From: Marinobacterium lutimaris | Lineage (GTDB): Bacteria > Pseudomonadota > Gammaproteobacteria > Pseudomonadales > Balneatricaceae | Assembly: GCF_900108065.1 (NCBI RefSeq) | Contig: NZ_FNVQ01000001.1 | Coordinates: forward strand, 1,860,001 to 1,924,000 | DNA length: 64,000 nt | Direction of reading: 5' to 3' | In this document: positions 1-64,000 of the stretch, piece after piece | Numbering within the stretch: the stretch's first letter is position 1 | Layout of the letters: the number at the start of each line of letters is the position of its first letter | Made by a program: the position numbers and the translations under genes | The notes under the pieces: generated by a model | Seen by the model: only the letters and a program-made list of their open reading frames with translations | What the model was told of the DNA's origin: nothing | The model's database searches: none

Positions 1-579
1 GGCAAGGCGCACTTCAACCTGCTCGCGGCCAAGCAGTCTCTCGGCGTTCGCGATACAGCGCTCCGCGAGGCGTTCTGCCTGTTCGTTGGTGCTCGGTAAC
101 AGCAGCTCGATCTCACCGCGATCATTGAGACCAACCAGATCTCCCGGGCGCGAGACCTCATCGGTGAGCATCAACGCCAGCCGTACACGGCAGGCCGCCA
201 GCGTAACCGGATCAGGGCATTGAAGGTCAAATCGCATCAGGGTCAGGGGGGCAAATTCACGGACCGCACGGCGGCACTCGGTGCCCAACACCCGCGAAAA
301 CCACTCAGGCAGCGCGGCGCCGGTATCCGGATCCGTCACCCGTTGGGTAATCAGCGAATGCTGCAGCTCATCCAGGCGAGCGCTCTGCTGATCGATCAGG
401 CGACGCACACCTAAAACCTGAACCAGTAGCAGGACCAGTCCCAGACCTGCAAGCAGCATCAGCAACAGGGACAAACCCAGTATCAAAGACACCAGGAGCA
501 GTGCCAACAATACAAGCCCCAGAGCCAGAGACAGCAGGGTCAGCATTCGCCGTTGAAGCTGAGTGGTCCGGGAATCCAT
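1..579 (-). CDS. Membrane protein with degenerate GGDEF domain (3' end outside window)
   Basis: The frame is open for 193 codons from an ATG at 579 down to base 1, so the C-terminus lies outside the window. Residues about 12-50 form two very Leu-rich membrane segments, followed by a short linker. From about residue 68 the sequence follows the GGDEF fold: a DPDTGAALPEWF stretch in the place of the usual D-x-LTGL-x-NR, then an ELLLP strand. The signature loop reads DRGEIE instead of GGDEF, so catalysis as a diguanylate cyclase is unlikely. It could be a c-di-GMP or nucleotide sensor, or a structural remnant. The family call is by pattern only. Confidence 0.6.
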   Translation of the reverse strand, partial: MDSRTTQLQRRMLTLLSLALGLVLLALLLVSLILGLSLLLMLLAGLGLVLLLVQVLGVRRLIDQQSARLDELQHSLITQRVTDPDTGAALPEWFSRVLGTECRRAVREFAPLTLMRFDLQCPDPVTLAACRVRLALMLTDEVSRPGDLVGLNDRGEIELLLPSTNEQAERLAERCIANAERLLGREQVEVRLA

Positions 580-687
580 TGTTGGCTGTCTATCCTTCGC
601 TAAGCTGCTGGCGGTGATAAGTTTCTGGCAATAAATAGTTGCTGGCAGTAAAGCGTTTTTTCCAACTGACTGCAATCAGGCGACAAC

Positions 688-1272
688 TCAGCTGCGGCCG
701 TTCTGGTGCCTTTCGAGGTTTTGCTGCCGCTGCTGGCTGTTTTTACGCAGCATCACGTAGATGGCGCCAGTGCCACCCTGCTGCGGCTGCGCGGAGTGAT
801 AGGCCATCACCTCGTCGAGCGCTCGCAGCCAGATATCCAGACAACTTTTAACCCGGTTAGCGTGGCTGTCCGAATGGCGGCTGCGGCCGAAGTTGACCAA
901 GACCGTGCGTATCCCGAGGCCGACGCACTGCTGCACAAACTCCACAAGCTCATCGGCACACTCCGCCAGGCCCTTATGCATCAGATCGAGGCGGGCATCC
1001 ACGGTGTAACGCCCCAAGCGCAGATTACGGTACACCCCTTCCTGCACGCCATCGCGTTTCCACTCGATGGGGTCCAGCGGATCCAGCAGATATTCCGGAG
1101 TCAACGGCATACGCTCATCGCTACTACCCCCAAGGGCCGCCAGCCGGCGGGCACGGTGTTTGGGGTCGTGACGCGGGCGCGCGCTGCCATAGCTATGCAC
1201 ACGCTGCGGCGATTTGATTGGCCTGACACCATCGGCTTCCATCAATTCGAAGAACTCTTCATCTTCTCTCAT
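688..1272 (-). CDS. smrA: Smr-domain protein, SmrA (YdaL) type
   Basis: This 194-residue protein ends in a Smr (small MutS-related) domain, a putative DNA nicking nuclease fold. The domain starts with RLDLMHKGLAEC, continues with a VLVNFGR strand and an SHAN segment, and closes with GGTGAIYVMLRK. This is the layout of E. coli SmrA (YdaL) rather than SmrB, and it lacks the classic LDLHG motif. I chose the ATG at 1272 because a GGAGG lies 9 bases upstream; the longer frame to 1380 has no such signal. It is divergent from the next gene across about 200 bases. The cellular role of SmrA is not well defined. Confidence 0.8.
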   Translation of the reverse strand: MREDEEFFELMEADGVRPIKSPQRVHSYGSARPRHDPKHRARRLAALGGSSDERMPLTPEYLLDPLDPIEWKRDGVQEGVYRNLRLGRYTVDARLDLMHKGLAECADELVEFVQQCVGLGIRTVLVNFGRSRHSDSHANRVKSCLDIWLRALDEVMAYHSAQPQQGGTGAIYVMLRKNSQQRQQNLERHQNGRS

Positions 1273-1475
1273 GGCAGGGGCCCTCCGTCTGTTCAGTTGC
1301 GCGACCAAGATAACTCCATTTTGGTGGCCCGGGCCAGCCCGGAAAACGCCAAGCAACTTTTCCGCGCCGACAAACTCCATTATGGTGATCAGAAGCAGTC
1401 GCCGGGGAAATTAAAAACGATTTCATACTCCCCTATACGGCGACTCCCGAAAATGGACCTTATTCGGATACCCTC

Positions 1476-2240
1476 ATGCAAAAAATAGCCGCTGCCGTAA
1501 TTCTCGTTTTAGTTTTGGGAGGTGCTTATCTGTTCTGGTCCAGCGACCAGCAACCCGCGCCGACCGCCACCGATGCCGAAACGGAGGTTTCACCCGACAC
1601 CGCTGAGGTGGCACGCTCCCATATCGAGACCCTCACCAGCAGCAGTGCCATGAGCGCCATCGATGTGCGCGATGCTAACGCCTTTGTCAGCGGCGAGCAG
1701 ATGCTGACGCTGCCGGGCTCCGCAGAACAGGCGGCGATAGAAGCGGGTGAAGAGAGCGGCGGCGCCAGCACCTACGCAGTAGACCTGGGCCTGGCCGGCA
1801 CCACCGCGGACACCTCCAGCAGCGCGCTGTCGCAGCTGAACCGGATGCGCCTCAAAGAGATACTCAACTCGCCGGAAAGCAATCCCAGCGATGTGTTCTA
1901 TATTCACTCGGTGGACAGCTACGACCGCCAGGGACTCTGGGGCATCATGCAGGAAGGGCTCACCAAGACCTTCGCCCAGGGCATCAAGCTGAGCTCCAAC
2001 AGCCGTACTCTAAGCACCACCATTCCGGGAGATGCGGATGAGAAACTTGCTGACAGCTCCAGCTCCTTCCTTGGCCATATTCTGGACCAGAAGGTAAAAG
2101 ACAGCCTGATTTACAACTATGACCAGGGGCTGCTCGGCCAGGACCCCAACCTCATTCAGCCGGGCCAGCAGCTACTGATTATCCGTTTCAGCGAGGATGA
2201 GCTGATCCGTATTTATAACTACTTCGCCGCGCAGGAATGA
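1476..2240 (+). CDS. Membrane-anchored protein of unknown function, LysM-like C-terminus
   Basis: I do not recognise this 254-residue protein. Residues 4-21 are one hydrophobic segment, so it is probably anchored in the inner membrane with the rest in the periplasm. Next comes a Thr/Asp/Glu/Ser-rich linker to about residue 100. The C-terminal third contains GLWGIMQ and later DPNLIQPGQQLLI; this spacing resembles the start and end of a LysM peptidoglycan-binding module, with a Ser-rich insertion between. The LysM reading is a guess from pattern. The glutathione transferase gene follows 34 bases after its stop. Confidence 0.6.
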   Translation: MQKIAAAVILVLVLGGAYLFWSSDQQPAPTATDAETEVSPDTAEVARSHIETLTSSSAMSAIDVRDANAFVSGEQMLTLPGSAEQAAIEAGEESGGASTYAVDLGLAGTTADTSSSALSQLNRMRLKEILNSPESNPSDVFYIHSVDSYDRQGLWGIMQEGLTKTFAQGIKLSSNSRTLSTTIPGDADEKLADSSSSFLGHILDQKVKDSLIYNYDQGLLGQDPNLIQPGQQLLIIRFSEDELIRIYNYFAAQE

Positions 2241-2274
2241 GTTCACTGCAGCGGCCAGATGTCAGGAGTACACC

Positions 2275-2889
2275 TTGATCGATCTATATACCTGGGGGAC
2301 CCCAAACGGCAGGAAAATATCGATTATGCTGGAGGCGTGCCGACTGCACTACAACGTGCACCCGATCGATATTCAGGCGGGCGCGCAGTACAGCGAAGAG
2401 TTTCTGCGCATCAGCCCCAATAATAAGATTCCTGCTATTGTCGACGAGGATGGCCCGGGCGGAGAGCCGATCAGCCTGTTTGAAAGCGGCGCCATCCTGA
2501 TCTACCTGGCGGAGAAAACCGGCCAGTTTCTTTCCGACTCCCCCCTGCAGCGTTACAAAACCCTGGAGTGGCTGATGTGGCAGATGGGCGGCTTCGGCCC
2601 CTTCCTCGGCCAGGCTCACCACTTCAACCGTTTTGCCCCCGAACAGATCCCATACGCCATGGAGCGCTACACCAAGGAAGCGCAGCGACTCTGGGGCGTG
2701 CTGGACAAGCAACTCAGCGGCCGCGAGTTTGTTGTCGATGAACTCAGCATCGCTGATTTCGCCATCTACCCCTGGGCCTGTCGTTACGAATGGCAGCACG
2801 TAGACACCAGTGACTTCCCCAACGTCAAAGCCTGGATGGACAAAATGGCCGGACTGCCCTTCGTAGAGCGCGGGATGCAGGTACCCTGA
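2275..2889 (+). CDS. Glutathione S-transferase, YfcG/YghU-like (Nu class)
   Basis: This is a 204-residue cytosolic GST. The N-terminal thioredoxin-fold half has LYTWGTPNGRKISIML, where the Thr-Pro-Asn segment corresponds to the YfcG active-site turn, then NNKIPAIVD and the glutathione-binding ESGAILIYLAEK. The C-terminal half is helical and includes LMWQMGGFGPFLGQ, typical of the YfcG/YghU class, whose members have disulfide-bond reductase activity. The start is TTG at 2275, with a CAGGAG box 8 bases upstream. Its length fits the family (about 205-215). The natural substrate cannot be told from sequence. Confidence 0.88.
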   Translation: MIDLYTWGTPNGRKISIMLEACRLHYNVHPIDIQAGAQYSEEFLRISPNNKIPAIVDEDGPGGEPISLFESGAILIYLAEKTGQFLSDSPLQRYKTLEWLMWQMGGFGPFLGQAHHFNRFAPEQIPYAMERYTKEAQRLWGVLDKQLSGREFVVDELSIADFAIYPWACRYEWQHVDTSDFPNVKAWMDKMAGLPFVERGMQVP

Positions 2890-3052
2890 AGATACCCCAC
2901 AAAAGAAGCTGAATACTTTTTAACCAACAAATAACCCAATACATTGGACTTTTGGCGCATCCATGCGTAGTATGTGCGCCTTTCCTACTGGCAACGCTGC
3001 CTGATTGATCCTGCAGCAACGCCTCATCTCGACTCAGGTATACAATCACAGC

Positions 3053-4789
3053 ATGTCAAATACTGATGCTCCCACCTCTTTTGGTGATCTGGGACTTTCA
3101 TCCCCTATTCTTCAAGCACTGGCCGAAGTCGGCTACGAAACACCTTCCCCCATCCAGGCAGGTTCTATTCCGCCGCTCCTCGAAGGTCGTGACATCCTGG
3201 GCCAGGCCCAGACAGGTACAGGTAAAACTGCGGCGTTCGCTCTGCCACTGCTGCAGCGTATCGACACCTCCAAACAGCACCCGCAGCTGCTGATTCTGGC
3301 GCCGACCCGTGAGCTTGCGCTCCAGGTTGCTGACGCCTGTGAAAAATACGCCCGTCATCTGACCGGCCTGCGCACCCTGTCCATCTATGGCGGCCAGGGC
3401 TATGACAGCCAGCTGCGCGCTCTGCGTCGCGGCGTTCAGGTAATCATCGGTACTCCGGGCCGCGTTATGGACCACGTACGTCGTGGCACGCTGGAACTGG
3501 ATCGTCTGCAGACCCTGGTTCTCGACGAAGCCGACGAAATGCTGCGCATGGGCTTCATCGATGACGTTGAGTGGATTCTGCAGCACACCCCGCCGCAGCG
3601 TCAGATCGCACTGTTCTCGGCTACCATGCCGTCCGTGATCCGTCGCATCGCCGACAACTACCTGCAGGACCCGGCGCTGATCAAGATCGCCGCCCAGACT
3701 GCGACTGCCAGCACCATTCGCCAGCGCGTCTGGACCGTTCGCGGCATGAGCAAGATGGCTGCCCTGACCCGCCTGCTGGAACTCGGCGAACACGACGCCA
3801 GCCTGATCTTCGTACGCACCAAAACCGCGACCGAAGAGCTGGCTGAAAAGCTGACCGCATCCGGCTTCCCGGCCGCGGCCCTGCACGGCGATATCGCCCA
3901 GCAGCAGCGTGAGCGCGTGGTTGAAAAACTCAAGCGCGGCGAACTGGACGTGGTTATCGCTACCGACGTGGTAGCCCGTGGCCTGGACGTTGAACGTATC
4001 AGCCACGTTATCAACTACGACATCCCTTACGATGCCGAGTCCTACATCCACCGTATCGGTCGTACCGGCCGCGCCGGTCGTCAGGGTGACGCCATCCTGT
4101 TTGTTGCTCCGCGCGAACAGCGCCTGCTGAGCCAGATCGAGCGCACCACGCGCCAGCCGCTGGAACAGCTGAAGCTGCCGACTGCGAAAGAGATCAACGA
4201 ACTGCGCATGGAGCGCCTGAAGCAGCGCATCCTGAGCGCAGCCGAAAGCGCTAAAACAGAGCAGTTTGCCCAGCTGATCGCCACCCTGACCGAAGGCGAA
4301 GACGCGATGGAGCCGGCCAAGGCCTGCGCCGCTGCACTGTCTCTGATGTACAGCGAGCAGCCTTTCCTGCTGGACGAAAACGAGCCGGATCCGAACGAAG
4401 TACGTCAGCGTCGTGAGCGCAGCGAACGCGGCGAACGTCGTGATGACGGTCAGTCACGCCGCGCTAAGCCGCAGCGCAATGCGCCGCCGGCCGATGGCAT
4501 GGAACGTTTCTGGATCGGTGTAGGCCACCAGCACGGCGTTAAGCCGGGCAACATCGTTGGCGCTATCGCTAACGAAGCTGGCCTGGAAAGCCGCAGCATC
4601 GGCCGCATCAATATCAGCGATGAGTTCAGCACCGTCGACCTGCCGAGCGGCATCAAGGACGACGCCATGCAGACTCTGCGTCGCGCCCGCATCTGCGGCC
4701 AGCGTCTCGATATTCGTCCGTGGATGGATAAGGGCGCACCCCGCAAGGGCAGCAACAGCGGCAAGCGCAGCTTCCAGAAGCGCGGCTGA
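3053..4789 (+). CDS. deaD: DEAD-box RNA helicase DeaD/CsdA
   Basis: This 578-residue ATP-dependent RNA helicase has the full motif set: Q motif (PSPIQAG), motif I AQTGTGKT, Ia PTRELAL, II DEAD, III SAT, and VI HRIGRTGRAGR. An Arg-rich linker at about residues 445-485 leads into a DbpA-type RNA-binding domain at about 490-565. DeaD/CsdA acts in large-subunit assembly and cold-shock mRNA unwinding. Its C-terminal tail is short compared with E. coli DeaD (about 629 residues). I chose ATG 3053 because homology begins there; the frame is open to 3005. A strong hairpin follows the gene. Confidence 0.93.
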   Translation: MSNTDAPTSFGDLGLSSPILQALAEVGYETPSPIQAGSIPPLLEGRDILGQAQTGTGKTAAFALPLLQRIDTSKQHPQLLILAPTRELALQVADACEKYARHLTGLRTLSIYGGQGYDSQLRALRRGVQVIIGTPGRVMDHVRRGTLELDRLQTLVLDEADEMLRMGFIDDVEWILQHTPPQRQIALFSATMPSVIRRIADNYLQDPALIKIAAQTATASTIRQRVWTVRGMSKMAALTRLLELGEHDASLIFVRTKTATEELAEKLTASGFPAAALHGDIAQQQRERVVEKLKRGELDVVIATDVVARGLDVERISHVINYDIPYDAESYIHRIGRTGRAGRQGDAILFVAPREQRLLSQIERTTRQPLEQLKLPTAKEINELRMERLKQRILSAAESAKTEQFAQLIATLTEGEDAMEPAKACAAALSLMYSEQPFLLDENEPDPNEVRQRRERSERGERRDDGQSRRAKPQRNAPPADGMERFWIGVGHQHGVKPGNIVGAIANEAGLESRSIGRINISDEFSTVDLPSGIKDDAMQTLRRARICGQRLDIRPWMDKGAPRKGSNSGKRSFQKRG

Positions 4790-4826
4790 GCCGAAGCGAC
4801 TTTAAGCTAGAAGCGAAACATAAAAA

Positions 4827-4855
4827 GGGGGCATCCCGCCGAGATGCCCCCGTTT
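4827..4855 (+). terminator. Rho-independent terminator after deaD
   Basis: GGGGGCAT (4827-4834) pairs with ATGCCCCC (4844-4851) around a 9-base loop, 38 bases after the deaD stop. The T-run after it is poor (CGTTTCG), so termination may be incomplete. Confidence 0.7.
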
Positions 4856-4858
4856 CGT

Positions 4859-4897
4859 GCCGGAAAGATTCCGGCTAAAGACCATGCTTAAGCATGG
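4859..4897. repeat. Two further inverted repeats stacked after the deaD terminator
   Basis: GCCGGAA and TTCCGGC (4859-4875) form a 7-bp stem around AGA. Directly after comes a perfect 16-base palindrome, CCATGCTTAAGCATGG (4882-4897). With the deaD terminator this makes three dyads in 71 bases. The palindrome has no loop, so it may be a protein-binding site rather than an RNA hairpin. Confidence 0.5.
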
Positions 4898-5162
4898 AGG
4901 ATATGGATGCCTGCTACTCACCACACCTGTTGTGTGTTGGTACAAGGGCAGTATAGCCACTCTCCCTGCAACCGCCCCTTCATCGGACGGTCATTTCCCT
5001 GAAAGATTTTCAACGCCCCGCGCGATTTGCCAAAGCGGTTTAATTCAGTGTCCGAGATACTGCAATTACGTCCGCGTCTGATAACGTTCAGGCCAGTTTT
5101 AGACCCACCGCTACCCTTGCCCACCCTCTCTGCTGCAATCCAACCTTTGCGCCAGCGGCGCC
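4898..5162. other. Gene-free stretch between deaD and the GIY-YIG gene
   Basis: I see no convincing gene here. The short open frames have no ribosome-binding site and no recognisable protein pattern. The adjacent gene on the minus strand ends at 5163. Confidence 0.5.
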
Positions 5163-5444
5163 CTAAACCATCAACTCTTCCGCACTTACCCTATAGTCTG
5201 ATATCAGCCTTAGCTTTGCAGGACGTCGTAACTGCTTGATGGCGTACTCGCGCTTCAGCGCCACTGATCGATCTGCCTGAGACTCCGACCAGACCAATTG
5301 CACCGGCCTACGAACACGGGTGTAGCGCGCGCCCAGACGGTTGCATTCATTATGCTCCCGCACGCGCCGCTTGAGATCTGTGGTCACGCCGGTATAGAAA
5401 GTATCGTCGGCACAACGCAATATATAGACATACCACTGCTGCAT
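5163..5444 (-). CDS. GIY-YIG nuclease family protein (UPF0213/YhbQ type)
   Basis: This 93-residue stand-alone GIY-YIG domain starts with WYVYILRCADDTFYTGVT; the two Tyr motifs are VYIL and YTGVT. The catalytic Arg lies in LKRRVREHN and the Glu in the SESQADRSVALKREY helix. UPF0213 proteins are small nucleases of uncertain role, related to the N-terminal domain of UvrC. I chose ATG 5444 because the domain begins at once; the frame extends to 5507. It is divergent from trmN6, with 55 bases between the start codons. Confidence 0.85.
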   Translation of the reverse strand: MQQWYVYILRCADDTFYTGVTTDLKRRVREHNECNRLGARYTRVRRPVQLVWSESQADRSVALKREYAIKQLRRPAKLRLISDYRVSAEELMV

Positions 5445-5499
5445 ACCCAAGAGTTTGCCAGCATCCCTTGCTGGCCGCCAGATCAGAGATCGCGCCGCG

Positions 5500-6312
5500 A
5501 TGAACAAACGTCAGCGTAACAGCTTTTTCCAGTGCAAAGAGTTTCGTATCGAGCAGCGGGGCGCCGCCATGAAGGTGACGACAGACGCCTGCATCCTTGG
5601 CGCCTGGGCCCCGCTGCAATCAGCCCGGCGAATTCTCGATATCGGCACCGGCAGTGGCGTGCTTTCACTCTTTGCCGCACAGCGCGCCCCCGAGGCGCTG
5701 ATCGATGCCGTTGAGCTCGACCCCGAGGCAGCCCAGCAGGCCAGCGATAATTTCGAAGCCAGCCCGTTCAGGGCGAGGCTCAACATTCACTGCACCGACA
5801 TCCGCCGATTCCAGCCCTCTCATGCCTACGATCTGGTGCTATGCAATCCGCCATTCTTCGACAGCTCCACTCCGAACGCCAACTCCCGGCTGTCGCAGGC
5901 GCGACACAGCCCGAGCCTGCCGCTTGCGGACCTGCTCGAGTCGATCTCAACGCTGCTTGAACCCAACGGAAAGGCCTTTCTTCTACTGGAGAGAACACAG
6001 GCAGAACGGGCGCTTTCGCTGATCCAAAGCCGGCCGCTGTTTCTGAGACACCAGCTCAACCTGAACAACCAAGCAGGAAACCGGGCCCATTGCGTGATTC
6101 TTGGCCTCTCACCAGAGGCCGGTAAAACAGAGCGCCGGGAGCTGAACCTATATAGCCAGCACCCCGTTCACAGCCGCGAAGCCGGAAGTCTTCTCTATCC
6201 GTTTTATACCCGGCTGCGCTGTGAAGACCCGAAATTTGAGATTAATCAGACTCAAACAGCCATAGGTGGCGGCGCAACCTTCGACGCCCTATCTCAAAAA
6301 CCAATAGCTTAG
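5500..6312 (+). CDS. trmN6: tRNA1(Val) adenine-37 N6-methyltransferase
   Basis: This 270-residue SAM-dependent methyltransferase is of the YfiC/TrmN6 type. It modifies A37 of tRNA-Val. Motif I is ILDIGTGSGVLSLF, the acidic residue after strand 2 is in DAVELD, and the catalytic motif IV is NPPF (LVLCNPPFF). The N-terminal segment with FQCKEFRIEQ and GAAMKVTTDACILGAW is specific to this subfamily. I chose ATG 5500; upstream in-frame codons add nothing conserved. The ribosome-binding site is weak. A gap of about 210 bases without a gene follows. Confidence 0.87.
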   Translation: MNKRQRNSFFQCKEFRIEQRGAAMKVTTDACILGAWAPLQSARRILDIGTGSGVLSLFAAQRAPEALIDAVELDPEAAQQASDNFEASPFRARLNIHCTDIRRFQPSHAYDLVLCNPPFFDSSTPNANSRLSQARHSPSLPLADLLESISTLLEPNGKAFLLLERTQAERALSLIQSRPLFLRHQLNLNNQAGNRAHCVILGLSPEAGKTERRELNLYSQHPVHSREAGSLLYPFYTRLRCEDPKFEINQTQTAIGGGATFDALSQKPIA

Positions 6313-6523
6313 TACTAAAACACTAGAGTCTTCGACTTCAGATAGATCAGCCCCAGGAGTAGAATAGGCACCAATCCTGTGCAGTCACACTGACTGACCC
6401 TCTGCTTCGCTCAAGGAAAGCATTCGGCCGCGCGCTCGACGCATACGCCACAACAACACTCCTTCAGCCTCGCATGATCGACCGCCCAAATACTGCACAC
6501 TCACTTTGATTGGGGCATCTTGC

Positions 6524-7765
6524 ATGCATTCTCTGCTACTCCTGATCGCAGGCGTCGCCTTCCTGTCGATCGTCCTCGAGGACGTTATTCACGTCAACAA
6601 GGCCAAAACCACCCTCTTTTTCGGCACCCTTTCCTGGCTGCTTATCTTCCTCTTCCCCGAGGGCGGGATGTCTCCCGACCTGATCCGTGAAAAGCTGGAT
6701 GAAAACCTGCTCGAGATCGCCAGCCTCTGGCTGTTCCTGATGGCGGCAATGACCTTCGTGGCCTTCCTTAACCACCAGGGGCTGATCGAGGCGCTGATCT
6801 ACAAGGTATTGCCACGCAAGGTCGGCGAGAAAAAGCTGATGTTCATGGTGGCTGGCTTCGCCTTCCTGTTCTCCTCCCTGTCGGACAACATCACCGCAAC
6901 GCTGGTCTCTATAGCACTGGTGCTGTCGCTGCGAATGGAGGCGCGCAAAACCCTCAGGTTTGCGGTGATGGTGGTATTTGCGGTGAACTCCGGCGGCGTA
7001 TCCCTGATCACCGGTGATGTCACCACGCTGATGATCTTCATGGCCGACAAGGTGGAGATTCAGGACCTGCTGTTCCTTTCCATTCCGGCACTCGCCAGCG
7101 TCATGCTGCTGGCCGCACTGCTGTCGCGACCGCTTAAAGGCGAGGTCGAGATCATCCCCACCGAGCGCCGTGACGACCGTGTCGGCAAGGTGATCGCTGC
7201 GATCTTCCTGATGACCATTATCGGCACCATCATCCTCAACGTGATCGCCGGCATCCCACCGGTACTGACCTTCCTGTTCGGCCTGTCGATCATGTTCCTG
7301 ATCGGCCGTTTCTATTACAAGGATGATGAGCGTGAGGGGCTGCTCGACTACATCCGCGTCATCGAATACGACACCCTGCTGTTCTTCCTCGGTATCCTGC
7401 TGATGGTCGGCATGCTCAAGGAGATCGGGGTGCTGAACTCACTGGTCGGCATCTATGAAGTGATGCCTACCACTGCCGCCAACTTCGTTATGGGCCTGCT
7501 CTCTTCACTGGTCGACAACGTACCGCTGACAGCTGCCATGCTGAAAGCGAATATCGTGATGACGCCGGCGCAATGGCTTACACTGACCTATTCGGTGGGC
7601 GTTGGCGGTTCACTGCTGGTAATCGGTTCGGCGGCAGGTATCGTCGCCATGAGCAAGGTGGAAGCGGTTACCTTTGGCAGCTTCGCCCGCTACTCATTCT
7701 TCCTGCTGATCGCCTATTCGGTGGGTTTTGCTGGCAGCTACGGCATCGGCATGATGCTGCACTGA
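6524..7765 (+). CDS. nhaD: Na+/H+ antiporter NhaD family
   Basis: This 413-residue inner-membrane protein has about a dozen hydrophobic segments and belongs to the NhaD branch of the ion transporter superfamily. Landmarks are SSLSDNITATLVSIAL at about 118-133 and VDNVPLTAAML near 330; each holds the Ser/Asp-Asn pattern of the two inverted re-entrant repeats. NhaD exports Na+ or Li+ for protons and is common in marine and halophilic bacteria. ATG 6524 has a GGGG 9 bases upstream; a TTG at 6506 is an alternative start. Confidence 0.85.
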   Translation: MHSLLLLIAGVAFLSIVLEDVIHVNKAKTTLFFGTLSWLLIFLFPEGGMSPDLIREKLDENLLEIASLWLFLMAAMTFVAFLNHQGLIEALIYKVLPRKVGEKKLMFMVAGFAFLFSSLSDNITATLVSIALVLSLRMEARKTLRFAVMVVFAVNSGGVSLITGDVTTLMIFMADKVEIQDLLFLSIPALASVMLLAALLSRPLKGEVEIIPTERRDDRVGKVIAAIFLMTIIGTIILNVIAGIPPVLTFLFGLSIMFLIGRFYYKDDEREGLLDYIRVIEYDTLLFFLGILLMVGMLKEIGVLNSLVGIYEVMPTTAANFVMGLLSSLVDNVPLTAAMLKANIVMTPAQWLTLTYSVGVGGSLLVIGSAAGIVAMSKVEAVTFGSFARYSFFLLIAYSVGFAGSYGIGMMLH

Positions 7766-7787
7766 TCAAGATGATGGCTACGCCAAA

Positions 7788-7860
7788 CCGCCGCGGGTGA
7801 TCGCGGCGGGGGCGCAGCTCCTACCGAAATGCCCATTGCAGGAGGCGCGCCCTCACGCCG
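7788..7860. repeat. REP-like hairpins between convergent nhaD and cysG
   Basis: CCGCCGCG (7788-7795) pairs perfectly with CGCGGCGG (7802-7809) around GGTGAT. Immediately after, GGCGCAGCTCCT and AGGAGGCGCGCC form an imperfect second dyad. GC-rich stems of this kind at convergent gene ends resemble repetitive extragenic palindromes or bidirectional terminators. There is no T-run on either side. Confidence 0.5.
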
Positions 7861-7915
7861 ATTGGCGCCGGCACGACAAGGGTTTAAAACCTCGCCGCCG
7901 CCAAGCAGAAGAGCC

Positions 7916-9322
7916 TCAGGCGTCGGCCTGAGCCCCTTCGGTCTGACCAAACCAGGCCAGTTTTGACTGCAATTCAACAACCTCACCAAGGATCACAATC
8001 GCCGGCGCTGGCAGCTGAGCCTCTCGCTGACGCTCTACGATATCGTCGAGACGACCGGTCAATACACGCTGTTCGGCCGACGTACCCTGGGACACGATCG
8101 CCACCGGCGTATCGCCCGGCTTGCCCTTTTCCATCAACCCCTCGCACAGCTTATCCAGCGTGTGCAGCCCCATGTAGAAAACGATCGTCTGGTTCGGGTG
8201 AACCAGCTCATCGAACTTAAGGTCCGAGGTGCGATTTTTCAGCTGTCCGGTGACAAATTTCACCGACTGGGCGTAATCACGATGGGTCAGCGGAATGCCC
8301 GCGTAGGTAGAACAGGCACTGGCCGCAGTGATGCCGGGCACCACCTGGAACGGGATCCCCTGGGCCTTGAGCTCTTCGATCTCTTCACCACCACGACCAA
8401 AGATAAACGGATCACCACCCTTGAGGCGCACAACACGACGCCCCTTGAGCGCGTGTTCCACCAGCAGTGCGTTGATCCCCTGCTGGGGTACGCTGTGGTT
8501 GTCACGCGCCTTACCGACGTAGATCAGATCCGCATCGCGGCGACAGAGATCCAGCACCTGCGGCGACACCAGACGGTCGTAGAGCACGACGTCCGCCTGC
8601 TGCATCAGACGCAACGCCTTGAAGGTAAGCAGCTCCGGATCACCAGGACCGGCACCCACGAGATAGACCTCGCCAACACCGGGCTCGCCCTGATCGGCGT
8701 TAAGCTCATTTTCCAGCAGCTGCGCGGCCTCTTCATCGCGACCGGCGAAAACACGCTCGGCAACCTCGCCCTGGAGAATCTTTTCCCAGAACTTGCGACG
8801 GTCATTGACGCTACTGAAGCGAGCCTTCACCCGCTCACGAAAGCCACCAACCAGCTGCCCCAGGCGGCTGTAGCCACTCGGTATCAGGGTTTCCAGCTTG
8901 GCACGCAGCATCCGCGCCAGCACCGGCGACTGACCGCCGGAACTGATACCGATAACGATGGGTGAACGATCGACAATGGCGGGAAACACGAAGGTGCACA
9001 GCGGTGGATTATCCACCACGTTAACCGGCAGCAAGCGCTCCACGGCATCGTAATGCACACGCTCGTTGAGCGTCTCATCATCGGTGGCAGCGATCACCAG
9101 CGCCACTCCATCAAGCAGGCCCGGATGATACTCACCGATCAGCACCTGCCCCTCATGGAGCTCTACCAGCTCACGCAGCTCTGCATGCACCTCATGAGAG
9201 ATCACACGCACCTGCGCACCGGCACGCACTAGCAACCGCGCCTTGCGCAGCGCCACATCTCCACCGCCTATCAGCAGTGCGTGACGCTTTTTCAGATCAA
9301 AAAATAGCGGCAGGTAATCCAA
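7916..9322 (-). CDS. cysG: Siroheme synthase CysG (trifunctional)
   Basis: This 468-residue fusion performs all three steps from uroporphyrinogen III to siroheme. The N-terminal precorrin-2 dehydrogenase/ferrochelatase half has a dinucleotide-binding loop LLIGGGDVALRKA (about 16-28) and the FVFPAIVDRSPIVIGISSGG core. The C-terminal uroporphyrinogen methyltransferase half begins near residue 218 with VYLVGAGPGDPELLT and contains RLKGGDPFIFGRGGEE. Siroheme is the prosthetic group of the CysI product encoded 5 kb upstream on the same strand. Length fits E. coli CysG (457). Confidence 0.95.
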   Translation of the reverse strand: MDYLPLFFDLKKRHALLIGGGDVALRKARLLVRAGAQVRVISHEVHAELRELVELHEGQVLIGEYHPGLLDGVALVIAATDDETLNERVHYDAVERLLPVNVVDNPPLCTFVFPAIVDRSPIVIGISSGGQSPVLARMLRAKLETLIPSGYSRLGQLVGGFRERVKARFSSVNDRRKFWEKILQGEVAERVFAGRDEEAAQLLENELNADQGEPGVGEVYLVGAGPGDPELLTFKALRLMQQADVVLYDRLVSPQVLDLCRRDADLIYVGKARDNHSVPQQGINALLVEHALKGRRVVRLKGGDPFIFGRGGEEIEELKAQGIPFQVVPGITAASACSTYAGIPLTHRDYAQSVKFVTGQLKNRTSDLKFDELVHPNQTIVFYMGLHTLDKLCEGLMEKGKPGDTPVAIVSQGTSAEQRVLTGRLDDIVERQREAQLPAPAIVILGEVVELQSKLAWFGQTEGAQADA

Positions 9323-9452
9323 CTCTTTCTCCTGAAACTAATGGGTCCCTGAAATCAATGGACTCCCGAAGCCCCGATCCGCATTCGGATTCAGGACTCC
9401 GGGCCACTCCTGCCGCGCCGGAACGCCATGAACCTGGTCATAGCATGCCTGC

Positions 9453-11570
9453 TCAGGGCAGACGGGAGTAGCGATAAAGCCCTTCACCCTCTTCATCAGT
9501 GTAGATGCAATCAAAACCACCCTCTGCAGGCAGCAGATCACAGCGCGCTACATGCGGCTCAAGCTCAACCCACTCTTCGTCGCAGCTGTCGCGGAACTGG
9601 CCATCAGCAATATCGAAGCGCAGCTGACCGCCGACCTTCTCCCAGCTATACGCATAGTTCAGGGTTTCGCACTGACCGGTAGGATCGAACTCTTTATAGC
9701 TGCCGCTGCCATCGGCGTTGACCAGCTCCTCACCGATCATCGGCGGCTGGCCACAGTTCTGATTCAGATCACGCACCTCGTAGCGCCCGGCCAGGTCTTC
9801 TGCGCCAAACTGTTCTGCAACAGCCGGCAGCATCTGCATTTCGGTCTCGCCGACCAATCCTGCACTGCTGATATCGGTACGATAATGCAGCCGCATCGGC
9901 TGACTGCGCACCGCTTGACGGATACGTGCGTGAGCCATGCAGGCATCGCCATTCACACCAGAAGCCTGGCTCAGCAGCGAATCCGGCAGGGTATCGATCC
10001 AGCCGGCGATACGCGGATAATCAAGGCTCATGGACATCAGCCCGTTCGGCTCCAGGCTTTCCTGGGCGAGACTTTCCACCGCACTGGCAGCCTGCTCGCC
10101 GGAATAGATCACCAGGTGCTGGCCCTGTTTACCCAGCTGGGCAGTCAGGCCAGGTGACAGGAAGCCCAGATCAACTTCGGTCATGGCGCCATCCATTGGT
10201 AACTTCGGCAGACGACCGCTGGACTGAGGTACAGCAGTGGTGTTGAACAGGGAGATCAGCAGCTCGGGGTTTTCAGTGGCGACACTGAGCAGGAAGTCCA
10301 CAGACTCCGGCAGACCACTGGCCTGGGAAAAGCTCAGATCGTAAAGCGACAGGCCAGCGCCCTTGATACCCTGGGCCATACCGGTGAACACACCGAGCAA
10401 TGCTGGATTGGTCGCCGTCATCTGCTGCTGCGCCTGCTGCAACTGCGGGCACTGGAAGGTCTGCTCACCAGCCAGAGACCAGAGTTTGGTCAGCGTCGGC
10501 ACCAGCGTATCCATATCGATACCCATCGCCATACCGGCCATCTGATCACCGTTGACGTGCCCGGGCAGATGACCGCGCAGGCCAGCCAGGATATCGGTCA
10601 CCGACTGGGACTTCATTTCCAGCAGGGTCCGCATCGCTATATCGATACTCTCCCCTTCGGCGGATACCGACTGGTAACCAAACACCAGACGCGGTACCGA
10701 GCCAACCAGGCCAACGATCTCATCGCGACAGACAGGCGCGAGATCGCCGGTAAACGGATTGGGCTTGCCTGCACGTTGACTCAGCGCCGCCATATCACGG
10801 GAAAGACGGCTATCGTCAGCCTGAAGCACGCCCTTGGCGATGCGTTCCAGGTGCACAAAACCGCTGAAGATATCGGAGAACCCCTGATCCTTGATCAGCT
10901 GCGCCGCTTCACCACTGCTCGCCAGTGACTGCTCGGGTGCCTGCAGACCAAGACGTTCCGCCTCGACCCCTTCGGCATCCAGCGAGGAAAGGAAGGTAAT
11001 CGTCGCCAGGGATTCCTGCTGCGCAACCACCAGATCAACGTAATCGGCGCTATCGGCCGGCGTCAGGCGCCAGCGCTTGAGGCTGACCTCACCGCGCACC
11101 TCATCGGTGGGCTGCACGCCAGACTCGCTGCTGATGCCCTGCCAAACAGCATCAAACGCCTCCTGATCAGCCAGATGCATTCGCAGCACCGGGTAGATGC
11201 CGTGCATATAGAAGACAGACTCGCCGCTGAGGTCGATACCATAATGGCTGAACAGCTGACGATAGCTGGTGGACTGAGCAGCGAAATCCAGCATCAGCGC
11301 GCGCAGCAACTTCTGCCCCGGCGCTGAGGCTTCAGGCACCTCGCCAATCTCTTCCAGCAGCTCTTCGAGCTGAGCCGGGTCGATGGAGCTGATCGGATAA
11401 TCCATTATCCGCTCGGTGACCTGCTCCTCAGGCGTGCCGCCAAAGTAAATGACCGTATCGGCAGGAATATAGGCATCAAGCCCGCCACTGCTCTTATCCG
11501 ACTGCCACAGCCAGCTGCCTGCCGCCACAGCGACAAAAAACAGCAGCACTGGCACCATCAGTTTTTTCAT
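9453..11570 (-). CDS. Large exported protein of unknown function
   Basis: I do not recognise this 705-residue protein. Residues 4-20 are a signal peptide or membrane anchor (MKKLMVPVLLFF), and the rest appears periplasmic. The body is acidic and rich in Leu, Ser and Gln. Most Cys residues are in the last quarter and could form disulfides. No catalytic motif stands out. ATG 11570 has a GGGAG box 9 bases upstream; the longer frame to 11681 crosses a terminator and is unlikely. It lies between cysG and cysH on the same strand but is separated from cysH by a strong terminator, so it is probably not in the cys transcript. Confidence 0.7.
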   Translation of the reverse strand: MKKLMVPVLLFFVAVAAGSWLWQSDKSSGGLDAYIPADTVIYFGGTPEEQVTERIMDYPISSIDPAQLEELLEEIGEVPEASAPGQKLLRALMLDFAAQSTSYRQLFSHYGIDLSGESVFYMHGIYPVLRMHLADQEAFDAVWQGISSESGVQPTDEVRGEVSLKRWRLTPADSADYVDLVVAQQESLATITFLSSLDAEGVEAERLGLQAPEQSLASSGEAAQLIKDQGFSDIFSGFVHLERIAKGVLQADDSRLSRDMAALSQRAGKPNPFTGDLAPVCRDEIVGLVGSVPRLVFGYQSVSAEGESIDIAMRTLLEMKSQSVTDILAGLRGHLPGHVNGDQMAGMAMGIDMDTLVPTLTKLWSLAGEQTFQCPQLQQAQQQMTATNPALLGVFTGMAQGIKGAGLSLYDLSFSQASGLPESVDFLLSVATENPELLISLFNTTAVPQSSGRLPKLPMDGAMTEVDLGFLSPGLTAQLGKQGQHLVIYSGEQAASAVESLAQESLEPNGLMSMSLDYPRIAGWIDTLPDSLLSQASGVNGDACMAHARIRQAVRSQPMRLHYRTDISSAGLVGETEMQMLPAVAEQFGAEDLAGRYEVRDLNQNCGQPPMIGEELVNADGSGSYKEFDPTGQCETLNYAYSWEKVGGQLRFDIADGQFRDSCDEEWVELEPHVARCDLLPAEGGFDCIYTDEEGEGLYRYSRLP

Positions 11571-11660
11571 CTGTATCTCTCCCTGAATTGATATAGAGCA
11601 CGGGCTCAAACGATGCCGGGATTCTAACCCAGCCACGAGGCTTTTCCTGCCCCGGACGAT

Positions 11661-11697
11661 AAAAAAAGCCGGGTAGATCAACCACCCGGCTTTTTTA
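11661..11697 (-). terminator. Rho-independent terminator after cysH
   Basis: On the minus strand GCCGGGT (11690-11684) pairs with ACCCGGC (11674-11668) and is followed by seven T (11667-11661). A T-run on the other side too makes it usable in both directions. It ends the cysI-DUF934-cysH transcript. Confidence 0.88.
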
Positions 11698-11736
11698 TCC
11701 CAACACTAACTGAGGCTTAACCCGCAATCGAAACGA

Positions 11737-12360
11737 TCAAAGCTGGGTATGCAAGCCACACTCGCGAGTTTCCAGCGCCTTGGTCGGATCGAAGTAATCG
11801 GTCTCGTTCGGCAGGCCGTGCTCTTCAAGATAAGCATCCATCTGAGCCTCGCTCCAGTTAAACAGCGGCGCCACTTTCAGCACGCCATCCTTGCTGGCAG
11901 TCACCACATCCAGCGACTGGCGGAACTCGGTCTGATCCTTGCGAATAGCGTTGAACCAGAGATCCGGCTTGAGCTCAGCCAGGGCGCGCTGGAACGGCTC
12001 CAGCTTCACCTGACGGGTAAACTCTTCATGCAGCGGATCATCCACATCGGGAATACCCTTCATCAGCACGTTACGACGCGCCGCGGTCATCTCCGGGATG
12101 TAGGTGACGATGTTCAGGTTCAGATCCTTGATCACCTTTTCCGCGAAACGGTAGGTAGCCGAGGTGTTGTAGCCCGAATCTACCCACAGCACTTTGATAT
12201 CCGGCTTGATACGGGTAACCATGTGCAGGATCACCGCTTCATAGGGGCGGAAGTTCGTGGTGACCAGCGGATTTTCAGACTGGCCCAGCGCCCAGGCAAC
12301 GATCTCCTCGGGCGTTTTTCCTTCCAGCGCAGCGTTGGCTGCGGTCAGATCGATACTCAT
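11737..12360 (-). CDS. cysH: PAPS reductase CysH (cluster-free type)
   Basis: This 207-residue member of the adenylylsulfate reductase/PP-loop family reduces activated sulfate to sulfite using thioredoxin or glutaredoxin. It ends in ECGLHTQL, where the Cys is the catalytic residue of the C-terminal tail. The paired Cys-Cys motifs that hold a 4Fe-4S cluster in APS reductases are absent, so the substrate should be PAPS, not APS. It is shorter than E. coli CysH (244). The start is supported by AGGGAAAG 4-11 bases upstream. It is last in the cysI-DUF934-cysH unit. Confidence 0.87.
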   Translation of the reverse strand: MSIDLTAANAALEGKTPEEIVAWALGQSENPLVTTNFRPYEAVILHMVTRIKPDIKVLWVDSGYNTSATYRFAEKVIKDLNLNIVTYIPEMTAARRNVLMKGIPDVDDPLHEEFTRQVKLEPFQRALAELKPDLWFNAIRKDQTEFRQSLDVVTASKDGVLKVAPLFNWSEAQMDAYLEEHGLPNETDYFDPTKALETRECGLHTQL

Positions 12361-12411
12361 CTTTCTTTCCCTCTATTCTTTTCCGTTAACCCTTTCGATC
12401 AACCCTTGGCT

Positions 12412-12894
12412 TTAACTCTGCAGGTAGATCGGACGCGGGTCGTCGGCGCTGCCCTGGTAATGCACGCTGATCTCTTCGAACGCTTTCAGGAAGTCATCGG
12501 AGTAGACCTCTTCACTGAACTCATAAGCGTTGAAGCCGCAGCGTTCCATGTAACCGAGCTGATCACGAGCCGGGTTACCGACCGCACGCAGCTCGCCCTT
12601 GAAGCCGGCGCGACGCAGAATGCGCGCCAGGGAGAAACCGCGACCATCACGGAAAGCCGGGAACTCGACAGCGATCATCGGGAAGCTGTCCAGCGATTCC
12701 AGCACCGGAGTCAGGTCGTCATCACCGTTAACACGAACGGCGATCTCGCCCGCCTGAGCGCTCAGTGCATCCTTGTTTTCAAGGTAGAGCCCCAGCGGCA
12801 GCAGCAGATCACCGCTGGCCGGCAGATTTTCGGCATCTTCAACCAGCTGCCAGCGATCATCGGCGACAGGTTTGCGATCAATGAGCAGCGGCAT
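12412..12894 (-). CDS. DUF934 family protein of sulfite reduction operon
   Basis: This 160-residue protein belongs to the DUF934 family, which occurs next to cysI in many proteobacteria lacking a classical CysJ neighbour. The conserved core is PVLESLDSFPMIAVEFPAF followed by DGRGFSLARILR, then LGYMERCGFNAYEF. It is often annotated as an oxidoreductase, but no reaction is proven. A role in delivering electrons to CysI, or in assembling it, is an inference from this constant gene neighbourhood. Its start lies inside the last codons of cysI (17-base overlap), so the two are translationally coupled. Confidence 0.8.
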   Translation of the reverse strand: MPLLIDRKPVADDRWQLVEDAENLPASGDLLLPLGLYLENKDALSAQAGEIAVRVNGDDDLTPVLESLDSFPMIAVEFPAFRDGRGFSLARILRRAGFKGELRAVGNPARDQLGYMERCGFNAYEFSEEVYSDDFLKAFEEISVHYQGSADDPRPIYLQS

Positions 12895-14536
12895 AGACTT
12901 TCTCCTTGAACGGGGCTACGCCCACGCGGCGTACGGTATCAACAAAGCGCTCTTCTTCGGTGCGCTGTTCAACATAGGTTTCGAGCAGCTTTTTCAGGGT
13001 CTCGGCAACGTCATCGGCGGCAACCGCCTTACCCAGTACCTTGCCCAGCGAGGCATCTTCACGATCGGAACCACCGATAGTGATCTGGTACCAGTCTTCG
13101 CCCTTCTTATCGACACCCAGGATGCCGATAGCACCGACGTGGTGATGACCACAGGCGTTGATACAACCGGACATGTTCAGGCGGATCTCACCCAGATCGT
13201 AGAGGTAATCCAGGTCATCGAACGCGGTGTTGATCTGCTCGGCGATGTTCAGCGTTTTGGCGTTGGCCAGACCGCAGAAATCGAAGCCCGGGCAGACAAT
13301 CATGTCGGTCAGGGTGCCGATGTTGGCACGCGCCATGTTGTGCTCGGCCAGCTTCTGCCAGACGGCGTACAAGTCAGCGTTTTTCACGTCTGCCAGCACC
13401 AGGTTCTGCTCGTGGGTTGAGCGCGCCTGACCGAAGGAGTACTGCTCCGCCAGATCGGCAACCACTTCCAGCTGCAGATCGGTGATATCGCCAGCCGGCT
13501 GCAGCTGAGGCTTCAGCGACACGACAACGGCGGTGTAACCCGGCACCTTGTGGTTGTGAGTGTTGTGCTCGTACCAGACACGGAAAGCTTCGTCGCTTTC
13601 CAGCTTCTGCTGCAGGCTGGTGTCGTTGGCGGCATCCGCATCGTATGCAAACGGCTGGAAGAAGCCCTTGATGCGGTCGATTTCCGCGTCGGTCAGTCCC
13701 AGTTCGCTATCGCGAATATTGGCCCACTCCGCCTCAACCTCTTCACGGAACGCATCGATACCCATGGCTTCGACGAGAATCTTGATACGTGCCTTGTACT
13801 TGTTGTCGCGACGCCCCTTCAGGTTGTACACGCGAAGGATCGCTTCGAGGTATGACAACAGGTCTTTTTTCGCCAGGAACGGACGGATCTGCTTGCCGAT
13901 CACCGGGGTACGACCCAGGCCGCCGCCGACCAGAACTTCAAAGCCGACTTCGCCAGCGTCGTTCTGAACCAGGTGCAGACCGATATCGTGCACCTGTGAC
14001 GCAGCGCGATCTCGCGGGCTGCCAGTGACAGCGATCTTGAACTTACGCGGCAGGTAAGCGAATTCCGGATGCAGCGTAGACCACTGACGGATAATCTCAC
14101 ACCAGGGGCGCGGATCTTCCAGCTCATCAGGGGTCACACCGGCGAACTGGTCGGTGGTGGTGTTACGGATACAGTTACCGGAGGTCTGGATGGCGTGCAT
14201 CTGCACTTCAGCCAGCTCAGCCAGGATATCCGGGACCTCTTCCAGCTTCGGCCAGTTGTACTGGATATTCGTACGGGTCGTGAAGTGACCGTAGCCCTTA
14301 TCGTATTTACGGGCGATATGACCCAGTTTGCGCAGCTGCGGCGAAGAGATCAGACCATAAGGAATGGCAACTCGTAGCATCGGCGCGTGGCGCTGGATGT
14401 ACAGACCATTCATCAGGCGTACGGCGAGGAATTCATCGTCCGACAGTTCACCCGCCAGGAAACGCCGGGTCTGATCGCGGAACTGCTCAACCCTCTCGTC
14501 GACGATCTTCTGATCGACTTCGTTATAAATGTACAT
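12878..14536 (-). CDS. cysI: Sulfite reductase hemoprotein CysI
   Basis: This 552-residue siroheme/4Fe-4S enzyme reduces sulfite to sulfide. It shows the two-fold repeated ferredoxin-like and siroheme-binding domains. The cluster and siroheme ligands are in CPGFDFC (C-x5-C) and SGCINACGHHH (C-x3-C), near residues 420 and 465. GYGHFTTRTNIQYNW is the typical N-terminal siroheme loop. No cysJ flavoprotein is present in the window, so the electron donor is encoded elsewhere or is a ferredoxin type. A short dyad, AACCGGGT/ACCCGGGTT, lies in its leader at 14551-14571. Confidence 0.92.
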   Translation of the reverse strand: MYIYNEVDQKIVDERVEQFRDQTRRFLAGELSDDEFLAVRLMNGLYIQRHAPMLRVAIPYGLISSPQLRKLGHIARKYDKGYGHFTTRTNIQYNWPKLEEVPDILAELAEVQMHAIQTSGNCIRNTTTDQFAGVTPDELEDPRPWCEIIRQWSTLHPEFAYLPRKFKIAVTGSPRDRAASQVHDIGLHLVQNDAGEVGFEVLVGGGLGRTPVIGKQIRPFLAKKDLLSYLEAILRVYNLKGRRDNKYKARIKILVEAMGIDAFREEVEAEWANIRDSELGLTDAEIDRIKGFFQPFAYDADAANDTSLQQKLESDEAFRVWYEHNTHNHKVPGYTAVVVSLKPQLQPAGDITDLQLEVVADLAEQYSFGQARSTHEQNLVLADVKNADLYAVWQKLAEHNMARANIGTLTDMIVCPGFDFCGLANAKTLNIAEQINTAFDDLDYLYDLGEIRLNMSGCINACGHHHVGAIGILGVDKKGEDWYQITIGGSDREDASLGKVLGKAVAADDVAETLKKLLETYVEQRTEEERFVDTVRRVGVAPFKEKVYAAAH

Positions 14537-14610
14537 GTTTGGCTACCTTCAACCGGGTATTCACCCGGGTTCACTTGAGGTTGTCGTTTTAAAAGGATTC
14601 GTTTCGAATC

Positions 14611-15396
14611 TCAGGCTGCGATTACAAATCTCAGTCCTATGACCATCAGCAGCGACCCCATGATCGGCTGCATCAGGCGAGGTGACAGGCGGACACCGAA
14701 ATGACTGCCTACGAATACCCCCGGCAGCGAACCCGCCAGCAGGTAAAGCAGCAGCTCCAGATCAACACCACCCATCTGGTAGTGACCGGCACCTGCCACA
14801 GAAGTCAAAACCACCGCGTGGACCAGATCGGTTCCCACAATGGCGGGCATTGTCATGCGCGGGTAAAGAACAATCAACAGTGCTGTTCCCAGAGCCCCCG
14901 CGCCGACCGAAGAAAGTGTCACCATCGCGCCAAGGGCAAAACCGGTGATGACGGTAATGGCCGGGCGCCAGCGACGCACGCTGGAGGTGAACGGATTATC
15001 GCGCAGCGAGCCGGCCAGATCACGGATTCGAGCACGCATAAATACCGCAACCGAGGTCAGCACCAGCGACACACCCAGTGTCATGTTCATCAGATGCTCA
15101 ACCTGCTCAAGACCCTCAAGGCCTTCTAGGTAATTCAGCGTGAACAGACTGCCGGGGATGGATCCGAGCAACAAAAAGCCGACGATTTTCCACTGCACCA
15201 GCTTGTTGCGGGCGTAGGATACGACACCACCGCATTTGGTGACCGCTGCGTAGAGCAGATCGGTGCTAACCGCCACGAAAGGCGGAATACCAAACAGGAC
15301 GATCAGAATAGGCGTCATCAGGGCGCCACCACCGATACCGGTGAGGCCGACAACGAAGCCGACAAACAACCCTGCAAATATGTACGCAAACTCCAT
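14611..15396 (-). CDS. TauE/SafE-family sulfite/organosulfonate exporter
   Basis: This 261-residue inner-membrane protein of the TauE/SafE (DUF81) family has about eight hydrophobic segments in two halves. Typical family sequence is GLTGIGGGALMTPIL at about 14-28 and the matching LSSVGAGALGT repeat near 150. Members export sulfite, sulfoacetate or related anions. Lying upstream of cysI on the same strand and divergent from cysD, it probably protects against sulfite build-up or balances sulfur flux. ATG 15396 has AGGGTG upstream; the frame also opens at GTG 15405. Confidence 0.85.
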   Translation of the reverse strand: MEFAYIFAGLFVGFVVGLTGIGGGALMTPILIVLFGIPPFVAVSTDLLYAAVTKCGGVVSYARNKLVQWKIVGFLLLGSIPGSLFTLNYLEGLEGLEQVEHLMNMTLGVSLVLTSVAVFMRARIRDLAGSLRDNPFTSSVRRWRPAITVITGFALGAMVTLSSVGAGALGTALLIVLYPRMTMPAIVGTDLVHAVVLTSVAGAGHYQMGGVDLELLLYLLAGSLPGVFVGSHFGVRLSPRLMQPIMGSLLMVIGLRFVIAA

Positions 15397-15690
15397 TACG
15401 AGCACCCTGCTTCCCGGAATACAAAATCAGGCGACCATGGTAGCCGCAACACTATATAACACAAAATAATTAATGATAATTTTGTTATTCCAAAACGTTA
15501 CATGCGATCGAGTGCTGGATTCAACACTGCTTATAACTTTATAGAATTGAAAAATTTCCATTTATTCTTTTTGATTTTATATCATCTCAGCGATAATCTC
15601 GCCGCATCGATGGTTGCATGCGCCAACTTCAACAGGCGAAGCAGCCAGGCATTAGTCATCGAACCCGACAACAGTTTTGAAGAGCGAATG
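15397..15690. promoter_or_regulatory. Divergent control region between tauE-like gene and cysD
   Basis: This gap of about 290 bases serves both the cysI-side and the cysD genes. The part at 15445-15590 is very AT-rich for this genome, as expected of a promoter and LysR-type (CysB) binding region. I cannot place a specific CysB site. The cysD frame is open back to 15502, but the upstream codons look non-coding. Confidence 0.45.
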
Positions 15691-16608
15691 ATGAATCAGT
15701 TACCGGAACACCGTTTGACCCATCTGAAACAGCTGGAAGCCGAAAGCATCCACATCATCCGGGAAGTGGCGGCGGAGTTTGATAACCCGGTAATGCTCTA
15801 CTCTATCGGCAAGGACTCCTCGGTGATGCTGCACCTGGCGCGCAAGGCGTTCTACCCGGGTAACCCACCGTTCCCGCTGATGCACGTGGACACCACCTGG
15901 AAGTTCAAGGAGATGATCAAGTTCCGTGACAAGATGGCGGATGAAGCCGGCATGGACCTGATCGTGCACATCAACCAGGAAGGCGTCGACATGGGCGTGG
16001 GCCCGTTCACCCATGGCTCTGCCAAGCACACCGACATCATGAAGACCCAGTCCCTGAAGCAGGCGCTGAACAAGTACAAGTTCGACGCAGCCTTCGGTGG
16101 CGCCCGTCGTGACGAGGAAAAATCCCGCGCCAAGGAGCGTGTTTTCTCCTTCCGCGACAGCAACCACCGCTGGGATCCGAAAAACCAGCGCCCTGAACTG
16201 TGGAACATCTATAACACCCGCGTTGACAAGGGCGAGAGCATCCGTGTATTCCCGCTCTCCAACTGGACCGAGCTGGACATCTGGCAGTACATCTACCTGG
16301 AAAGCATCCCCATTGTTCCGCTGTACTACTCCGCAGTACGTCCGGTAGTCGAGCGCGACGGCATGCTGATCATGGTTGACGACGAGCGTATGCCGCTGGG
16401 CGAAGGCGAGCAGCCGATGATGAAATCGATCCGCTTCCGCACCCTGGGCTGCTACCCGCTGACCGGCGCCGTGGAATCCGAAGCCGACACCCTGCCTGAC
16501 ATCATTCAGGAGATGCTGCTGACTACGACTTCAGAGCGTCAGGGACGCGCCATCGACCACGACAGCGCCGGTTCCATGGAACAGAAAAAGATCGAGGGCT
16601 ACTTCTGA
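15691..16608 (+). CDS. cysD: Sulfate adenylyltransferase subunit 2, CysD
   Basis: This 305-residue PP-loop ATP sulfurylase subunit makes adenylylsulfate from ATP and sulfate together with CysN. The PP-loop SIGKDSS is at residues 38-44, followed by [11 protein letters not shown] and [15 protein letters not shown]. The end [14 protein letters not shown] is characteristic. Two ATGs are adjacent (15688 and 15691); I prefer the second because GAAGAG then sits 6 bases upstream. cysN starts 68 bases downstream, so the two form an operon. Confidence 0.95.
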
Positions 16609-16676
16609 TCCTCCCAGAGAGTTGATCGAAGCACGCCAATCATCCGACACAGATTTCGAACGAGTACCGAATAGTT

Positions 16677-18368
16677 ATGAGCCACCAATCCGAACTGATC
16701 GCCGACGACATCGAAGCGTACCTGAGCCAGCACGAAAACAAGGAGCTGCTGCGCTTCCTCACCTGCGGTAGCGTCGACGACGGCAAATCCACCCTGATCG
16801 GCCGCCTGCTGCACGACTCCAAGATGATCTATGAAGATCAGCTGGCCGCGATCCAGTCCGACAGCAAGAAAGTCGGCACCACCGGTGAAGAGATCGACCT
16901 GGCGCTGCTGGTAGACGGCCTGCAGGCCGAGCGCGAACAGGGCATCACCATCGATGTTGCTTACCGCTACTTCTCCACTTCCAAGCGTAAGTTCATCATC
17001 GCGGACACCCCGGGACACGAGCAGTACACCCGCAACATGGCCACCGGCGCCTCTACCTGTGACCTGGCGATCATCCTGATCGACGCCCGTCACGGCGTAC
17101 AGGTACAGACCCGTCGTCACAGCTTTATCGTGTCTCTGCTGGGCATCAAGCACACCATCGTTGCCATCAACAAGATGGACCTGGTGGAGTTCAGCGAAGA
17201 GCGCTACGAAGAGATCAAACGCGACTATCTCGAGTTCGCCCAGGAACTGAACCTGCCGAACATCCACTTCGCGCCGATCTCTGCGCTCAAGGGCGACAAC
17301 GTAGTTAACCGCTCCGAGAGCATGCCCTGGTTTGACGGCGAGCCGCTGATGACTCAGCTGGAAAACGTTGAGATCAGCAAGGACTTCAACACCAACGCCC
17401 TGCGCTTCCCGGTGCAGTACGTTAACCGTCCGAACCTGAACTTCCGCGGTTACTGCGGTACCCTGACTTCTGGCATCGTCCGTGTGGGTGACGAGATCAC
17501 CGTCCTGCCGTCCGGCAAATCCAGCCGCGTCAAGTCGATCGTCACCTTCGACGGCGAGCTGCAGGAAGCCTTCCCGCCGATGTCGATCACGCTGACACTG
17601 GAAGACGAGATCGATATCTCCCGTGGCGACCTGATCGTCAACTCCCAGCATGTGCCGGACGTTACCCGTCGCTTTGATGCCAACCTGGTATGGATGGCCG
17701 AGCAGGAGCTGGTACCGGGCCGCGCCTACGACATCAAGCTGGCGACATCACGCACCGCGGGCAGCATCACCGCGATCCGTCACCGCATCGACGTCAACAC
17801 GCTGGAGCAGACACCGGCAGCCACTCTGGCGCTGAACGAAATCGCCCGTGTAGAGATCAATGTAGAGCGCGAACTGGTTGCCGACGACTACCGCGAGCAC
17901 TCAGGTACCGGCTCGTTTATCATCGTCGACCGCCTGAGCAACGCCACCGTCGCTGCCGGTATGATCATCGGTGATTCACTGGCACTGGATGACCACTCGA
18001 TCTACACCACATCAGCAGTCTCTGCCGATGACCGTGCACATCGTTTCGGCCAGAAGCCGGGCATCGTCAGTATCGACGCAGGCGAAAACACTGCGGCGCT
18101 GCTATACACACTGGAGAAGCGCCTGTTTGAACGCGGTCGCATGCCGCTGGTCGTAGAACCGGGCAACCAGCCGGAAGGCACCGATCTGGCTGCGCTGGCC
18201 GAACTGCTGAAGCAGAACGGCTTCGTGGTTCTGACCTCTGCACCGATCGACAACGCGTTCAGCGCAGGTTACAGCGACGGCGCCAACGCCTCTCTGGACG
18301 CCAACACCGACGTCAACAGCCAGGTTGAAGCCCTGACCAAGGCGCTGACACAGGCGGAACTGATCTAA
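16677..18368 (+). CDS. cysN: Sulfate adenylyltransferase subunit 1, CysN, with degenerate APS-kinase-like tail
   Basis: This GTPase subunit couples GTP hydrolysis to sulfate activation. GTP-binding motifs are GSVDDGKST (31-39), DTPGHEQYT and NKMD, followed by EF-Tu-like domains 2 and 3 to about residue 450. At 563 residues it is about 90 longer than E. coli CysN but shorter than a CysNC fusion. Residues about 451-530 follow the order of APS kinase: QKPGIVSID, then [13 protein letters not shown], then [17 protein letters not shown]. The P-loop is replaced by AGENTAA and the DGDNVRHGL motif by EPGNQPEG, so kinase activity is not expected. No functional cysC is in the window. Confidence 0.9.
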
Positions 18369-18380
18369 CCGCCCGGGGAC

Positions 18381-18405
18381 ACCCCGTTCACCAACTGAAC
18401 GGGGT
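18381..18405 (+). terminator. Hairpin after cysN
   Basis: ACCCCGTTCA (18381-18390) pairs perfectly with TGAACGGGGT (18396-18405) around CCAAC, 12 bases after the cysN stop. No T-run follows, so it may work as a stabilising 3' structure or Rho-assisted terminator. Confidence 0.6.
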
Positions 18406-18429
18406 AGAACCTGCCGTCGTAAAAAGATG

Positions 18430-18486
18430 ACCGGTGTATGGACCTGCGCAACTCTTTGTTGAGTGTTTCAGGCGCTGTACACCGGT
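18430..18486 (+). other. Structured intergenic element upstream of rsxA
   Basis: ACCGGTGTA (18430-18438) and TACACCGGT (18478-18486) are a perfect 9-base inverted repeat enclosing 39 bases. The enclosed segment can pair internally (CCTG with CAGG, CAAC with GTTG). It could be a leader structure, an attenuator or a small RNA. Function is unknown. Confidence 0.4.
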
Positions 18487-18550
18487 TTCTCCAATTCAGG
18501 TAAAATCAGCGGCTTCCGAATTTTCCGGCGACCCGCCGCCAACACAAGGT

Positions 18551-18563
18551 AACGACAGTCGTT
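18551..18563. promoter_or_regulatory. Short dyad directly before rsxA start
   Basis: AACGACAGTCGTT is a perfect 6-base inverted repeat around one A, lying between the AAGG ribosome-binding site and the ATG at 18564. It would be a DNA or RNA-binding protein site if functional. This is a pattern only. Confidence 0.3.
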
Positions 18564-19145
18564 ATGACAGACTTCCTGCTCATACTGATCAGCACCGTAC
18601 TGGTCAATAACTTCGTCCTCGTACAGTTTCTCGGACTCTGCCCGTTTATGGGCGTGTCCAACAAGCTGGAAACGGCGATGGGCATGTCGTTGGCCACCAC
18701 CTTCGTTCTGACCCTGTCATCGGTCTGCAGCTACCTGGTGTACACCTACCTGCTCAAGCCGTTTGACCTCACGTTCCTGCAGACGATCGCCTTTATCCTG
18801 GTGATAGCCGTGGTGGTTCAGTTCACCGAAATGGTGGTGCACAAGACCAGCCCGCTGCTGTACAAACTGCTGGGGATTTTCCTGCCGCTGATCACCACCA
18901 ACTGTGCGGTGCTCGGTGTCGCCCTGCTTAACATCAAGAAGCAGAACGACTTTTTCGAGTCGATCGCCTACGGATTTGGCGCCGCAGTGGGCTTCTCCCT
19001 GGCTCTGGTGCTGTTCTCTGCTATCCGTGAGCGTGTTGCTGTCGCTGATGTACCCGTGCCCTTCCGTGGCGCGGCGATCGGCATGGTTACCGCGGGTCTG
19101 ATGTCACTGGCCTTTATGGGATTCACCGGCCTGGTGCGGTTCTAA
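18564..19145 (+). CDS. rsxA: Rsx/Rnf complex subunit A
   Basis: This 193-residue inner-membrane subunit of the Rsx/Rnf ion-motive electron transport complex has six hydrophobic segments. [20 protein letters not shown] near the N-terminus is the family signature, and [12 protein letters not shown] carries the conserved Cys. RsxA and RsxE are homologous, inverted membrane halves that hold an iron-sulfur centre between them. It is first in a six-gene cluster (A-B-C-D-G-E). E. coli Rsx keeps SoxR reduced; in other bacteria Rnf moves electrons between NADH and ferredoxin. Confidence 0.95.
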
Positions 19146-19154
19146 GGAGTTATC

Positions 19155-19751
19155 ATGGGTACCGTACTGACAGCAATTATTGTCCTGTTACTGCTTGCCG
19201 CCGCCTTCGGTGTGCTGCTGGGCTATGCCTCCGTGCGCTTCAAGGTGGAAGGCAACCCTATCGTCGACCAGATCGACGCTATCCTGCCGCAGACTCAGTG
19301 CGGCCAGTGCGGCTATCCCGGCTGCCGCCCCTACGCCGAAGCGATCTCCAACGGCGATGCGATCAACAAGTGCCCTCCCGGTGGTCAGAGCACCATCGAG
19401 GCGCTGGCCGATCTGCTCGATGTTGAAGCGGTGCCGCTGGACTCAGAACACGGCGAGGAAAAACCCAAGTCTGTCGCCTTTATCCGCGAAGACGAGTGCA
19501 TCGGCTGCACCAAATGCATCCAGGCCTGCCCTGTAGATGCCATCCTTGGCGCCGCCAAGCAGATGCACACCGTTATTACTACTGAATGCACCGGCTGCGA
19601 CCTCTGTGTCGAGCCCTGCCCGGTTGACTGTATCGACATGATCCCGATTGAAACCACACCGAACACCTGGAAGTGGCCGGAACCGCCGGCTCCCATGGAC
19701 CTGATCGCCACCGACCGCGGCCGCGGCCTGGCCACCTCGGAGGTCCACTGA
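19155..19751 (+). CDS. rsxB: Rsx/Rnf complex subunit B (Fe-S ferredoxin)
   Basis: This 198-residue protein has an N-terminal membrane anchor (residues 5-25), then a CxxCxxxxC-type 4Fe-4S module (CGQCGYPGC, with a later Cys in KCPPGG) and two ferredoxin-type clusters, [12 protein letters not shown] and [12 protein letters not shown]. It passes electrons between the soluble ferredoxin side and the membrane subunits. It begins 9 bases after rsxA and its stop codon overlaps the rsxC start (TGATG). Length is close to E. coli RsxB (192). Confidence 0.95.
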
Positions 19752-22108
19752 TGTCACAGGTGTTCTCTTTTCACGGCGGTATCCATCCGCCGGAAAACAA
19801 GAAGCAGTCGACCCGCGCGCCGATCGGCAAGGCGCCGCTGCCGAAACAGCTGGTGCTGCCGATGCAGCAGCATATCGGCGGCCCCGCCGATCCACTGGTC
19901 AAGGTGGGCGACAGCGTACTCAAGGGCCAGTTGATAGCAGAGCCTATCGGCCGTATCAGCGCCGCCGTGCACGCCCCGACATCCGGCAAGGTAGTGGATA
20001 TCGCCCACTACCCTATTCCTCACGCCTCTGGTCTGAGTGGTGAGTGTGTCGTTATCGAGACCGATGGCGAAGATCGCTGGATCGAACATGAAGGGATCGC
20101 CGACTACAAGGCGATTGAGCGTGCGCAACTGACCGAGCATATCCGCGCCAGCGGTATCTCCGGCATGGGCGGCGCCGGCTTCCCTACCGATGTGAAGCTG
20201 CACCTGGGTGATAACCATATCGTCAATACGCTGATCATCAACGCCGCCGAATGCGAGCCGTACATCACCGCCGACGATATGCTGATGCGTGAGCGTCCGC
20301 ACGAGATCATCGGCGGGATCGAGATCATTGCCCACCTGCTGCGCCCGAGCCATATCCTGATCGGCATCGAGGACAACAAGACCAACGCCATCCACGCACT
20401 GGAAGCGGCGGTCAAGCACTGCGACCTCAATATCGACATCATCGTGGTACCCACCAAGTACCCGTCCGGCGGCGAGCGCCAGCTGATCAAGCTACTCACC
20501 GACATCGAGGTTCCGGCGGGTAAAATCCCAGCGGATATCGGTATCGTCTGCCAGAATGTGGGCACCACCTCTGCCGTTTACCGGGCGGTGCACAAGGGCG
20601 AACCGCTGATTTCCCGTATCGTCACAGTGACCGGCGACGCGGTGCGTCATCCAAAGAACCTTGAGGTTCTGCTCGGCACCCCGTTCAGCAGCCTGCTGGA
20701 AGCCTGCGACCTGCGCCCGGAAGCGCTGTCACGCCTGGTGATGGGCGGCCCGATGATGGGTGTTACCGTCGATAACGACCGCATTCCCGTCATCAAAACC
20801 ACCAACTGCCTGATCGCCGCCACCAAACAGGAGATGCCGCCAGCCCCTCCAGCCCAGGCCTGCATCCGCTGTGGTATGTGCGAACAGGCCTGCCCGGCAG
20901 ACCTGCTGCCGCAGCAGCTGTACTGGTTCTCCAAGGGACGCGAGTTCGACAAGGCCAAACACCACAACCTGTTTGACTGCATCGAGTGCGGCGCCTGCGC
21001 CTATGTCTGCCCCAGCAACATCCCGCTGGTGCAGTACTACCGCTTCGCCAAGTCGGAGATCCGCACCGAAGAACGCGAGCAGCAGAAGGCCGACCACGCC
21101 CGTGAACGCTTCGAAGCGCGCCAGGCCCGCCTGGACCGGGAGGCTGCCGAGAAGGAAGCCAAGCGCAAGGCGCGCGCCGCCGAAGCCGCCAAGGCTCAGG
21201 AAGCACGCAAGGCCGCCGCAGCCAAGCCCAAGGAAGAAGCTGCCGCCACCGCTACCGCCGCGCCCGACATCAAACAGCTGAAGACGGCCGCAGCCGTCGC
21301 ACGCACCAAGCTGAAAAAAGCGCAGAAAGCCTTTGATGAAGCCGCCGCCGGCAACAGCGAAGGCCTGGCCGAGCTGGAGCAGGCACTGAACGAGGCGCGC
21401 CTCAAAGCCGAGGAAGCGGAAAAAGCGCTTTCCGCAGGCTCCCCGGCACCCGCCGAGGGCGGCGACGCCGAGCTCAAGCAGCTGAAAGTCGCGGCCGCCG
21501 TTGCTCGCACCAAGCTGAAGAAAGCCCAGGACGCGCTGAAAAACGCTGAAGACAAGGGTCTGGAAGGGATCGATAAACTGCGCGCCACGGTAGAAGCCCT
21601 GGAACAAAAAGCCGACGAGGCGCAAAAGGCCTTCGACGCCGCGCAGCCTGCCGATGCGGCCGCGAAGCAGGAATCCGCGCCGAAAGAAACGCCCGCCAAG
21701 GCCGAACCTGCCGCTGAGCCTGCCCTGGATGCCAAGGCGCTGAAACAGCAGGTATCGATCATGCGCACCAAGCTGAAAAAAGCGGAAACAGCGCTGGAAG
21801 CCGCCGAAAGCGACGAGGAGCGCTCCTCACTGCAGGCCGATGTCGACGATCTGAAAAAGCGCTTTGACGAAGCCACCGAAGCGTTCAACAAGGTTGAAAA
21901 GGCCAAGATGGACGCCGCAGCCCAGGCCGGCATAGACCTGAAGCAGTTGCGCATCGACGCCGCCATGGCCAAAGCTGCGATCACCAAGGGTGAACGCGCC
22001 TTGAAAAAGGCCGAAGCCGACGACGAGCGCGCCCAGATCGAGCAGGAGCTGGTCGCCGCCCAGGCGAAATCGGACGAACTGCACAAAACGCTGAGCCAGT
22101 ATGACTAA
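19751..22108 (+). CDS. rsxC: Rsx/Rnf complex subunit C with repeated Ala/Lys coiled-coil tail
   Basis: This 785-residue peripheral subunit of the Rsx/Rnf complex binds NADH/FMN and two 4Fe-4S clusters. The N-terminal barrel (GGIHPPENK) is followed by the NADH/FMN region, then CIRCGMCEQACP and CIECGACAYVCP near residues 374 and 413. From about residue 440 the sequence is Ala/Lys/Glu-rich and predicted coiled coil. It contains four copies of a unit starting with LK-x-AAAVARTKLKKA or a variant, about 60-75 residues apart (near 509, 575, 664 and 735). Long repetitive tails are known in enterobacterial RsxC and vary between species. Confidence 0.93.
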   Translation: MSQVFSFHGGIHPPENKKQSTRAPIGKAPLPKQLVLPMQQHIGGPADPLVKVGDSVLKGQLIAEPIGRISAAVHAPTSGKVVDIAHYPIPHASGLSGECVVIETDGEDRWIEHEGIADYKAIERAQLTEHIRASGISGMGGAGFPTDVKLHLGDNHIVNTLIINAAECEPYITADDMLMRERPHEIIGGIEIIAHLLRPSHILIGIEDNKTNAIHALEAAVKHCDLNIDIIVVPTKYPSGGERQLIKLLTDIEVPAGKIPADIGIVCQNVGTTSAVYRAVHKGEPLISRIVTVTGDAVRHPKNLEVLLGTPFSSLLEACDLRPEALSRLVMGGPMMGVTVDNDRIPVIKTTNCLIAATKQEMPPAPPAQACIRCGMCEQACPADLLPQQLYWFSKGREFDKAKHHNLFDCIECGACAYVCPSNIPLVQYYRFAKSEIRTEEREQQKADHARERFEARQARLDREAAEKEAKRKARAAEAAKAQEARKAAAAKPKEEAAATATAAPDIKQLKTAAAVARTKLKKAQKAFDEAAAGNSEGLAELEQALNEARLKAEEAEKALSAGSPAPAEGGDAELKQLKVAAAVARTKLKKAQDALKNAEDKGLEGIDKLRATVEALEQKADEAQKAFDAAQPADAAAKQESAPKETPAKAEPAAEPALDAKALKQQVSIMRTKLKKAETALEAAESDEERSSLQADVDDLKKRFDEATEAFNKVEKAKMDAAAQAGIDLKQLRIDAAMAKAAITKGERALKKAEADDERAQIEQELVAAQAKSDELHKTLSQYD

Positions 22109-22136
22109 CCTTTTTCTGCCACAGGAATTTTGACCG

Positions 22137-23195
22137 ATGGCACTGATACACCTGAGTTCGCCTCACGTATCCAAAGCCAACAGCACCGCCAACGTTATGC
22201 GTCTGGTGCTGCTGGCCACCCTGCCCGGCATCCTTGCGATGACGGTATTTTTCGGCTGGGGAACGCTGATCCAGATCGTGCTTGCCTCGGTACTGGCGCT
22301 GGCGTTTGAAGCCGCCGTTCTGAAACTGCGTAAACGCCCGGTGGGATTTTTCCTTTCGGATGGCAGCGCACTGGTCACCGCGGTACTGCTTGCAGTGGCG
22401 ATTCCGCCCTTCTCCGCCTGGTGGGTCACCGCGACCGGTATTTTCTTTGCCATTGTTATCTCCAAGCAGCTCTATGGCGGCCTGGGCAACAACCCGTTCA
22501 ACCCGGCTATGGTGGCCTATGCATTGCTGCTGGTCTCCTTCCCCGTTGAGATGACCCGTTGGACCGCACCGATCACACAGAACGGCGAAGGCTGGCATGT
22601 GGCCGGTTTCCTCGACACCCTGCAGGTGATCTTCGGCAGCGTGGAGCAGCAGTGGTATGACTCGTTCACCGGCGCCACTCCACTGGATGTGCTCAAACAC
22701 CGTGCCGGGCTCACCACCGAAGAGCTCTGGCGTCAGTCTGATGTACTGATGAACGGCGTTGCCGCCTGGTACGCGATCAGCGCCGCCTGGTTTATGGGCG
22801 GTATCTTCCTGCTGTCACGCAAGATCTTCACCTGGCACGCACCGCTGTCGATGCTGGTGGCCCTGTTCCTGATGGCAAGCATGTTCTACGGCTTTGATCC
22901 GGACAACTACGTCAGCCCGATCGTTCACCTGGGCGTGGGCGCCACCATGCTGGGTGCGTTCTTTATCGTCACCGACCCGGTGTCATCGGCGACCAGTAAC
23001 CGCGGCAAGATCATCTATGGCGCCCTGATTGGCGTGATGATCTACATCATCCGCACCTGGGGTAACTATCCGGACGCCGTGGCGTTCTCGGTGCTGCTGA
23101 TGAACCTCTGCGCACCCTTTATCGACCAGTACACCCAGCCGCGCACCTACGGCCACAAGAAAGCGAACCGCGGCACGAAAGGAAAGAACCAATGA
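22137..23195 (+). CDS. rsxD: Rsx/Rnf complex subunit D
   Basis: This 352-residue inner-membrane subunit is related to NqrB and has about ten hydrophobic segments. FTGATPLDVL near residue 180 contains the Thr that receives a phosphoester-bound FMN in this family. GGLGNNPFNPAMV and the C-terminal FIVTDPVSSATSNRGKI are also conserved. Its stop overlaps the rsxG start (ATGA at 23192-23195), so translation of the two is coupled. Confidence 0.95.
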   Translation: MALIHLSSPHVSKANSTANVMRLVLLATLPGILAMTVFFGWGTLIQIVLASVLALAFEAAVLKLRKRPVGFFLSDGSALVTAVLLAVAIPPFSAWWVTATGIFFAIVISKQLYGGLGNNPFNPAMVAYALLLVSFPVEMTRWTAPITQNGEGWHVAGFLDTLQVIFGSVEQQWYDSFTGATPLDVLKHRAGLTTEELWRQSDVLMNGVAAWYAISAAWFMGGIFLLSRKIFTWHAPLSMLVALFLMASMFYGFDPDNYVSPIVHLGVGATMLGAFFIVTDPVSSATSNRGKIIYGALIGVMIYIIRTWGNYPDAVAFSVLLMNLCAPFIDQYTQPRTYGHKKANRGTKGKNQ

Positions 23196-23848
23196 ATACA
23201 GAGATGTTTGCCGCCCTACGTCGCAGCACTCTGGGTATCGCCGTCTTCGCAGTAGTCACCGCCGGCGTCATAGCCGTCACCCAGGTGGCCACAAGCGAAC
23301 GCATTGCCGACAACATCGCTCAGGCAGAAGCCCGTGCGCTGTATGAGATTGTGCCCCGTTCGGTGGACGATCAGCTGCATGAACATCGCATCCCGTTCGA
23401 CGCCCCGGAACTGGATCTGGCACAACCACGCGAAGCCTGGCAGGCGATCGTGGATGGCGAGGTAAAAACCGTGATCATGCCGGTGGTCGCACCCGACGGC
23501 TACAGCGGTGATATCCATCTGCTGGTGGGCATCAACAGCGACGCAACGGTCGCAGGCGTGCGGGTACTGTCGCACAAGGAAACACCGGGGCTTGGCGACA
23601 AGATCGAACCCTCCAAGTCAAACTGGCTGGAAGGTTTTGTCGGCAAGACCCAGAGCGGCCCCGGCGATGACAGCTGGGCAGTGCAAAAAGATGGCGGTCA
23701 GTTTGACCAGTTTACCGGCGCCACCATCACGCCACGCGCCGTGGTTAACGCCACGGGGCGCGCCATACAGTATTTCCGTGCCCACAAGGCACGCCTGCTC
23801 ACACCGGCCACCGAATCCGCCGGACAAGAAGGGAGCAACGCATCATGA
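23192..23848 (+). CDS. rsxG: Rsx/Rnf complex subunit G
   Basis: This 218-residue subunit has one N-terminal membrane span (about 13-32) and a periplasmic FMN-binding domain. The covalent FMN site is [12 protein letters not shown] near residue 171, with [12 protein letters not shown] upstream. It shuttles electrons with RsxD on the outer face of the membrane. It overlaps rsxD and rsxE by four bases at each end. Confidence 0.95.
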
Positions 23849-24552
23849 GCGTGGATTACCGCAAGATCAGCCTGAATGGCCTCTGGCACAACAACCCGGC
23901 ACTGGTACAGCTGCTCGGCCTCTGCCCGCTGCTGGCCGTAACCAGTTCGGTGGTTAACGCCATCGGCCTGGGCGTAGCCAGCACCCTGGTCCTGACCAGC
24001 TCCAACCTTACCGTGTCACTGTTCCGACGCCTGGTACCGGAAACGGTTCGTCTGCCGATTTTCGTCATGATCATCGCCTCATTCGTAACCGCCATCGAAC
24101 TGCTGATGCAGGCGTTTACCTATGAGCTCTACCTGATCCTGGGCATCTTCATTCCGCTGATCGTGACCAACTGCGTGATCATGGGTCGCGCCGACGCTTT
24201 CGCCGCCAAGAACCCCGTCTCCGCCTCGGTGGTGGACGGCTTCATGATGAGCACCGGTTTCACCTGTGTTCTGGTATTGCTTGGCGCGATACGTGAAATT
24301 CTCGGTACCGGCGCCATCTTCGCCAACATGCATCTACTGTTTGGTGAAAGCGCACGCCACTGGACTATCACCCTGGCCGATAACTACGACGGCTTTCTGT
24401 TCGCCATCCTGCCGCCGGGTGCCTTCGTTGGCCTTGGACTGCTGATTGCACTCAAGAACGTCATCGACGCCCGTGCCGAACGTAAGCGTAAACAGATTCC
24501 GCTGACCGAAGCCAAGGAATCGGGCAGCAAACGCGTTCGAGTTACAGGCTAA
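23845..24552 (+). CDS. rsxE: Rsx/Rnf complex subunit E
   Basis: This 235-residue inner-membrane subunit is homologous to RsxA and Nqr[24 protein letters not shown] is the family start, and [16 protein letters not shown] carries the conserved Cys. It closes the rsxABCDGE cluster. In E. coli nth follows directly; here two signalling genes are placed between. A dyad, TGACAGT/ACTGTCA, lies at 24616-24635 in the gap after it. Confidence 0.95.
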
Positions 24553-24687
24553 CGGTTGACCACGGGGCCATAATCGATTCAAATGCCCACTGCCTTCAAT
24601 AGCGTCTCAAGGAAGTGACAGTCACAACACTGTCATAGTGGCGCCGGTTAACCGTTTTACGGCAAGCCACACCCTAAGGAGTTTTTG

Positions 24688-25689
24688 GTGAGCGCCCCGA
24701 TCCCCGTAGTAATCTGTGACGACTCCCCTCTCGCACGCAAGCAGATGATCCGTGCGCTGAAAGAATGGAATCTGAGCGTCACCGAAGCATCGCACGGCCT
24801 CGCCGCACTCGAGGCCGCACGCGCAGGTAAGGCACATCTCCTGTTCCTCGACCTGAACATGCCGATCATGGACGGCTACCAGGCGCTGGAGCGGATCCGC
24901 GCCCATGACCTGCCATCCATCGTTGTTGTCGTCTCTGGCGATGTGCAGCCGGAAGCGCGCAAGCGGGTACTCGAGATGGGGGCGATCGGCTTTATCCGTA
25001 AACCGATCGATACCGAAGCGGTACGTGACGCACTCGCCTCCTACGGCATTCTTCGCGAGCTCGAAGCCAGCCCCATAGACCAGCCGACACCAGCCCCACC
25101 CAATCAGACACTGGCACTGCAGGACTATTACCAGGAGCTCTCCAACATCGCCATGGGCGCCGCCGCAGAGCGCCTGGCCATGCTGCTGGACGTTTTCGTT
25201 CATCTGCCTATCCCGAGCGTACAGCTGATTGATGGCAAGGAGATCTCCGCACTCCTTGGGCAGCTACGCATCGAAGCAGGCAGCATAGACACCCTTTGCC
25301 AGGGCTTTCTGGGCGCCGGCATTTCCGGCGAGGCGATGCTGGTATTCGAGCAGCACAGCCTCGAGGATATTGGCCGCCTGATGCAGGTTGAAGGCGAGAT
25401 GACGCCACAGCTGAAGCGCGAACTGCTGATGGATATCGCCAATGTACTGATCAGCGCCTATCTTGGAGCCCTGGGTGAGCAGATCGAGGTTAACTTCAGC
25501 CAGGGGCCGCCGGTTATTCTGGACGGCTACTCCAATCCCTCCTCGTCCTCCGAACCGGAGCGCTGGCAGCAGACGCTGTGCATCGAGCTGGGGTATCGCA
25601 TCGAAGACTACGATATCGGCTGCAAACTCCTGCTACTATTTACCGAAGACTCGCTTGCGGCCCTCCAGGAAAGGACAAACCACCTCTGA
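24688..25689 (+). CDS. Response regulator: CheY-like receiver fused to CheC/CheX-like domain
   Basis: This 333-residue protein begins with a receiver domain (about 5-120) with the acidic pair DD at 11-12, phospho-acceptor Asp55 in LFLDLNMPIMDGY and the conserved Lys in IRKPID. After a Pro-rich linker, residues about 145-330 resemble the CheC/CheX/FliY fold (ALQDYYQELSNIAMGAAAERLA, then ELLMDIANVLISAYLGAL). Proteins of this fold dephosphorylate CheY-P or respond to it. GTG 24688 is 6 bases from AAGGAG, better than the TTG at 24685. Its stop overlaps the start of the next gene, so the pair is a unit. Confidence 0.85.
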   Translation: MSAPIPVVICDDSPLARKQMIRALKEWNLSVTEASHGLAALEAARAGKAHLLFLDLNMPIMDGYQALERIRAHDLPSIVVVVSGDVQPEARKRVLEMGAIGFIRKPIDTEAVRDALASYGILRELEASPIDQPTPAPPNQTLALQDYYQELSNIAMGAAAERLAMLLDVFVHLPIPSVQLIDGKEISALLGQLRIEAGSIDTLCQGFLGAGISGEAMLVFEQHSLEDIGRLMQVEGEMTPQLKRELLMDIANVLISAYLGALGEQIEVNFSQGPPVILDGYSNPSSSSEPERWQQTLCIELGYRIEDYDIGCKLLLLFTEDSLAALQERTNHL

Positions 25690-26648
25690 TGAGCGACTCC
25701 CTCAGCACTGCGGCAATCGATCAGCTGCACTGGCAAACCGAGCTTCTGCAAAACCTGGATGTGGGCCTGTTGATCCTGGATCGGGACTATCGGGTGCAGC
25801 TCTGGAACCAGTTTATGGTCAACCACTCCGGTATGAGGGAAAAGAGCGTCATCAACCAATCGATCTTCTCGCTGTTCCCGGAGCTGCCGGAAAACTGGCT
25901 AAAGAGAAAGACGCAGTCGGTATTTATGCTGCGCAACCGGTCATTCATTACCTGGCAGGAACGTACAGCGCTGTTTAACTTTAAATCCGACCGCCCATTT
26001 ACCGGCAACGTCGGTCAGATGTACCAGAACGTAACGCTGATTCCTCTCAGCGGGCCCGATGGAGCGGTCACCCATGTCGGCATTATCATCTACGACATGA
26101 CCGATGCCGCCATCAGCCAGCAGCAACTGGCGAGCGCCAACAAGAACCTGCAAAGCCTCAGCCGCACCGATCGCCTGACCCGACTGAACAACCGAGGTCA
26201 CTGGGAAGAGTGCCTGGAGCGAGAGTACAAGCGCTTCCTGCGCAGCAACCAGCCCGGCTGCCTGGTTATGCTGGACATCGATCATTTCAAACAGATCAAC
26301 GACACCTACGGCCACCCCGCAGGTGACCGCGCGATCATCGCTCTCTCGGACCTGATCCGGCACCACATCCGCGCCACCGACATAGCGGGACGCTACGGCG
26401 GCGAAGAGTTTGCCATCCTGCTGCCAGACACCACAGACAGCCAGGCCGAAGTGCTCGCCGAACGCCTGCGACTTGCCGTGCAGTCACTGGAAATCACCTA
26501 CCGCGAACAGAGCTTTGTCTTTACCGTCAGCCTCGGCATCGCTCAGGCGGCAGTGGATGATTCTGACCATGACCATTGGCTAAGGCGGGCAGATCAGGCA
26601 CTCTATCAATCCAAAATCCAGGGCCGCGACCAGACCACCGTACTTTAA
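25689..26648 (+). CDS. Diguanylate cyclase with PAS sensor domain
   Basis: This 319-residue protein has a PAS-like sensor domain (about 15-140; LLQNLDVGLLILDRDYRVQLWN is a typical PAS start), a short coiled linker and a GGDEF domain with an intact GGEEF at 237-241. An RxxD inhibitory site (RATD, 228-231) lies exactly five residues before it, so product feedback is likely. It should make cyclic di-GMP from GTP. It overlaps the CheY-CheC-like gene by one base, which suggests that the receiver protein controls or is controlled by this enzyme. No membrane segment is seen. Confidence 0.9.
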   Translation: MSDSLSTAAIDQLHWQTELLQNLDVGLLILDRDYRVQLWNQFMVNHSGMREKSVINQSIFSLFPELPENWLKRKTQSVFMLRNRSFITWQERTALFNFKSDRPFTGNVGQMYQNVTLIPLSGPDGAVTHVGIIIYDMTDAAISQQQLASANKNLQSLSRTDRLTRLNNRGHWEECLEREYKRFLRSNQPGCLVMLDIDHFKQINDTYGHPAGDRAIIALSDLIRHHIRATDIAGRYGGEEFAILLPDTTDSQAEVLAERLRLAVQSLEITYREQSFVFTVSLGIAQAAVDDSDHDHWLRRADQALYQSKIQGRDQTTVL

Positions 26649-26755
26649 GGCAGGTCATTTCGAGACGACTTGTTTAGAGAAGACTCACCGAGAAACAAGC
26701 AAGAGACTCACGAGCGATCTCAGGCGGCCGAACTATTCACAGCCAGTAGCAGCAA

Positions 26756-27394
26756 ATGAACGCCGAAAAACGCCACCAGATTTTCACCCGCCTGCGGGAC
26801 GCCAACCCCAACCCCACCACCGAGCTCGCCTACAGCACCCCGTTTGAGCTGCTGGTAGCCGTAACCCTGTCGGCACAAGCCACGGATGTGGGTGTCAACA
26901 AAGCCACCGCTAAGCTATTCCCGGTAGCCAATACGCCGCAGGCGATTTTTGACCTGGGCGTTGACGGCCTCAAGTCTTATATCAAGACCATCGGCCTGTA
27001 TAACAGCAAGGCGGAGAACGTCATCAAAACCTGCCGCATCCTGCTGGATGAACATGGCGGCGAAGTCCCGGAAACCCGTGAAGCGCTGGAGAAACTGCCC
27101 GGCGTCGGCCGCAAGACCGCCAACGTGGTGCTGAACACCGCTTTTGGACAGCCGACCATGGCCGTGGATACGCATATATTCCGCGTTTCCAACCGTACCC
27201 GCATCGCGCCCGGAAAGACTGTTCTGGAAGTGGAAAAGAAGCTGCTGCGCTTCGTCCCCAAGGAGTTTCTCCACGACGCCCATCACTGGCTGATTCTGCA
27301 CGGTCGCTACGTCTGCACGGCACGCAAACCACGCTGTGGCGCCTGCACCATCGAAGACCTGTGTGAATTCAAGGAGAAGAGAGAATACGCCTGA
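26756..27394 (+). CDS. nth: Endonuclease III
   Basis: This 212-residue DNA glycosylase/AP lyase removes oxidised pyrimidines. The helix-hairpin-helix LPGVGRKTANVV carries catalytic Lys120, and Asp138 follows in MAVDTH; both numbers equal those of E. coli. The C-terminal 4Fe-4S cluster has Cys at 187, 194, 197 and 203 (C-x6-C-x2-C-x5-C). It follows the signalling pair after about 110 bases. The ribosome-binding site is weak. The rsx-nth linkage is conserved in many gammaproteobacteria. Confidence 0.96.
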   Translation: MNAEKRHQIFTRLRDANPNPTTELAYSTPFELLVAVTLSAQATDVGVNKATAKLFPVANTPQAIFDLGVDGLKSYIKTIGLYNSKAENVIKTCRILLDEHGGEVPETREALEKLPGVGRKTANVVLNTAFGQPTMAVDTHIFRVSNRTRIAPGKTVLEVEKKLLRFVPKEFLHDAHHWLILHGRYVCTARKPRCGACTIEDLCEFKEKREYA

Positions 27395-27420
27395 GGATAA
27401 GCCGAGTTATACCCAGAAGC

Positions 27421-27429
27421 TGTGGATAA
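27421..27429 (-). promoter_or_regulatory. Perfect DnaA-box 9-mer
   Basis: TGTGGATAA on the plus strand is the complement of the consensus TTATCCACA. A near match (GGTGGATAA) is at 27603-27611, and the DNA between is very AT-rich. One perfect box in 64 kb can arise by chance, so function is uncertain. Confidence 0.35.
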
Positions 27430-27458
27430 AACTGTGAAGAACCACTGATAAAACAGCC

Positions 27459-27484
27459 CCAGCGGGCATGCCTGCTGGCTTTGT
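27459..27484 (+). terminator. Terminator-like hairpin after nth
   Basis: CCAGCGGG (27459-27466) pairs with CCTGCTGG (27471-27478, one G-T pair) around CATG, followed by CTTTGTT. It sits 64 bases after the nth stop. Confidence 0.6.
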
Positions 27485-28043
27485 TACAGAATGGTTTTTT
27501 ATTAGACAGGTAGCTTTAAGCCATTGATTTAGATAAATAAAACACAAATAAAATATAAAAATCAAGGCTTGACATGAATTATTTTAAAATCTCTTTGCAA
27601 GCGGTGGATAAGCCCCCACCACTCCCCCTCTCGAACGCACTAGGGCAGAACCCCGCCGCATCCAAAACAGTGCAGTCAGACAAGAACCTCTCAAACTCGC
27701 CACCAGCAGGGCCAGAAAGGCTCTATTTTAGTGATTTTCAGCGCACAGAAATGAAGCCTCGCTTTACTCACAGTTTCTGTTGATAGATTGGTGGACAAAT
27801 TCTGGAGAGATGGCGCCAGGCAGCATGATTACTGCGTTTCAGCAGATTGCAGAAAAATAGACCAGAAATTTATAAACCTTTATTTTCAATAGGTTATAAA
27901 TAAAAAGACAGATTCTACAGACTTATTAAGCCCCGTTCACACAGATCCCGCCAAAAGCTCGGTGCTTGTGAAAAAGTCAACGGCCTAGCGTCAAAACAAG
28001 AGCAATTGAGTGGTAGAAAAGGAAGCTTGTGACAGAGATCAAC
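27485..28043. other. AT-rich gene-poor region between nth and yfaE
   Basis: No convincing gene is seen. A frame at 27574-27783 (69 codons) has AAGG upstream but no recognisable pattern, so I leave it out. The stretch 27480-27600 is strongly AT-rich. TTATAAACC and GGTTATAA (27871-27899) form an AT-rich dyad. The region separates two genes that converge. Confidence 0.5.
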
Positions 28044-28063
28044 GCCCGACTTAGGAGTCGGGC
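28044..28063 (-). terminator. Hairpin overlapping the yfaE stop codon
   Basis: GCCCGAC and GTCGGGC form a perfect 7-bp stem; the loop holds the yfaE stop codon. No T-run follows on the minus strand, so a role in 3' end stability is as likely as termination. Confidence 0.5.
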
Positions 28064-28317
28064 ATTTCGATCTCGATATGCGTTGCCGGGCGACAACAGC
28101 AGGTAAGGATTTCGTCATCGTCCAGGTCAACGAGGCTGTCCTGTACGTATTCCACTTCGCCATCGATCAGGCGCACCTTACAGCAGCCGCAGTAACCACC
28201 GCGGCAGTTGTAAGGCGCCGGGATCTCCTGGGCTTCCAGCGCATCCAGCAGAGAAAACTCGTACTGGTAAAAGAAGGTGTGGAAATTACTGACCTTTATT
28301 CGCGGGATACCAGACAT
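28051..28317 (-). CDS. yfaE: Class I ribonucleotide reductase maintenance ferredoxin YfaE
   Basis: This 88-residue 2Fe-2S ferredoxin reduces the NrdB di-iron site so that the tyrosyl radical can be rebuilt. The plant-type cluster motif is YNCRGGYCGCCKV (Cys at about 38, 43 and 46) with the fourth Cys in ILTCCCRPA. It starts 12 bases after nrdB, as in E. coli. Its AAGGGG ribosome-binding site can pair with CCCC just before the ATG, which could lower translation relative to nrdB. Confidence 0.9.
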   Translation of the reverse strand: MSGIPRIKVSNFHTFFYQYEFSLLDALEAQEIPAPYNCRGGYCGCCKVRLIDGEVEYVQDSLVDLDDDEILTCCCRPATHIEIEMPDS

Positions 28318-28329
28318 GGGGACTACCCC

Positions 28330-29460
28330 TTACAGATCGAAACCGTCAAAGTCGTCGGAATCGACATCGTTGTCGATCTGACCCACCAGGTAGGAGCTGA
28401 TCTCAGCCTCCTGGGGCGCCACCTGTACGTTATCGCTGATCAACCAGGCATTCATCCAGGGCAGCGGATTCTGCCGCGGCTCAAACGCCTCTTTAAGGCC
28501 CAGCGCCTTCATACGTACGTTGGTGATGTACTCCACGTAATCGCCAAGAATACGGGCGTTCAGACCGATCATGGAACCTTCACTGAACAGGTATTCTGCC
28601 CAGTCTTTCTCCTGCTGCGCCGCTTCCTTGAAGATTCGGTAAACCTCCTCTTCGCACTCCGCCGCAATCTGCTTGAAGTCCGGGTCGTCATTGCCCGACT
28701 TCATCAGGTTGAGAATGTGCTGAGTACCGGTCAGGTGCAGCGCCTCGTCACGGGCGATCAGACGAATGATCTTGGCGTTACCCTCCATGATCGCGCGCTC
28801 GGCGAACGCAAAGGAGCAGGCAAAGCTGACGTAGAAGCGGATCGCCTCCAGTACATTCACCGACACCATGGTCAGGTAGAGTGCACGCTTAAGGTTATAC
28901 AGCGAGGTATCGACTTTGCGACCGCCCACATCATGCACGCCCTCACCGTGAACGGTGTAGAGACTGGTCAGCTCGATCAGCTCATCGTAGAGCTTGGTCA
29001 CCGACTCCGCACGGCGGATGATCATTTCATTGGTTACGATCTCGTCAAACACCGAGGACGGCTCATTGACGATATTACGGATAATGTGGGTGTAGGAGCG
29101 GCTGTGAATCGTCTCACTGAACGCCCAGGTTTCAAACCAGGTTTCCAGTTCAGGCAGAGATACGATCGGCAGAAACGCCACGTTGGGTGAGCGCCCCTGC
29201 ACGGAGTCCAGCAGGGTCTGATACTTCAGGTTGCTCAGGAAGATGTGCTTTTCATGCTCCGGCATCTTCTGAAAATCTTTACGGTCGGTGCTCAGATCGA
29301 CCTCTTCCGGACGCCAGAAGAAGGAGAGCTGCTTCTCGATCAGCTTTTCAAAGATCGGGTATTTCTGCTTGTCGTAACGGGCGACGTTAACACTACGACC
29401 AAAAAACATCGGCTCACGAGTCGCATCGTGATCGCTATGACTGAAAGTTGAGTAGGCCAT
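28330..29460 (-). CDS. nrdB: Ribonucleoside-diphosphate reductase beta subunit NrdB
   Basis: This 376-residue class Ia R2 subunit is the same length as E. coli NrdB. It holds the di-iron centre and the radical Tyr, here Tyr123 in HSRSYTHII. Iron ligands lie in the helices around [14 protein letters not shown], and in the [10 protein letters not shown] and [12 protein letters not shown] segments. It generates the radical used by NrdA to convert ribonucleotides to deoxyribonucleotides. It is transcribed between nrdA and yfaE; an inverted repeat sits in the 87-base gap before it. Confidence 0.96.
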
Positions 29461-29493
29461 TCAATCTATCCTGAATGCAATAGCGAAATAGAC

Positions 29494-29515
29494 TCCTCCC
29501 GCAAGCGGGAGGAGA
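29494..29515 (-). other. Intercistronic hairpin between nrdA and nrdB
   Basis: CTCCTCCCGC and GCGGGAGGAG form a perfect 10-bp stem with only two bases between. It lies 34 bases before the nrdB start. It could protect or attenuate the nrdB part of the message and so set the NrdA:NrdB ratio. No T-run is present. Confidence 0.55.
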
Positions 29516-29547
29516 GAAAAGGAGTTCAGTGTGACGGACGCGAAGCC

Positions 29548-31812
29548 TTACAGCTTGCAGGCACCACCTTCGCACCCGATGTCGTCGTGCGAGTCTTTCG
29601 CACCATCGCGGGTGTTGTGGTAGTAGAGAGTCTTCACACCATACTTGTAGGCGGTAAGCAGGTCTTTCAGCAGCTGCTTCATCGGCACCTTCTCGCCCGG
29701 GAACTTGGTCGGGTCATAGTTGGTGTTGGCCGAGATCGACTGATCGACGAACTTCTGCATGATACCCACCAGCTGCAGGTAACCATCGTTGTTCGGGATA
29801 GACCAGAGCAGCTCGTAATCGTCCTTGAGCTCCAGGTACTCCGGCACCACCTGCTTCATGATGCCGTCCTTGCTGGACTTCACCGATACGAAACCGCGCG
29901 GCGGCTCGATACCGTTGGTGGAGTTGGTGATCTGCGAGGAGGTTTCGCAGGGCATCAGCGCCGTCAGGGTGCTGTTGCGCAGACCGAACTCACGGATATC
30001 TTCGCGCAGGGTTTCCCAGAAGTAGTGCAGCGGCTCTTCGCAGAAGCTGTCCACATCACGCTTGTAGGTGTCGATCGGCAGCAGACCCTGGGCGTAAGTA
30101 GTTTCGTTGAATTTCGGGCAAGGACCCTTCTCTTTCGCCAGCTGGTTGGAAGCTTTCAGCAGGTAGTACTGAATCGCTTCGAAGGTGCGGTGCACCAAAC
30201 CGTTGGCGGAGCCGTCGGAGTAACGCACACCGTGCTTGGCCAGGTAGTAGGCAAAGTTGGTCACACCCACACCCAGGGTACGACGCCCCATGGTGGCGTT
30301 GTAAGCGGCCGGCACCGGGTAGTCCTGGTAATCCAGCAAGCTGTCCAGCGCACGCACGATCAGGTCGGAAAGGTTTTCCAGCTCGTCGAGGTTTGCCAGT
30401 GCGCCCAGGTTGAAGGCGGACAGAGTGCAAAGCGCGATCTCACCGTCGGGATCGTTCACATCCTTCAGCGGCTTGGTCGGCAGCGCGATCTCCAGGCAGA
30501 GGTTGGACTGCTTAACCGGCGCCACTTTCGGATCGAACGGGCTGTGGGTGTTGCAGTGGTCAACGTTCTGGATGTAGATACGGCCGGTAGAGGCACGCTC
30601 AGACGCCATCAGACCGAACAGCTCAACCGCCTTCATGCTCTTCTTGCGAATGCTCGGATCCTGCTCGTACTGCACGTACAGACGCTCGAACTCGTCCTGA
30701 TCGGCAAAGAAGGCATCGTACAGACCCGGCACATCGTGCGGGCTGAACAGGGTGATGTTCTCGCCCTTGATCATACGGGTGTACATCAGCTTGTTGATCT
30801 GCACGCCGTAGTCGATGTGACGAACACGGTTCTCTTCAACACCGCGGTTGTTCTTCAGCACCAGCAGGGATTCAACTTCCAGGTGCCAGATCGGGTAGAA
30901 CAGAGTCGCCGCACCACCGCGCACACCACCCTGAGAGCAGGACTTAACCGCCGTCTGGAAGTGCTTGTAGAACGGGATACAACCGGTGTGGAATGCTTCG
31001 CCGTTGCGGATCGGACTGCCCAGGGCACGGATACGGCCAGCATTGATACCGATACCGGCACGCTGAGATACGTATTTGACGATCGCCGCCGCAGTGGCGT
31101 TGATGGAATCCAGGCTGTCGTCGGTCTCGATCAGTACACAGGAGCTGAACTGACGGGTAGGCGTACGCACGCCAGCCATGATCGGCGTTGGCAGAGACAG
31201 CTTGAACTCGGAGGTCGCATCGTAGAAACGCTTCACGTAATCCAGACGACTTTCCTTGTCGTAGCCGGAGAACAGGCAAGCGGATACCAGCATATAGAGC
31301 AGCTGCGGGCTTTCATAGACATCACCGGTGACACGGTTCTGCACCAGGTACTTGCCTTCAAGCTGCTTCACTGCCGCGTAGCTGAAGTTCATGTCACGGC
31401 CGTGCTCGAGGTAGTCGTTGAGCTCGTCCAACTCTTCACGCGTGTAATCGGTCAGCAGATGCTGGTCGTAACGCTTATCTTCCACCAGCTTGACTACGTG
31501 GTCATACAGGTGCGGCGGTTCAAAGGTGCCGAACGCGCGCTTGCGCAGGTGGAAAATCGCCAGGCGAGCGGCCAGGTACTGATAGTCCGGCGCCTCTTCG
31601 GAGATGAGGTCGGCTGCAGACTTGATCAGCGTCTCGTGGATATCGGAGGTTTTGATGCCATCGTAGAACTGAAGGTGAGCCTTGAGCTCAACCTGAGAAA
31701 CCGAAACATTTTCCAACCCTTCAGCGGCCCAGATAATGACCCGGTGAATCTTCTCAAGATCGATCGATTCTCGCCGCCCGTCACGTTTGGTTACCATCAG
31801 ATCTTGCTGCAT
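29548..31812 (-). CDS. nrdA: Ribonucleoside-diphosphate reductase alpha subunit NrdA
   Basis: This 754-residue class Ia R1 subunit is nearly colinear with E. coli NrdA. Residues 5-90 form the ATP cone (VTKRDGRRESIDLEKIHR), which gives dATP feedback. Catalytic Cys residues are in RQFSSCVLIE and EIALCTLSAF; the NLCLE motif supplies Asn, Cys and Glu. The tail CEGGACKL holds the redox Cys pair that thioredoxin or glutaredoxin reduces. I chose ATG 31812, which matches the E. coli start; ATG 31821 is also in frame. Two NrdR boxes lie about 130-180 bases upstream. Confidence 0.96.
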   Translation of the reverse strand: MQQDLMVTKRDGRRESIDLEKIHRVIIWAAEGLENVSVSQVELKAHLQFYDGIKTSDIHETLIKSAADLISEEAPDYQYLAARLAIFHLRKRAFGTFEPPHLYDHVVKLVEDKRYDQHLLTDYTREELDELNDYLEHGRDMNFSYAAVKQLEGKYLVQNRVTGDVYESPQLLYMLVSACLFSGYDKESRLDYVKRFYDATSEFKLSLPTPIMAGVRTPTRQFSSCVLIETDDSLDSINATAAAIVKYVSQRAGIGINAGRIRALGSPIRNGEAFHTGCIPFYKHFQTAVKSCSQGGVRGGAATLFYPIWHLEVESLLVLKNNRGVEENRVRHIDYGVQINKLMYTRMIKGENITLFSPHDVPGLYDAFFADQDEFERLYVQYEQDPSIRKKSMKAVELFGLMASERASTGRIYIQNVDHCNTHSPFDPKVAPVKQSNLCLEIALPTKPLKDVNDPDGEIALCTLSAFNLGALANLDELENLSDLIVRALDSLLDYQDYPVPAAYNATMGRRTLGVGVTNFAYYLAKHGVRYSDGSANGLVHRTFEAIQYYLLKASNQLAKEKGPCPKFNETTYAQGLLPIDTYKRDVDSFCEEPLHYFWETLREDIREFGLRNSTLTALMPCETSSQITNSTNGIEPPRGFVSVKSSKDGIMKQVVPEYLELKDDYELLWSIPNNDGYLQLVGIMQKFVDQSISANTNYDPTKFPGEKVPMKQLLKDLLTAYKYGVKTLYYHNTRDGAKDSHDDIGCEGGACKL

Positions 31813-31942
31813 CTCGCCCATCCCTCACTACAAAGCCTGGATAATTCCGCCCGAGCCAGTTCCATGCTGAAACCCGGACAGATTTTGTGTTCTTTGGTAC
31901 AAATATTGCGGCATGTGAACCTTTGGTTAAAAGTTCACCAAA

Positions 31943-31958
31943 ACACAATATCTAGTGT
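31943..31958. promoter_or_regulatory. NrdR box (proximal to nrdA)
   Basis: ACACAATATCTAGTGT matches the NrdR operator consensus ACAC-wATAT-GTGT, with palindromic ends. It pairs with the box at 31974-31989; the centres are 31 bases apart (three helical turns), the canonical arrangement for this ATP/dATP-responsive repressor of RNR genes. Confidence 0.88.
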
Positions 31959-31973
31959 CATGCCTGCGTATGG

Positions 31974-31989
31974 ACACTAAATATAGTGC
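31974..31989. promoter_or_regulatory. NrdR box (distal to nrdA)
   Basis: ACACTAAATATAGTGC is the second NrdR operator, 15 bases from the first. Together they place nrdA-nrdB-yfaE under NrdR control. Confidence 0.86.
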
Positions 31990-32179
31990 GAAGAGACTTT
32001 ATTTCAAGAGTTGAAATTGTGCGGTTTTGTCGCTCTCACTACAGCCAAAATGGCGGCAGCCCCAGCGCTACGGGGGCTAAGCGGTTGTGCAGGATACAGA
32101 AGAAATTTTTTCATTCCAGCAGGAATTTTTACGCGCGTCATGCATATCAAAAAAATGCCAAAATGCGCCAAATGAACAC

Positions 32180-32208
32180 TTTACAGCCCCCGACGAGATC
32201 TCTATTAT
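32180..32208 (+). promoter_or_regulatory. Sigma-70 promoter of tRNA-Tyr
   Basis: TTTACA (32180-32185) and TATTAT (32203-32208) are spaced exactly 17 bases. The GC-rich segment after the -10 (CGCGGCCGC) is the discriminator typical of stringently controlled stable-RNA promoters. Transcription should start about 4-5 bases before the tRNA. Confidence 0.85.
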
Positions 32209-32219
32209 ACGCGGCCGCT

Positions 32220-32303
32220 GGTGGGGTTCCCGAGTGGCCAAAGGGATCAGACTGTAAATCTGACGCGCGAGCTTCGGTGGTTCGAATCCACCCCTCACCA
32301 CCA
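32220..32303 (+). tRNA. tRNA-Tyr (anticodon GTA)
   Basis: This is a type II tRNA of 84 bases with encoded CCA. The acceptor GGTGGGG pairs with CCTCACC, the anticodon loop CTGTAAA holds GTA at 32254-32256, and the long variable arm and T-arm (GGTGG-TTCGAAT-CCACC) are regular. It is a single gene here; its 3' end is repeated downstream. Confidence 0.97.
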
Positions 32304-32320
32304 TTGAATTTCACGACTGA

Positions 32321-32345
32321 GCCTCGCCTAACCGCGGGGCTTTGT
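32321..32345 (+). terminator. Terminator 1 after tRNA-Tyr
   Basis: GCCTCGC (32321-32327) pairs with GCGGGGC (32334-32340, one T-G pair) and is followed by TTTGTT. It lies 18 bases after the tRNA and is the first of three repeated copies. Confidence 0.75.
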
Positions 32346-32475
32346 TGCTTCTACGCATACCCGAGGGTGGATGAGAAACACCGGGCGGTTCGAGCCGAGC
32401 GCCGACGTCGTGCAGCGCACGACGGCCCGAAGGGGAACAATCCACCCCTCACCACCATTTGAATTTCACGACTGA

Positions 32476-32500
32476 GCCTCGCCCACCGCGGGGCTTTGTT
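32476..32500 (+). terminator. Terminator 2 in the tRNA-Tyr repeat
   Basis: This is a second copy of the GCCTCGC...GCGGGGC hairpin with TTTGTTATTT. Read-through from terminator 1 would be stopped here. Confidence 0.65.
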
Positions 32501-32644
32501 ATTTCTGCACGAACCCAAGGGTGGATGAGAACCACCGAAGGTGGTTCGAGCCGAGCGCCATAGGCGCGAGACGACGCCGTGCAACACACGACGTCCCGAA
32601 GGGGAACAATCCACCGCTGACCACCATTTGAATTTCACAACAAA

Positions 32645-32672
32645 GCCTCGCCTAATCGCGGGGCTTTATTGT
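32645..32672 (+). terminator. Terminator 3 in the tRNA-Tyr repeat
   Basis: This is the third copy of the hairpin, followed by TTTATTGTTT, the best T-run of the three. It closes the repeat array. Confidence 0.65.
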
Positions 32673-32731
32673 TTCTGCGCCAAGCCAGCCATAGCTGCGC
32701 GACTTTCCCACCAAAGCTGAACTACCAAACA

Positions 32732-32762
32732 TAAAAAAGGGCCGCCTCAAAGGCAGCCCTTG
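32732..32762 (-). terminator. Rho-independent terminator after degQ
   Basis: Read on the minus strand, AAGGGCTGCCT pairs with AGGCGGCCCTT (one mismatch) and is followed by a T-run. It lies about 25 bases after the degQ stop. Confidence 0.8.
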
Positions 32763-32784
32763 GATCTATCAGCAGATACAGCGC

Positions 32785-34140
32785 TTAACGCAGCACCAGG
32801 TAAAACACACCACGGCCACGACGAATCTGCAGCAACAGCTTGTCATCAACGCGGGAGAGCACCTGATCCAGGTCCGCAACGGTATTCACCTTGGAGCGGT
32901 TGACGCTCAGGATCACATCATCGGAACGCAGGCCGGCCGCAGCAGCCGAGGACTGAGGATCCACTTCAGTGATCACCACGCCCTCGCCGTCCGGCGAGTT
33001 GGCAACACCTATCCCCTTAAGCAGCTTATGCAGGCGCACATCACCCGACTGCGAGTCGGACCGCCCTACTTTCACAGCCACAGTCATCGGATCGCCGTCG
33101 CGGATGATATCCAGCTTGACCTCATTACCGATACCAGAGAAGGCGATGCGGTGGCGCAGCTGCCCTGCATTCGGGGTGTCCCTGCCATCTACCGACAGGA
33201 TCACATCACCGGATTTCAGACCCGCCTTCGCGGCTTCAGAGTCTTCCATCACCTCAGTCACCAGCACACCTTTCTGACCATTTTCCAGATCGAAGGCTTC
33301 CTGCAGTTCGGGGGTAATGTCCTGGATCGCAACACCGATCTGACCGCGGGTTACCTCGCCATGATCAAGAATCTGGTCCGCCACGCGGCGCATCATGTTG
33401 GCCGGGATCGCAAAGCCGATCCCCACGTTGCCGCCGCCCGGAGCGATGATCGCGGTGTTGATACCGATCAGCTCACCGTTCAGGTTGACCAGCGCACCGC
33501 CGGAGTTACCCGGATTGATCGAGGCATCGGTCTGGATAAAGTTCTCATACCCTTCAATACCCAGCCCGGTACGTCCCAGCGCACTGACCACACCAGTGGT
33601 AATCGTCTGCCCAAGACCAAAGGGATTACCGATGGCTACCACAAAGTCACCCACATTCAGCTTGTCCGAGTTACTGATCGGCAGATCCACCAGCTTGTCC
33701 GCCTCGATATGCAAGACGGCGATATCCACTTCCGGATCAGCACCCACCAGGGTCGCTTCAAAGTTGCGACCATCCTCCAGGGACACCTGAATCTCGTCAG
33801 CGCCCTTGATGACGTGGTAATTGGTGACGATAGTCCCCTCGCCGGCATCAACGATCACGCCTGAACCGGCACTGGCCTGGCGACGCTGCTGCTGGGGCCG
33901 CGCCTGCTGCTCCGGCACATTGAAGAAGCGACGGAAGAACGGGTCGTTCAGGAGAGGGTTATAAACCTTTTGAGTCGAGAAGGTTGCGATGTTGACCACC
34001 GCGGGATTTACCTCTTTCAACATCGGCGACAGCGAAGGCAGCTGTTCGCCCTGAGAATCACTGATCGGCAGCGCCGCATTAGCGTTTAACGCCAGCGCTG
34101 AACACAACGCAAAAGCACCTAACAACACTCTTTTTTTCAT
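32785..34140 (-). CDS. degQ: Periplasmic serine protease DegQ/DegP (HtrA family)
   Basis: This 451-residue HtrA protease has a signal peptide (1-22, ending ALNANA-A). The trypsin-like domain has the triad His109 (TNYHVIKG), Asp139 (EVDIAVL) and Ser213 (GNSGGAL). Two PDZ domains follow, at about 255-345 and 360-445. It degrades or refolds damaged envelope proteins. The length and short LA loop fit DegQ or Pseudomonas MucD better than DegP. I chose ATG 34140 (GAGGAAT box 5 bases upstream); the frame extends to 34173. No sigma-E/rse genes are adjacent. Confidence 0.93.
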   Translation of the reverse strand: MKKRVLLGAFALCSALALNANAALPISDSQGEQLPSLSPMLKEVNPAVVNIATFSTQKVYNPLLNDPFFRRFFNVPEQQARPQQQRRQASAGSGVIVDAGEGTIVTNYHVIKGADEIQVSLEDGRNFEATLVGADPEVDIAVLHIEADKLVDLPISNSDKLNVGDFVVAIGNPFGLGQTITTGVVSALGRTGLGIEGYENFIQTDASINPGNSGGALVNLNGELIGINTAIIAPGGGNVGIGFAIPANMMRRVADQILDHGEVTRGQIGVAIQDITPELQEAFDLENGQKGVLVTEVMEDSEAAKAGLKSGDVILSVDGRDTPNAGQLRHRIAFSGIGNEVKLDIIRDGDPMTVAVKVGRSDSQSGDVRLHKLLKGIGVANSPDGEGVVITEVDPQSSAAAAGLRSDDVILSVNRSKVNTVADLDQVLSRVDDKLLLQIRRGRGVFYLVLR

Positions 34141-34203
34141 AACAGATTCCTCAGTCATACCTGATCCCTGCATCTAATTAGGGTCAGATAGAAACGATTC
34201 AAG

Positions 34204-34524
34204 TCAGCCAGCACGACGCTTGCGGTTACGACGGTTCAGACTTCCGCTAAGCGCCATATTGAGACGATCAAAGGCATCATCTATGGCCATATCCGGATGC
34301 CGCTTGTCGGCACGTATATCCAGATTCTTCTTTTCCTTGCCGCGAAAAGAGATATGGCATTCATAGTTGCAGGCGGGACTACCGTCATAAGCGATGCGGT
34401 CGAGCACCACGTCGATACGGCGAGCCTGGCTGGTTTTTGATGCAATTCGATCCAACCGACTCTGAATACGCTGCATCGCAGCCGGGTTATCGATACCGTG
34501 ACGAAAATTCACTGCAGTAATCAT
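34204..34524 (-). CDS. HPF/RaiA-like ribosome-associated protein (short form)
   Basis: This 106-residue protein resembles the S30AE/ribosome hibernation family. It has an N-terminal strand-helix unit (FRHGIDNPAAMQRIQSRLDRI), a CHISFRGKEKKNLDIRAD strand, and the typical DMAIDDAFDRLNMAL helix with a basic tail RNRKRR. Family members bind the 30S decoding region in stationary phase or stress. The match is by pattern and weaker than for a true HPF, so a paralogue with another role is possible. GGGAGG lies 4 bases before the ATG. Confidence 0.68.
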   Translation of the reverse strand: MITAVNFRHGIDNPAAMQRIQSRLDRIASKTSQARRIDVVLDRIAYDGSPACNYECHISFRGKEKKNLDIRADKRHPDMAIDDAFDRLNMALSGSLNRRNRKRRAG

Positions 34525-34607
34525 CTGACCTCCCTGACACCGGCACGAACGGACCCTCTCGCCGGCAGGACGTTAATAGCTTTTAAATTCAGAAAGTTAA
34601 CTTGGGG

Positions 34608-34889
34608 TCAGATAAACGAGGGAGGAGCGCGAATATGGCGGGTTGTTTCGATACGACCGACACAGTGCCGGCGAGTAGTGATCGCCCGGGTAAAGGGCGT
34701 TAAAGGCTCCAGTTGCGATACCGCTGCCGGGCAGACAGCATCGCCACTGGTTGGCGTCAGCGCCAGATCGACATAAGTGGACGAGTCACAGATGGCCAGC
34801 TGCTGGCTTACGGCTCCATTAGCCGCGCTCTCTTCTACTCCTGCGAGCAGAGAGAACGTAAGCACAACAAGTGAAACCAGGGCCTTCAA
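34608..34889 (-). CDS. Small exported protein of unknown function
   Basis: I do not recognise this 93-residue protein. A TTG start at 34889 follows GGAGG by 9 bases. Residues 1-22 look like a signal peptide (LVVLTFSLLAG), and the mature part has three Cys residues and a basic C-terminal third. It lies between the TMEM165-type gene and the HPF-like gene on the same strand. Its codon use and lack of homology leave doubt; the ribosome-binding site and signal peptide are the support. Confidence 0.45.
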   Translation of the reverse strand: MKALVSLVVLTFSLLAGVEESAANGAVSQQLAICDSSTYVDLALTPTSGDAVCPAAVSQLEPLTPFTRAITTRRHCVGRIETTRHIRAPPSFI

Positions 34890-34983
34890 GACTCGTTTCC
34901 TCCTACAGGGCCGACCTGGAGCGTATTCCTTTCATAGAGTCATCGAATTCAACAAAGTTCATCCGATCTGTATCTAATATGTT

Positions 34984-35547
34984 TTATATCTGCGTCAGCG
35001 AAGCCACCCCAAGCAGAACAAACAGTCCACAGGCACTCCAGCGCACCCAGTGCAGCGGGATCTTCTGCATCAACCAGCCACCAAACAAGGCCACCGGCAC
35101 ATTGGCCAGCATCATGCCCAGGGTTGTACCTACGACCACAGCGATCAACGCATCTTCATAGCGCGCCGCGAGAATCACGGTGGCGATCTGGGTTTTGTCA
35201 CCAATCTCGGCAATAAAGAAGAGAATACAGGTCGCTATGAAGGCCCCGTATTTAAGCGCCCCACCCTCTTCGTCATCATCCTTGTCCGGCACCAGCACCC
35301 AGAGACCCACCGCAATGAAACTCAGACCGATAATCCAGGGCACCCAGTTTTCCGGAACCCATTCCACCAGCCAGGCACCAAACAGGGCGGATATGCCATG
35401 GTTGATCACAGTCGAGATCAGAATGCCGAGAATAATGGCCATACGCTGCGCAGGGAAACGGGCAACGAGAAAGAGAGTAAGCAGCTGCGTTTTATCACCG
35501 ATTTCGGCAATAGCGACCGCTAGAGTAGAAGAGAGAAAAGCTTCCAT
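34984..35547 (-). CDS. TMEM165/GDT1 (UPF0016) family cation transporter
   Basis: This 187-residue inner-membrane protein has six hydrophobic segments in two repeated halves. The family signature E-x-G-D-K-T occurs twice: IAEIGDKTQLLTL near the N-terminus and FIAEIGDKTQIATV near residue 103. Bacterial members export Mn2+ (MneA) and plant/yeast members move Mn2+ or Ca2+. The manganese riboswitch upstream supports Mn2+ export. I chose ATG 35547, where the first repeat begins and GGAAG sits 8 bases upstream; the frame extends to 35589. Confidence 0.88.
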   Translation of the reverse strand: MEAFLSSTLAVAIAEIGDKTQLLTLFLVARFPAQRMAIILGILISTVINHGISALFGAWLVEWVPENWVPWIIGLSFIAVGLWVLVPDKDDDEEGGALKYGAFIATCILFFIAEIGDKTQIATVILAARYEDALIAVVVGTTLGMMLANVPVALFGGWLMQKIPLHWVRWSACGLFVLLGVASLTQI

Positions 35548-35617
35548 TGACAGACTTCCAGGCGGGCATAAACCATAAGACACAACCACGCTGGCCCGCC
35601 TAGAGCAGCATGAAGTG

Positions 35618-35738
35618 TCTTAGGTCTCGTCAAACCGCCGGCTACGTACGGTTGTCACTGCCATGAGCATTGAGGCTCAATTATGTTGACAGTGACGCTC
35701 ACCGGCTGGGAACCGGAAAGCAGACTACTCCCCCAAGA
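35618..35738 (-). promoter_or_regulatory. yybP-ykoY manganese riboswitch
   Basis: On the minus strand, P1 pairs TCTTGGG (35738-35732) with CCTAAGA (35624-35618). Just inside are the two conserved loops of this class: GGGGGAGTAG at the 5' side and CGTAGCCGGCGG at the 3' side, which dock around Mn2+. Downstream, GGCGGGC (35601-35595) can pair with a later GCCCGCC that borders the GGAAG ribosome-binding site of the transporter. Mn2+ should turn expression on. The class and its partner gene (TMEM165 family) are a known pair. Confidence 0.85.
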
Positions 35739-35824
35739 GAGTGCGCGATATTACCAGTCCGCCCCGCACTGAACAAGAGCCGAACAAGCGCAAAGGGCGG
35801 ACTGGCAAGTATTACGGTAGAAAA

Positions 35825-36886
35825 TCAGAGCTGTTCGAGACTCCAGTCGAACGCGATCCGATCTTCATCGTCCACCAGCTCTTTCAGAGCCTTCAGACTT
35901 TCTTCGAGCTGAGCCAGGGTCGGGCGATTGATATTCACATGACCGACCTTGCGTCCCGGACGCAGGGATTTGCCGTACCAGTGAACATGCACGCCATCGA
36001 TACCGAGCCACTCGGTTTTCCAGGTGCGGCCCAGCAGGTTGTACATCACCGATACACCCTTGATCTCAGGCTTGATCAGCGGCAGCTCCGCCAGCGCACG
36101 CAGGTGCAGCTCAAACTGGCTGATAGTCGCGCCTTCCTGGGTCCAGTGACCGGAGTTATGAACCCGTGGCGCCAGTTCATTGACCAGCAGTTTGCCGTCA
36201 ACGACAAAGCACTCCATCGCCATCACGCCGATGTAGTTCTGGTCGTCCATGATGCGGCTCAGCCACTCTTCGGCGCTGTCCTGCTGCTCCTGCGGAACAT
36301 CCAGGCCGGCCACGCTGGCACGCAGGATACCGTTCTCATGCCAGTTGCGGGTCAGCGGATAAAACACCTTCTCGCCCTTGGCGTTACGGGCGCCTACCAG
36401 AGACACCTCGTGACTGAACGGGATCATCGCTTCAGCTATGCAGGTTTCAGCCCACTCCGCTTCAACCTCATCACCGCGCTGCCAGCGCCACTGGCCACGA
36501 CCGTCATAACCGCCACGACGACGTTTAACGACGGCACGCTCACCCAGGCTCTCGAGCTTTTCGGTAAGGCTCGCTTCGCTGTCCAGATCGACCCAGGGAG
36601 CGGTCGGCACCTGCAACTGATCCAGCAGGCTCTTTTGACGCTGACGGTCAATCACCGCGTGCAGCGCAGAGGCGTTACGGAAGTTGGGATGGTTCTTCAA
36701 CTGCAGACCGGTGACCGTGTCAGGCCAGTGCTCGACCTCGACGGTGATCACATCATCCGCGTGCAGGGCAACTTCGATATCCTGGTTGGGCTCAACCGGC
36801 ATCACCTTCAACTGCATCGGTGCGCCAGCCTGCTGCAGCATCTGGCCCAACTGACCGTTACCGGCCACGACAATTCTTGGCAACAT
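35825..36886 (-). CDS. purK: N5-carboxyaminoimidazole ribonucleotide synthase PurK
   Basis: This ATP-grasp enzyme of about 353 residues carboxylates AIR with bicarbonate in purine synthesis. It begins with the nucleotide-binding VVAGNGQLGQML, has VVKRRRGGYDGRGQW in the ATP-grasp region and NELAPRVHNSGHWTQEG, the PurK active-site loop. The start is one of two adjacent ATGs; I give the second (36886), which is 8 bases from AGG, but 36889 is possible. purE is 15-18 bases upstream, so purE-purK is an operon. Confidence 0.95.
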   Translation of the reverse strand: MLPRIVVAGNGQLGQMLQQAGAPMQLKVMPVEPNQDIEVALHADDVITVEVEHWPDTVTGLQLKNHPNFRNASALHAVIDRQRQKSLLDQLQVPTAPWVDLDSEASLTEKLESLGERAVVKRRRGGYDGRGQWRWQRGDEVEAEWAETCIAEAMIPFSHEVSLVGARNAKGEKVFYPLTRNWHENGILRASVAGLDVPQEQQDSAEEWLSRIMDDQNYIGVMAMECFVVDGKLLVNELAPRVHNSGHWTQEGATISQFELHLRALAELPLIKPEIKGVSVMYNLLGRTWKTEWLGIDGVHVHWYGKSLRPGRKVGHVNINRPTLAQLEESLKALKELVDDEDRIAFDWSLEQL

Positions 36887-36904
36887 CATTAAACCTGCAA
36901 TCAG

Positions 36905-37393
36905 TTAGTCACGGGGATCGGGATTATCGAGCACGGCCTGAGTCTGCTCACGACGCCAGTCACCGATACGCTTACACAGCTCGGCATCTTCCACGGCCAA
37001 CATCTGTGCCGCCATCAGGCCGGCATTGAACGCACCGGCACCGCCGATAGCCAGAGTACCCACCGGAATACCGCGCGGCATCTGTACGATAGAGAGCAGG
37101 CTATCTTTACCGCTCAGTGCCTTGCTCTGCACCGGAACACCCAGTACCGGGAGCAGTGTCTTGGCGGCGATCATGCCCGGCAGGTGAGCCGCACCGCCGG
37201 CACCGGCGATGATGACCTTGAACCCGTTCTCGGCGGCATGTTCGGCAAAGTCGAACATTTTATCCGGCGTACGATGAGCCGAAACGACCTCGGTGTGATA
37301 AGCCACGCCCAGGGTATCGAGGATTCCTGCGGCTTCTTCCATGGTCGGCCAGTCCGAGCGCGATCCCATCACGATCGCAACTTTTGCACCCAT
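36905..37393 (-). CDS. purE: N5-carboxyaminoimidazole ribonucleotide mutase PurE
   Basis: This 162-residue class I PurE moves the carboxylate made by PurK to give [18 protein letters not shown] binds the phosphate and the SAHRTPD motif holds the catalytic His. [11 protein letters not shown] and [12 protein letters not shown] are conserved loops. It is first gene of the purEK unit. Upstream, ACGCAAA and AAGCGTT are found near 37450 but not in the spacing of a PurR box. Confidence 0.96.
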
Positions 37394-37592
37394 TTGTGTC
37401 TCCTGTCACAACACTATTCGGCAGACGGGCCAGGCCTCGACTGCACGCAAAGGGACAAGCGTTCGGGTCAGGTAATAAGACGCTTGCCAACGAAGGCGGG
37501 GGATTATAGCAAGCCATCGCCCGAATAAGGAGGCTTGCAGCAAGATCAGGTCGCAAACGGTTGACCAGACCTTCGCTATAGGAAAGAATAAA

Positions 37593-37607
37593 TGAGAATA
37601 ATTATCT
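37593..37607. promoter_or_regulatory. Fur box upstream of the siderophore-uptake operon
   Basis: TGAGAATAATTATCT matches the 7-1-7 Fur operator TGATAAT-N-ATTATCA at 12 of 14 positions. It lies about 160 bases before the FhuF-like start, in an AT-rich promoter region. Confidence 0.8.
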
Positions 37608-37633
37608 CTTAGATTATTAGTAAATTCTTATTT

Positions 37634-37663
37634 GTTGATAGGCGATTGGTTGATAGGCAATTG
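37634..37663 (+). repeat. Two tandem 15-bp direct repeats in the iron operon leader
   Basis: GTTGATAGGCGATTG and GTTGATAGGCAATTG are adjacent and differ at one base. Direct repeats of this size next to a promoter are often sites for an AraC-type or response regulator. No such regulator is encoded nearby. Confidence 0.45.
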
Positions 37664-37766
37664 TCAGCGCAGAGGCCGGCACCATTGGTTCTGTGTGTTG
37701 TTTGGTAGATCGCTGGATCAATCGCGACATAAATCATTGGATCATCAGTCGTCAGGGAGGCAAGCA

Positions 37767-38567
37767 GTGGCAATCGATCAAAAGAGTCTCGGGAGCAAAT
37801 CCTCTGCTTGCGCCGCAACTGCTCTCGACGCCAGCACTCTGCTCGCTCAGCTTAATACCGAGTATCAACGCTTTCTGCCCGGTCTGACACCGTTGTTAAA
37901 CAAGCAGGACCCGGACGCGCGCTGGGTCGGCAGTGCTGACCTGGACGCCTGCATCAGCGATCTGCTGGCCACCGCCGAACAGCAGAACCCGGAGGCGGGC
38001 CCACGCTACTGGCACGCCTACGCCTGGTCGACGCTCAGCTGGCAGCCGGCCGTGCTGTCGCTGCTTGCCGTGCACCGCTTGCACAGCGAACTTCCGCTGG
38101 CTGGGCTGGAACAGCAACAGCGCTCCGAGGGCGTTTACGGTTATCGGATTCGTAGTCTGATACCGCCGGCTCCGCCGCAAGGCTCATTAATCAAACGCCA
38201 GGCAGGTCTGCTACAGGCCTACCTGGAGCCTATCTTTGCGCGACTCGAATCCAAAGCGTTCAAACGCCGCCTCGGCGAAGGCCTGCTGGCTGACCGTATT
38301 CTTGGCTGCCTGCTGCAGTGGCAGCAAGGTCAGGATCTCAATATCACGGAGCTGGCCTCGCAATGGCTGAGCGCACTGAATCTCGACAACGCCAGCCGGC
38401 TGATGAGTATTCCGCTGCTGCAGGACCGGGAAGTGCTCGCACTGGACCGCAAGACCTGCTGCCAGTACTTCCGCTGTCAATCGGCAGAGCCCTGCCCCAC
38501 TTGTCCACGTATTCCGCGCCAGCGCCGGATCAATCAGTTACGTCAGGAATGGAACACCGATGTATAA
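37767..38567 (+). CDS. Siderophore-iron reductase, FhuF-like
   Basis: This 266-residue cytoplasmic protein has the unusual FhuF-type 2Fe-2S motif at its C-terminus: CC-x10-C-x2-C in the segment that starts CCQYFRC and ends CPTCP. FhuF-type reductases release iron from ferric siderophores after uptake. The rest is divergent from E. coli FhuF, so it is a related subfamily. I chose GTG 37767, with GGGAGG 6 bases upstream; the frame is open to 37632, without a good start. It overlaps the ATPase gene by 8 bases. Confidence 0.85.
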   Translation: MAIDQKSLGSKSSACAATALDASTLLAQLNTEYQRFLPGLTPLLNKQDPDARWVGSADLDACISDLLATAEQQNPEAGPRYWHAYAWSTLSWQPAVLSLLAVHRLHSELPLAGLEQQQRSEGVYGYRIRSLIPPAPPQGSLIKRQAGLLQAYLEPIFARLESKAFKRRLGEGLLADRILGCLLQWQQGQDLNITELASQWLSALNLDNASRLMSIPLLQDREVLALDRKTCCQYFRCQSAEPCPTCPRIPRQRRINQLRQEWNTDV

Positions 38568-39327
38568 GCTCGAAAATATCAGGGTACGCCACGGCGAGCG
38601 TACCGTTCTCGATCTGGATAGCCTCGAGCTCCCCACCGACCGGGTGACGGTTATCCTCGGCCACAACGGCTCCGGCAAGTCGACGATGATGAACCTGCTG
38701 GCACAGCAGAACCGCCCCACAGAAGGTCAGATAAGCCTGCATGGCAAAAAGCTGGAAAGTTACGGCGCCAGACAGTTCGCCCGCAGCGCCGCGTTTATGC
38801 CGCAGCGGCTGCCTGGCACCTCCGGCCTTACGGTTAACGAACTGGTCAAACTGGGCCGGTTCCCCTGGCGCGGCCTGATCGGTCGCTGGCAGCAGGAGGA
38901 CCAGGTAAGCGTTACCGAGGCGCTGCAAGATACCGATATCAGCCAGTATCGCGACACTCTGGTGGATCAGCTTTCCGGCGGTGAACGCCAGCGCGCCTGG
39001 GTTTCGATGCTATTGGCGCAAAACGCCCCGCTGCTGCTGCTCGACGAGCCTACCTCAGCCCTGGACCTGTGCCACCAGTATGACCTGCTGGCACTGCTGA
39101 AGGGGCTTAACCGTGAACGCCAGCGCGGCGTTATTCTGATCCTGCATGACCTCAACATGGCACTGCGTTTTGCCGATCACATCGTCGGCCTTAAGCAGGG
39201 CAAAGTCGCATTCCAGGGCAGCCCGGCAGAGATTCAGGATGAAGCCAGCCTGAGCGACCTTTACAGCATCCCCATCCGCCTGCTGCAACACCCGGAACAG
39301 GAAGCTCCCGTGGCGGTGATCGCCTGA
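38560..39327 (+). CDS. Iron-siderophore ABC transporter ATPase (FhuC/FecE type)
   Basis: This 255-residue ABC ATPase has Walker A GHNGSGKST (about 35-43), signature LSGGERQR, Walker B LLLLDEP and the H-loop ILHDLNMALRFAD. These and the order of genes place it with FhuC/FecE, which energise import of ferric siderophores across the inner membrane. Its ATG overlaps the reductase gene; a binding protein and a permease follow. Confidence 0.92.
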   Translation: MYKLENIRVRHGERTVLDLDSLELPTDRVTVILGHNGSGKSTMMNLLAQQNRPTEGQISLHGKKLESYGARQFARSAAFMPQRLPGTSGLTVNELVKLGRFPWRGLIGRWQQEDQVSVTEALQDTDISQYRDTLVDQLSGGERQRAWVSMLLAQNAPLLLLDEPTSALDLCHQYDLLALLKGLNRERQRGVILILHDLNMALRFADHIVGLKQGKVAFQGSPAEIQDEASLSDLYSIPIRLLQHPEQEAPVAVIA

Positions 39328-39377
39328 ACCATCTCCCACCGCGACCGTTTGTTTCACAAGGAGCTACAAGGAATACG

Positions 39378-40304
39378 ATGAAGTCCGCTGTTTCTCTCTG
39401 CCTGTTCGGTTTATTGCTGACGCTGAGCCGCACCGGTCTGGCGCTGGAAATCACCGACAGCACCGGCGTCCACCACTTCGATAAGACGCCGCAAAGGGTT
39501 ATCGCGCTGAGCTGGAACAATGTCGAAAACCTGGTCGAACTGGATATCACGCCGCTGGCCATCGCCGATATCAGTGGCTACAACACCTGGGTTGCGCAAC
39601 CGACGCTGCCCGAAAAGGTCGCGGACGTGGGCGTAAGACACCAGCCGAGCCTGGAACGAATCGCGCGTCTGAAGCCGGACCTGATCATCATCGGCTCAAC
39701 TCAGGGCGCCATGCTGCAAAAGCTCAAACTGATCGCGCCGGTGCTCTATTTCGATGATTTCCACGCCGATCACGATAACGAGGAAAGCGCCCGCAGCACC
39801 TTTATCAAGCTCGCACGTCTGTTTGATCGCGAAGAGCTGGCACTGAAGAAGCTGGAAAAACAGAAAGCAAAACTGAACGAACTGCGCCAGCAGGTGGCCG
39901 ACCACTTTAACGGCGAACCGCCCAGCGTCGATGTCGTGCGCCTGACCAACCTGTCCCATGTCTACATCCACGACAGCAACTCCATGGTCCATGCGGCACT
40001 GAGCGCGCTTGGGCTGAAGGAGTCGATTTCACTGCCAGCCTCAACCTGGGGCGTGGGCCTGCGTCCCATGACCCAGCTGACCGAGGTGGAAGGCGTACTG
40101 TTGCAGATAGAACCCTTCCCGCTTGAAGACAAACTGTTCAACCTGCCGTTCTGGAAGGCGATGCCATTCGCCAACGCCCGGCGTCAGGGCTCAGTGGAGC
40201 CGGCCTGGAGCTACGGCGGCATATCATCCCGTTACTACATGGCCGAAAAACTCAGCAAAGCGCTACTTGAGCTGCCGTCCGATGCGCCGGAGGCCAAGCC
40301 ATGA
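39378..40304 (+). CDS. Periplasmic iron-siderophore-binding protein
   Basis: This 308-residue protein has a signal peptide (1-22) and the FecB/FhuD-type type III binding fold: TPQRVIALSWNNVENLVEL at the start, then LERIARLKPDLIIIG. A long helix (about residues 155-178, rich in Lys/Glu) links the lobes. It captures ferric siderophore in the periplasm and delivers it to the permease. The ligand class (hydroxamate or carboxylate) cannot be told. Its stop overlaps the permease start (ATGA). Confidence 0.9.
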   Translation: MKSAVSLCLFGLLLTLSRTGLALEITDSTGVHHFDKTPQRVIALSWNNVENLVELDITPLAIADISGYNTWVAQPTLPEKVADVGVRHQPSLERIARLKPDLIIIGSTQGAMLQKLKLIAPVLYFDDFHADHDNEESARSTFIKLARLFDREELALKKLEKQKAKLNELRQQVADHFNGEPPSVDVVRLTNLSHVYIHDSNSMVHAALSALGLKESISLPASTWGVGLRPMTQLTEVEGVLLQIEPFPLEDKLFNLPFWKAMPFANARRQGSVEPAWSYGGISSRYYMAEKLSKALLELPSDAPEAKP

Positions 40305-42268
40305 GCTGCTCTTTAACCCGCGCGCTGTTCCTGCCCTGCGCATTGATCCTGGCCGCGCTGCTTCACCTCTGGCTGGGCTCCGAAATTTCAGCCAGCCAAC
40401 AGATCGATCTCCTGTTTGGCGCCACGGCCGAAACGCCTCAGGACTTTCAGTTTCTGCAATCGGCCCTGCCGCGCCTGTGCATGGCGCTGATTATCGGCGC
40501 GACGCTGGGACTGGCGGGGTCCCTGCTACAGCAGCTGACGCAAAACCGACTGCTGTCACCGATGACTCTTGGTACCTCTTCCGGCGCCTGGCTGTCGCTG
40601 CTGGTGCTAACCCTGCTGGTGCCACAGTTCGCCAGCGAGCACCGCGACCTGGCCGCCCTGATCGGCGCGGGCGCCGCCACGGTGATCGTCTTTCTGCTCG
40701 CGGGTCGCCTGGGATTTTCCGGGTTACCGATTGTGCTCTCCGGCATGGCGATCAACCTGCTGTTCGCGGCCATTGCCGCAGCGCTGATTCTGCTGAACGA
40801 CCAATACGCTCAGCCGCTGTTTGTCTGGAGCTCCGGTGACCTGGCGCAGGTCAGCTGGGACAAGGTGATCTGGTTGCTACCGCGTCTGTTGTGGCCGCTG
40901 CCGCTGCTGTTCCTGGCGCCCAGAGTGCTGACACTGCTGCGCCTTGGCGAGCAGGGTGCACGGGCACGCGGCATGAACCTGCTGCCGATTTTTGCCCTGT
41001 TCCTGCTGCTGGCCCTTTGGTACAGCGCGGTTGCCGTCGCTGCCGCCGGTATCGTTGGCTTTATCGGCCTGTTGACACCGAACCTGGCACGCATCGCCGG
41101 CATGCGCAGGGCGGGCTCGGAACTGGCCATGTCGCCGCTGCTGGGCGCACTGCTGCTCACCGCCACCGACAGCCTGGCGATGTTCGCCTCCCAGGGCGGC
41201 ATCCTGGTCCCCAGCGGCGCTACCGCGGCACTGATCGGTGCGCCGATGCTGGTGTGGCTGCTACGCAAGGGTGAAGGCGGACAGATCGAAGAGAAACCCT
41301 GGAGCATCCAGCGTGAACCGAGCCGCTTCACCCTGCCCCTGCTGATCCTGTTTGGCCTGGTCAGCGGCGCTGGCGCGATCTTTCTCGACCACCTCCAGGA
41401 TGGCTGGATGCTGGCAGTGCCGGAACCGATTATCTGGCAGTTGCGCTGGCCCGGCGTACTCACCGCCCTTTCTGCCGGTACCGGCCTTGCCGTGGCCGGG
41501 GTTATCCTGCAGCGGCTGATCCGCAACCCGCTGGCCAGCCCCGATATTCTCGGCATCTCTGCCGGTGCGACGCTGGCGATTATTATTGGCGCGGTCAGTG
41601 GCCAGGTGATCAATAGCCCCGGCATGATCTTCAACGCACTAGCCGGCAGCCTCGGCGTACTGGCCCTGCTTCTGCTGCTTAACGCCCGCCAGCAGTTCTC
41701 TCCCGGCCGGCTCGCAATGATCGGTATCTCGCTGGCAGCACTGATGGAAGCCTGCCTGCAACTGGTGATGACCCAGGGCGGCGACCGCGCCTTTGCCCTG
41801 CTCAGCTGGATGCAGGGTGCCACTTACCTGGTGACCGGCGATAAAGCCCTGATGCTATTTATCGGCTGCATGTTCTGCCTGGGAATCACGCTGTTTGGCG
41901 AGCGCGCGCTGACGCTGCTCAGCATCAGTGAAACCGTGGCCCGTGGCCGTGGCCTGGCCACCGGCGCCGCGCGCACCGTTCTGCTCGCCGTGGTCGGCCT
42001 GGTCTGCGCACTGGTCACCGCCCTGGTGGGACCCATCGCCTTTATCGGCCTGCTGGCACCGCACCTGGCATCACTGCTTGGTGCCCGCGGCGTGCGTCAG
42101 CACCTGCTTTACGCGGCCCTGATCGGCAGCGGCGTGATGCTGCTGTCAGAGGCACTGAGCCGCACGCTGATCCCGCCCAGCACCCTGCCGGTGGGGTCGC
42201 TGACCTCGATTATCGGCGGCAGCTACTTTGTTTATCTGCTCTCCCGGCGGCGCTTTGCCAGCGCCTGA
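40301..42268 (+). CDS. Fused double-domain iron-siderophore permease (FhuB type)
   Basis: This 655-residue inner-membrane permease contains two FecCD domains in tandem, as in FhuB (660 residues). The first half spans about 1-325 and the second about 335-655. Family motifs occur twice: TLGTSSGAWLSLL and ILGISAGATLAII, and VGFIGLLTPNLARI and IAFIGLLAPHLASLL. It forms the channel for the ATPase and binding protein encoded just upstream. It overlaps the binding protein gene by four bases. Confidence 0.93.
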   Translation: MSCSLTRALFLPCALILAALLHLWLGSEISASQQIDLLFGATAETPQDFQFLQSALPRLCMALIIGATLGLAGSLLQQLTQNRLLSPMTLGTSSGAWLSLLVLTLLVPQFASEHRDLAALIGAGAATVIVFLLAGRLGFSGLPIVLSGMAINLLFAAIAAALILLNDQYAQPLFVWSSGDLAQVSWDKVIWLLPRLLWPLPLLFLAPRVLTLLRLGEQGARARGMNLLPIFALFLLLALWYSAVAVAAAGIVGFIGLLTPNLARIAGMRRAGSELAMSPLLGALLLTATDSLAMFASQGGILVPSGATAALIGAPMLVWLLRKGEGGQIEEKPWSIQREPSRFTLPLLILFGLVSGAGAIFLDHLQDGWMLAVPEPIIWQLRWPGVLTALSAGTGLAVAGVILQRLIRNPLASPDILGISAGATLAIIIGAVSGQVINSPGMIFNALAGSLGVLALLLLLNARQQFSPGRLAMIGISLAALMEACLQLVMTQGGDRAFALLSWMQGATYLVTGDKALMLFIGCMFCLGITLFGERALTLLSISETVARGRGLATGAARTVLLAVVGLVCALVTALVGPIAFIGLLAPHLASLLGARGVRQHLLYAALIGSGVMLLSEALSRTLIPPSTLPVGSLTSIIGGSYFVYLLSRRRFASA

Positions 42269-42318
42269 GCACCGGATAAATAAGCCCCAAGGATAGAGCC
42301 ACCAAGGATACGGCCCTG

Positions 42319-44136
42319 ATGAATCTGTTTTCGCTGTTTGAACGTTTTACCAACCCTCTGCCGGAACAGGCCGCGGGAACGCCACCAGACAACCTGGTGG
42401 CCTTCGCACGCCAGACCATCCGAGGCTTCGAGAAGCCGCTGCTGGCACTGGGGGCGCTGACGATCTTCCTGGCGATACTCGAAGTCACACTGTTCAACTT
42501 CCTTGGCGACCTGGTGGACTGGCTCGGCACCCGCTCTCGCGATACCTTTTTACAGGACGAGGGCGGCACACTGATCGGCATTTCCCTACTGGTGCTGGTT
42601 GCGCTGCCGATTGCCGTACTGCTGCACTCCATGCTGTTTCACCAGACCCTGTTTATCAACCACGGCATCTCCGTCACCTGGTCACTGCACCGTTCGCTGC
42701 TGGAGCAGAGCTGGTCCTTTTTCCAGAACGAATTTGCCGGCCGCCTGGCCACCCGGGTAGCGCAGACCTCCGAGGCGATACGGGAATCGGTCCTCAAACT
42801 GATGGATGTGCTGCTCTATGTCTGCGTCTATCTCACCGGGATGGCGGCACTGGTGTTTTCCGCTGACTGGCGCCTGTCGCTGCCGCTGCTGGGCTGGTTC
42901 GTGCTCTATACTCTGCTACTCAAGCGCCAGCTGCCGGAACTGAGTCGGCGCGCCAAGGACCAGGCAGAGGCGCACTCGGGGCTAATGGGCCACCTGGTCG
43001 ACAGCTACACCAACTTCACCACCCTGAGGCTATTCTCCGATTCCGCCCGGGAAACAAAAGACACCCGCGCGGTGATGCAACGTTTTCTCGATGCGGTCTA
43101 TCCGTTGATGCGTCATATCACGCGTCTGAACGTGGGGCTCTGGTGGCTTAACGCGCTGCTGATTTTCAGCACCGGTGCGCTGTCGATCTATCTCTGGATG
43201 AATGAGAGCATCGGCACAGGCGCCATCGCCATCGCCGTGGCGCTGACGCTGCGAATCAAGTCCATGTCCCAGTTCATCATGTGGGAGGTTTCCAACCTGG
43301 CGCGCAATCTCGGCACGGTTCAGGACGGTATCCGCGCCATGTCGCGACCGCTGGAGATCCTGGACGACAGCAACGCCCAGGCGCTTGAGCTCAATGCCGG
43401 ACAGATCGAGATCGAGCAGCTGCGCTTCGCCTACCCTGAGCAGCCGCCGCTATTTGACGGCCTCGACCTGCAGATCCGCGCCGGCGAAAAGGTGGGCATT
43501 ATCGGCCGCTCCGGCGCCGGTAAATCGACCCTGATCCACCTGCTGCTGCGTCTGCACGATCCCGAGTCCGGTTGCATCCGCATCGATGAGCAGCGTATCG
43601 ATCAGGTCACCCAGGCAAGCCTGAGGCGAAACATCGGCGTCGTCACCCAGGACACCTCCCTGCTTCACCGCAGCATCCGCGACAACCTGCTCTACGGCCG
43701 CCCCGACGCCGATGAAAGCAAAATGCGTGAAGCGGCGCGGATGACCCGTATCGACGAGTTCATCGAATCCCTGCCTGACGGCTATGACACCCTGGTCGGC
43801 GAGCGCGGCGTCAAGCTTTCCGGCGGTCAGCGCCAGCGTATCGCTATCGCCCGAGTGCTGATCAAGGACGCGCCGATCCTGATACTCGATGAAGCCACCT
43901 CGGCCCTGGATTCTGAGGTGGAAACCGATATCCAACGTAACCTGGACCAGCTGATGCAAGGCAAAACCGTGGTCGCTATCGCCCATCGGTTGTCTACCAT
44001 TGCCGCCATGGACCGGCTGATCGTCATGGATGCGGGCCGAATTATCGAACAGGGCACTCATCAGCAGTTGCTGGAGCAAGGCGGCCTCTACGCCAAGCTC
44101 TGGTCTCATCAGAGTGGCGGTTTTCTGCCGGACTAG
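42319..44136 (+). CDS. ABC exporter (fused membrane and ATPase domains)
   Basis: This 605-residue type I ABC exporter has six membrane segments in residues 40-325, then an ATPase with Walker A GRSGAGKST, signature LSGGQRQR and Walker B ILILDEATSALD. The substrate is unknown. It lies 50 bases after the permease on the same strand and before the TonB-dependent receptor, so a role in siderophore handling is likely, for example exporting the iron-free siderophore or moving iron chelate on. No siderophore synthesis gene is in the window. Confidence 0.88.
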   Translation: MNLFSLFERFTNPLPEQAAGTPPDNLVAFARQTIRGFEKPLLALGALTIFLAILEVTLFNFLGDLVDWLGTRSRDTFLQDEGGTLIGISLLVLVALPIAVLLHSMLFHQTLFINHGISVTWSLHRSLLEQSWSFFQNEFAGRLATRVAQTSEAIRESVLKLMDVLLYVCVYLTGMAALVFSADWRLSLPLLGWFVLYTLLLKRQLPELSRRAKDQAEAHSGLMGHLVDSYTNFTTLRLFSDSARETKDTRAVMQRFLDAVYPLMRHITRLNVGLWWLNALLIFSTGALSIYLWMNESIGTGAIAIAVALTLRIKSMSQFIMWEVSNLARNLGTVQDGIRAMSRPLEILDDSNAQALELNAGQIEIEQLRFAYPEQPPLFDGLDLQIRAGEKVGIIGRSGAGKSTLIHLLLRLHDPESGCIRIDEQRIDQVTQASLRRNIGVVTQDTSLLHRSIRDNLLYGRPDADESKMREAARMTRIDEFIESLPDGYDTLVGERGVKLSGGQRQRIAIARVLIKDAPILILDEATSALDSEVETDIQRNLDQLMQGKTVVAIAHRLSTIAAMDRLIVMDAGRIIEQGTHQQLLEQGGLYAKLWSHQSGGFLPD

Positions 44137-44164
44137 CCCGACTCTTTAACTCTTAACGTTAACG

Positions 44165-44220
44165 CGTAATTCGTAATTCGTAATTCGTACTTCGTAATTC
44201 GTAATTCGTAATTCGTAACC
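44165..44220 (+). repeat. Eight-copy 7-bp tandem repeat (CGTAATT)
   Basis: Eight consecutive heptamers run from 44165 to 44220; six are CGTAATT, one is CGTACTT and the last is CGTAACC. The array sits between the exporter and the receptor gene, about 90 bases before the receptor start. Seven-base arrays can change copy number by slippage and alter promoter spacing. Confidence 0.9.
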
Positions 44221-44267
44221 CTGCAACACCGCAGGTTACAGACAAGCAATAACAACAAGCCAACACA

Positions 44268-44286
44268 ATAAATGATAATCATTAAC
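44268..44286. promoter_or_regulatory. Fur box upstream of the TonB-dependent receptor
   Basis: A 19-base site centred on AATGATAATCATT, a 13-base perfect match to the core of the Fur consensus. Overall 15 of 19 positions match. It is 24 bases before the receptor ATG, so it overlaps the promoter or leader. Confidence 0.87.
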
Positions 44287-44309
44287 TCTATTATTAGCAG
44301 GACGCTATA

Positions 44310-46436
44310 ATGAAGATACATCCCTCTTACCCGGTCTCAGCCCTCACCCTAGCCATCGCAGCACTGATCCACGCACCCTATACCCAGGCTGCCGATCAGC
44401 AGGATAACGTCGCACTGGACACTCTGCAGATAAGCGATACCGCGATCGATGGCGGTCAGAGTACCGAGAACACCTACAGATCAGAGTCTTCCGCTGCCGC
44501 CACGCGGCTGCAACTGACGGCGAAGGAAACTCCGCAGACCGTCACCACGGTTACCCGTCAGCAGATGGACGACTTTGGTCTGGATGGCGCCAAGGAGGTG
44601 CTGGATGCCACCCCTGGCGTCACCGTTGAAAGGGTGGAAACCGACCGCGCTACCTTCACTGCCCGTGGTTTCGATATCCAAAACTTTCAGCAAGATGGTC
44701 TCGGCCTGCCGTTTACCCATGACCTGCTCTACGGCGATATGGATACCGCCATGTACGACCGTATCGAAGTGCTGCGCGGCGCCAACGGCCTGATGACCGG
44801 CACCGGCTCACCGTCGGCCACGGTCAACTACGTGCGCAAACGCCCCACCGAAAAGTTTCAGGCGCAGGTCAATGCCCGCTACGGCAGTTGGGATAATCGC
44901 CGCATCGACGCCGATGTCAGCGGGGCCCTGAACAAAGCGGGAACGGTGCGCGGCCGACTGGTGGGCGCCCACGACGCCGGCGACTCTTACCTGGACCGCT
45001 ACAGCCGTGAGAACAACCTGTTTTATGGCGTTGTTGAAGCCGACCTGACCGACTCCACGCTACTCACCATCGGCCACAGCCGCCAGACCGTTCAGCCGGA
45101 TGCCCCGCTCTGGGGAGCCATGCCGCTGTTCTACACCGACGGTTCCGCCACCGATTATGACGTTTCCACCAGTACCGCTACCGACTGGGCTTACCTGGAT
45201 AACACCCGTGAAGAGAGTTTTGTGGAGCTGCAGCAACGATTCGCCAACGGCTGGCAGCTGAAAGCGAACCTGAGCTATATCGAGAGCAAGACCGACGACG
45301 CCCTTTTCTATGTCGCCGGTACGCCGAATGCCACGAACGAGTCCGGACCTTACGCCTACCCTTCCCGCCACTCACAGGATGACGAACAGCTGCTGGGCGA
45401 TATCTACGCCAGCGGTGGTTTTTCACTGGGCGGCAGAGAGCATGAAGCCGTGCTTGGCGCCAGCTGGTCTTCAACCGAGTCATCTCAGTTAAACAACTTC
45501 GGCCAGGGTATAGGCACCCCTCTCGACTGGGGCGATAAGTGGAACGGCAACTATCCAAAGCCCAGCTTTGATGCCAGACAGTCAGCCAGCAGCTGGAAAG
45601 ACTGGACCCGCAGCGTATACGCCGCCGGCCGCTTCAGCCTGACCGATCAGCTGAACCTGATCGGTGGCGCGCGCTACACATCCCTGCGCACCAAAGGCGA
45701 CGCCTACAGCGCAAACCAGGACCGCGGCGACAGTGAACTGACACCCTATGCCGGGCTGGTTTATGACCTGACCGAGCGCCATTCGGTTTACGCCAGCTAC
45801 ACCGAGATTTTCCGTCCTCAAAGTGAAACCGATTTAGCCGGCTCGCGTCTCGACCCGGTCATGGGCGATGCCTATGAAGTCGGCCTGAAAAGCACCTGGC
45901 TGGATGGCAAACTGGAGACAGGCGCCGCCCTGTTCACCGCGAAACAGTCGGACCTGGCGACCTCCGGTGGCCGCCGCGCCGACAACTCCACTTTCTACGT
46001 GGGTGAAGACACCGAGAGCCGCGGCTTTGAGCTCACACTGGCCGGTGAACTGGCGCCACGCTGGCACGCCACCGCCGGTTTTACCTACGTACAGATCGAG
46101 GATGATCAGGGAGACGCAATACGCACCTTCATTCCGGCACGCCAGCTGAAACTGGCCACCACCTATCAGCCCGCGGCCCTGCCTCAGGTGAAGATGGGCG
46201 CCAGTGTCCGGTGGCAGGACGATATCAAGCGCGAACAGGCTGCCGGCATCACCACCACCCAGGACGCCTACGCCCTGGTGGATCTGATGGCCTCCTACCG
46301 TTTCAGCGAAAATCTCAGCGCCCAGTTGAATCTGAACAACCTGACAGATGAGAAGTACCTAAACTCTCTGTACAGCACGCAGAGCTACTATGGCGAGCCC
46401 CGCAACGCCAGCCTGAGTGTGAGCTGGAAGTACTGA
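44310..46436 (+). CDS. TonB-dependent siderophore receptor
   Basis: This 708-residue outer-membrane receptor has a signal peptide (about 1-28), a TonB-box-like DTLQIS segment, a plug domain (about 60-180, with KEVLDATPGVTVERVETDRA and IEVLRGANGLMTGTGSPSATVNYV) and a 22-strand barrel ending in an aromatic residue (SWKY). The plug features are those of the FpvA/FhuE/FoxA siderophore group. No extra N-terminal signalling domain is seen, so it should not control an ECF sigma factor. A Fur box directly upstream makes it iron-repressed. Confidence 0.93.
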   Translation: MKIHPSYPVSALTLAIAALIHAPYTQAADQQDNVALDTLQISDTAIDGGQSTENTYRSESSAAATRLQLTAKETPQTVTTVTRQQMDDFGLDGAKEVLDATPGVTVERVETDRATFTARGFDIQNFQQDGLGLPFTHDLLYGDMDTAMYDRIEVLRGANGLMTGTGSPSATVNYVRKRPTEKFQAQVNARYGSWDNRRIDADVSGALNKAGTVRGRLVGAHDAGDSYLDRYSRENNLFYGVVEADLTDSTLLTIGHSRQTVQPDAPLWGAMPLFYTDGSATDYDVSTSTATDWAYLDNTREESFVELQQRFANGWQLKANLSYIESKTDDALFYVAGTPNATNESGPYAYPSRHSQDDEQLLGDIYASGGFSLGGREHEAVLGASWSSTESSQLNNFGQGIGTPLDWGDKWNGNYPKPSFDARQSASSWKDWTRSVYAAGRFSLTDQLNLIGGARYTSLRTKGDAYSANQDRGDSELTPYAGLVYDLTERHSVYASYTEIFRPQSETDLAGSRLDPVMGDAYEVGLKSTWLDGKLETGAALFTAKQSDLATSGGRRADNSTFYVGEDTESRGFELTLAGELAPRWHATAGFTYVQIEDDQGDAIRTFIPARQLKLATTYQPAALPQVKMGASVRWQDDIKREQAAGITTTQDAYALVDLMASYRFSENLSAQLNLNNLTDEKYLNSLYSTQSYYGEPRNASLSVSWKY

Positions 46437-46456
46437 TCGGCGCAAACTGCTCCCTG

Positions 46457-46484
46457 AAGAGGCATCCCCTGCGGGATGCCTCTT
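46457..46484. terminator. Strong hairpin after the receptor gene
   Basis: AAGAGGCATCCC and GGGATGCCTCTT are a perfect 12-bp stem with a CTGC loop. It begins 20 bases after the receptor stop. The T-run is only two bases. Confidence 0.78.
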
Positions 46485-46537
46485 GCCCGGGCCTCGGTTA
46501 GAATGACCCCTCAACTCATCTGACAGGGAAACATGGA

Positions 46538-47098
46538 ATGCGCGTATTCACCCGGGCCCGCGGCCTCTCCGTCGCTTTTGCCACGCTAATGCTCGCCGGC
46601 TGCGAGTCCATCCCCATGCCGTTTATGGGCGGTGAAGAATCCGACGTACCCGCAACCCCGCGCGCTGCAGAGGTGGAAAAAGAGACGAAAAAGCCTGAGC
46701 TGAGCCGCAACGAAAAGGTTGCCCGCGGCCTGAGCGAAGAGCTGGACTGGTTCCCGGACCTGGAACAGCCACTGGCGCAACTGGAAAGCCAGTTTGCCAC
46801 CGCCAACTCGCCCGAGGCGCGCAACGAAACTCTCTCCAGCGTTGCTTACCTGTACGATACCCAGCTGTTTGTCCTGTTCCAGGATATGCTCGACTTCCTG
46901 CCCCGCGATGCCCGGGTCAAGGAGCTGACCGAGCAGAATGCCTGGCTTGACCGTCGCCGTTCGGCGATGACCCGTGCATTCCTGCAGTTTGACGATGAAA
47001 ACGAGGCCCGCATCGCCGCAGGTCAGGCATTTATCGAAGCGACCCAGGCACGTATCGAAGAGATCGAGAAAAAGCGCGACCTGATCATCATCAAGTAA
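46538..47098 (+). CDS. Lipoprotein of unknown function
   Basis: This 186-residue protein starts with a lipoprotein signal (LMLAGC, Cys at about 23), then an acidic linker. The rest is rich in charged helices, with a heptad-like C-terminal part (ATQARIEEIEKKRD) that suggests a coiled coil. I do not recognise a family. The charged residue-rich Glu/Arg helices slightly recall periplasmic LprI-type inhibitors, but this is too weak for a name. It converges with the AEC gene, leaving 14 bases between. Confidence 0.65.
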   Translation: MRVFTRARGLSVAFATLMLAGCESIPMPFMGGEESDVPATPRAAEVEKETKKPELSRNEKVARGLSEELDWFPDLEQPLAQLESQFATANSPEARNETLSSVAYLYDTQLFVLFQDMLDFLPRDARVKELTEQNAWLDRRRSAMTRAFLQFDDENEARIAAGQAFIEATQARIEEIEKKRDLIIIK

Positions 47099-47112
47099 CA
47101 CCCTCCCGCAAG

Positions 47113-47997
47113 CTACAACCAGAAATGGGCCAGGATGCCGACCACCACGAAGGAGGCCGGCATCGATAGCAGAATCAAACCTGCCACCCGCTCGGTGGGC
47201 CCTTCGTAACGCACGGTCAGGATATAACTGATCACCGCCACCGGCATCACCGCCTGAATCATCAGCACCCGCGCATCCAACTCATTGAGCCCCAGCAGCC
47301 AGATCACCGCCAACGCACTGACCAGTCCAACCAGCGGGCGATAGGCCGACATCAGCAGCAACGGCGTCCACTGAGTGGAGCGGCCAAGCTTCAGTGCCGC
47401 CAACGAACGTCCGAGCAACAGCAGCATGATCGGCAGGGTCATCCCACCCACCATATCCAGGGTGCGCATCACAAACTCCGGTGGTTGCACCTCAAAACCC
47501 AGCAACACAGCGGCCAGTACCAGCGCCAGTGCGGGGGCGTTACGCAGCATCTGTCGCGGCGCAAAGCTGCCCGACATCACCGACACGCCGAGAGTGAAAT
47601 GGCTGATGGTCACCACCGATGACACCACTACCGCCACCGCCAGCGCGTCCTCACCTAGCAGCGCGTAGGAGACCGGTATTCCCAGGTTGCCGGTATTCGG
47701 GTTGACCAGTACCGAGAGATATCGCCGCACCGACTGGCCGCAAAGTCGCAGCACCGGCCAGGTAATCAGCGCAGACAAGGCCAGCGTGGCGACCATTGCC
47801 AGCAGAATCCGCCCCATGCCGGAGAGGTCCATCTCCATGCTCAATAGTGAATGCAGCAAAAGCGCGGGCAGACCGATATTGGTGACCATGGCGCCCAGGG
47901 AGGGATTATTGAGCCATTCAGTTTTACGGCTAAGCAGTGCGCCTAAAGCGGCGATCAGAATGACCGGCAGAATCGGAACGAGGAAGGCTTGAAACAT
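47113..47997 (-). CDS. AEC-family (auxin efflux carrier-like) transporter
   Basis: This 294-residue inner-membrane protein has about ten hydrophobic segments. It belongs to the AEC family (PF03547), with N-terminal ILPVILIAALGALLSRK, the NTGNLGIPVSYALLGEDAL motif near residue 98 and ALKLGRSTQW in the later half. Bacterial members include MleP/MdcF-like carriers for malate, malonate and other organic anions. The substrate is not deducible here. It precedes nifX but is on its own promoter. Confidence 0.85.
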   Translation of the reverse strand: MFQAFLVPILPVILIAALGALLSRKTEWLNNPSLGAMVTNIGLPALLLHSLLSMEMDLSGMGRILLAMVATLALSALITWPVLRLCGQSVRRYLSVLVNPNTGNLGIPVSYALLGEDALAVAVVVSSVVTISHFTLGVSVMSGSFAPRQMLRNAPALALVLAAVLLGFEVQPPEFVMRTLDMVGGMTLPIMLLLLGRSLAALKLGRSTQWTPLLLMSAYRPLVGLVSALAVIWLLGLNELDARVLMIQAVMPVAVISYILTVRYEGPTERVAGLILLSMPASFVVVGILAHFWL

Positions 47998-48171
47998 CGG
48001 GCAGGCGTATCCTTACAGGCTGAGCGACAGAGGCGGGGAACAGGCGGGCTAGCAAAATATGACCCGGCATAGCGAAGCGCCGGTCAGAATTGACCAGCGC
48101 CTGGATCGGTTCCTAAACGCCGTCCGAGCGGCGTCCCAAGCTCTGTATTATGCGCCTATACCCAGGGGATT

Positions 48172-48651
48172 TCAGCCATCCCAACCCTCATCCTCCATCT
48201 GGTCGAAGCGGTCATCACCGCCGCCCGCCTTGCGCTTGAGGATATTTGCCAGCCAGAATTCAGGGGATCCACTGGCCAGCTCCGTCTGCAGCGCCTCCAC
48301 CAGCTCCTCCACATCCGGGCCGCCCTTCACCTTGATCGGGTTGATACCCAGGGTCACCAGTTGGCGGGTGGCTGAACCGCCAATGGAGCCGCAGTAGACC
48401 ACATCGGCACCCACCAGCCAGGCCATCTTCGGTTTGAGCTTGTCTTCGTTACCATCCTTCTTCTCATAGCCAAAGTCATGGCTGGCGATCAGCTCGGCAC
48501 TCTCTGCCGTGATCGCCCAGGCATAAAACGCCTGCGCCGAACCAAAGTGCTGATCGACCATCTCACCATCCTGAGAGGCAAAGGCCACGATCAGTGCCTG
48601 GGGATCGCTGACCGCATCGGCCACGCACTGGAAGCTGATATCTGTGCTCAT
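48172..48651 (-). CDS. nifX: NifX, nitrogenase cofactor precursor-binding protein (isolated gene)
   Basis: This 159-residue protein of the NifX/NafY/NifB-C family (PF02579) binds NifB-co and VK cluster during FeMo-co synthesis. VAFASQDGEMVDQHFGSA (about 22-39; His35) is the signature. GNEDKLKPKMAWLVGADVVYC, then GSATRQLVTLGINPIKVK, and the acidic tail DDRFDQMEDEGWDG match true NifX, not just any member of the family. No other nif gene is in the window. The promoter is of sigma-54/NifA type. A duty outside nitrogen fixation is the alternative. Confidence 0.85.
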   Translation of the reverse strand: MSTDISFQCVADAVSDPQALIVAFASQDGEMVDQHFGSAQAFYAWAITAESAELIASHDFGYEKKDGNEDKLKPKMAWLVGADVVYCGSIGGSATRQLVTLGINPIKVKGGPDVEELVEALQTELASGSPEFWLANILKRKAGGGDDRFDQMEDEGWDG

Positions 48652-48732
48652 ACCTATCTCCTAGCAGAGGGCTTCCGACGCTGGCCGGAGGCGGGTGTAC
48701 GGGCTGGTTTGGCAACCCGTTTGCTAAACCAT

Positions 48733-48749
48733 TGCAAACCGCACACCAG
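48733..48749 (-). promoter_or_regulatory. nifX: Sigma-54 -24/-12 promoter of nifX
   Basis: Read on the minus strand, CTGGTGTGCGGTTTGCA has the invariant GG (-24) and GC (-12) 10 bases apart, with the TTTGC block at -12. The -24 element departs from TGGCAC after TGG. The start site would be about 70 bases before the nifX ATG. Confidence 0.72.
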
Positions 48750-48822
48750 CAGACCGCAATGAGATAGCACCCGTTAATTCAGAGACTTAGTACGCTTTTG
48801 ATAGAGTGGTAGAGAATGCGGA

Positions 48823-48862
48823 CCGGCGCCTGGTTGTCGTAAAAGCGACAACAATGCGCCGG
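48823..48862. repeat. Long inverted repeat between fadD and nifX
   Basis: CCGGCGC (48823-48829) pairs with GCGCCGG (48856-48862), and inside GTTGTCG (48833-48839) pairs with CGACAAC (48846-48852) around TAAAAG. It lies directly after the fadD stop and holds the NifA-type site. It may end the fadD message as well. Confidence 0.65.
48835..48850 (-). promoter_or_regulatory. NifA upstream activator sequence (TGT-N10-ACA)
   Basis: On the nifX strand the site reads TGTCGCTTTTACGACA, which fits the full NifA consensus TGT-N4-T-N5-ACA. Its centre is about 100 bases upstream of the -24/-12 element and 120 from the expected start, within the usual range (80-150). Confidence 0.74.
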
Positions 48863-48875
48863 CCCACAGCAGGAA

Positions 48876-50576
48876 TCAGGCGCTGCGACGCGCCTGTGCT
48901 GCATCCGCCGCGGGCGGTGCGTCACGAAGATGGCGACGAATCACCTTGCCCACCGGGGACTTGGGCAGTTCGGTAACCAGCTCAACCTCCCGCGGCACCT
49001 TATAAGCCGTAAGATGGCGGCGGCACCATTCGCGGATAGCTGCACGATCCAGCGACGGGGAGTTACTCACCACGAAGAGTTTTACCCGCTCACCACTGTC
49101 CGGGTCGGGCACACCGATGGCGGCACATTCAATAACCTGGGGATGAGCACAGACCACATCCTCCACCTCGTTGGGATACACATTGAAGCCGGAGACAATG
49201 ATCATATCCTTGGCACGATCGACAATACGCAGGTAACCGTCGCTCTGCTGCACCGCGATGTCGCCGGTCTTCAGGAATCCATCCTCGGTGAGCACCTCAT
49301 GCGTCTCGTCTGGCCGCTGCCAGTAACCGGCCATCACCTGCGGCCCACGCACACAGAGCATGCCGGGCACGCCATCTGGCTGTTGCCTGCCCTCTTCATC
49401 CACCACCTTCACCTCGGTGTGCGGCAGCGCCAGGCCGATGGTGCCAGGCTGGATGGCATGGCGCGGATTGATCGCCACCGCCGGGGACGCCTCGGTCAAG
49501 CCATAGGCCTCCATGATCGGGCAGCCGGTCACCTTCTCCCAGCGATTGGCCGCATCCCGTGTCAGCGCCATGCCACCCGACAGGGTCAGCTCCAGCCGAC
49601 TGAAATCCAGTTGCCGGAAGGTCTCGCGGTTACACAGGGCATTGAACAGCGTATTCAGGCCCATGAAGGCCGTCATCGGCCAGTGCGCTATTTCCCGCAC
49701 CAGCGAATCGATATCGCGGGGGTTGGCCACCAGCACGCAGTGTCCGCCCGAGGCCATGATGATCTGCGATACGGTAAAGGCATAGATATGGTAGAGCGGC
49801 AGCGGCAGCAGCACGTTCTCCGCCCAGCCGGTGCCTTCACTGTTGATGAAGTCATAACCCTGCATAAGGTTGGAGAGCAGATTTCCCTGAGTCAGCATCG
49901 CGCCCTTGGCGACACCGGTGGTGCCGCCGGTGTACTGCAGCACCGCCAGATCATGCAGGCCCGGTTTTACCGGATCCGGCCTTTCGCCCAGATGTTCAAG
50001 TAAAACGTCTCTGAGACCCAGCGCTCCCGGCAGATAGAAATCCGGCTCGAGGTGCTTGATGTACTTGATGGCGGCATTGAGCAGAGTGCGTTTTACAAAG
50101 CCGTGCAGGTCGCCCACCTGGGTGACGAACAGGTGGCTCAACTGGGTGCGATCCAGTATCGCCTCCGCCTTGTGGGCCATGCTCTTGTGAATCACCAGTG
50201 CTCGGGCGCCGGAATCGACGAACTGATGCGCCATCTCTTCAGAGGTGTAGAGCGGATTGGTATTGACCACCACCAGACCGGCACGCAGCGCGCCGAACAA
50301 TACCACCGGATACTGGATCAGATTCGGCAGCTGGATGGCGATACGGTCGCCGGGTCGAAGATCGGTATTACGCTGGATATGTACGGCAAACGCCGCGGAG
50401 AGTTGCTCCAGCTCGGCATAGTTGAGGGTACGGCCAAAACTGGTGAAGGCGGGTTTATCAGCGTAACGGGCGCAGGTGCGCTCGAAAAAATCAACGAGAT
50501 TGGAGTAAGCCCAGCGGTTCAACCCCGCCGGCAAGGTCGAATAAGAAGTTGCGTAGGGATTGATACTGCCCATCAT
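48876..50576 (-). CDS. fadD: Long-chain fatty acid-CoA ligase FadD
   Basis: This 566-residue AMP-forming acyl-CoA synthetase activates fatty acids for beta-oxidation or lipid synthesis. The P-loop-like ATP/AMP motif is YTGGTTGVAKGAML near residue 213, and the second motif is AYGLTEASPAV. The hinge and C-terminal lid are DMIIVSGFNVYPNEVE, with the catalytic Lys in KSPVGKVIRRHLR. Length fits E. coli FadD (561). ATG 50576 has GGAGG 8 bases upstream. A perfect inverted repeat follows its stop. Confidence 0.93.
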   Translation of the reverse strand: MMGSINPYATSYSTLPAGLNRWAYSNLVDFFERTCARYADKPAFTSFGRTLNYAELEQLSAAFAVHIQRNTDLRPGDRIAIQLPNLIQYPVVLFGALRAGLVVVNTNPLYTSEEMAHQFVDSGARALVIHKSMAHKAEAILDRTQLSHLFVTQVGDLHGFVKRTLLNAAIKYIKHLEPDFYLPGALGLRDVLLEHLGERPDPVKPGLHDLAVLQYTGGTTGVAKGAMLTQGNLLSNLMQGYDFINSEGTGWAENVLLPLPLYHIYAFTVSQIIMASGGHCVLVANPRDIDSLVREIAHWPMTAFMGLNTLFNALCNRETFRQLDFSRLELTLSGGMALTRDAANRWEKVTGCPIMEAYGLTEASPAVAINPRHAIQPGTIGLALPHTEVKVVDEEGRQQPDGVPGMLCVRGPQVMAGYWQRPDETHEVLTEDGFLKTGDIAVQQSDGYLRIVDRAKDMIIVSGFNVYPNEVEDVVCAHPQVIECAAIGVPDPDSGERVKLFVVSNSPSLDRAAIREWCRRHLTAYKVPREVELVTELPKSPVGKVIRRHLRDAPPAADAAQARRSA

Positions 50577-50716
50577 AACTGCGCCCTCCGGGTTATTATT
50601 TTTTTGGGCGATCTACTGTCTATAGCTTAGCCTGCTCCGTTTGGCTGTCACGCCGGAAACTCAAAAATCATGCATGAGAAGATACCGATATTATTATCCC
50701 GAAACTGCAATACAGA

Positions 50717-50746
50717 TAAAAAACAGGGCGCCCATTGGCACCCTTG
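50717..50746 (-). terminator. Rho-independent terminator after the subtilisin gene
   Basis: On the minus strand AGGGTGCC pairs with GGCGCCCT (8 bp, one T-G pair) around AATG, followed by GTTTTTT. It lies 23 bases after the protease stop. The other strand also has a T-run. Confidence 0.88.
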
Positions 50747-50766
50747 TTTTTGCTGGTGATACCGGC

Positions 50767-52653
50767 TCAGCGGCACTTGGGACCATTGCCCTTACAAGTG
50801 CTTGATCCATCGCCAGATCCACCACCGGAGTCCCCCCCTGTTGCGGCAGGCGCCACCGTCACTTCACTACTGTAATTCCAGGCTGAATCCCCCACCGAGT
50901 TATAAGCCTGAACTCTGTATTTATAGGTTCCATCGAGTCCGGAATCCTCATAAGCCACTGCATCGATTTCAGCGACAAGGCTGTAGCCCGACCATTTGTT
51001 TTTGCGGTTTAGCTGGGCGCGCTCAAGGCGGAAGCCGGTCTCATTATCGCTCTGGTCGGACCAGCTCAGCGTTATAGACCCATCGCCGACTGCGCCAAAT
51101 CCGAGGTTAGTGGGCGCCTGCGGTGGCGCAGGTTCCGGCGCGATGGTGCCGCCGCCGGCGAGAGTCAGAGCATTGCCCGCCGTTAACAGCCCATCGCCGC
51201 AAAGAGTGCAGTTTCCGGGGAAGTTCCGGGCACTGGCTTTCAACACTGCCTCAACCTCAGCGGGAGTGATGCCGGGATCCTTGATGTAAAGCAGCGCGGC
51301 CACGGCCGCCGCATGTGGCGCCGCCATGCTGGTGCCCTGGTAGAAAGCGTAGGTATCGAGGCCTGGCGAGGTGAGACCCTCATTCAACGTCGACAGCACA
51401 CCGGCACTGGCATCGGTGCTCTTGTCCCCACCGGGTGCGGCCAGGTCTACAACCTCTCCAAAATTAGAGTAATAAGCACGGTCGCCGGTACGCCCTGTCG
51501 CAGCGACGGAGATAACATTGGCGCAGCTTGCCGGTGAATAGTTCGCCGCATCGGCATTGGAGTTACCCGCCGCAACAACAACGGTTGTGTTCGCCTTCAC
51601 GGCATCATTGATGGCCAACTGGTACTCGGAGTCTGGCTTGCAGGCGCCGCTGCCACCCAGACTCATATTGATCACCTGCACCGGCTGATCGATGTTCGAG
51701 ACGCCCTCTACGTCATACCCCGCCGCCCAGCGGATGGCATCGGCGATATCGGAGGCGTACCCCCCGCACTGCCCCAGCGCACGTACCGGCACCACCTTGA
51801 TCAGGTTATAGCCGATACCGGCAACGCCTTTACCGTTATTTGTCACGGCCGCCAGCGTTCCGGCCACATGGGTACCGTGCCAACTGCTGTCACTGGGTAG
51901 CGAGCCCAGGTAGCAGTAATTACGCGTCGTCCAGTCGCCGGGATCCCGGGCATCCTGATCACGGCCATCGCCGTCGTTGGATATATCGGGATCATGCACC
52001 ATATCGACCCCGCTCAGCAGGTTGGCCGCAAGATCAGCATGCTCGGTGTAACCGGTGTCGATCACGGCAACACGCACCTCGTGATCGTTAGAATCCAACT
52101 GAGCCCAGGCCCCTGGCGCATCCATGCCGGCACTGCCGAAGTAGTGCCACTGCAGCTGATAAACCGGCGAGCCATCGGACAAGAGAATACCTTCAGCTGG
52201 TGGGTCGGCGAGCGCCTCATTGGCAAACATCATCTCGTCGGCAGCCGCATAGCGTACGCCGGAGGTCGCCATCAGCGCCTTGGCATAACCCGTCACCTGC
52301 GGCAGGGATTCGCGGGAAGGGAGTTTGTAGATCGTCGAACCCAGCGAGGTTTCGCGCACATAGATCAACTCTTTGCCGACGATCTCGGACAGACCACGCG
52401 CCTTGGCTTTCCCTCTGGTCCACTGGTCGTCAAAGCGCACAATCAGTTGATCGGTGCGGTTGTGCGGCTGAGCCGCCAGTGCGGTTTCAGCCATTAAAGG
52501 GCTGATGCCGAGCACCAGGGCAGCAGCGCCCGGAACTATGACTTTTGGGGCTATCATTCTTGGGACTATGACTCTTGGAGCAGTGACTCTGGCTAGTACA
52601 GCCTTGGAAACTGCAGACTTTGAAGCTGCAATCCAGGAAAAGACAGGTCTCAT
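50767..52653 (-). CDS. Secreted S8 (subtilisin-like) protease with fibronectin type III domain
   Basis: This 628-residue protease precursor has an unusual signal region, a propeptide (about 62-150), and a peptidase S8 domain with Asp199 (VAVIDTGYTEH), His259 (SSWHGTHVAGT) and the Ser of GTSMAAPHAAAVA. An fn3 domain occupies about 515-605, and the tail is Gly/Ser-rich with CKGNGPKCR. In the signal n-region, residues 26-40 are three copies of P-(R/K)-(V/M)-I-(V/A), encoded by 15-bp repeats. AAGGA is 8 bases before ATG 52653; M33 (52557) could also start a normal signal peptide. Confidence 0.92.
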   Translation of the reverse strand: MRPVFSWIAASKSAVSKAVLARVTAPRVIVPRMIAPKVIVPGAAALVLGISPLMAETALAAQPHNRTDQLIVRFDDQWTRGKAKARGLSEIVGKELIYVRETSLGSTIYKLPSRESLPQVTGYAKALMATSGVRYAAADEMMFANEALADPPAEGILLSDGSPVYQLQWHYFGSAGMDAPGAWAQLDSNDHEVRVAVIDTGYTEHADLAANLLSGVDMVHDPDISNDGDGRDQDARDPGDWTTRNYCYLGSLPSDSSWHGTHVAGTLAAVTNNGKGVAGIGYNLIKVVPVRALGQCGGYASDIADAIRWAAGYDVEGVSNIDQPVQVINMSLGGSGACKPDSEYQLAINDAVKANTTVVVAAGNSNADAANYSPASCANVISVAATGRTGDRAYYSNFGEVVDLAAPGGDKSTDASAGVLSTLNEGLTSPGLDTYAFYQGTSMAAPHAAAVAALLYIKDPGITPAEVEAVLKASARNFPGNCTLCGDGLLTAGNALTLAGGGTIAPEPAPPQAPTNLGFGAVGDGSITLSWSDQSDNETGFRLERAQLNRKNKWSGYSLVAEIDAVAYEDSGLDGTYKYRVQAYNSVGDSAWNYSSEVTVAPAATGGDSGGGSGDGSSTCKGNGPKCR

Positions 52654-53133
52654 TGTTATTATCCTTAGACAGATTCGCTGAAAGCATTATTAGCCGCTTA
52701 TCTTATCTATAGCGACCGAGAACCCATCCGGTTCAGCCAGAAATTTTCATCAAAAGCCCTGTTAAGCGTAGATGTATTCATAGTGAGGACAGGCTTCGCG
52801 TTCACCGGACTCTGGCCACCCGGCATGGCCAAGATCGCGACCGCCGAGAGCACGAATGGCTGCTATCCTCATTGCAGGCTCCTCCAGACGCTGGAGGTTA
52901 ATTCGCAGGCATGGAGGTTAGTGGCAAGCTGGAAGGTGAATGGAGACACGTGGGCACACAAGCAGTGGCATGAAAACGATTTGACAGGGGAACTCGCACT
53001 CTCCTACTGCCTCAAAGGGTGTCAATACCTACCGGTAGGTAGATTTAATTTATACTTCACCAACGCGCTGTTACACTAGCTCGCACCTGCCATCCCCTCT
53101 TGTTTAAGAGGCTTCGGGCAGCAATTAACTCAT
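52654..53133. other. Intergenic region between divergent protease and decarboxylase
   Basis: This 480-base gap holds the promoters of both genes. A 7-bp hairpin with ACG loop (CCTCCAG/CTGGAGG) is at 52881-52897, and a TTGACA at 52981-52986 could be a -35 box. A 98-codon frame at 52783-53079 has no recognisable pattern or ribosome-binding site, so I do not call it. Confidence 0.5.
53026..53041. promoter_or_regulatory. Perfect 16-bp palindrome, TetR-type operator candidate
   Basis: TACCTACCGGTAGGTA is a perfect palindrome about 93 bases before the decarboxylase start. A TATACT (-10-like) follows at 53051. Palindromes of this kind are typical for TetR-family dimers. No TetR gene is in the window. 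Confidence 0.55.
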
Positions 53134-55410
53134 ATGCAGATACAGGCAAAGTGGATGAAATTTCGTTTCCCCGTTGTCATCATCGATGAAGATTTTCGTG
53201 CCGAGAACATCTCCGGCTCTGGTGTTCGCGACCTCGCCGAGGCGATCAAAAATGAGGGTATGGAAGTCGTTGGCTTTACCAGCTACGGCGACCTGACCTC
53301 CTTCGCCCAGCAAGCCAGCCGCGCTTCCTGTTTTATCCTTTCCATTGACGATGAAGAGTTCGGCGGCGGCACCGACGAAGACATCAGCATCGCGCTGAAA
53401 TCGGTGCGCGACTTTATCGTCGAGGTGCGCAAGCGCAACAACGATATTCCGATCTTCCTTTACGGCGAGACCCGTACCTCGCGCTCTATCCCCAACGATA
53501 TCCTGCGTGAGCTGCACGGCTTTATCCATATGTTCGAGGATACGCCGGAGTTCGTCGCCCGCCATATCATCCGCGAGGCACGCAAGTATCTGGATAACCT
53601 GGCGCCGCCTTTCTTCCGCGCGTTGATGGACTACGCCAGCGATTCCTCCTACTCCTGGCACTGCCCGGGCCACTCCGGCGGCGTCGCTTTCCTGAAGAGC
53701 CCGGTGGGCCAGATGTTCCACCAGTTCTTTGGCGAGAACATGCTGCGCGCCGACGTCTGTAACGCCGTCGATGAACTGGGCCAGCTGCTCGATCACACCG
53801 GCCCCGTCTCCAGCAGTGAGGCGAACGCCGCGCGCATCTTCAACAGCGATCACCTGTTCTTCGTCACCAACGGTACCTCCACCTCCAACAAGGTGGTCTG
53901 GCACTCGACCGTGGCGCCGGGCGATATCGTTGTCGTAGACCGTAACTGCCACAAGTCGATCCTGCACTCGATCATCATGACCGGGGCTATTCCCGTGTTC
54001 CTGATGCCGACGCGCAACCACTACGGCATCATCGGCCCGATCCCGAAAAGCGAGTTCGATCCGGAAACCATCCGCAAGAAGATCGAGGCCAACCCCTTTG
54101 CCCGCGAGGCGAAGAACAAGAAGCCGCGTATCCTGACCATTACGCAGAGTACCTACGATGGCATCCTCTACAACGTGGAGACCATCAAGGCGATGCTCGG
54201 TAACAGCATCGATACGCTGCACTTTGACGAGGCCTGGCTGCCGCACGCCACCTTCCACCCCTTCTATCGCAACATGCATGCGATCGGTGAAGGGCGTCCG
54301 CGTTCGGATGAAACCCTGGTGTTCGCGACCCAGTCCACCCACAAGCTGCTGGCCGGCCTGTCCCAGGCTTCGCAGATCCTGGTGCAGGATGGCAAGAACC
54401 GTAAGCTGGACACCCACCGCTTCAACGAGTCATACCTGATGCACTCGTCCACCAGCCCGCAGTACTCCATCATCGCCTCCTGCGATGTGGCAGCGGCAAT
54501 GATGGAGCCTCCGGGCGGCAAGGCACTGGTTGAAGAATCCCTGCACGAAGCGATCGAGTTCCGCCGCGCCATGCTCAAGGTGGACGCGGAGTTCGGCAAG
54601 GACGACTGGTGGTTCAAGGTGTGGGGGCCGACACCCAAGTCCGACGAGGGCATTGGTGACCGCGATGACTGGATCATCCACGAAGGCGACACCTGGCACG
54701 GCTTCGGCAATATCGAGTCTGGCTTCAACATGCTCGACCCGATCAAGTCCACCATCATCACACCGGGGCTGGATCTGGACGGCGAGTTTGCCGATGACGG
54801 TATCCCTGCCGCTATCGTCAGCAAATACCTGGCCGAGCACGGCATCATCATCGAGAAGACCGGGCTCTATTCGTTCTTCATCATGTTCACCATCGGCATT
54901 ACCAAGGGCCGCTGGAACTCCATGGTGACCGAGCTGCAGCAGTTCAAGGACGATTACGACCAGAACCTGCCGATGTGGCGCGTAATGCCGGAGTTTGCCG
55001 CCAAGTTCCCGCAGTACGAGCGTGTCGGCCTGCGTGACCTGTGCAGCGCGATCCACAGCGTGTACAAGGAGTACAACGTGGCGCGGATCACCACCGACAT
55101 GTACCTGTCCAACATCGAACCGGCGATGACACCGGCCGATGCCTGGGCGAAGATGGCACACCGCGACGTGGAGCGGGTATCGATCGACGAACTGGAAGGC
55201 CGGGTAACCGCCATGCTGGTCACCCCCTACCCGCCGGGAATTCCGCTGCTGGTACCGGGTGAGCGTTTCAACAGCACCATCATCGATTACCTGAAGTTCG
55301 CGCGTGATTTCAACGCCCGCTTCCCGGGCTTTGAAACCGATGTCCACGGCCTCGTACGTGAGATCGTGGATGGCGAAGAGCGTTACTTTGTCGACGTAGT
55401 TAAAGATTGA
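53134..55410 (+). CDS. Orn/Lys/Arg decarboxylase (LdcA type)
   Basis: This 758-residue PLP enzyme is of the bacterial inducible-type (fold III... wing, PLP and C-terminal) decarboxylases. The N-terminal receiver-like wing domain (about 8-130) is followed by the PLP domain, with FVTNGTSTSNK, HFDEAW and the PLP-lysine in STHKLLAGLSQ near residue 412. It is nearly colinear with Pseudomonas LdcA, which decarboxylates lysine; arginine or ornithine remain possible. With the astCDB genes 1.3 kb away, arginine/polyamine catabolism is a reasonable setting. ATG 53155 is an alternative start. Confidence 0.87.
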   Translation: MQIQAKWMKFRFPVVIIDEDFRAENISGSGVRDLAEAIKNEGMEVVGFTSYGDLTSFAQQASRASCFILSIDDEEFGGGTDEDISIALKSVRDFIVEVRKRNNDIPIFLYGETRTSRSIPNDILRELHGFIHMFEDTPEFVARHIIREARKYLDNLAPPFFRALMDYASDSSYSWHCPGHSGGVAFLKSPVGQMFHQFFGENMLRADVCNAVDELGQLLDHTGPVSSSEANAARIFNSDHLFFVTNGTSTSNKVVWHSTVAPGDIVVVDRNCHKSILHSIIMTGAIPVFLMPTRNHYGIIGPIPKSEFDPETIRKKIEANPFAREAKNKKPRILTITQSTYDGILYNVETIKAMLGNSIDTLHFDEAWLPHATFHPFYRNMHAIGEGRPRSDETLVFATQSTHKLLAGLSQASQILVQDGKNRKLDTHRFNESYLMHSSTSPQYSIIASCDVAAAMMEPPGGKALVEESLHEAIEFRRAMLKVDAEFGKDDWWFKVWGPTPKSDEGIGDRDDWIIHEGDTWHGFGNIESGFNMLDPIKSTIITPGLDLDGEFADDGIPAAIVSKYLAEHGIIIEKTGLYSFFIMFTIGITKGRWNSMVTELQQFKDDYDQNLPMWRVMPEFAAKFPQYERVGLRDLCSAIHSVYKEYNVARITTDMYLSNIEPAMTPADAWAKMAHRDVERVSIDELEGRVTAMLVTPYPPGIPLLVPGERFNSTIIDYLKFARDFNARFPGFETDVHGLVREIVDGEERYFVDVVKD

Positions 55411-55459
55411 GAACGACTCGACTGGCGCTCTCCCGACTCTTTAGGTAAGCTGCTTCAAC

Positions 55460-55494
55460 CCGCCTGGACACTATTCTCGATGGTGTCCAGGCGG
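55460..55494. terminator. Long hairpin between convergent decarboxylase and cupin genes
   Basis: CCGCCTGGACAC (55460-55471) and GTGTCCAGGCGG (55483-55494) form a perfect 12-bp stem with an 11-base loop. There is no T-run, so it could act as a bidirectional 3' structure. Confidence 0.65.
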
Positions 55495-55554
55495 ATCGCC
55501 AAGTGCTAAAAGCCCGCCTTCAAACGATGTTATGCCGAGCGGCAAACGCTGCTG

Positions 55555-55920
55555 TTACGACGTTTTCTCGTAAACAATAAACCGCTTTTTCGTCGCTTCA
55601 ACCACTTTCCAGGTTCCGCTAAAACCTGCCGGGATGACAAACTCATCCTTCTCTTTAACGGTAAATACTTCCCCTTCCGCGGAGGTAATCACACTTTCAC
55701 CCTCAAGGATGCAGCAATACTCCTCCTCGGTATAACTGACTCGCCATTCACCGATTTCACTGGCCCAGATACCCGCAAAGAACTGCGCGCTTTTATCCTG
55801 ATATTCAACCCATAATGACTGCTTGGGGTTACCGCTGATCAGCTTCTCTTGATCGATATAGTACTCTTCCACTGCAACGCTCGGGGCAGCGGCGAGCATC
55901 AGAGGTTTAAGCCCTGGCAT
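55555..55920 (-). CDS. Cupin domain protein
   Basis: This 121-residue single cupin domain is similar to the DUF861/EutQ-like group. The two cupin motifs are ASEIGEWRVSYTEEEYCCILEGE and DEFVIPAGFSGTWKVVE. The metal-binding His of classical cupins are lacking in motif 1, so it may not be an enzyme. AGGAGA is 5 bases before the ATG. It converges with the decarboxylase and could relate to polyamine or amino acid metabolism, but no link is proven. Confidence 0.78.
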   Translation of the reverse strand: MPGLKPLMLAAAPSVAVEEYYIDQEKLISGNPKQSLWVEYQDKSAQFFAGIWASEIGEWRVSYTEEEYCCILEGESVITSAEGEVFTVKEKDEFVIPAGFSGTWKVVEATKKRFIVYEKTS

Positions 55921-56254
55921 AAGATTCTCCTGAGATTAATATTGAGCCGATTGTCGCTGAATGCAGGGATACTGAACATCTACCCTAAGGGGTATATATG
56001 CGCATAAATAGCGCCAAGGGAGAGCTAACAAACGACGCAGATCAGCTATTGCGGACATCAGGACGAACGTGAACCGTCGTTTCTGAAGCCAGACCCGATA
56101 CAGGCAGGTGTGAGTTACAACGAGCTGGTACAACGAACAGGTACCAGTGAAAAGAGACAGGGAAAATCGGTTGCGCCCAACTGATAGCTATCAGTGTCAG
56201 CCAACCTGAACCTGCGACCGAGATTGGTCGCAGGGGCGAAATAGATCCAAGGGA
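55921..56254. other. Gene-free stretch with two dyads
   Basis: No convincing gene. CTGATAGCTATCAG (56181-56194) is a perfect 14-base palindrome. CCTGCGACC and GGTCGCAGG (56211-56234) are a perfect 9-bp hairpin, which may end the transcript of the small gene at 56255-56536 (minus strand). A 65-codon frame at 55936-56133 has no support. Confidence 0.5.
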
Positions 56255-56536
56255 TCAGCTCTGGGTCGGAGTTTCTTCTTTTTCTTTTTTCTCGACCGCC
56301 TGCTTCAACGCTTTGCGCTCAGACTTGCTGAGCCACTTATCGATCCACTCCTCGATCTGAGAGCGCTTGGAAGAGGTCTTGCACCATTCCTTATAGGCCT
56401 TTACATGCTTCTTGCTGACCCCTGGCTTGCCGTCTTCCTTCTCGGCAATGCACTTTTCGGGAAACAGCGGGTTGTTGGCGAACTGGCGATCGACCCACCA
56501 GCCAACTACTCCTTTATCACCCTTGCTCAACTTCAT
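56255..56536 (-). CDS. Small Lys-rich protein of unknown function
   Basis: I do not recognise this 93-residue protein. It is highly charged, with 20 or more Lys, and has no membrane segment. Two helical stretches are apparent, KHVKAYKEWCKTSSKRSQIEEWIDKWLS and the Lys/Glu-rich tail. It may bind nucleic acid. GAGG lies 7 bases before the ATG, and the frame is compact, so it is probably real. It is divergent from astC across about 200 bases. Confidence 0.62.
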   Translation of the reverse strand: MKLSKGDKGVVGWWVDRQFANNPLFPEKCIAEKEDGKPGVSKKHVKAYKEWCKTSSKRSQIEEWIDKWLSKSERKALKQAVEKKEKEETPTQS

Positions 56537-56733
56537 CGAATAACCTCGGTTGAATAAAATATTGCGCGGCAGATTCTACAACCATAGGCGCGTATTTCGA
56601 TGACAGTTTGATTAAAAACACCCTATACATTGGTACTACAACGTAGCGACCGGAATCTCAGTAGCATCGGATTCTGGACGAATACGTCTTCAGGTTCATA
56701 CTCATGTAAGAACAGTTTTTCATGAGGTATCAC

Positions 56734-57966
56734 ATGAACGATCAGATCTCCCGAGCCAACTTCGACCAGGTAATGGTGCCCTGCTACTCACCGGCGGATG
56801 TCATCCCGGTACGCGGAGAGGGCTCCAGGCTCTGGGACCAGCAGGGCCGTGAATATATCGACCTGGCGGGCGGTATCGCCGTCAACTGCCTGGGTCATCG
56901 CCACCCGGCGCTGATGCAGGCTCTGCAGGAACAGGCCGACCGGGTCTGGCACCTGAGCAACGTTTTTACCAACGAACCGGCACTGGAACTGGCCAAACGG
57001 CTCACCGAACTCACCTTCGCTGAACAGGTTTTCTTCGCCAACTCCGGGGCCGAGGCAAACGAAGCCGCATTTAAACTGGCACGTAAGTACGCCTACGACC
57101 ACGCAGGCCCAGACAGCGGCAAGCACGAGATCATCTCCTTCAATGGCAGCTTTCACGGCCGCACCCTGTTCACCGTCAGCGTCGGCGGCCAGCTGAAGTA
57201 CCGCCAGGGCTTTGAGCCGGTGCCCGGCGGCATCACTCACCTGCCATACAATGACAAGGCCGCGCTGGAACTGGCCGTCAGCGACAAAACCTGTGCCATC
57301 GTAATGGAACCGGTGCTAGGCGAGGGCGGCGTGATACCCGCCGACCCCGAATTTGTGCGCCTGGCGCGCACCCTCTGCGACCGTCACGATGCCCTGCTGG
57401 TGTTCGATGAGGTACAGACCGGCGCCGGCCGCACCGGCTCGCTTTACGCGCACCAGGCGCTTGGCGTTACGCCGGATATCCTGACCTCCGCCAAAGGACT
57501 TGGCGGCGGCTTTCCCATAGGGGCTATGCTGACCAGCCGTAAAGTGGGCGCCAGTTTTGGCGTTGGCAGCCATGGCACCACCTACGGCGGCAACCCGCTG
57601 GCCTGTGCCGTGGCGCTTGCCGTGATCAATACACTGGACGACCCGGCTTTGATGGCTGGCGTTGAACGTAAATCAGAACTTATCCGCTCGGAGCTGACCG
57701 CCCTGAGCCAGCGCCATGGATTCTTCAGTGAGATTCGTGGCCGCGGCCTGCTGCTCGGCGCAGAACTGGCACACCACTGGAAAGGGCAGGCCAAACGGGT
57801 GCTGGACGCGTGTCGCAATCAGGGACTGATGCTGCTGATGGCTGGCCCCGATGTTATCCGTCTGACCCCATCACTGATCATCCCGGACGCCGATATCCAA
57901 GAGGCGATTACCCGCCTCGACCGGGCACTGAACGATCTGGTTGCGGAGGGACCGACGGGGAGCTGA
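56734..57966 (+). CDS. astC: Succinylornithine/acetylornithine aminotransferase AstC
   Basis: This 410-residue class III PLP aminotransferase is close to E. coli AstC (406). It converts N2-succinylornithine to succinylglutamate semialdehyde. [16 protein letters not shown], the [11 protein letters not shown] and the PLP-lysine in [10 protein letters not shown] are present. It may also act as ArgD in synthesis, but its place in an astCDB cluster favours catabolism. I chose ATG 56734 (GAGG 8 bases upstream); ATG 56722 is in frame. The M20 gene follows after 24 bases. Confidence 0.93.
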
Positions 57967-57990
57967 GCGCGCAAAACGGGAGTATCCAAG

Positions 57991-59235
57991 ATGAACCTGA
58001 GCGCCTACCAAACAGAACTGGACTGGATAACCAGTCAACAGCAGGCGATGCTGCATGCCACCAGTGAGCTCGCGCTGATCAACTCCGGCTCTATGAACGT
58101 TCAGGGTATCGAGCGTGTCGGCGACCGCCTGCTGCAATACAGCGCCCCGCTGGACGCGGAACAAAAGCGCATCGATCTGCCCCCCCTGGAAGAGATCAAC
58201 GACCGGGGAGAGCTGCACAACCGTTCTGTGGGAGCGGCCATCCGTCTGCGTAAACACCCCCAGGCGGAGCGCCAGATACTGCTATGCGGCCACATGGACA
58301 CGGTCTTTGCGCCCGATTCGCCCTTTCAGGAGCTGACCTGGCTTGATGCCAACCGCCTTAACGGGCCGGGCGTCACCGACATGAAAGGCGGGCTGGTCAT
58401 TATGATCCATGCGCTGATAGCGCTGGAGCGCAGCGCCCTGGCGGGCAAGCTCGGCTGGACGCTGATCTTCAACCCGGACGAAGAGATTGGCTCGCCCTGC
58501 TCCGACATCCTGATCACCGATGCCGCCAAACACGCGCAGCTTGGACTGGTGTTCGAACCCGCCCTGCCCGATGGCAGTTTCGCCGGTGAGCGCAAGGGCA
58601 GTGGCAATTTCACCCTGGTGATGCGGGGCCGGGCGGCCCACGCCGGCCGTGATATCGGCAGCGGTCGCAACGCTATTCGGGCCCTGTGCGACTTTATCTC
58701 CGCACTGGATAACCTGAACGGCCAACGCGAGGGCGTCACTATCAACCCGGCACGCTTCAACGGCGGAGGCCCCTTGAACCAGGTGCCTGATCTTGCCGTC
58801 GCCCGCTTTAACGTGCGCACCCGCAAAAAGGAGGACGAACACTGGATTCAGCAACAGCTGAATGCGCTGAGTGCAGAGATCAACGCCCGGGACGGCCTGT
58901 CTCTGCGTATTCACGGCGGCTTTTCGCGGCCCCCTAAGCAACTGACACCGGCTGCGCACGAACTGGCGGCGCTCCTCGCGGAGTGCGGTTCGGCACTGGA
59001 TATTCCGGTGCACTGGAGCGCTACGGGGGGCTGCTGCGACGGCAACAACATCGCAGCCCAGGGGATTCCGGTTATCGACACCCTTGGTGCTGAGGGTGGC
59101 TGTATTCACAGCAGCGAGGAGTTTCTGATCGTCGACAGTCTGAACCGCCGCGCTAGGCTCACCGCACTGCTGCTCTTTTCACTCGCCGAGGGTCAGCTGG
59201 ATTACCAGCTCTGGCCCCAGCTGACCAGCCGCTAA
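57991..59235 (+). CDS. M20-family metallopeptidase/deacylase in the ast operon
   Basis: This 414-residue zinc hydrolase of the M20 family (ArgE/DapE/CPG2) has all metal and catalytic residues: HMDTVF (His and Asp), GPGVTDMKGG (bridging Asp), DEEIGSP (catalytic Glu and Glu ligand), FEPALPDG (Glu) and the C-terminal EGGCIHSSEEF (His). The lid domain is at about 195-310. It lies between astC and astD, where astA or astE would be expected. N-succinylglutamate desuccinylation, as a substitute for AstE, is an inference; glutamate carboxypeptidase activity is the alternative. Its ATG has GGGAG 8 bases upstream. Confidence 0.88.
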   Translation: MNLSAYQTELDWITSQQQAMLHATSELALINSGSMNVQGIERVGDRLLQYSAPLDAEQKRIDLPPLEEINDRGELHNRSVGAAIRLRKHPQAERQILLCGHMDTVFAPDSPFQELTWLDANRLNGPGVTDMKGGLVIMIHALIALERSALAGKLGWTLIFNPDEEIGSPCSDILITDAAKHAQLGLVFEPALPDGSFAGERKGSGNFTLVMRGRAAHAGRDIGSGRNAIRALCDFISALDNLNGQREGVTINPARFNGGGPLNQVPDLAVARFNVRTRKKEDEHWIQQQLNALSAEINARDGLSLRIHGGFSRPPKQLTPAAHELAALLAECGSALDIPVHWSATGGCCDGNNIAAQGIPVIDTLGAEGGCIHSSEEFLIVDSLNRRARLTALLLFSLAEGQLDYQLWPQLTSR

Positions 59236-62078
<2,843 letters not shown>

Positions 62079-62148
62079 AGCAGCTCTCCGGTCTAAACAG
62101 ACGTGCAAAGTACTCATCTAACCACAAGCCAAGCAATAAGGCGCCGGT

Positions 62149-62541
62149 TTAGCCCTGCACCACGCGACCGCGGTAAATCCGCACCGAGCGACGCGGCACT
62201 TCGGTCTGAGGCTTGCTGGCAGGCGATTCGGCGCGCTGGTATTCCGCGATACCCAACTGGCTCAGCAGCGCCTGGGCCTGTTCCGGCAGCAAGGTTTCCT
62301 GCAGCGGGAAAATCAACTCGGCGGTGAAAGAAAACCTCAGGCCCTGTGCCCGGTTGAGCGCCTCTGCCGCCCCGTCGCCATTGGCTCCGGCGTAGGTCAG
62401 GCCCAGTATCTGTCCGTTGTGCAACACGATCTGTCCCGATTTATTATCGGCGCAAGCCAGAAAGAAGGTGCCTGTCCGTTCAGCTTCACAATGATCGAAC
62501 AACGCGTGCCAGAGTGCTTCGGTCTCATTCGGAATGCTCAT
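62149..62541 (-). CDS. DUF4388-like small protein
   Basis: This 130-residue protein has the pattern of DUF4388 (PATAN-like): GTFFLACADNKSGQIVLHNGQILGLTYAG, then GAAEALNRAQGLRFSF, in which a strand pair is followed by an input-dependent helix. Such domains occur in bacterial signalling and gliding proteins. Function here is unknown. I chose ATG 62541 with AGGA 9 bases upstream; the frame opens at 62670 but that stretch lies over a terminator. It is on the same strand as the min genes but separated by their terminator. Confidence 0.62.
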   Translation of the reverse strand: MSIPNETEALWHALFDHCEAERTGTFFLACADNKSGQIVLHNGQILGLTYAGANGDGAAEALNRAQGLRFSFTAELIFPLQETLLPEQAQALLSQLGIAEYQRAESPASKPQTEVPRRSVRIYRGRVVQG

Positions 62542-62670
62542 AATCCAATCCTTGAACGCTAAGATTCGGGAGGAATGGAAAGAGCCAAGCAATAGTTGAA
62601 CCAGTCGAACATTTTCCCGGATATAGCTGTTAAACCAGCGGCTATATCCAGAGAAAACGGGTAGGTCCAC

Positions 62671-62703
62671 GAAAAAAGCGCGGCCTCATAGAAGAGGCCG
62701 CGC
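62671..62703 (-). terminator. Rho-independent terminator after minE
   Basis: On the minus strand GCGCGGCCTC (62703-62694) pairs with GAGGCCGCGC (62687-62678) in a perfect 10-bp stem, followed by six T. It closes the minCDE operon. Confidence 0.92.
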
Positions 62704-62767
62704 CTTGTTTCAGCGCACCCGGCGGATAACCGGCACCAAAGAGGATCAACACCGCAGGGGCGCGGGA

Positions 62768-63022
62768 TCAGTCCTTGGCGTGCTCCGGCAGAGTAACGTT
62801 CAACTCCAGAATCGAGCAGTTTTCATCCAGGTTTACCTGGACATCATCGACATCGATGTCGACGTAACGGGAGATTACCGCGAGAATCTCCTGCTGCATC
62901 TGTGGCAGATAGTCCGGCTGGTTACGCTGGTTGCGCTCATAGGCAACCAGCACCTGCAGGCGTTCCTTGGCGACGGTAGCCGAGGTCTGCTTCTTGGAGC
63001 GGAAATAACTCAGAATACCCAT
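62768..63022 (-). CDS. minE: Cell division topological specificity factor MinE
   Basis: This 84-residue protein has the basic, membrane-seeking N-terminus (LSYFRSKKQ), the anti-MinCD helix ([18 protein letters not shown]) and the C-terminal topological domain. It stimulates MinD ATPase to drive pole-to-pole oscillation. It directly follows minD (one base shared at 63022) and is last in minCDE. Confidence 0.95.
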
Positions 63023-63834
63023 TAGCCCTTCCTGCCGAATACGCGGCTGAACAATCCTTTGCGCTGTACTTCGAGGAAGCGGTGCTCACGCTCCTCGCCG
63101 AGGAAACGGCCGATCGCATCCATATACGCCTGGCCGGCATCGCTCTCGCTGTCCAGCACTACCGGCTGCCCCTGGTTGGAGGCTTTCAGCACCGCCTCGG
63201 ATTCAGGCACCACACCCAGCAGAGGAATCGCCAGAATCTCCTGCACGTCTTCAACGCTGAGCATCTCGCCGGCCTGTACCCGAGCCGGGTTATAGCGGGT
63301 CAGCAGCAGATGCTCTTTCACATGTTCGCCGTTTTCCGCCTTGCGTGACTTGCTCTGCAGCACGCCGAGAATACGGTCGGAGTCACGCACGGAGCTGACT
63401 TCCGGGTTGGTGACGACGATGGCCGTATCGGCAAAGTACAGCGCCAGCTGGGCACCTTTCTCGATACCCGCCGGGGAGTCACAGACGATGTAATCGAACA
63501 TCTCTGAAAGCTCGTTCAGGACGCGCTCCACGCCTTCGTGGCTCAGCGCATCCTTATCGCGTGTCTGGGAGGCCGGCAGGATATAGAGTCCCTCGGTACG
63601 CTTGTCCCGGATCAGCGCCTGATTCAGTGTCGCTTCGTTGTTGATCACGTTGACCAGGTCGAACACAACGCGGCGTTCACAGCCCATGATCAGGTCCAGG
63701 TTACGCAGGCCTACGTCGAAATCGACCAGAACAGTCTTGTGCCCGCGCAGGGCCAGTCCAGTACCGATTGCCGCACTGCTGGTCGTTTTGCCGACCCCGC
63801 CCTTACCGGACGTCACAACAATAATTTCAGCCAT
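63022..63834 (-). CDS. minD: Septum site-determining ATPase MinD
   Basis: This 270-residue ParA-type ATPase has a deviant Walker A KGGVGKTT at residues 11-18, [12 protein letters not shown] (Walker A') and [12 protein letters not shown] (Walker B). The C-terminal [11 protein letters not shown] is the amphipathic membrane-targeting helix. It recruits MinC to the membrane to block division at the poles. minE follows and minC precedes it by 69 bases. Confidence 0.97.
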
Positions 63835-63903
63835 TTACACAGTTTCCATACATATGGATTAAACAGGTTCAGGTGCAGTTTTATTTTTTGCTTACAACTT
63901 ATC

Positions 63904-64000
63904 TTACAACAGCACCGTATCCAGCCGGGTCCCGGACAGGTGAGCCTGTACGGGTTTCTTCCAGTGCTCACTCTGTAGATCTTCGCACGCTTTGAAGTAA
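63904..64000 (-). CDS. minC: Septum inhibitor MinC, C-terminal end only
   Basis: The last 32 codons of a frame on the minus strand, ending at 63904, continue past the window edge. The residues HWKKPVQAHLSGTRLDTVLL fit the final strand of the MinC C-terminal beta-helix, and the place upstream of minD is the standard minC position. The call depends on both. Confidence 0.75.
   Translation of the reverse strand, partial: YFKACEDLQSEHWKKPVQAHLSGTRLDTVLL

Follow-up and report, generated by a model that had tools for sequence, protein, structure and literature searches.

Within a 64-kb stretch of the 5.57-Mb Marinobacterium lutimaris genome (G000:C18:1860001-1924000, here called the window), a gene for a NifX-like protein lies apart from other nif genes and behind putative NifA and sigma-54 sites. 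The locus raises the question of whether this gene is the nifX of the organism, moved out of its cluster or kept as a separately controlled member of the nif regulon, as the initial annotation had supposed, or a protein of a different lineage, and what such a protein would do.

The gene, referred to as W, occupies positions 48172 to 48651 of the minus strand, and AGGAG precedes its ATG as read directly in the sequence. It encodes 159 amino acids, with His35 located in the motif VDQHFG and with the C-terminal sequence RFDQMEDEGWDG. A profile scan confirmed the assignment to the NifX-like proteins, W scoring 60.9 bits against PF02579 (cut-off, 26.3 bits). Against the NCBIfam nifX model (TIGR02663; cut-off, 112 bits) W reached 91 bits; since the nifX adjoining nifN in the same genome likewise falls short (106.8 bits), this cut-off is useless as a discriminator here. 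The best named protein match of W, with 96% identity, came from Marinobacterium mangrovicola DSM 27697, which we take to be strain Gal22. A profile of the W family matched Azotobacter NifX (PDB 9ian) over its full length with an E value of 7e-46, and the best PDB match of the W structure model (mean pLDDT, 75.4) was chain F of the same entry (E, 8.2e-12; TM, 0.73 by query; rmsd, 8.8). Residues H35, R148, F149, and W157 were invariant in all 16 sequences aligned, and all W rows of the family alignment featured HFG and an acidic, Trp-bearing tail. As the HFG histidine was present in every PF02579-family row compared, including those of the NifY/NafY type, it does not set NifX apart from related proteins in this comparison. 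The tail is the discriminating feature, as the NifX-type C terminus is present in the W family and absent from NifY/NafY-type rows. Judged by sequence conservation alone, W possesses the predicted NifE-docking C-terminal helix expected of a NifX. On the 3′ side of W, GC-rich stem-loops were found by pattern match and folding at 48064 to 48136 of the minus strand, one stem-loop and then GTCATATTTT. The folding z value of this region was -2.01, with 9 of 200 shuffles folding equally well; it is possibly a terminator, which would split W from the downstream transporter gene.

The nif regulon expected elsewhere in the genome is indeed present, comprising nifHDK, nifEN, nifB, nifUS, and nifA (702 bits; cut-off, 528.85), and rpoN (513.6 bits; cut-off, 277.35) is located on another contig. 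A canonical nifX adjoins nifN approximately 29 kb from W, and its product is 41% identical to the W protein. No nif neighbors of W were recognized among the ORFs of the 64-kb window, judged by eye; the isolation originally claimed for the gene therefore holds on this scale, but not far beyond it, the nearest identified nif gene, nifS, being only about 23 kb away. W and the canonical gene are separated by approximately 26 to 39 kb in the seven Marinobacterium genomes having both on one contig and lie on separate contigs in the eighth (G006). The NifE protein of the genome retains R97, E99, K100, R101, H104, and C25, as read from an alignment. A single-domain PF02579 protein of 117 amino acids (G000:C18:724393-724674, plus strand) obtained its best score with the NifB model (C-terminal part). 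In addition, an rnf-type gene set was recognized by eye from the ORFs at 18564 to 24552 of the window (plus strand), and a second starts from G000:C18:2005314, behind UAS and -24/-12 sites and adjoining a presumed nifL; the genome seems to have one general and one nif-controlled Rnf.

The 25 W-type rows grouped as one clade in a 65-row tree (support, 99/94; present in 100% of 200 bootstrap trees). This clade lay outside the canonical group, in which Azotobacter NifX is joined by 29 further NifX rows and which is more weakly supported (88/86), and apart from the NifY/NafY group. The tree is midpoint-rooted, and the program flagged long branches at its deep nodes; because of this root and the weaker NifX side any great age of W is a tentative matter. 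Nine of the 22 places from other genomes in the phylum sample entered the tree, together with a selection of short PF02579 matches, NifY/NafY-type ones included (three NifY-position rows, G000 1066k, and G019_Y, with G000 724k among those omitted); W_G213 and W_G233 were left out because their contigs equal those of L053 and L055 in length. The position of W outside the nif cluster, combined with its nif-type control, would suit a displaced canonical nifX. This reading is effectively ruled out by the copy beside nifN, by the occurrence of both W and a canonical-type nifX in all eight Marinobacterium genomes, i.e., this one and the seven others, and by the separate clade. The suggestion that nifX had been moved out must consequently be abandoned: W is a paralogue, and the "isolated nifX" is better read as "a second NifX".

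Sampling of 390 genomes across the order recovered proteins of the W type (at least 53% identity) in 13, which are distributed over six families. With the two 390-genome draws for W and nifH taken as the same sample, all 13 belong to the 17 genomes with nifH over the cut-off, and W was found in none of the other 373; the four nifH genomes lacking W are G069, G158, G321, and G338. Canonical-type NifX (E of ≤1e-15) accompanied W in 12 of the 13 genomes, G040 being the exception. In the phylum sample of 398 genomes, the best match to W beyond the window genome reached 47% identity, and a pattern scan of named genomes yielded 15 loci, the named genera being Marinobacterium, Oceanobacter, and Pseudomaricurvus. 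The W clade looks confined to this part of the Gammaproteobacteria, as seen with a pattern scan that finds close relatives only. Spread by plasmids was considered and rejected: all 173 plasmid records matching W were below 60% identity, and among the plasmid matches listed, 11 of 12 were annotated as nifX and one as NifB/NifX family.

Over 136 nonindependent pairs from the 17 genomes with both types, mean identity was 69.3% for W versus 62.4% for canonical NifX, W being higher in 107; within Marinobacterium, the values were 80.6 versus 76.2 over 28 pairs, with W higher in 21. G228, a near copy of G306, and G040, lacking a canonical match, were excluded from this comparison. Judged by these identities, W evolves more slowly than canonical NifX. 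The two types are separated by 18 columns, chiefly in the loop at Azotobacter positions 88 to 92, which reads GSIGG (GSVGG in some) in W versus RACGA in canonical NifX, which speaks against W being a simple duplicate. With NifX of Azotobacter vinelandii (PDB 9ian/9iao), W shares PF02579, His35, the NifE-binding C-terminal tail, and the length (159 versus 158 amino acids), but the W family is only about 47% identical to it on average (46.7%, compared with 62.2% for canonical rows), has the other 88-92 loop, and has its own promoter, usually alongside a canonical-type NifX. The C-terminal GWDE tail that is usual in canonical NifX is missing from the copies encoded at L093:5309-5776 (minus strand) and L092:11686-12153 (plus strand), both from genomes with the second NifX gene immediately ahead of nifENX. 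This arrangement is seen in G228 and G306, which represent one genus: the W-type gene and a gene for an 84-residue protein described below directly precede nifENX, while the canonical protein lacks its usual tail, as if the roles of the two NifX types had shifted. In G106, a 113-residue PF02579 protein (L095:3467-3808, minus strand) directly follows the W-type gene, behind nifHDKTY.

Upstream of W, both promoter elements reported in the initial annotation were found again: a -24/-12 (sigma-54-type) element, CTGGTGTGCGGTTTGCA, at 48733 to 48749 and a NifA-type UAS, TGTCGCTTTTACGACA, an exact TGT-N10-ACA, at 48835 to 48850, both on the minus strand. Their starts are 101 bases apart. Arithmetic places the UAS center approximately 120 bases from the expected transcription start, in agreement with the distance given earlier, and leaves an expected 5′ leader of approximately 70 bases (48652 to 48722, minus strand), the start of which is derived from the -12 element. 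The pair scores 22.5 and is the only one of at least 20 in the window, where five pairs score at least 17; 60 shuffled windows contained on average 0.67 pairs at ≥20 and 0.03 at ≥22, the -24/-12 score weights being our own and built on the sigma-54 consensus. In a scan of 164 kb, similar scores were obtained ahead of genes taken as iscA-nif (23.0), rnf (21.5), nifH (21.0), nifE (21.0), nifB (20.5), and nifL (20.5); iscA-nif, nifL, and rnf were named by eye. One 21.0 site, at 1937530, falls within the nifX coding region, presumably by chance. TGT-N10-ACA was absent upstream of canonical nifX in the five regions checked among the eight Marinobacterium genomes, and GG-N10-GC elements upstream of canonical nifX reach 20.5, so that the -24/-12 score by itself proves little. 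A further GG-N10-GC element, TTGGCAACCCGTTTGCT (48709 to 48725, plus strand), lies in the leader on the opposite strand, directed away from W; by eye, it is absent from the M. mangrovicola sequence.

The two sites proved to be conserved in relatives. A strict pair, defined by a score of at least 17 and a distance of 60 to 180 bases between UAS and -24/-12, was present in 18 of 25 W loci, the window included (seven of eight in Marinobacterium, 11 of 17 elsewhere). The chance expectation from 400 shuffles was a mean of 0.19 loci with a maximum of 2, these being first-order resamplings and related loci not being independent; the start codons of nine W loci were picked by script. In the remaining seven loci, either the -24/-12 element is present and the exact UAS is missing (L047, L052, and L054), or TGT-N10-ACA is present with no -24/-12 element after it (L055 and G273), or TGT-N10-ACA again lacks a -24/-12 element and W stands behind other same-strand genes (G040 and G106). 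The gene directly upstream of W encodes an acyl-CoA ligase in the window genome and in M. mangrovicola; it is thiolase-like in five other Marinobacterium genomes and different elsewhere (the genes other than the ligase were named by eye), so that the conservation of the sites cannot be put down to a common gene in front of W. The window UAS is embedded in a longer inverted repeat (CCGGCGC...GCGCCGG) that lies just past the upstream gene. At 48871 to 48857, one weak terminator-like match of five pairs was obtained in the pattern scan. Both features might be seen if the palindrome served another regulator or the terminator of the upstream gene rather than NifA. We consider this very improbable, as site and spacing recur behind different upstream genes, the long stem is without a following T run, and the same core is found in a UAS-type site ahead of the nifH of the organism, TGTCGCATTTTCGACA. 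Judged by these sites, W probably belongs to the NifA/sigma-54 nif regulon as a unit of its own.

According to a 2026 structural study, NifB-co is coordinated by H35 of NifX, and the last 15 NifX residues (144 to 158) bind a charged patch of NifE formed by R97, E99, K100, R101, and H104 (PMC13128457). On balance, we favor the view that W is an old second NifX which would be expressed from its own NifA/sigma-54 promoter and deliver NifB-co to NifEN; in an equally possible version of this role, W would buffer NifB-co. Against this view stand the seven loci lacking the strict pair, the four nifH genomes lacking W, the missing canonical match in G040, and the divergence of W from canonical NifX in the 88-92 loop and in identity to the Azotobacter protein. 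In nitrogen-limited cells, NifA bound at the UAS would activate sigma-54 RNA polymerase at the -24/-12 element of W. The W protein would then bind NifB-co via His35, dock on the NifE patch with its C-terminal helix, and pass the cluster to NifEN in parallel to canonical NifX, with the result that the dose of the carrier would be decoupled from the nifENX operon.

Other members of the family suggest other roles. VnfX, like W as we read it, is a second NifX-like NifB-co carrier beside NifX, but it serves VnfEN of the V-nitrogenase (PMC13128457), whereas in the W genome the alpha-type model TIGR01862 matches only nifD and nifE; W is therefore unlikely to serve another nitrogenase in the manner of VnfX, and this reading was rejected. 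Paenibacillus orf1, likewise considered as a NifX paralogue, found no support in the excerpts of PMC6429469. Rather unlikely, in our estimation, is a NafY-like role in which W would carry or buffer finished FeMo-co or a later intermediate between NifEN and NifDK. It would fit the SIGG loop, which resembles that of NafY (SIGGPA) where canonical NifX has RACGA, and the binding of FeMo-co by NifX in vitro (PMC11938142). NafY/NifY proteins also share PF02579 and, in the rows compared, HFG with W; they differ in their size of about 240 amino acids, with an extra N-terminal part, and in the missing NifX-type NifE-docking tail, which W retains. Moreover, W falls outside their group in the tree, and the window genome already has two proteins of this group, each of about 240 amino acids. 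Placeholder or antagonist functions have been proposed for family members such as NifY and NafX (PMC13128457), and W could accordingly occupy NifE or withhold clusters. We regard this as distinctly unlikely: Azotobacter NifY and NafX are described in the same paper as being without the cluster-binding histidine, which W has. The argument is weakened by the NifY-position protein of this genome, which has HFG as well.

Returning to W as a second carrier of NifB-co, a candidate partner is found in the 84-residue protein mentioned above, which ends in IDE(Y/F)LWG(E/D)SD in 11 of 11 rows. In 9 of 25 loci, its gene stands downstream of the W-type gene in the same orientation, and in three it is found close by in the opposite orientation. 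In seven of the eight Marinobacterium genomes, a homologue is encoded on another contig, and none was found in G004, a genome that is 87% complete. All seven Marinobacterium genes are preceded by TGGCA-N7-TGCA, with TGG- or TGA-N10-ACA, one base off the exact UAS, 88 to 100 bases before the -24/-12 element, as counted by pattern match. The protein was present in 12 of 19 chosen genomes, including G338, which has nifH and no W, and is missing from the W genomes G004 and G106. Its structure model (pLDDT, 84.1, from only three sequences) gave no PDB match at an E value of ≤0.001, and there was no Pfam match for four members scanned and no NCBIfam match for the one scanned. The Marinobacterium homologue (L106:1489-1791, minus strand; G000:C13:9334-9573), with its own -24/-12 and near-UAS sites, is followed by an 80-residue ORF and then by a cytochrome oxidase subunit II-like ORF, as judged by eye. 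Tentatively, and with considerable doubt, W and the 84-residue protein may constitute a two-part cofactor-trafficking branch in the diazotrophs of this order, co-regulated by NifA even in Marinobacterium, where the genes are apart and each has a sigma-54-type control region, in which W would be the second carrier of NifB-co (or of a later cluster) and the 84-residue protein a small helper.

In the literature searched, with most subscription papers outside its scope, we recognized no description of this W clade; the terms "nifX2" (in three papers) and "nifX-like gene" (PMC8287671) do occur. NifX binds a central intermediate of nitrogenase cofactor assembly, and deletion of nifX in A. vinelandii leaves diazotrophic growth unaffected, an outcome that the authors ascribe to further proteins of the NifX type (PMC13128457). 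A cyanobacterial nifX mutant retained 14% activity, and diazotrophic growth was lost when nifX and nafY were both mutated (PMC6428710). That the present organism is a nitrogen-fixing marine gammaproteobacterium, as originally proposed, agrees with its nif genes and with the nitrogenase activity of its near relative M. mangrovicola Gal22, for which a nifH deletion strain described as unable to fix nitrogen and a reporter exist (PMC4426756). In the genome presented here, both known NifX features are combined in each of two proteins, whose control appears to be separate. Whether NifX carriers back each other up could be tested directly in the closely related M. mangrovicola Gal22 with its nifH deletion, and the gene of the conserved 84-residue partner emerges as a new candidate for an accessory role in nitrogenase assembly.
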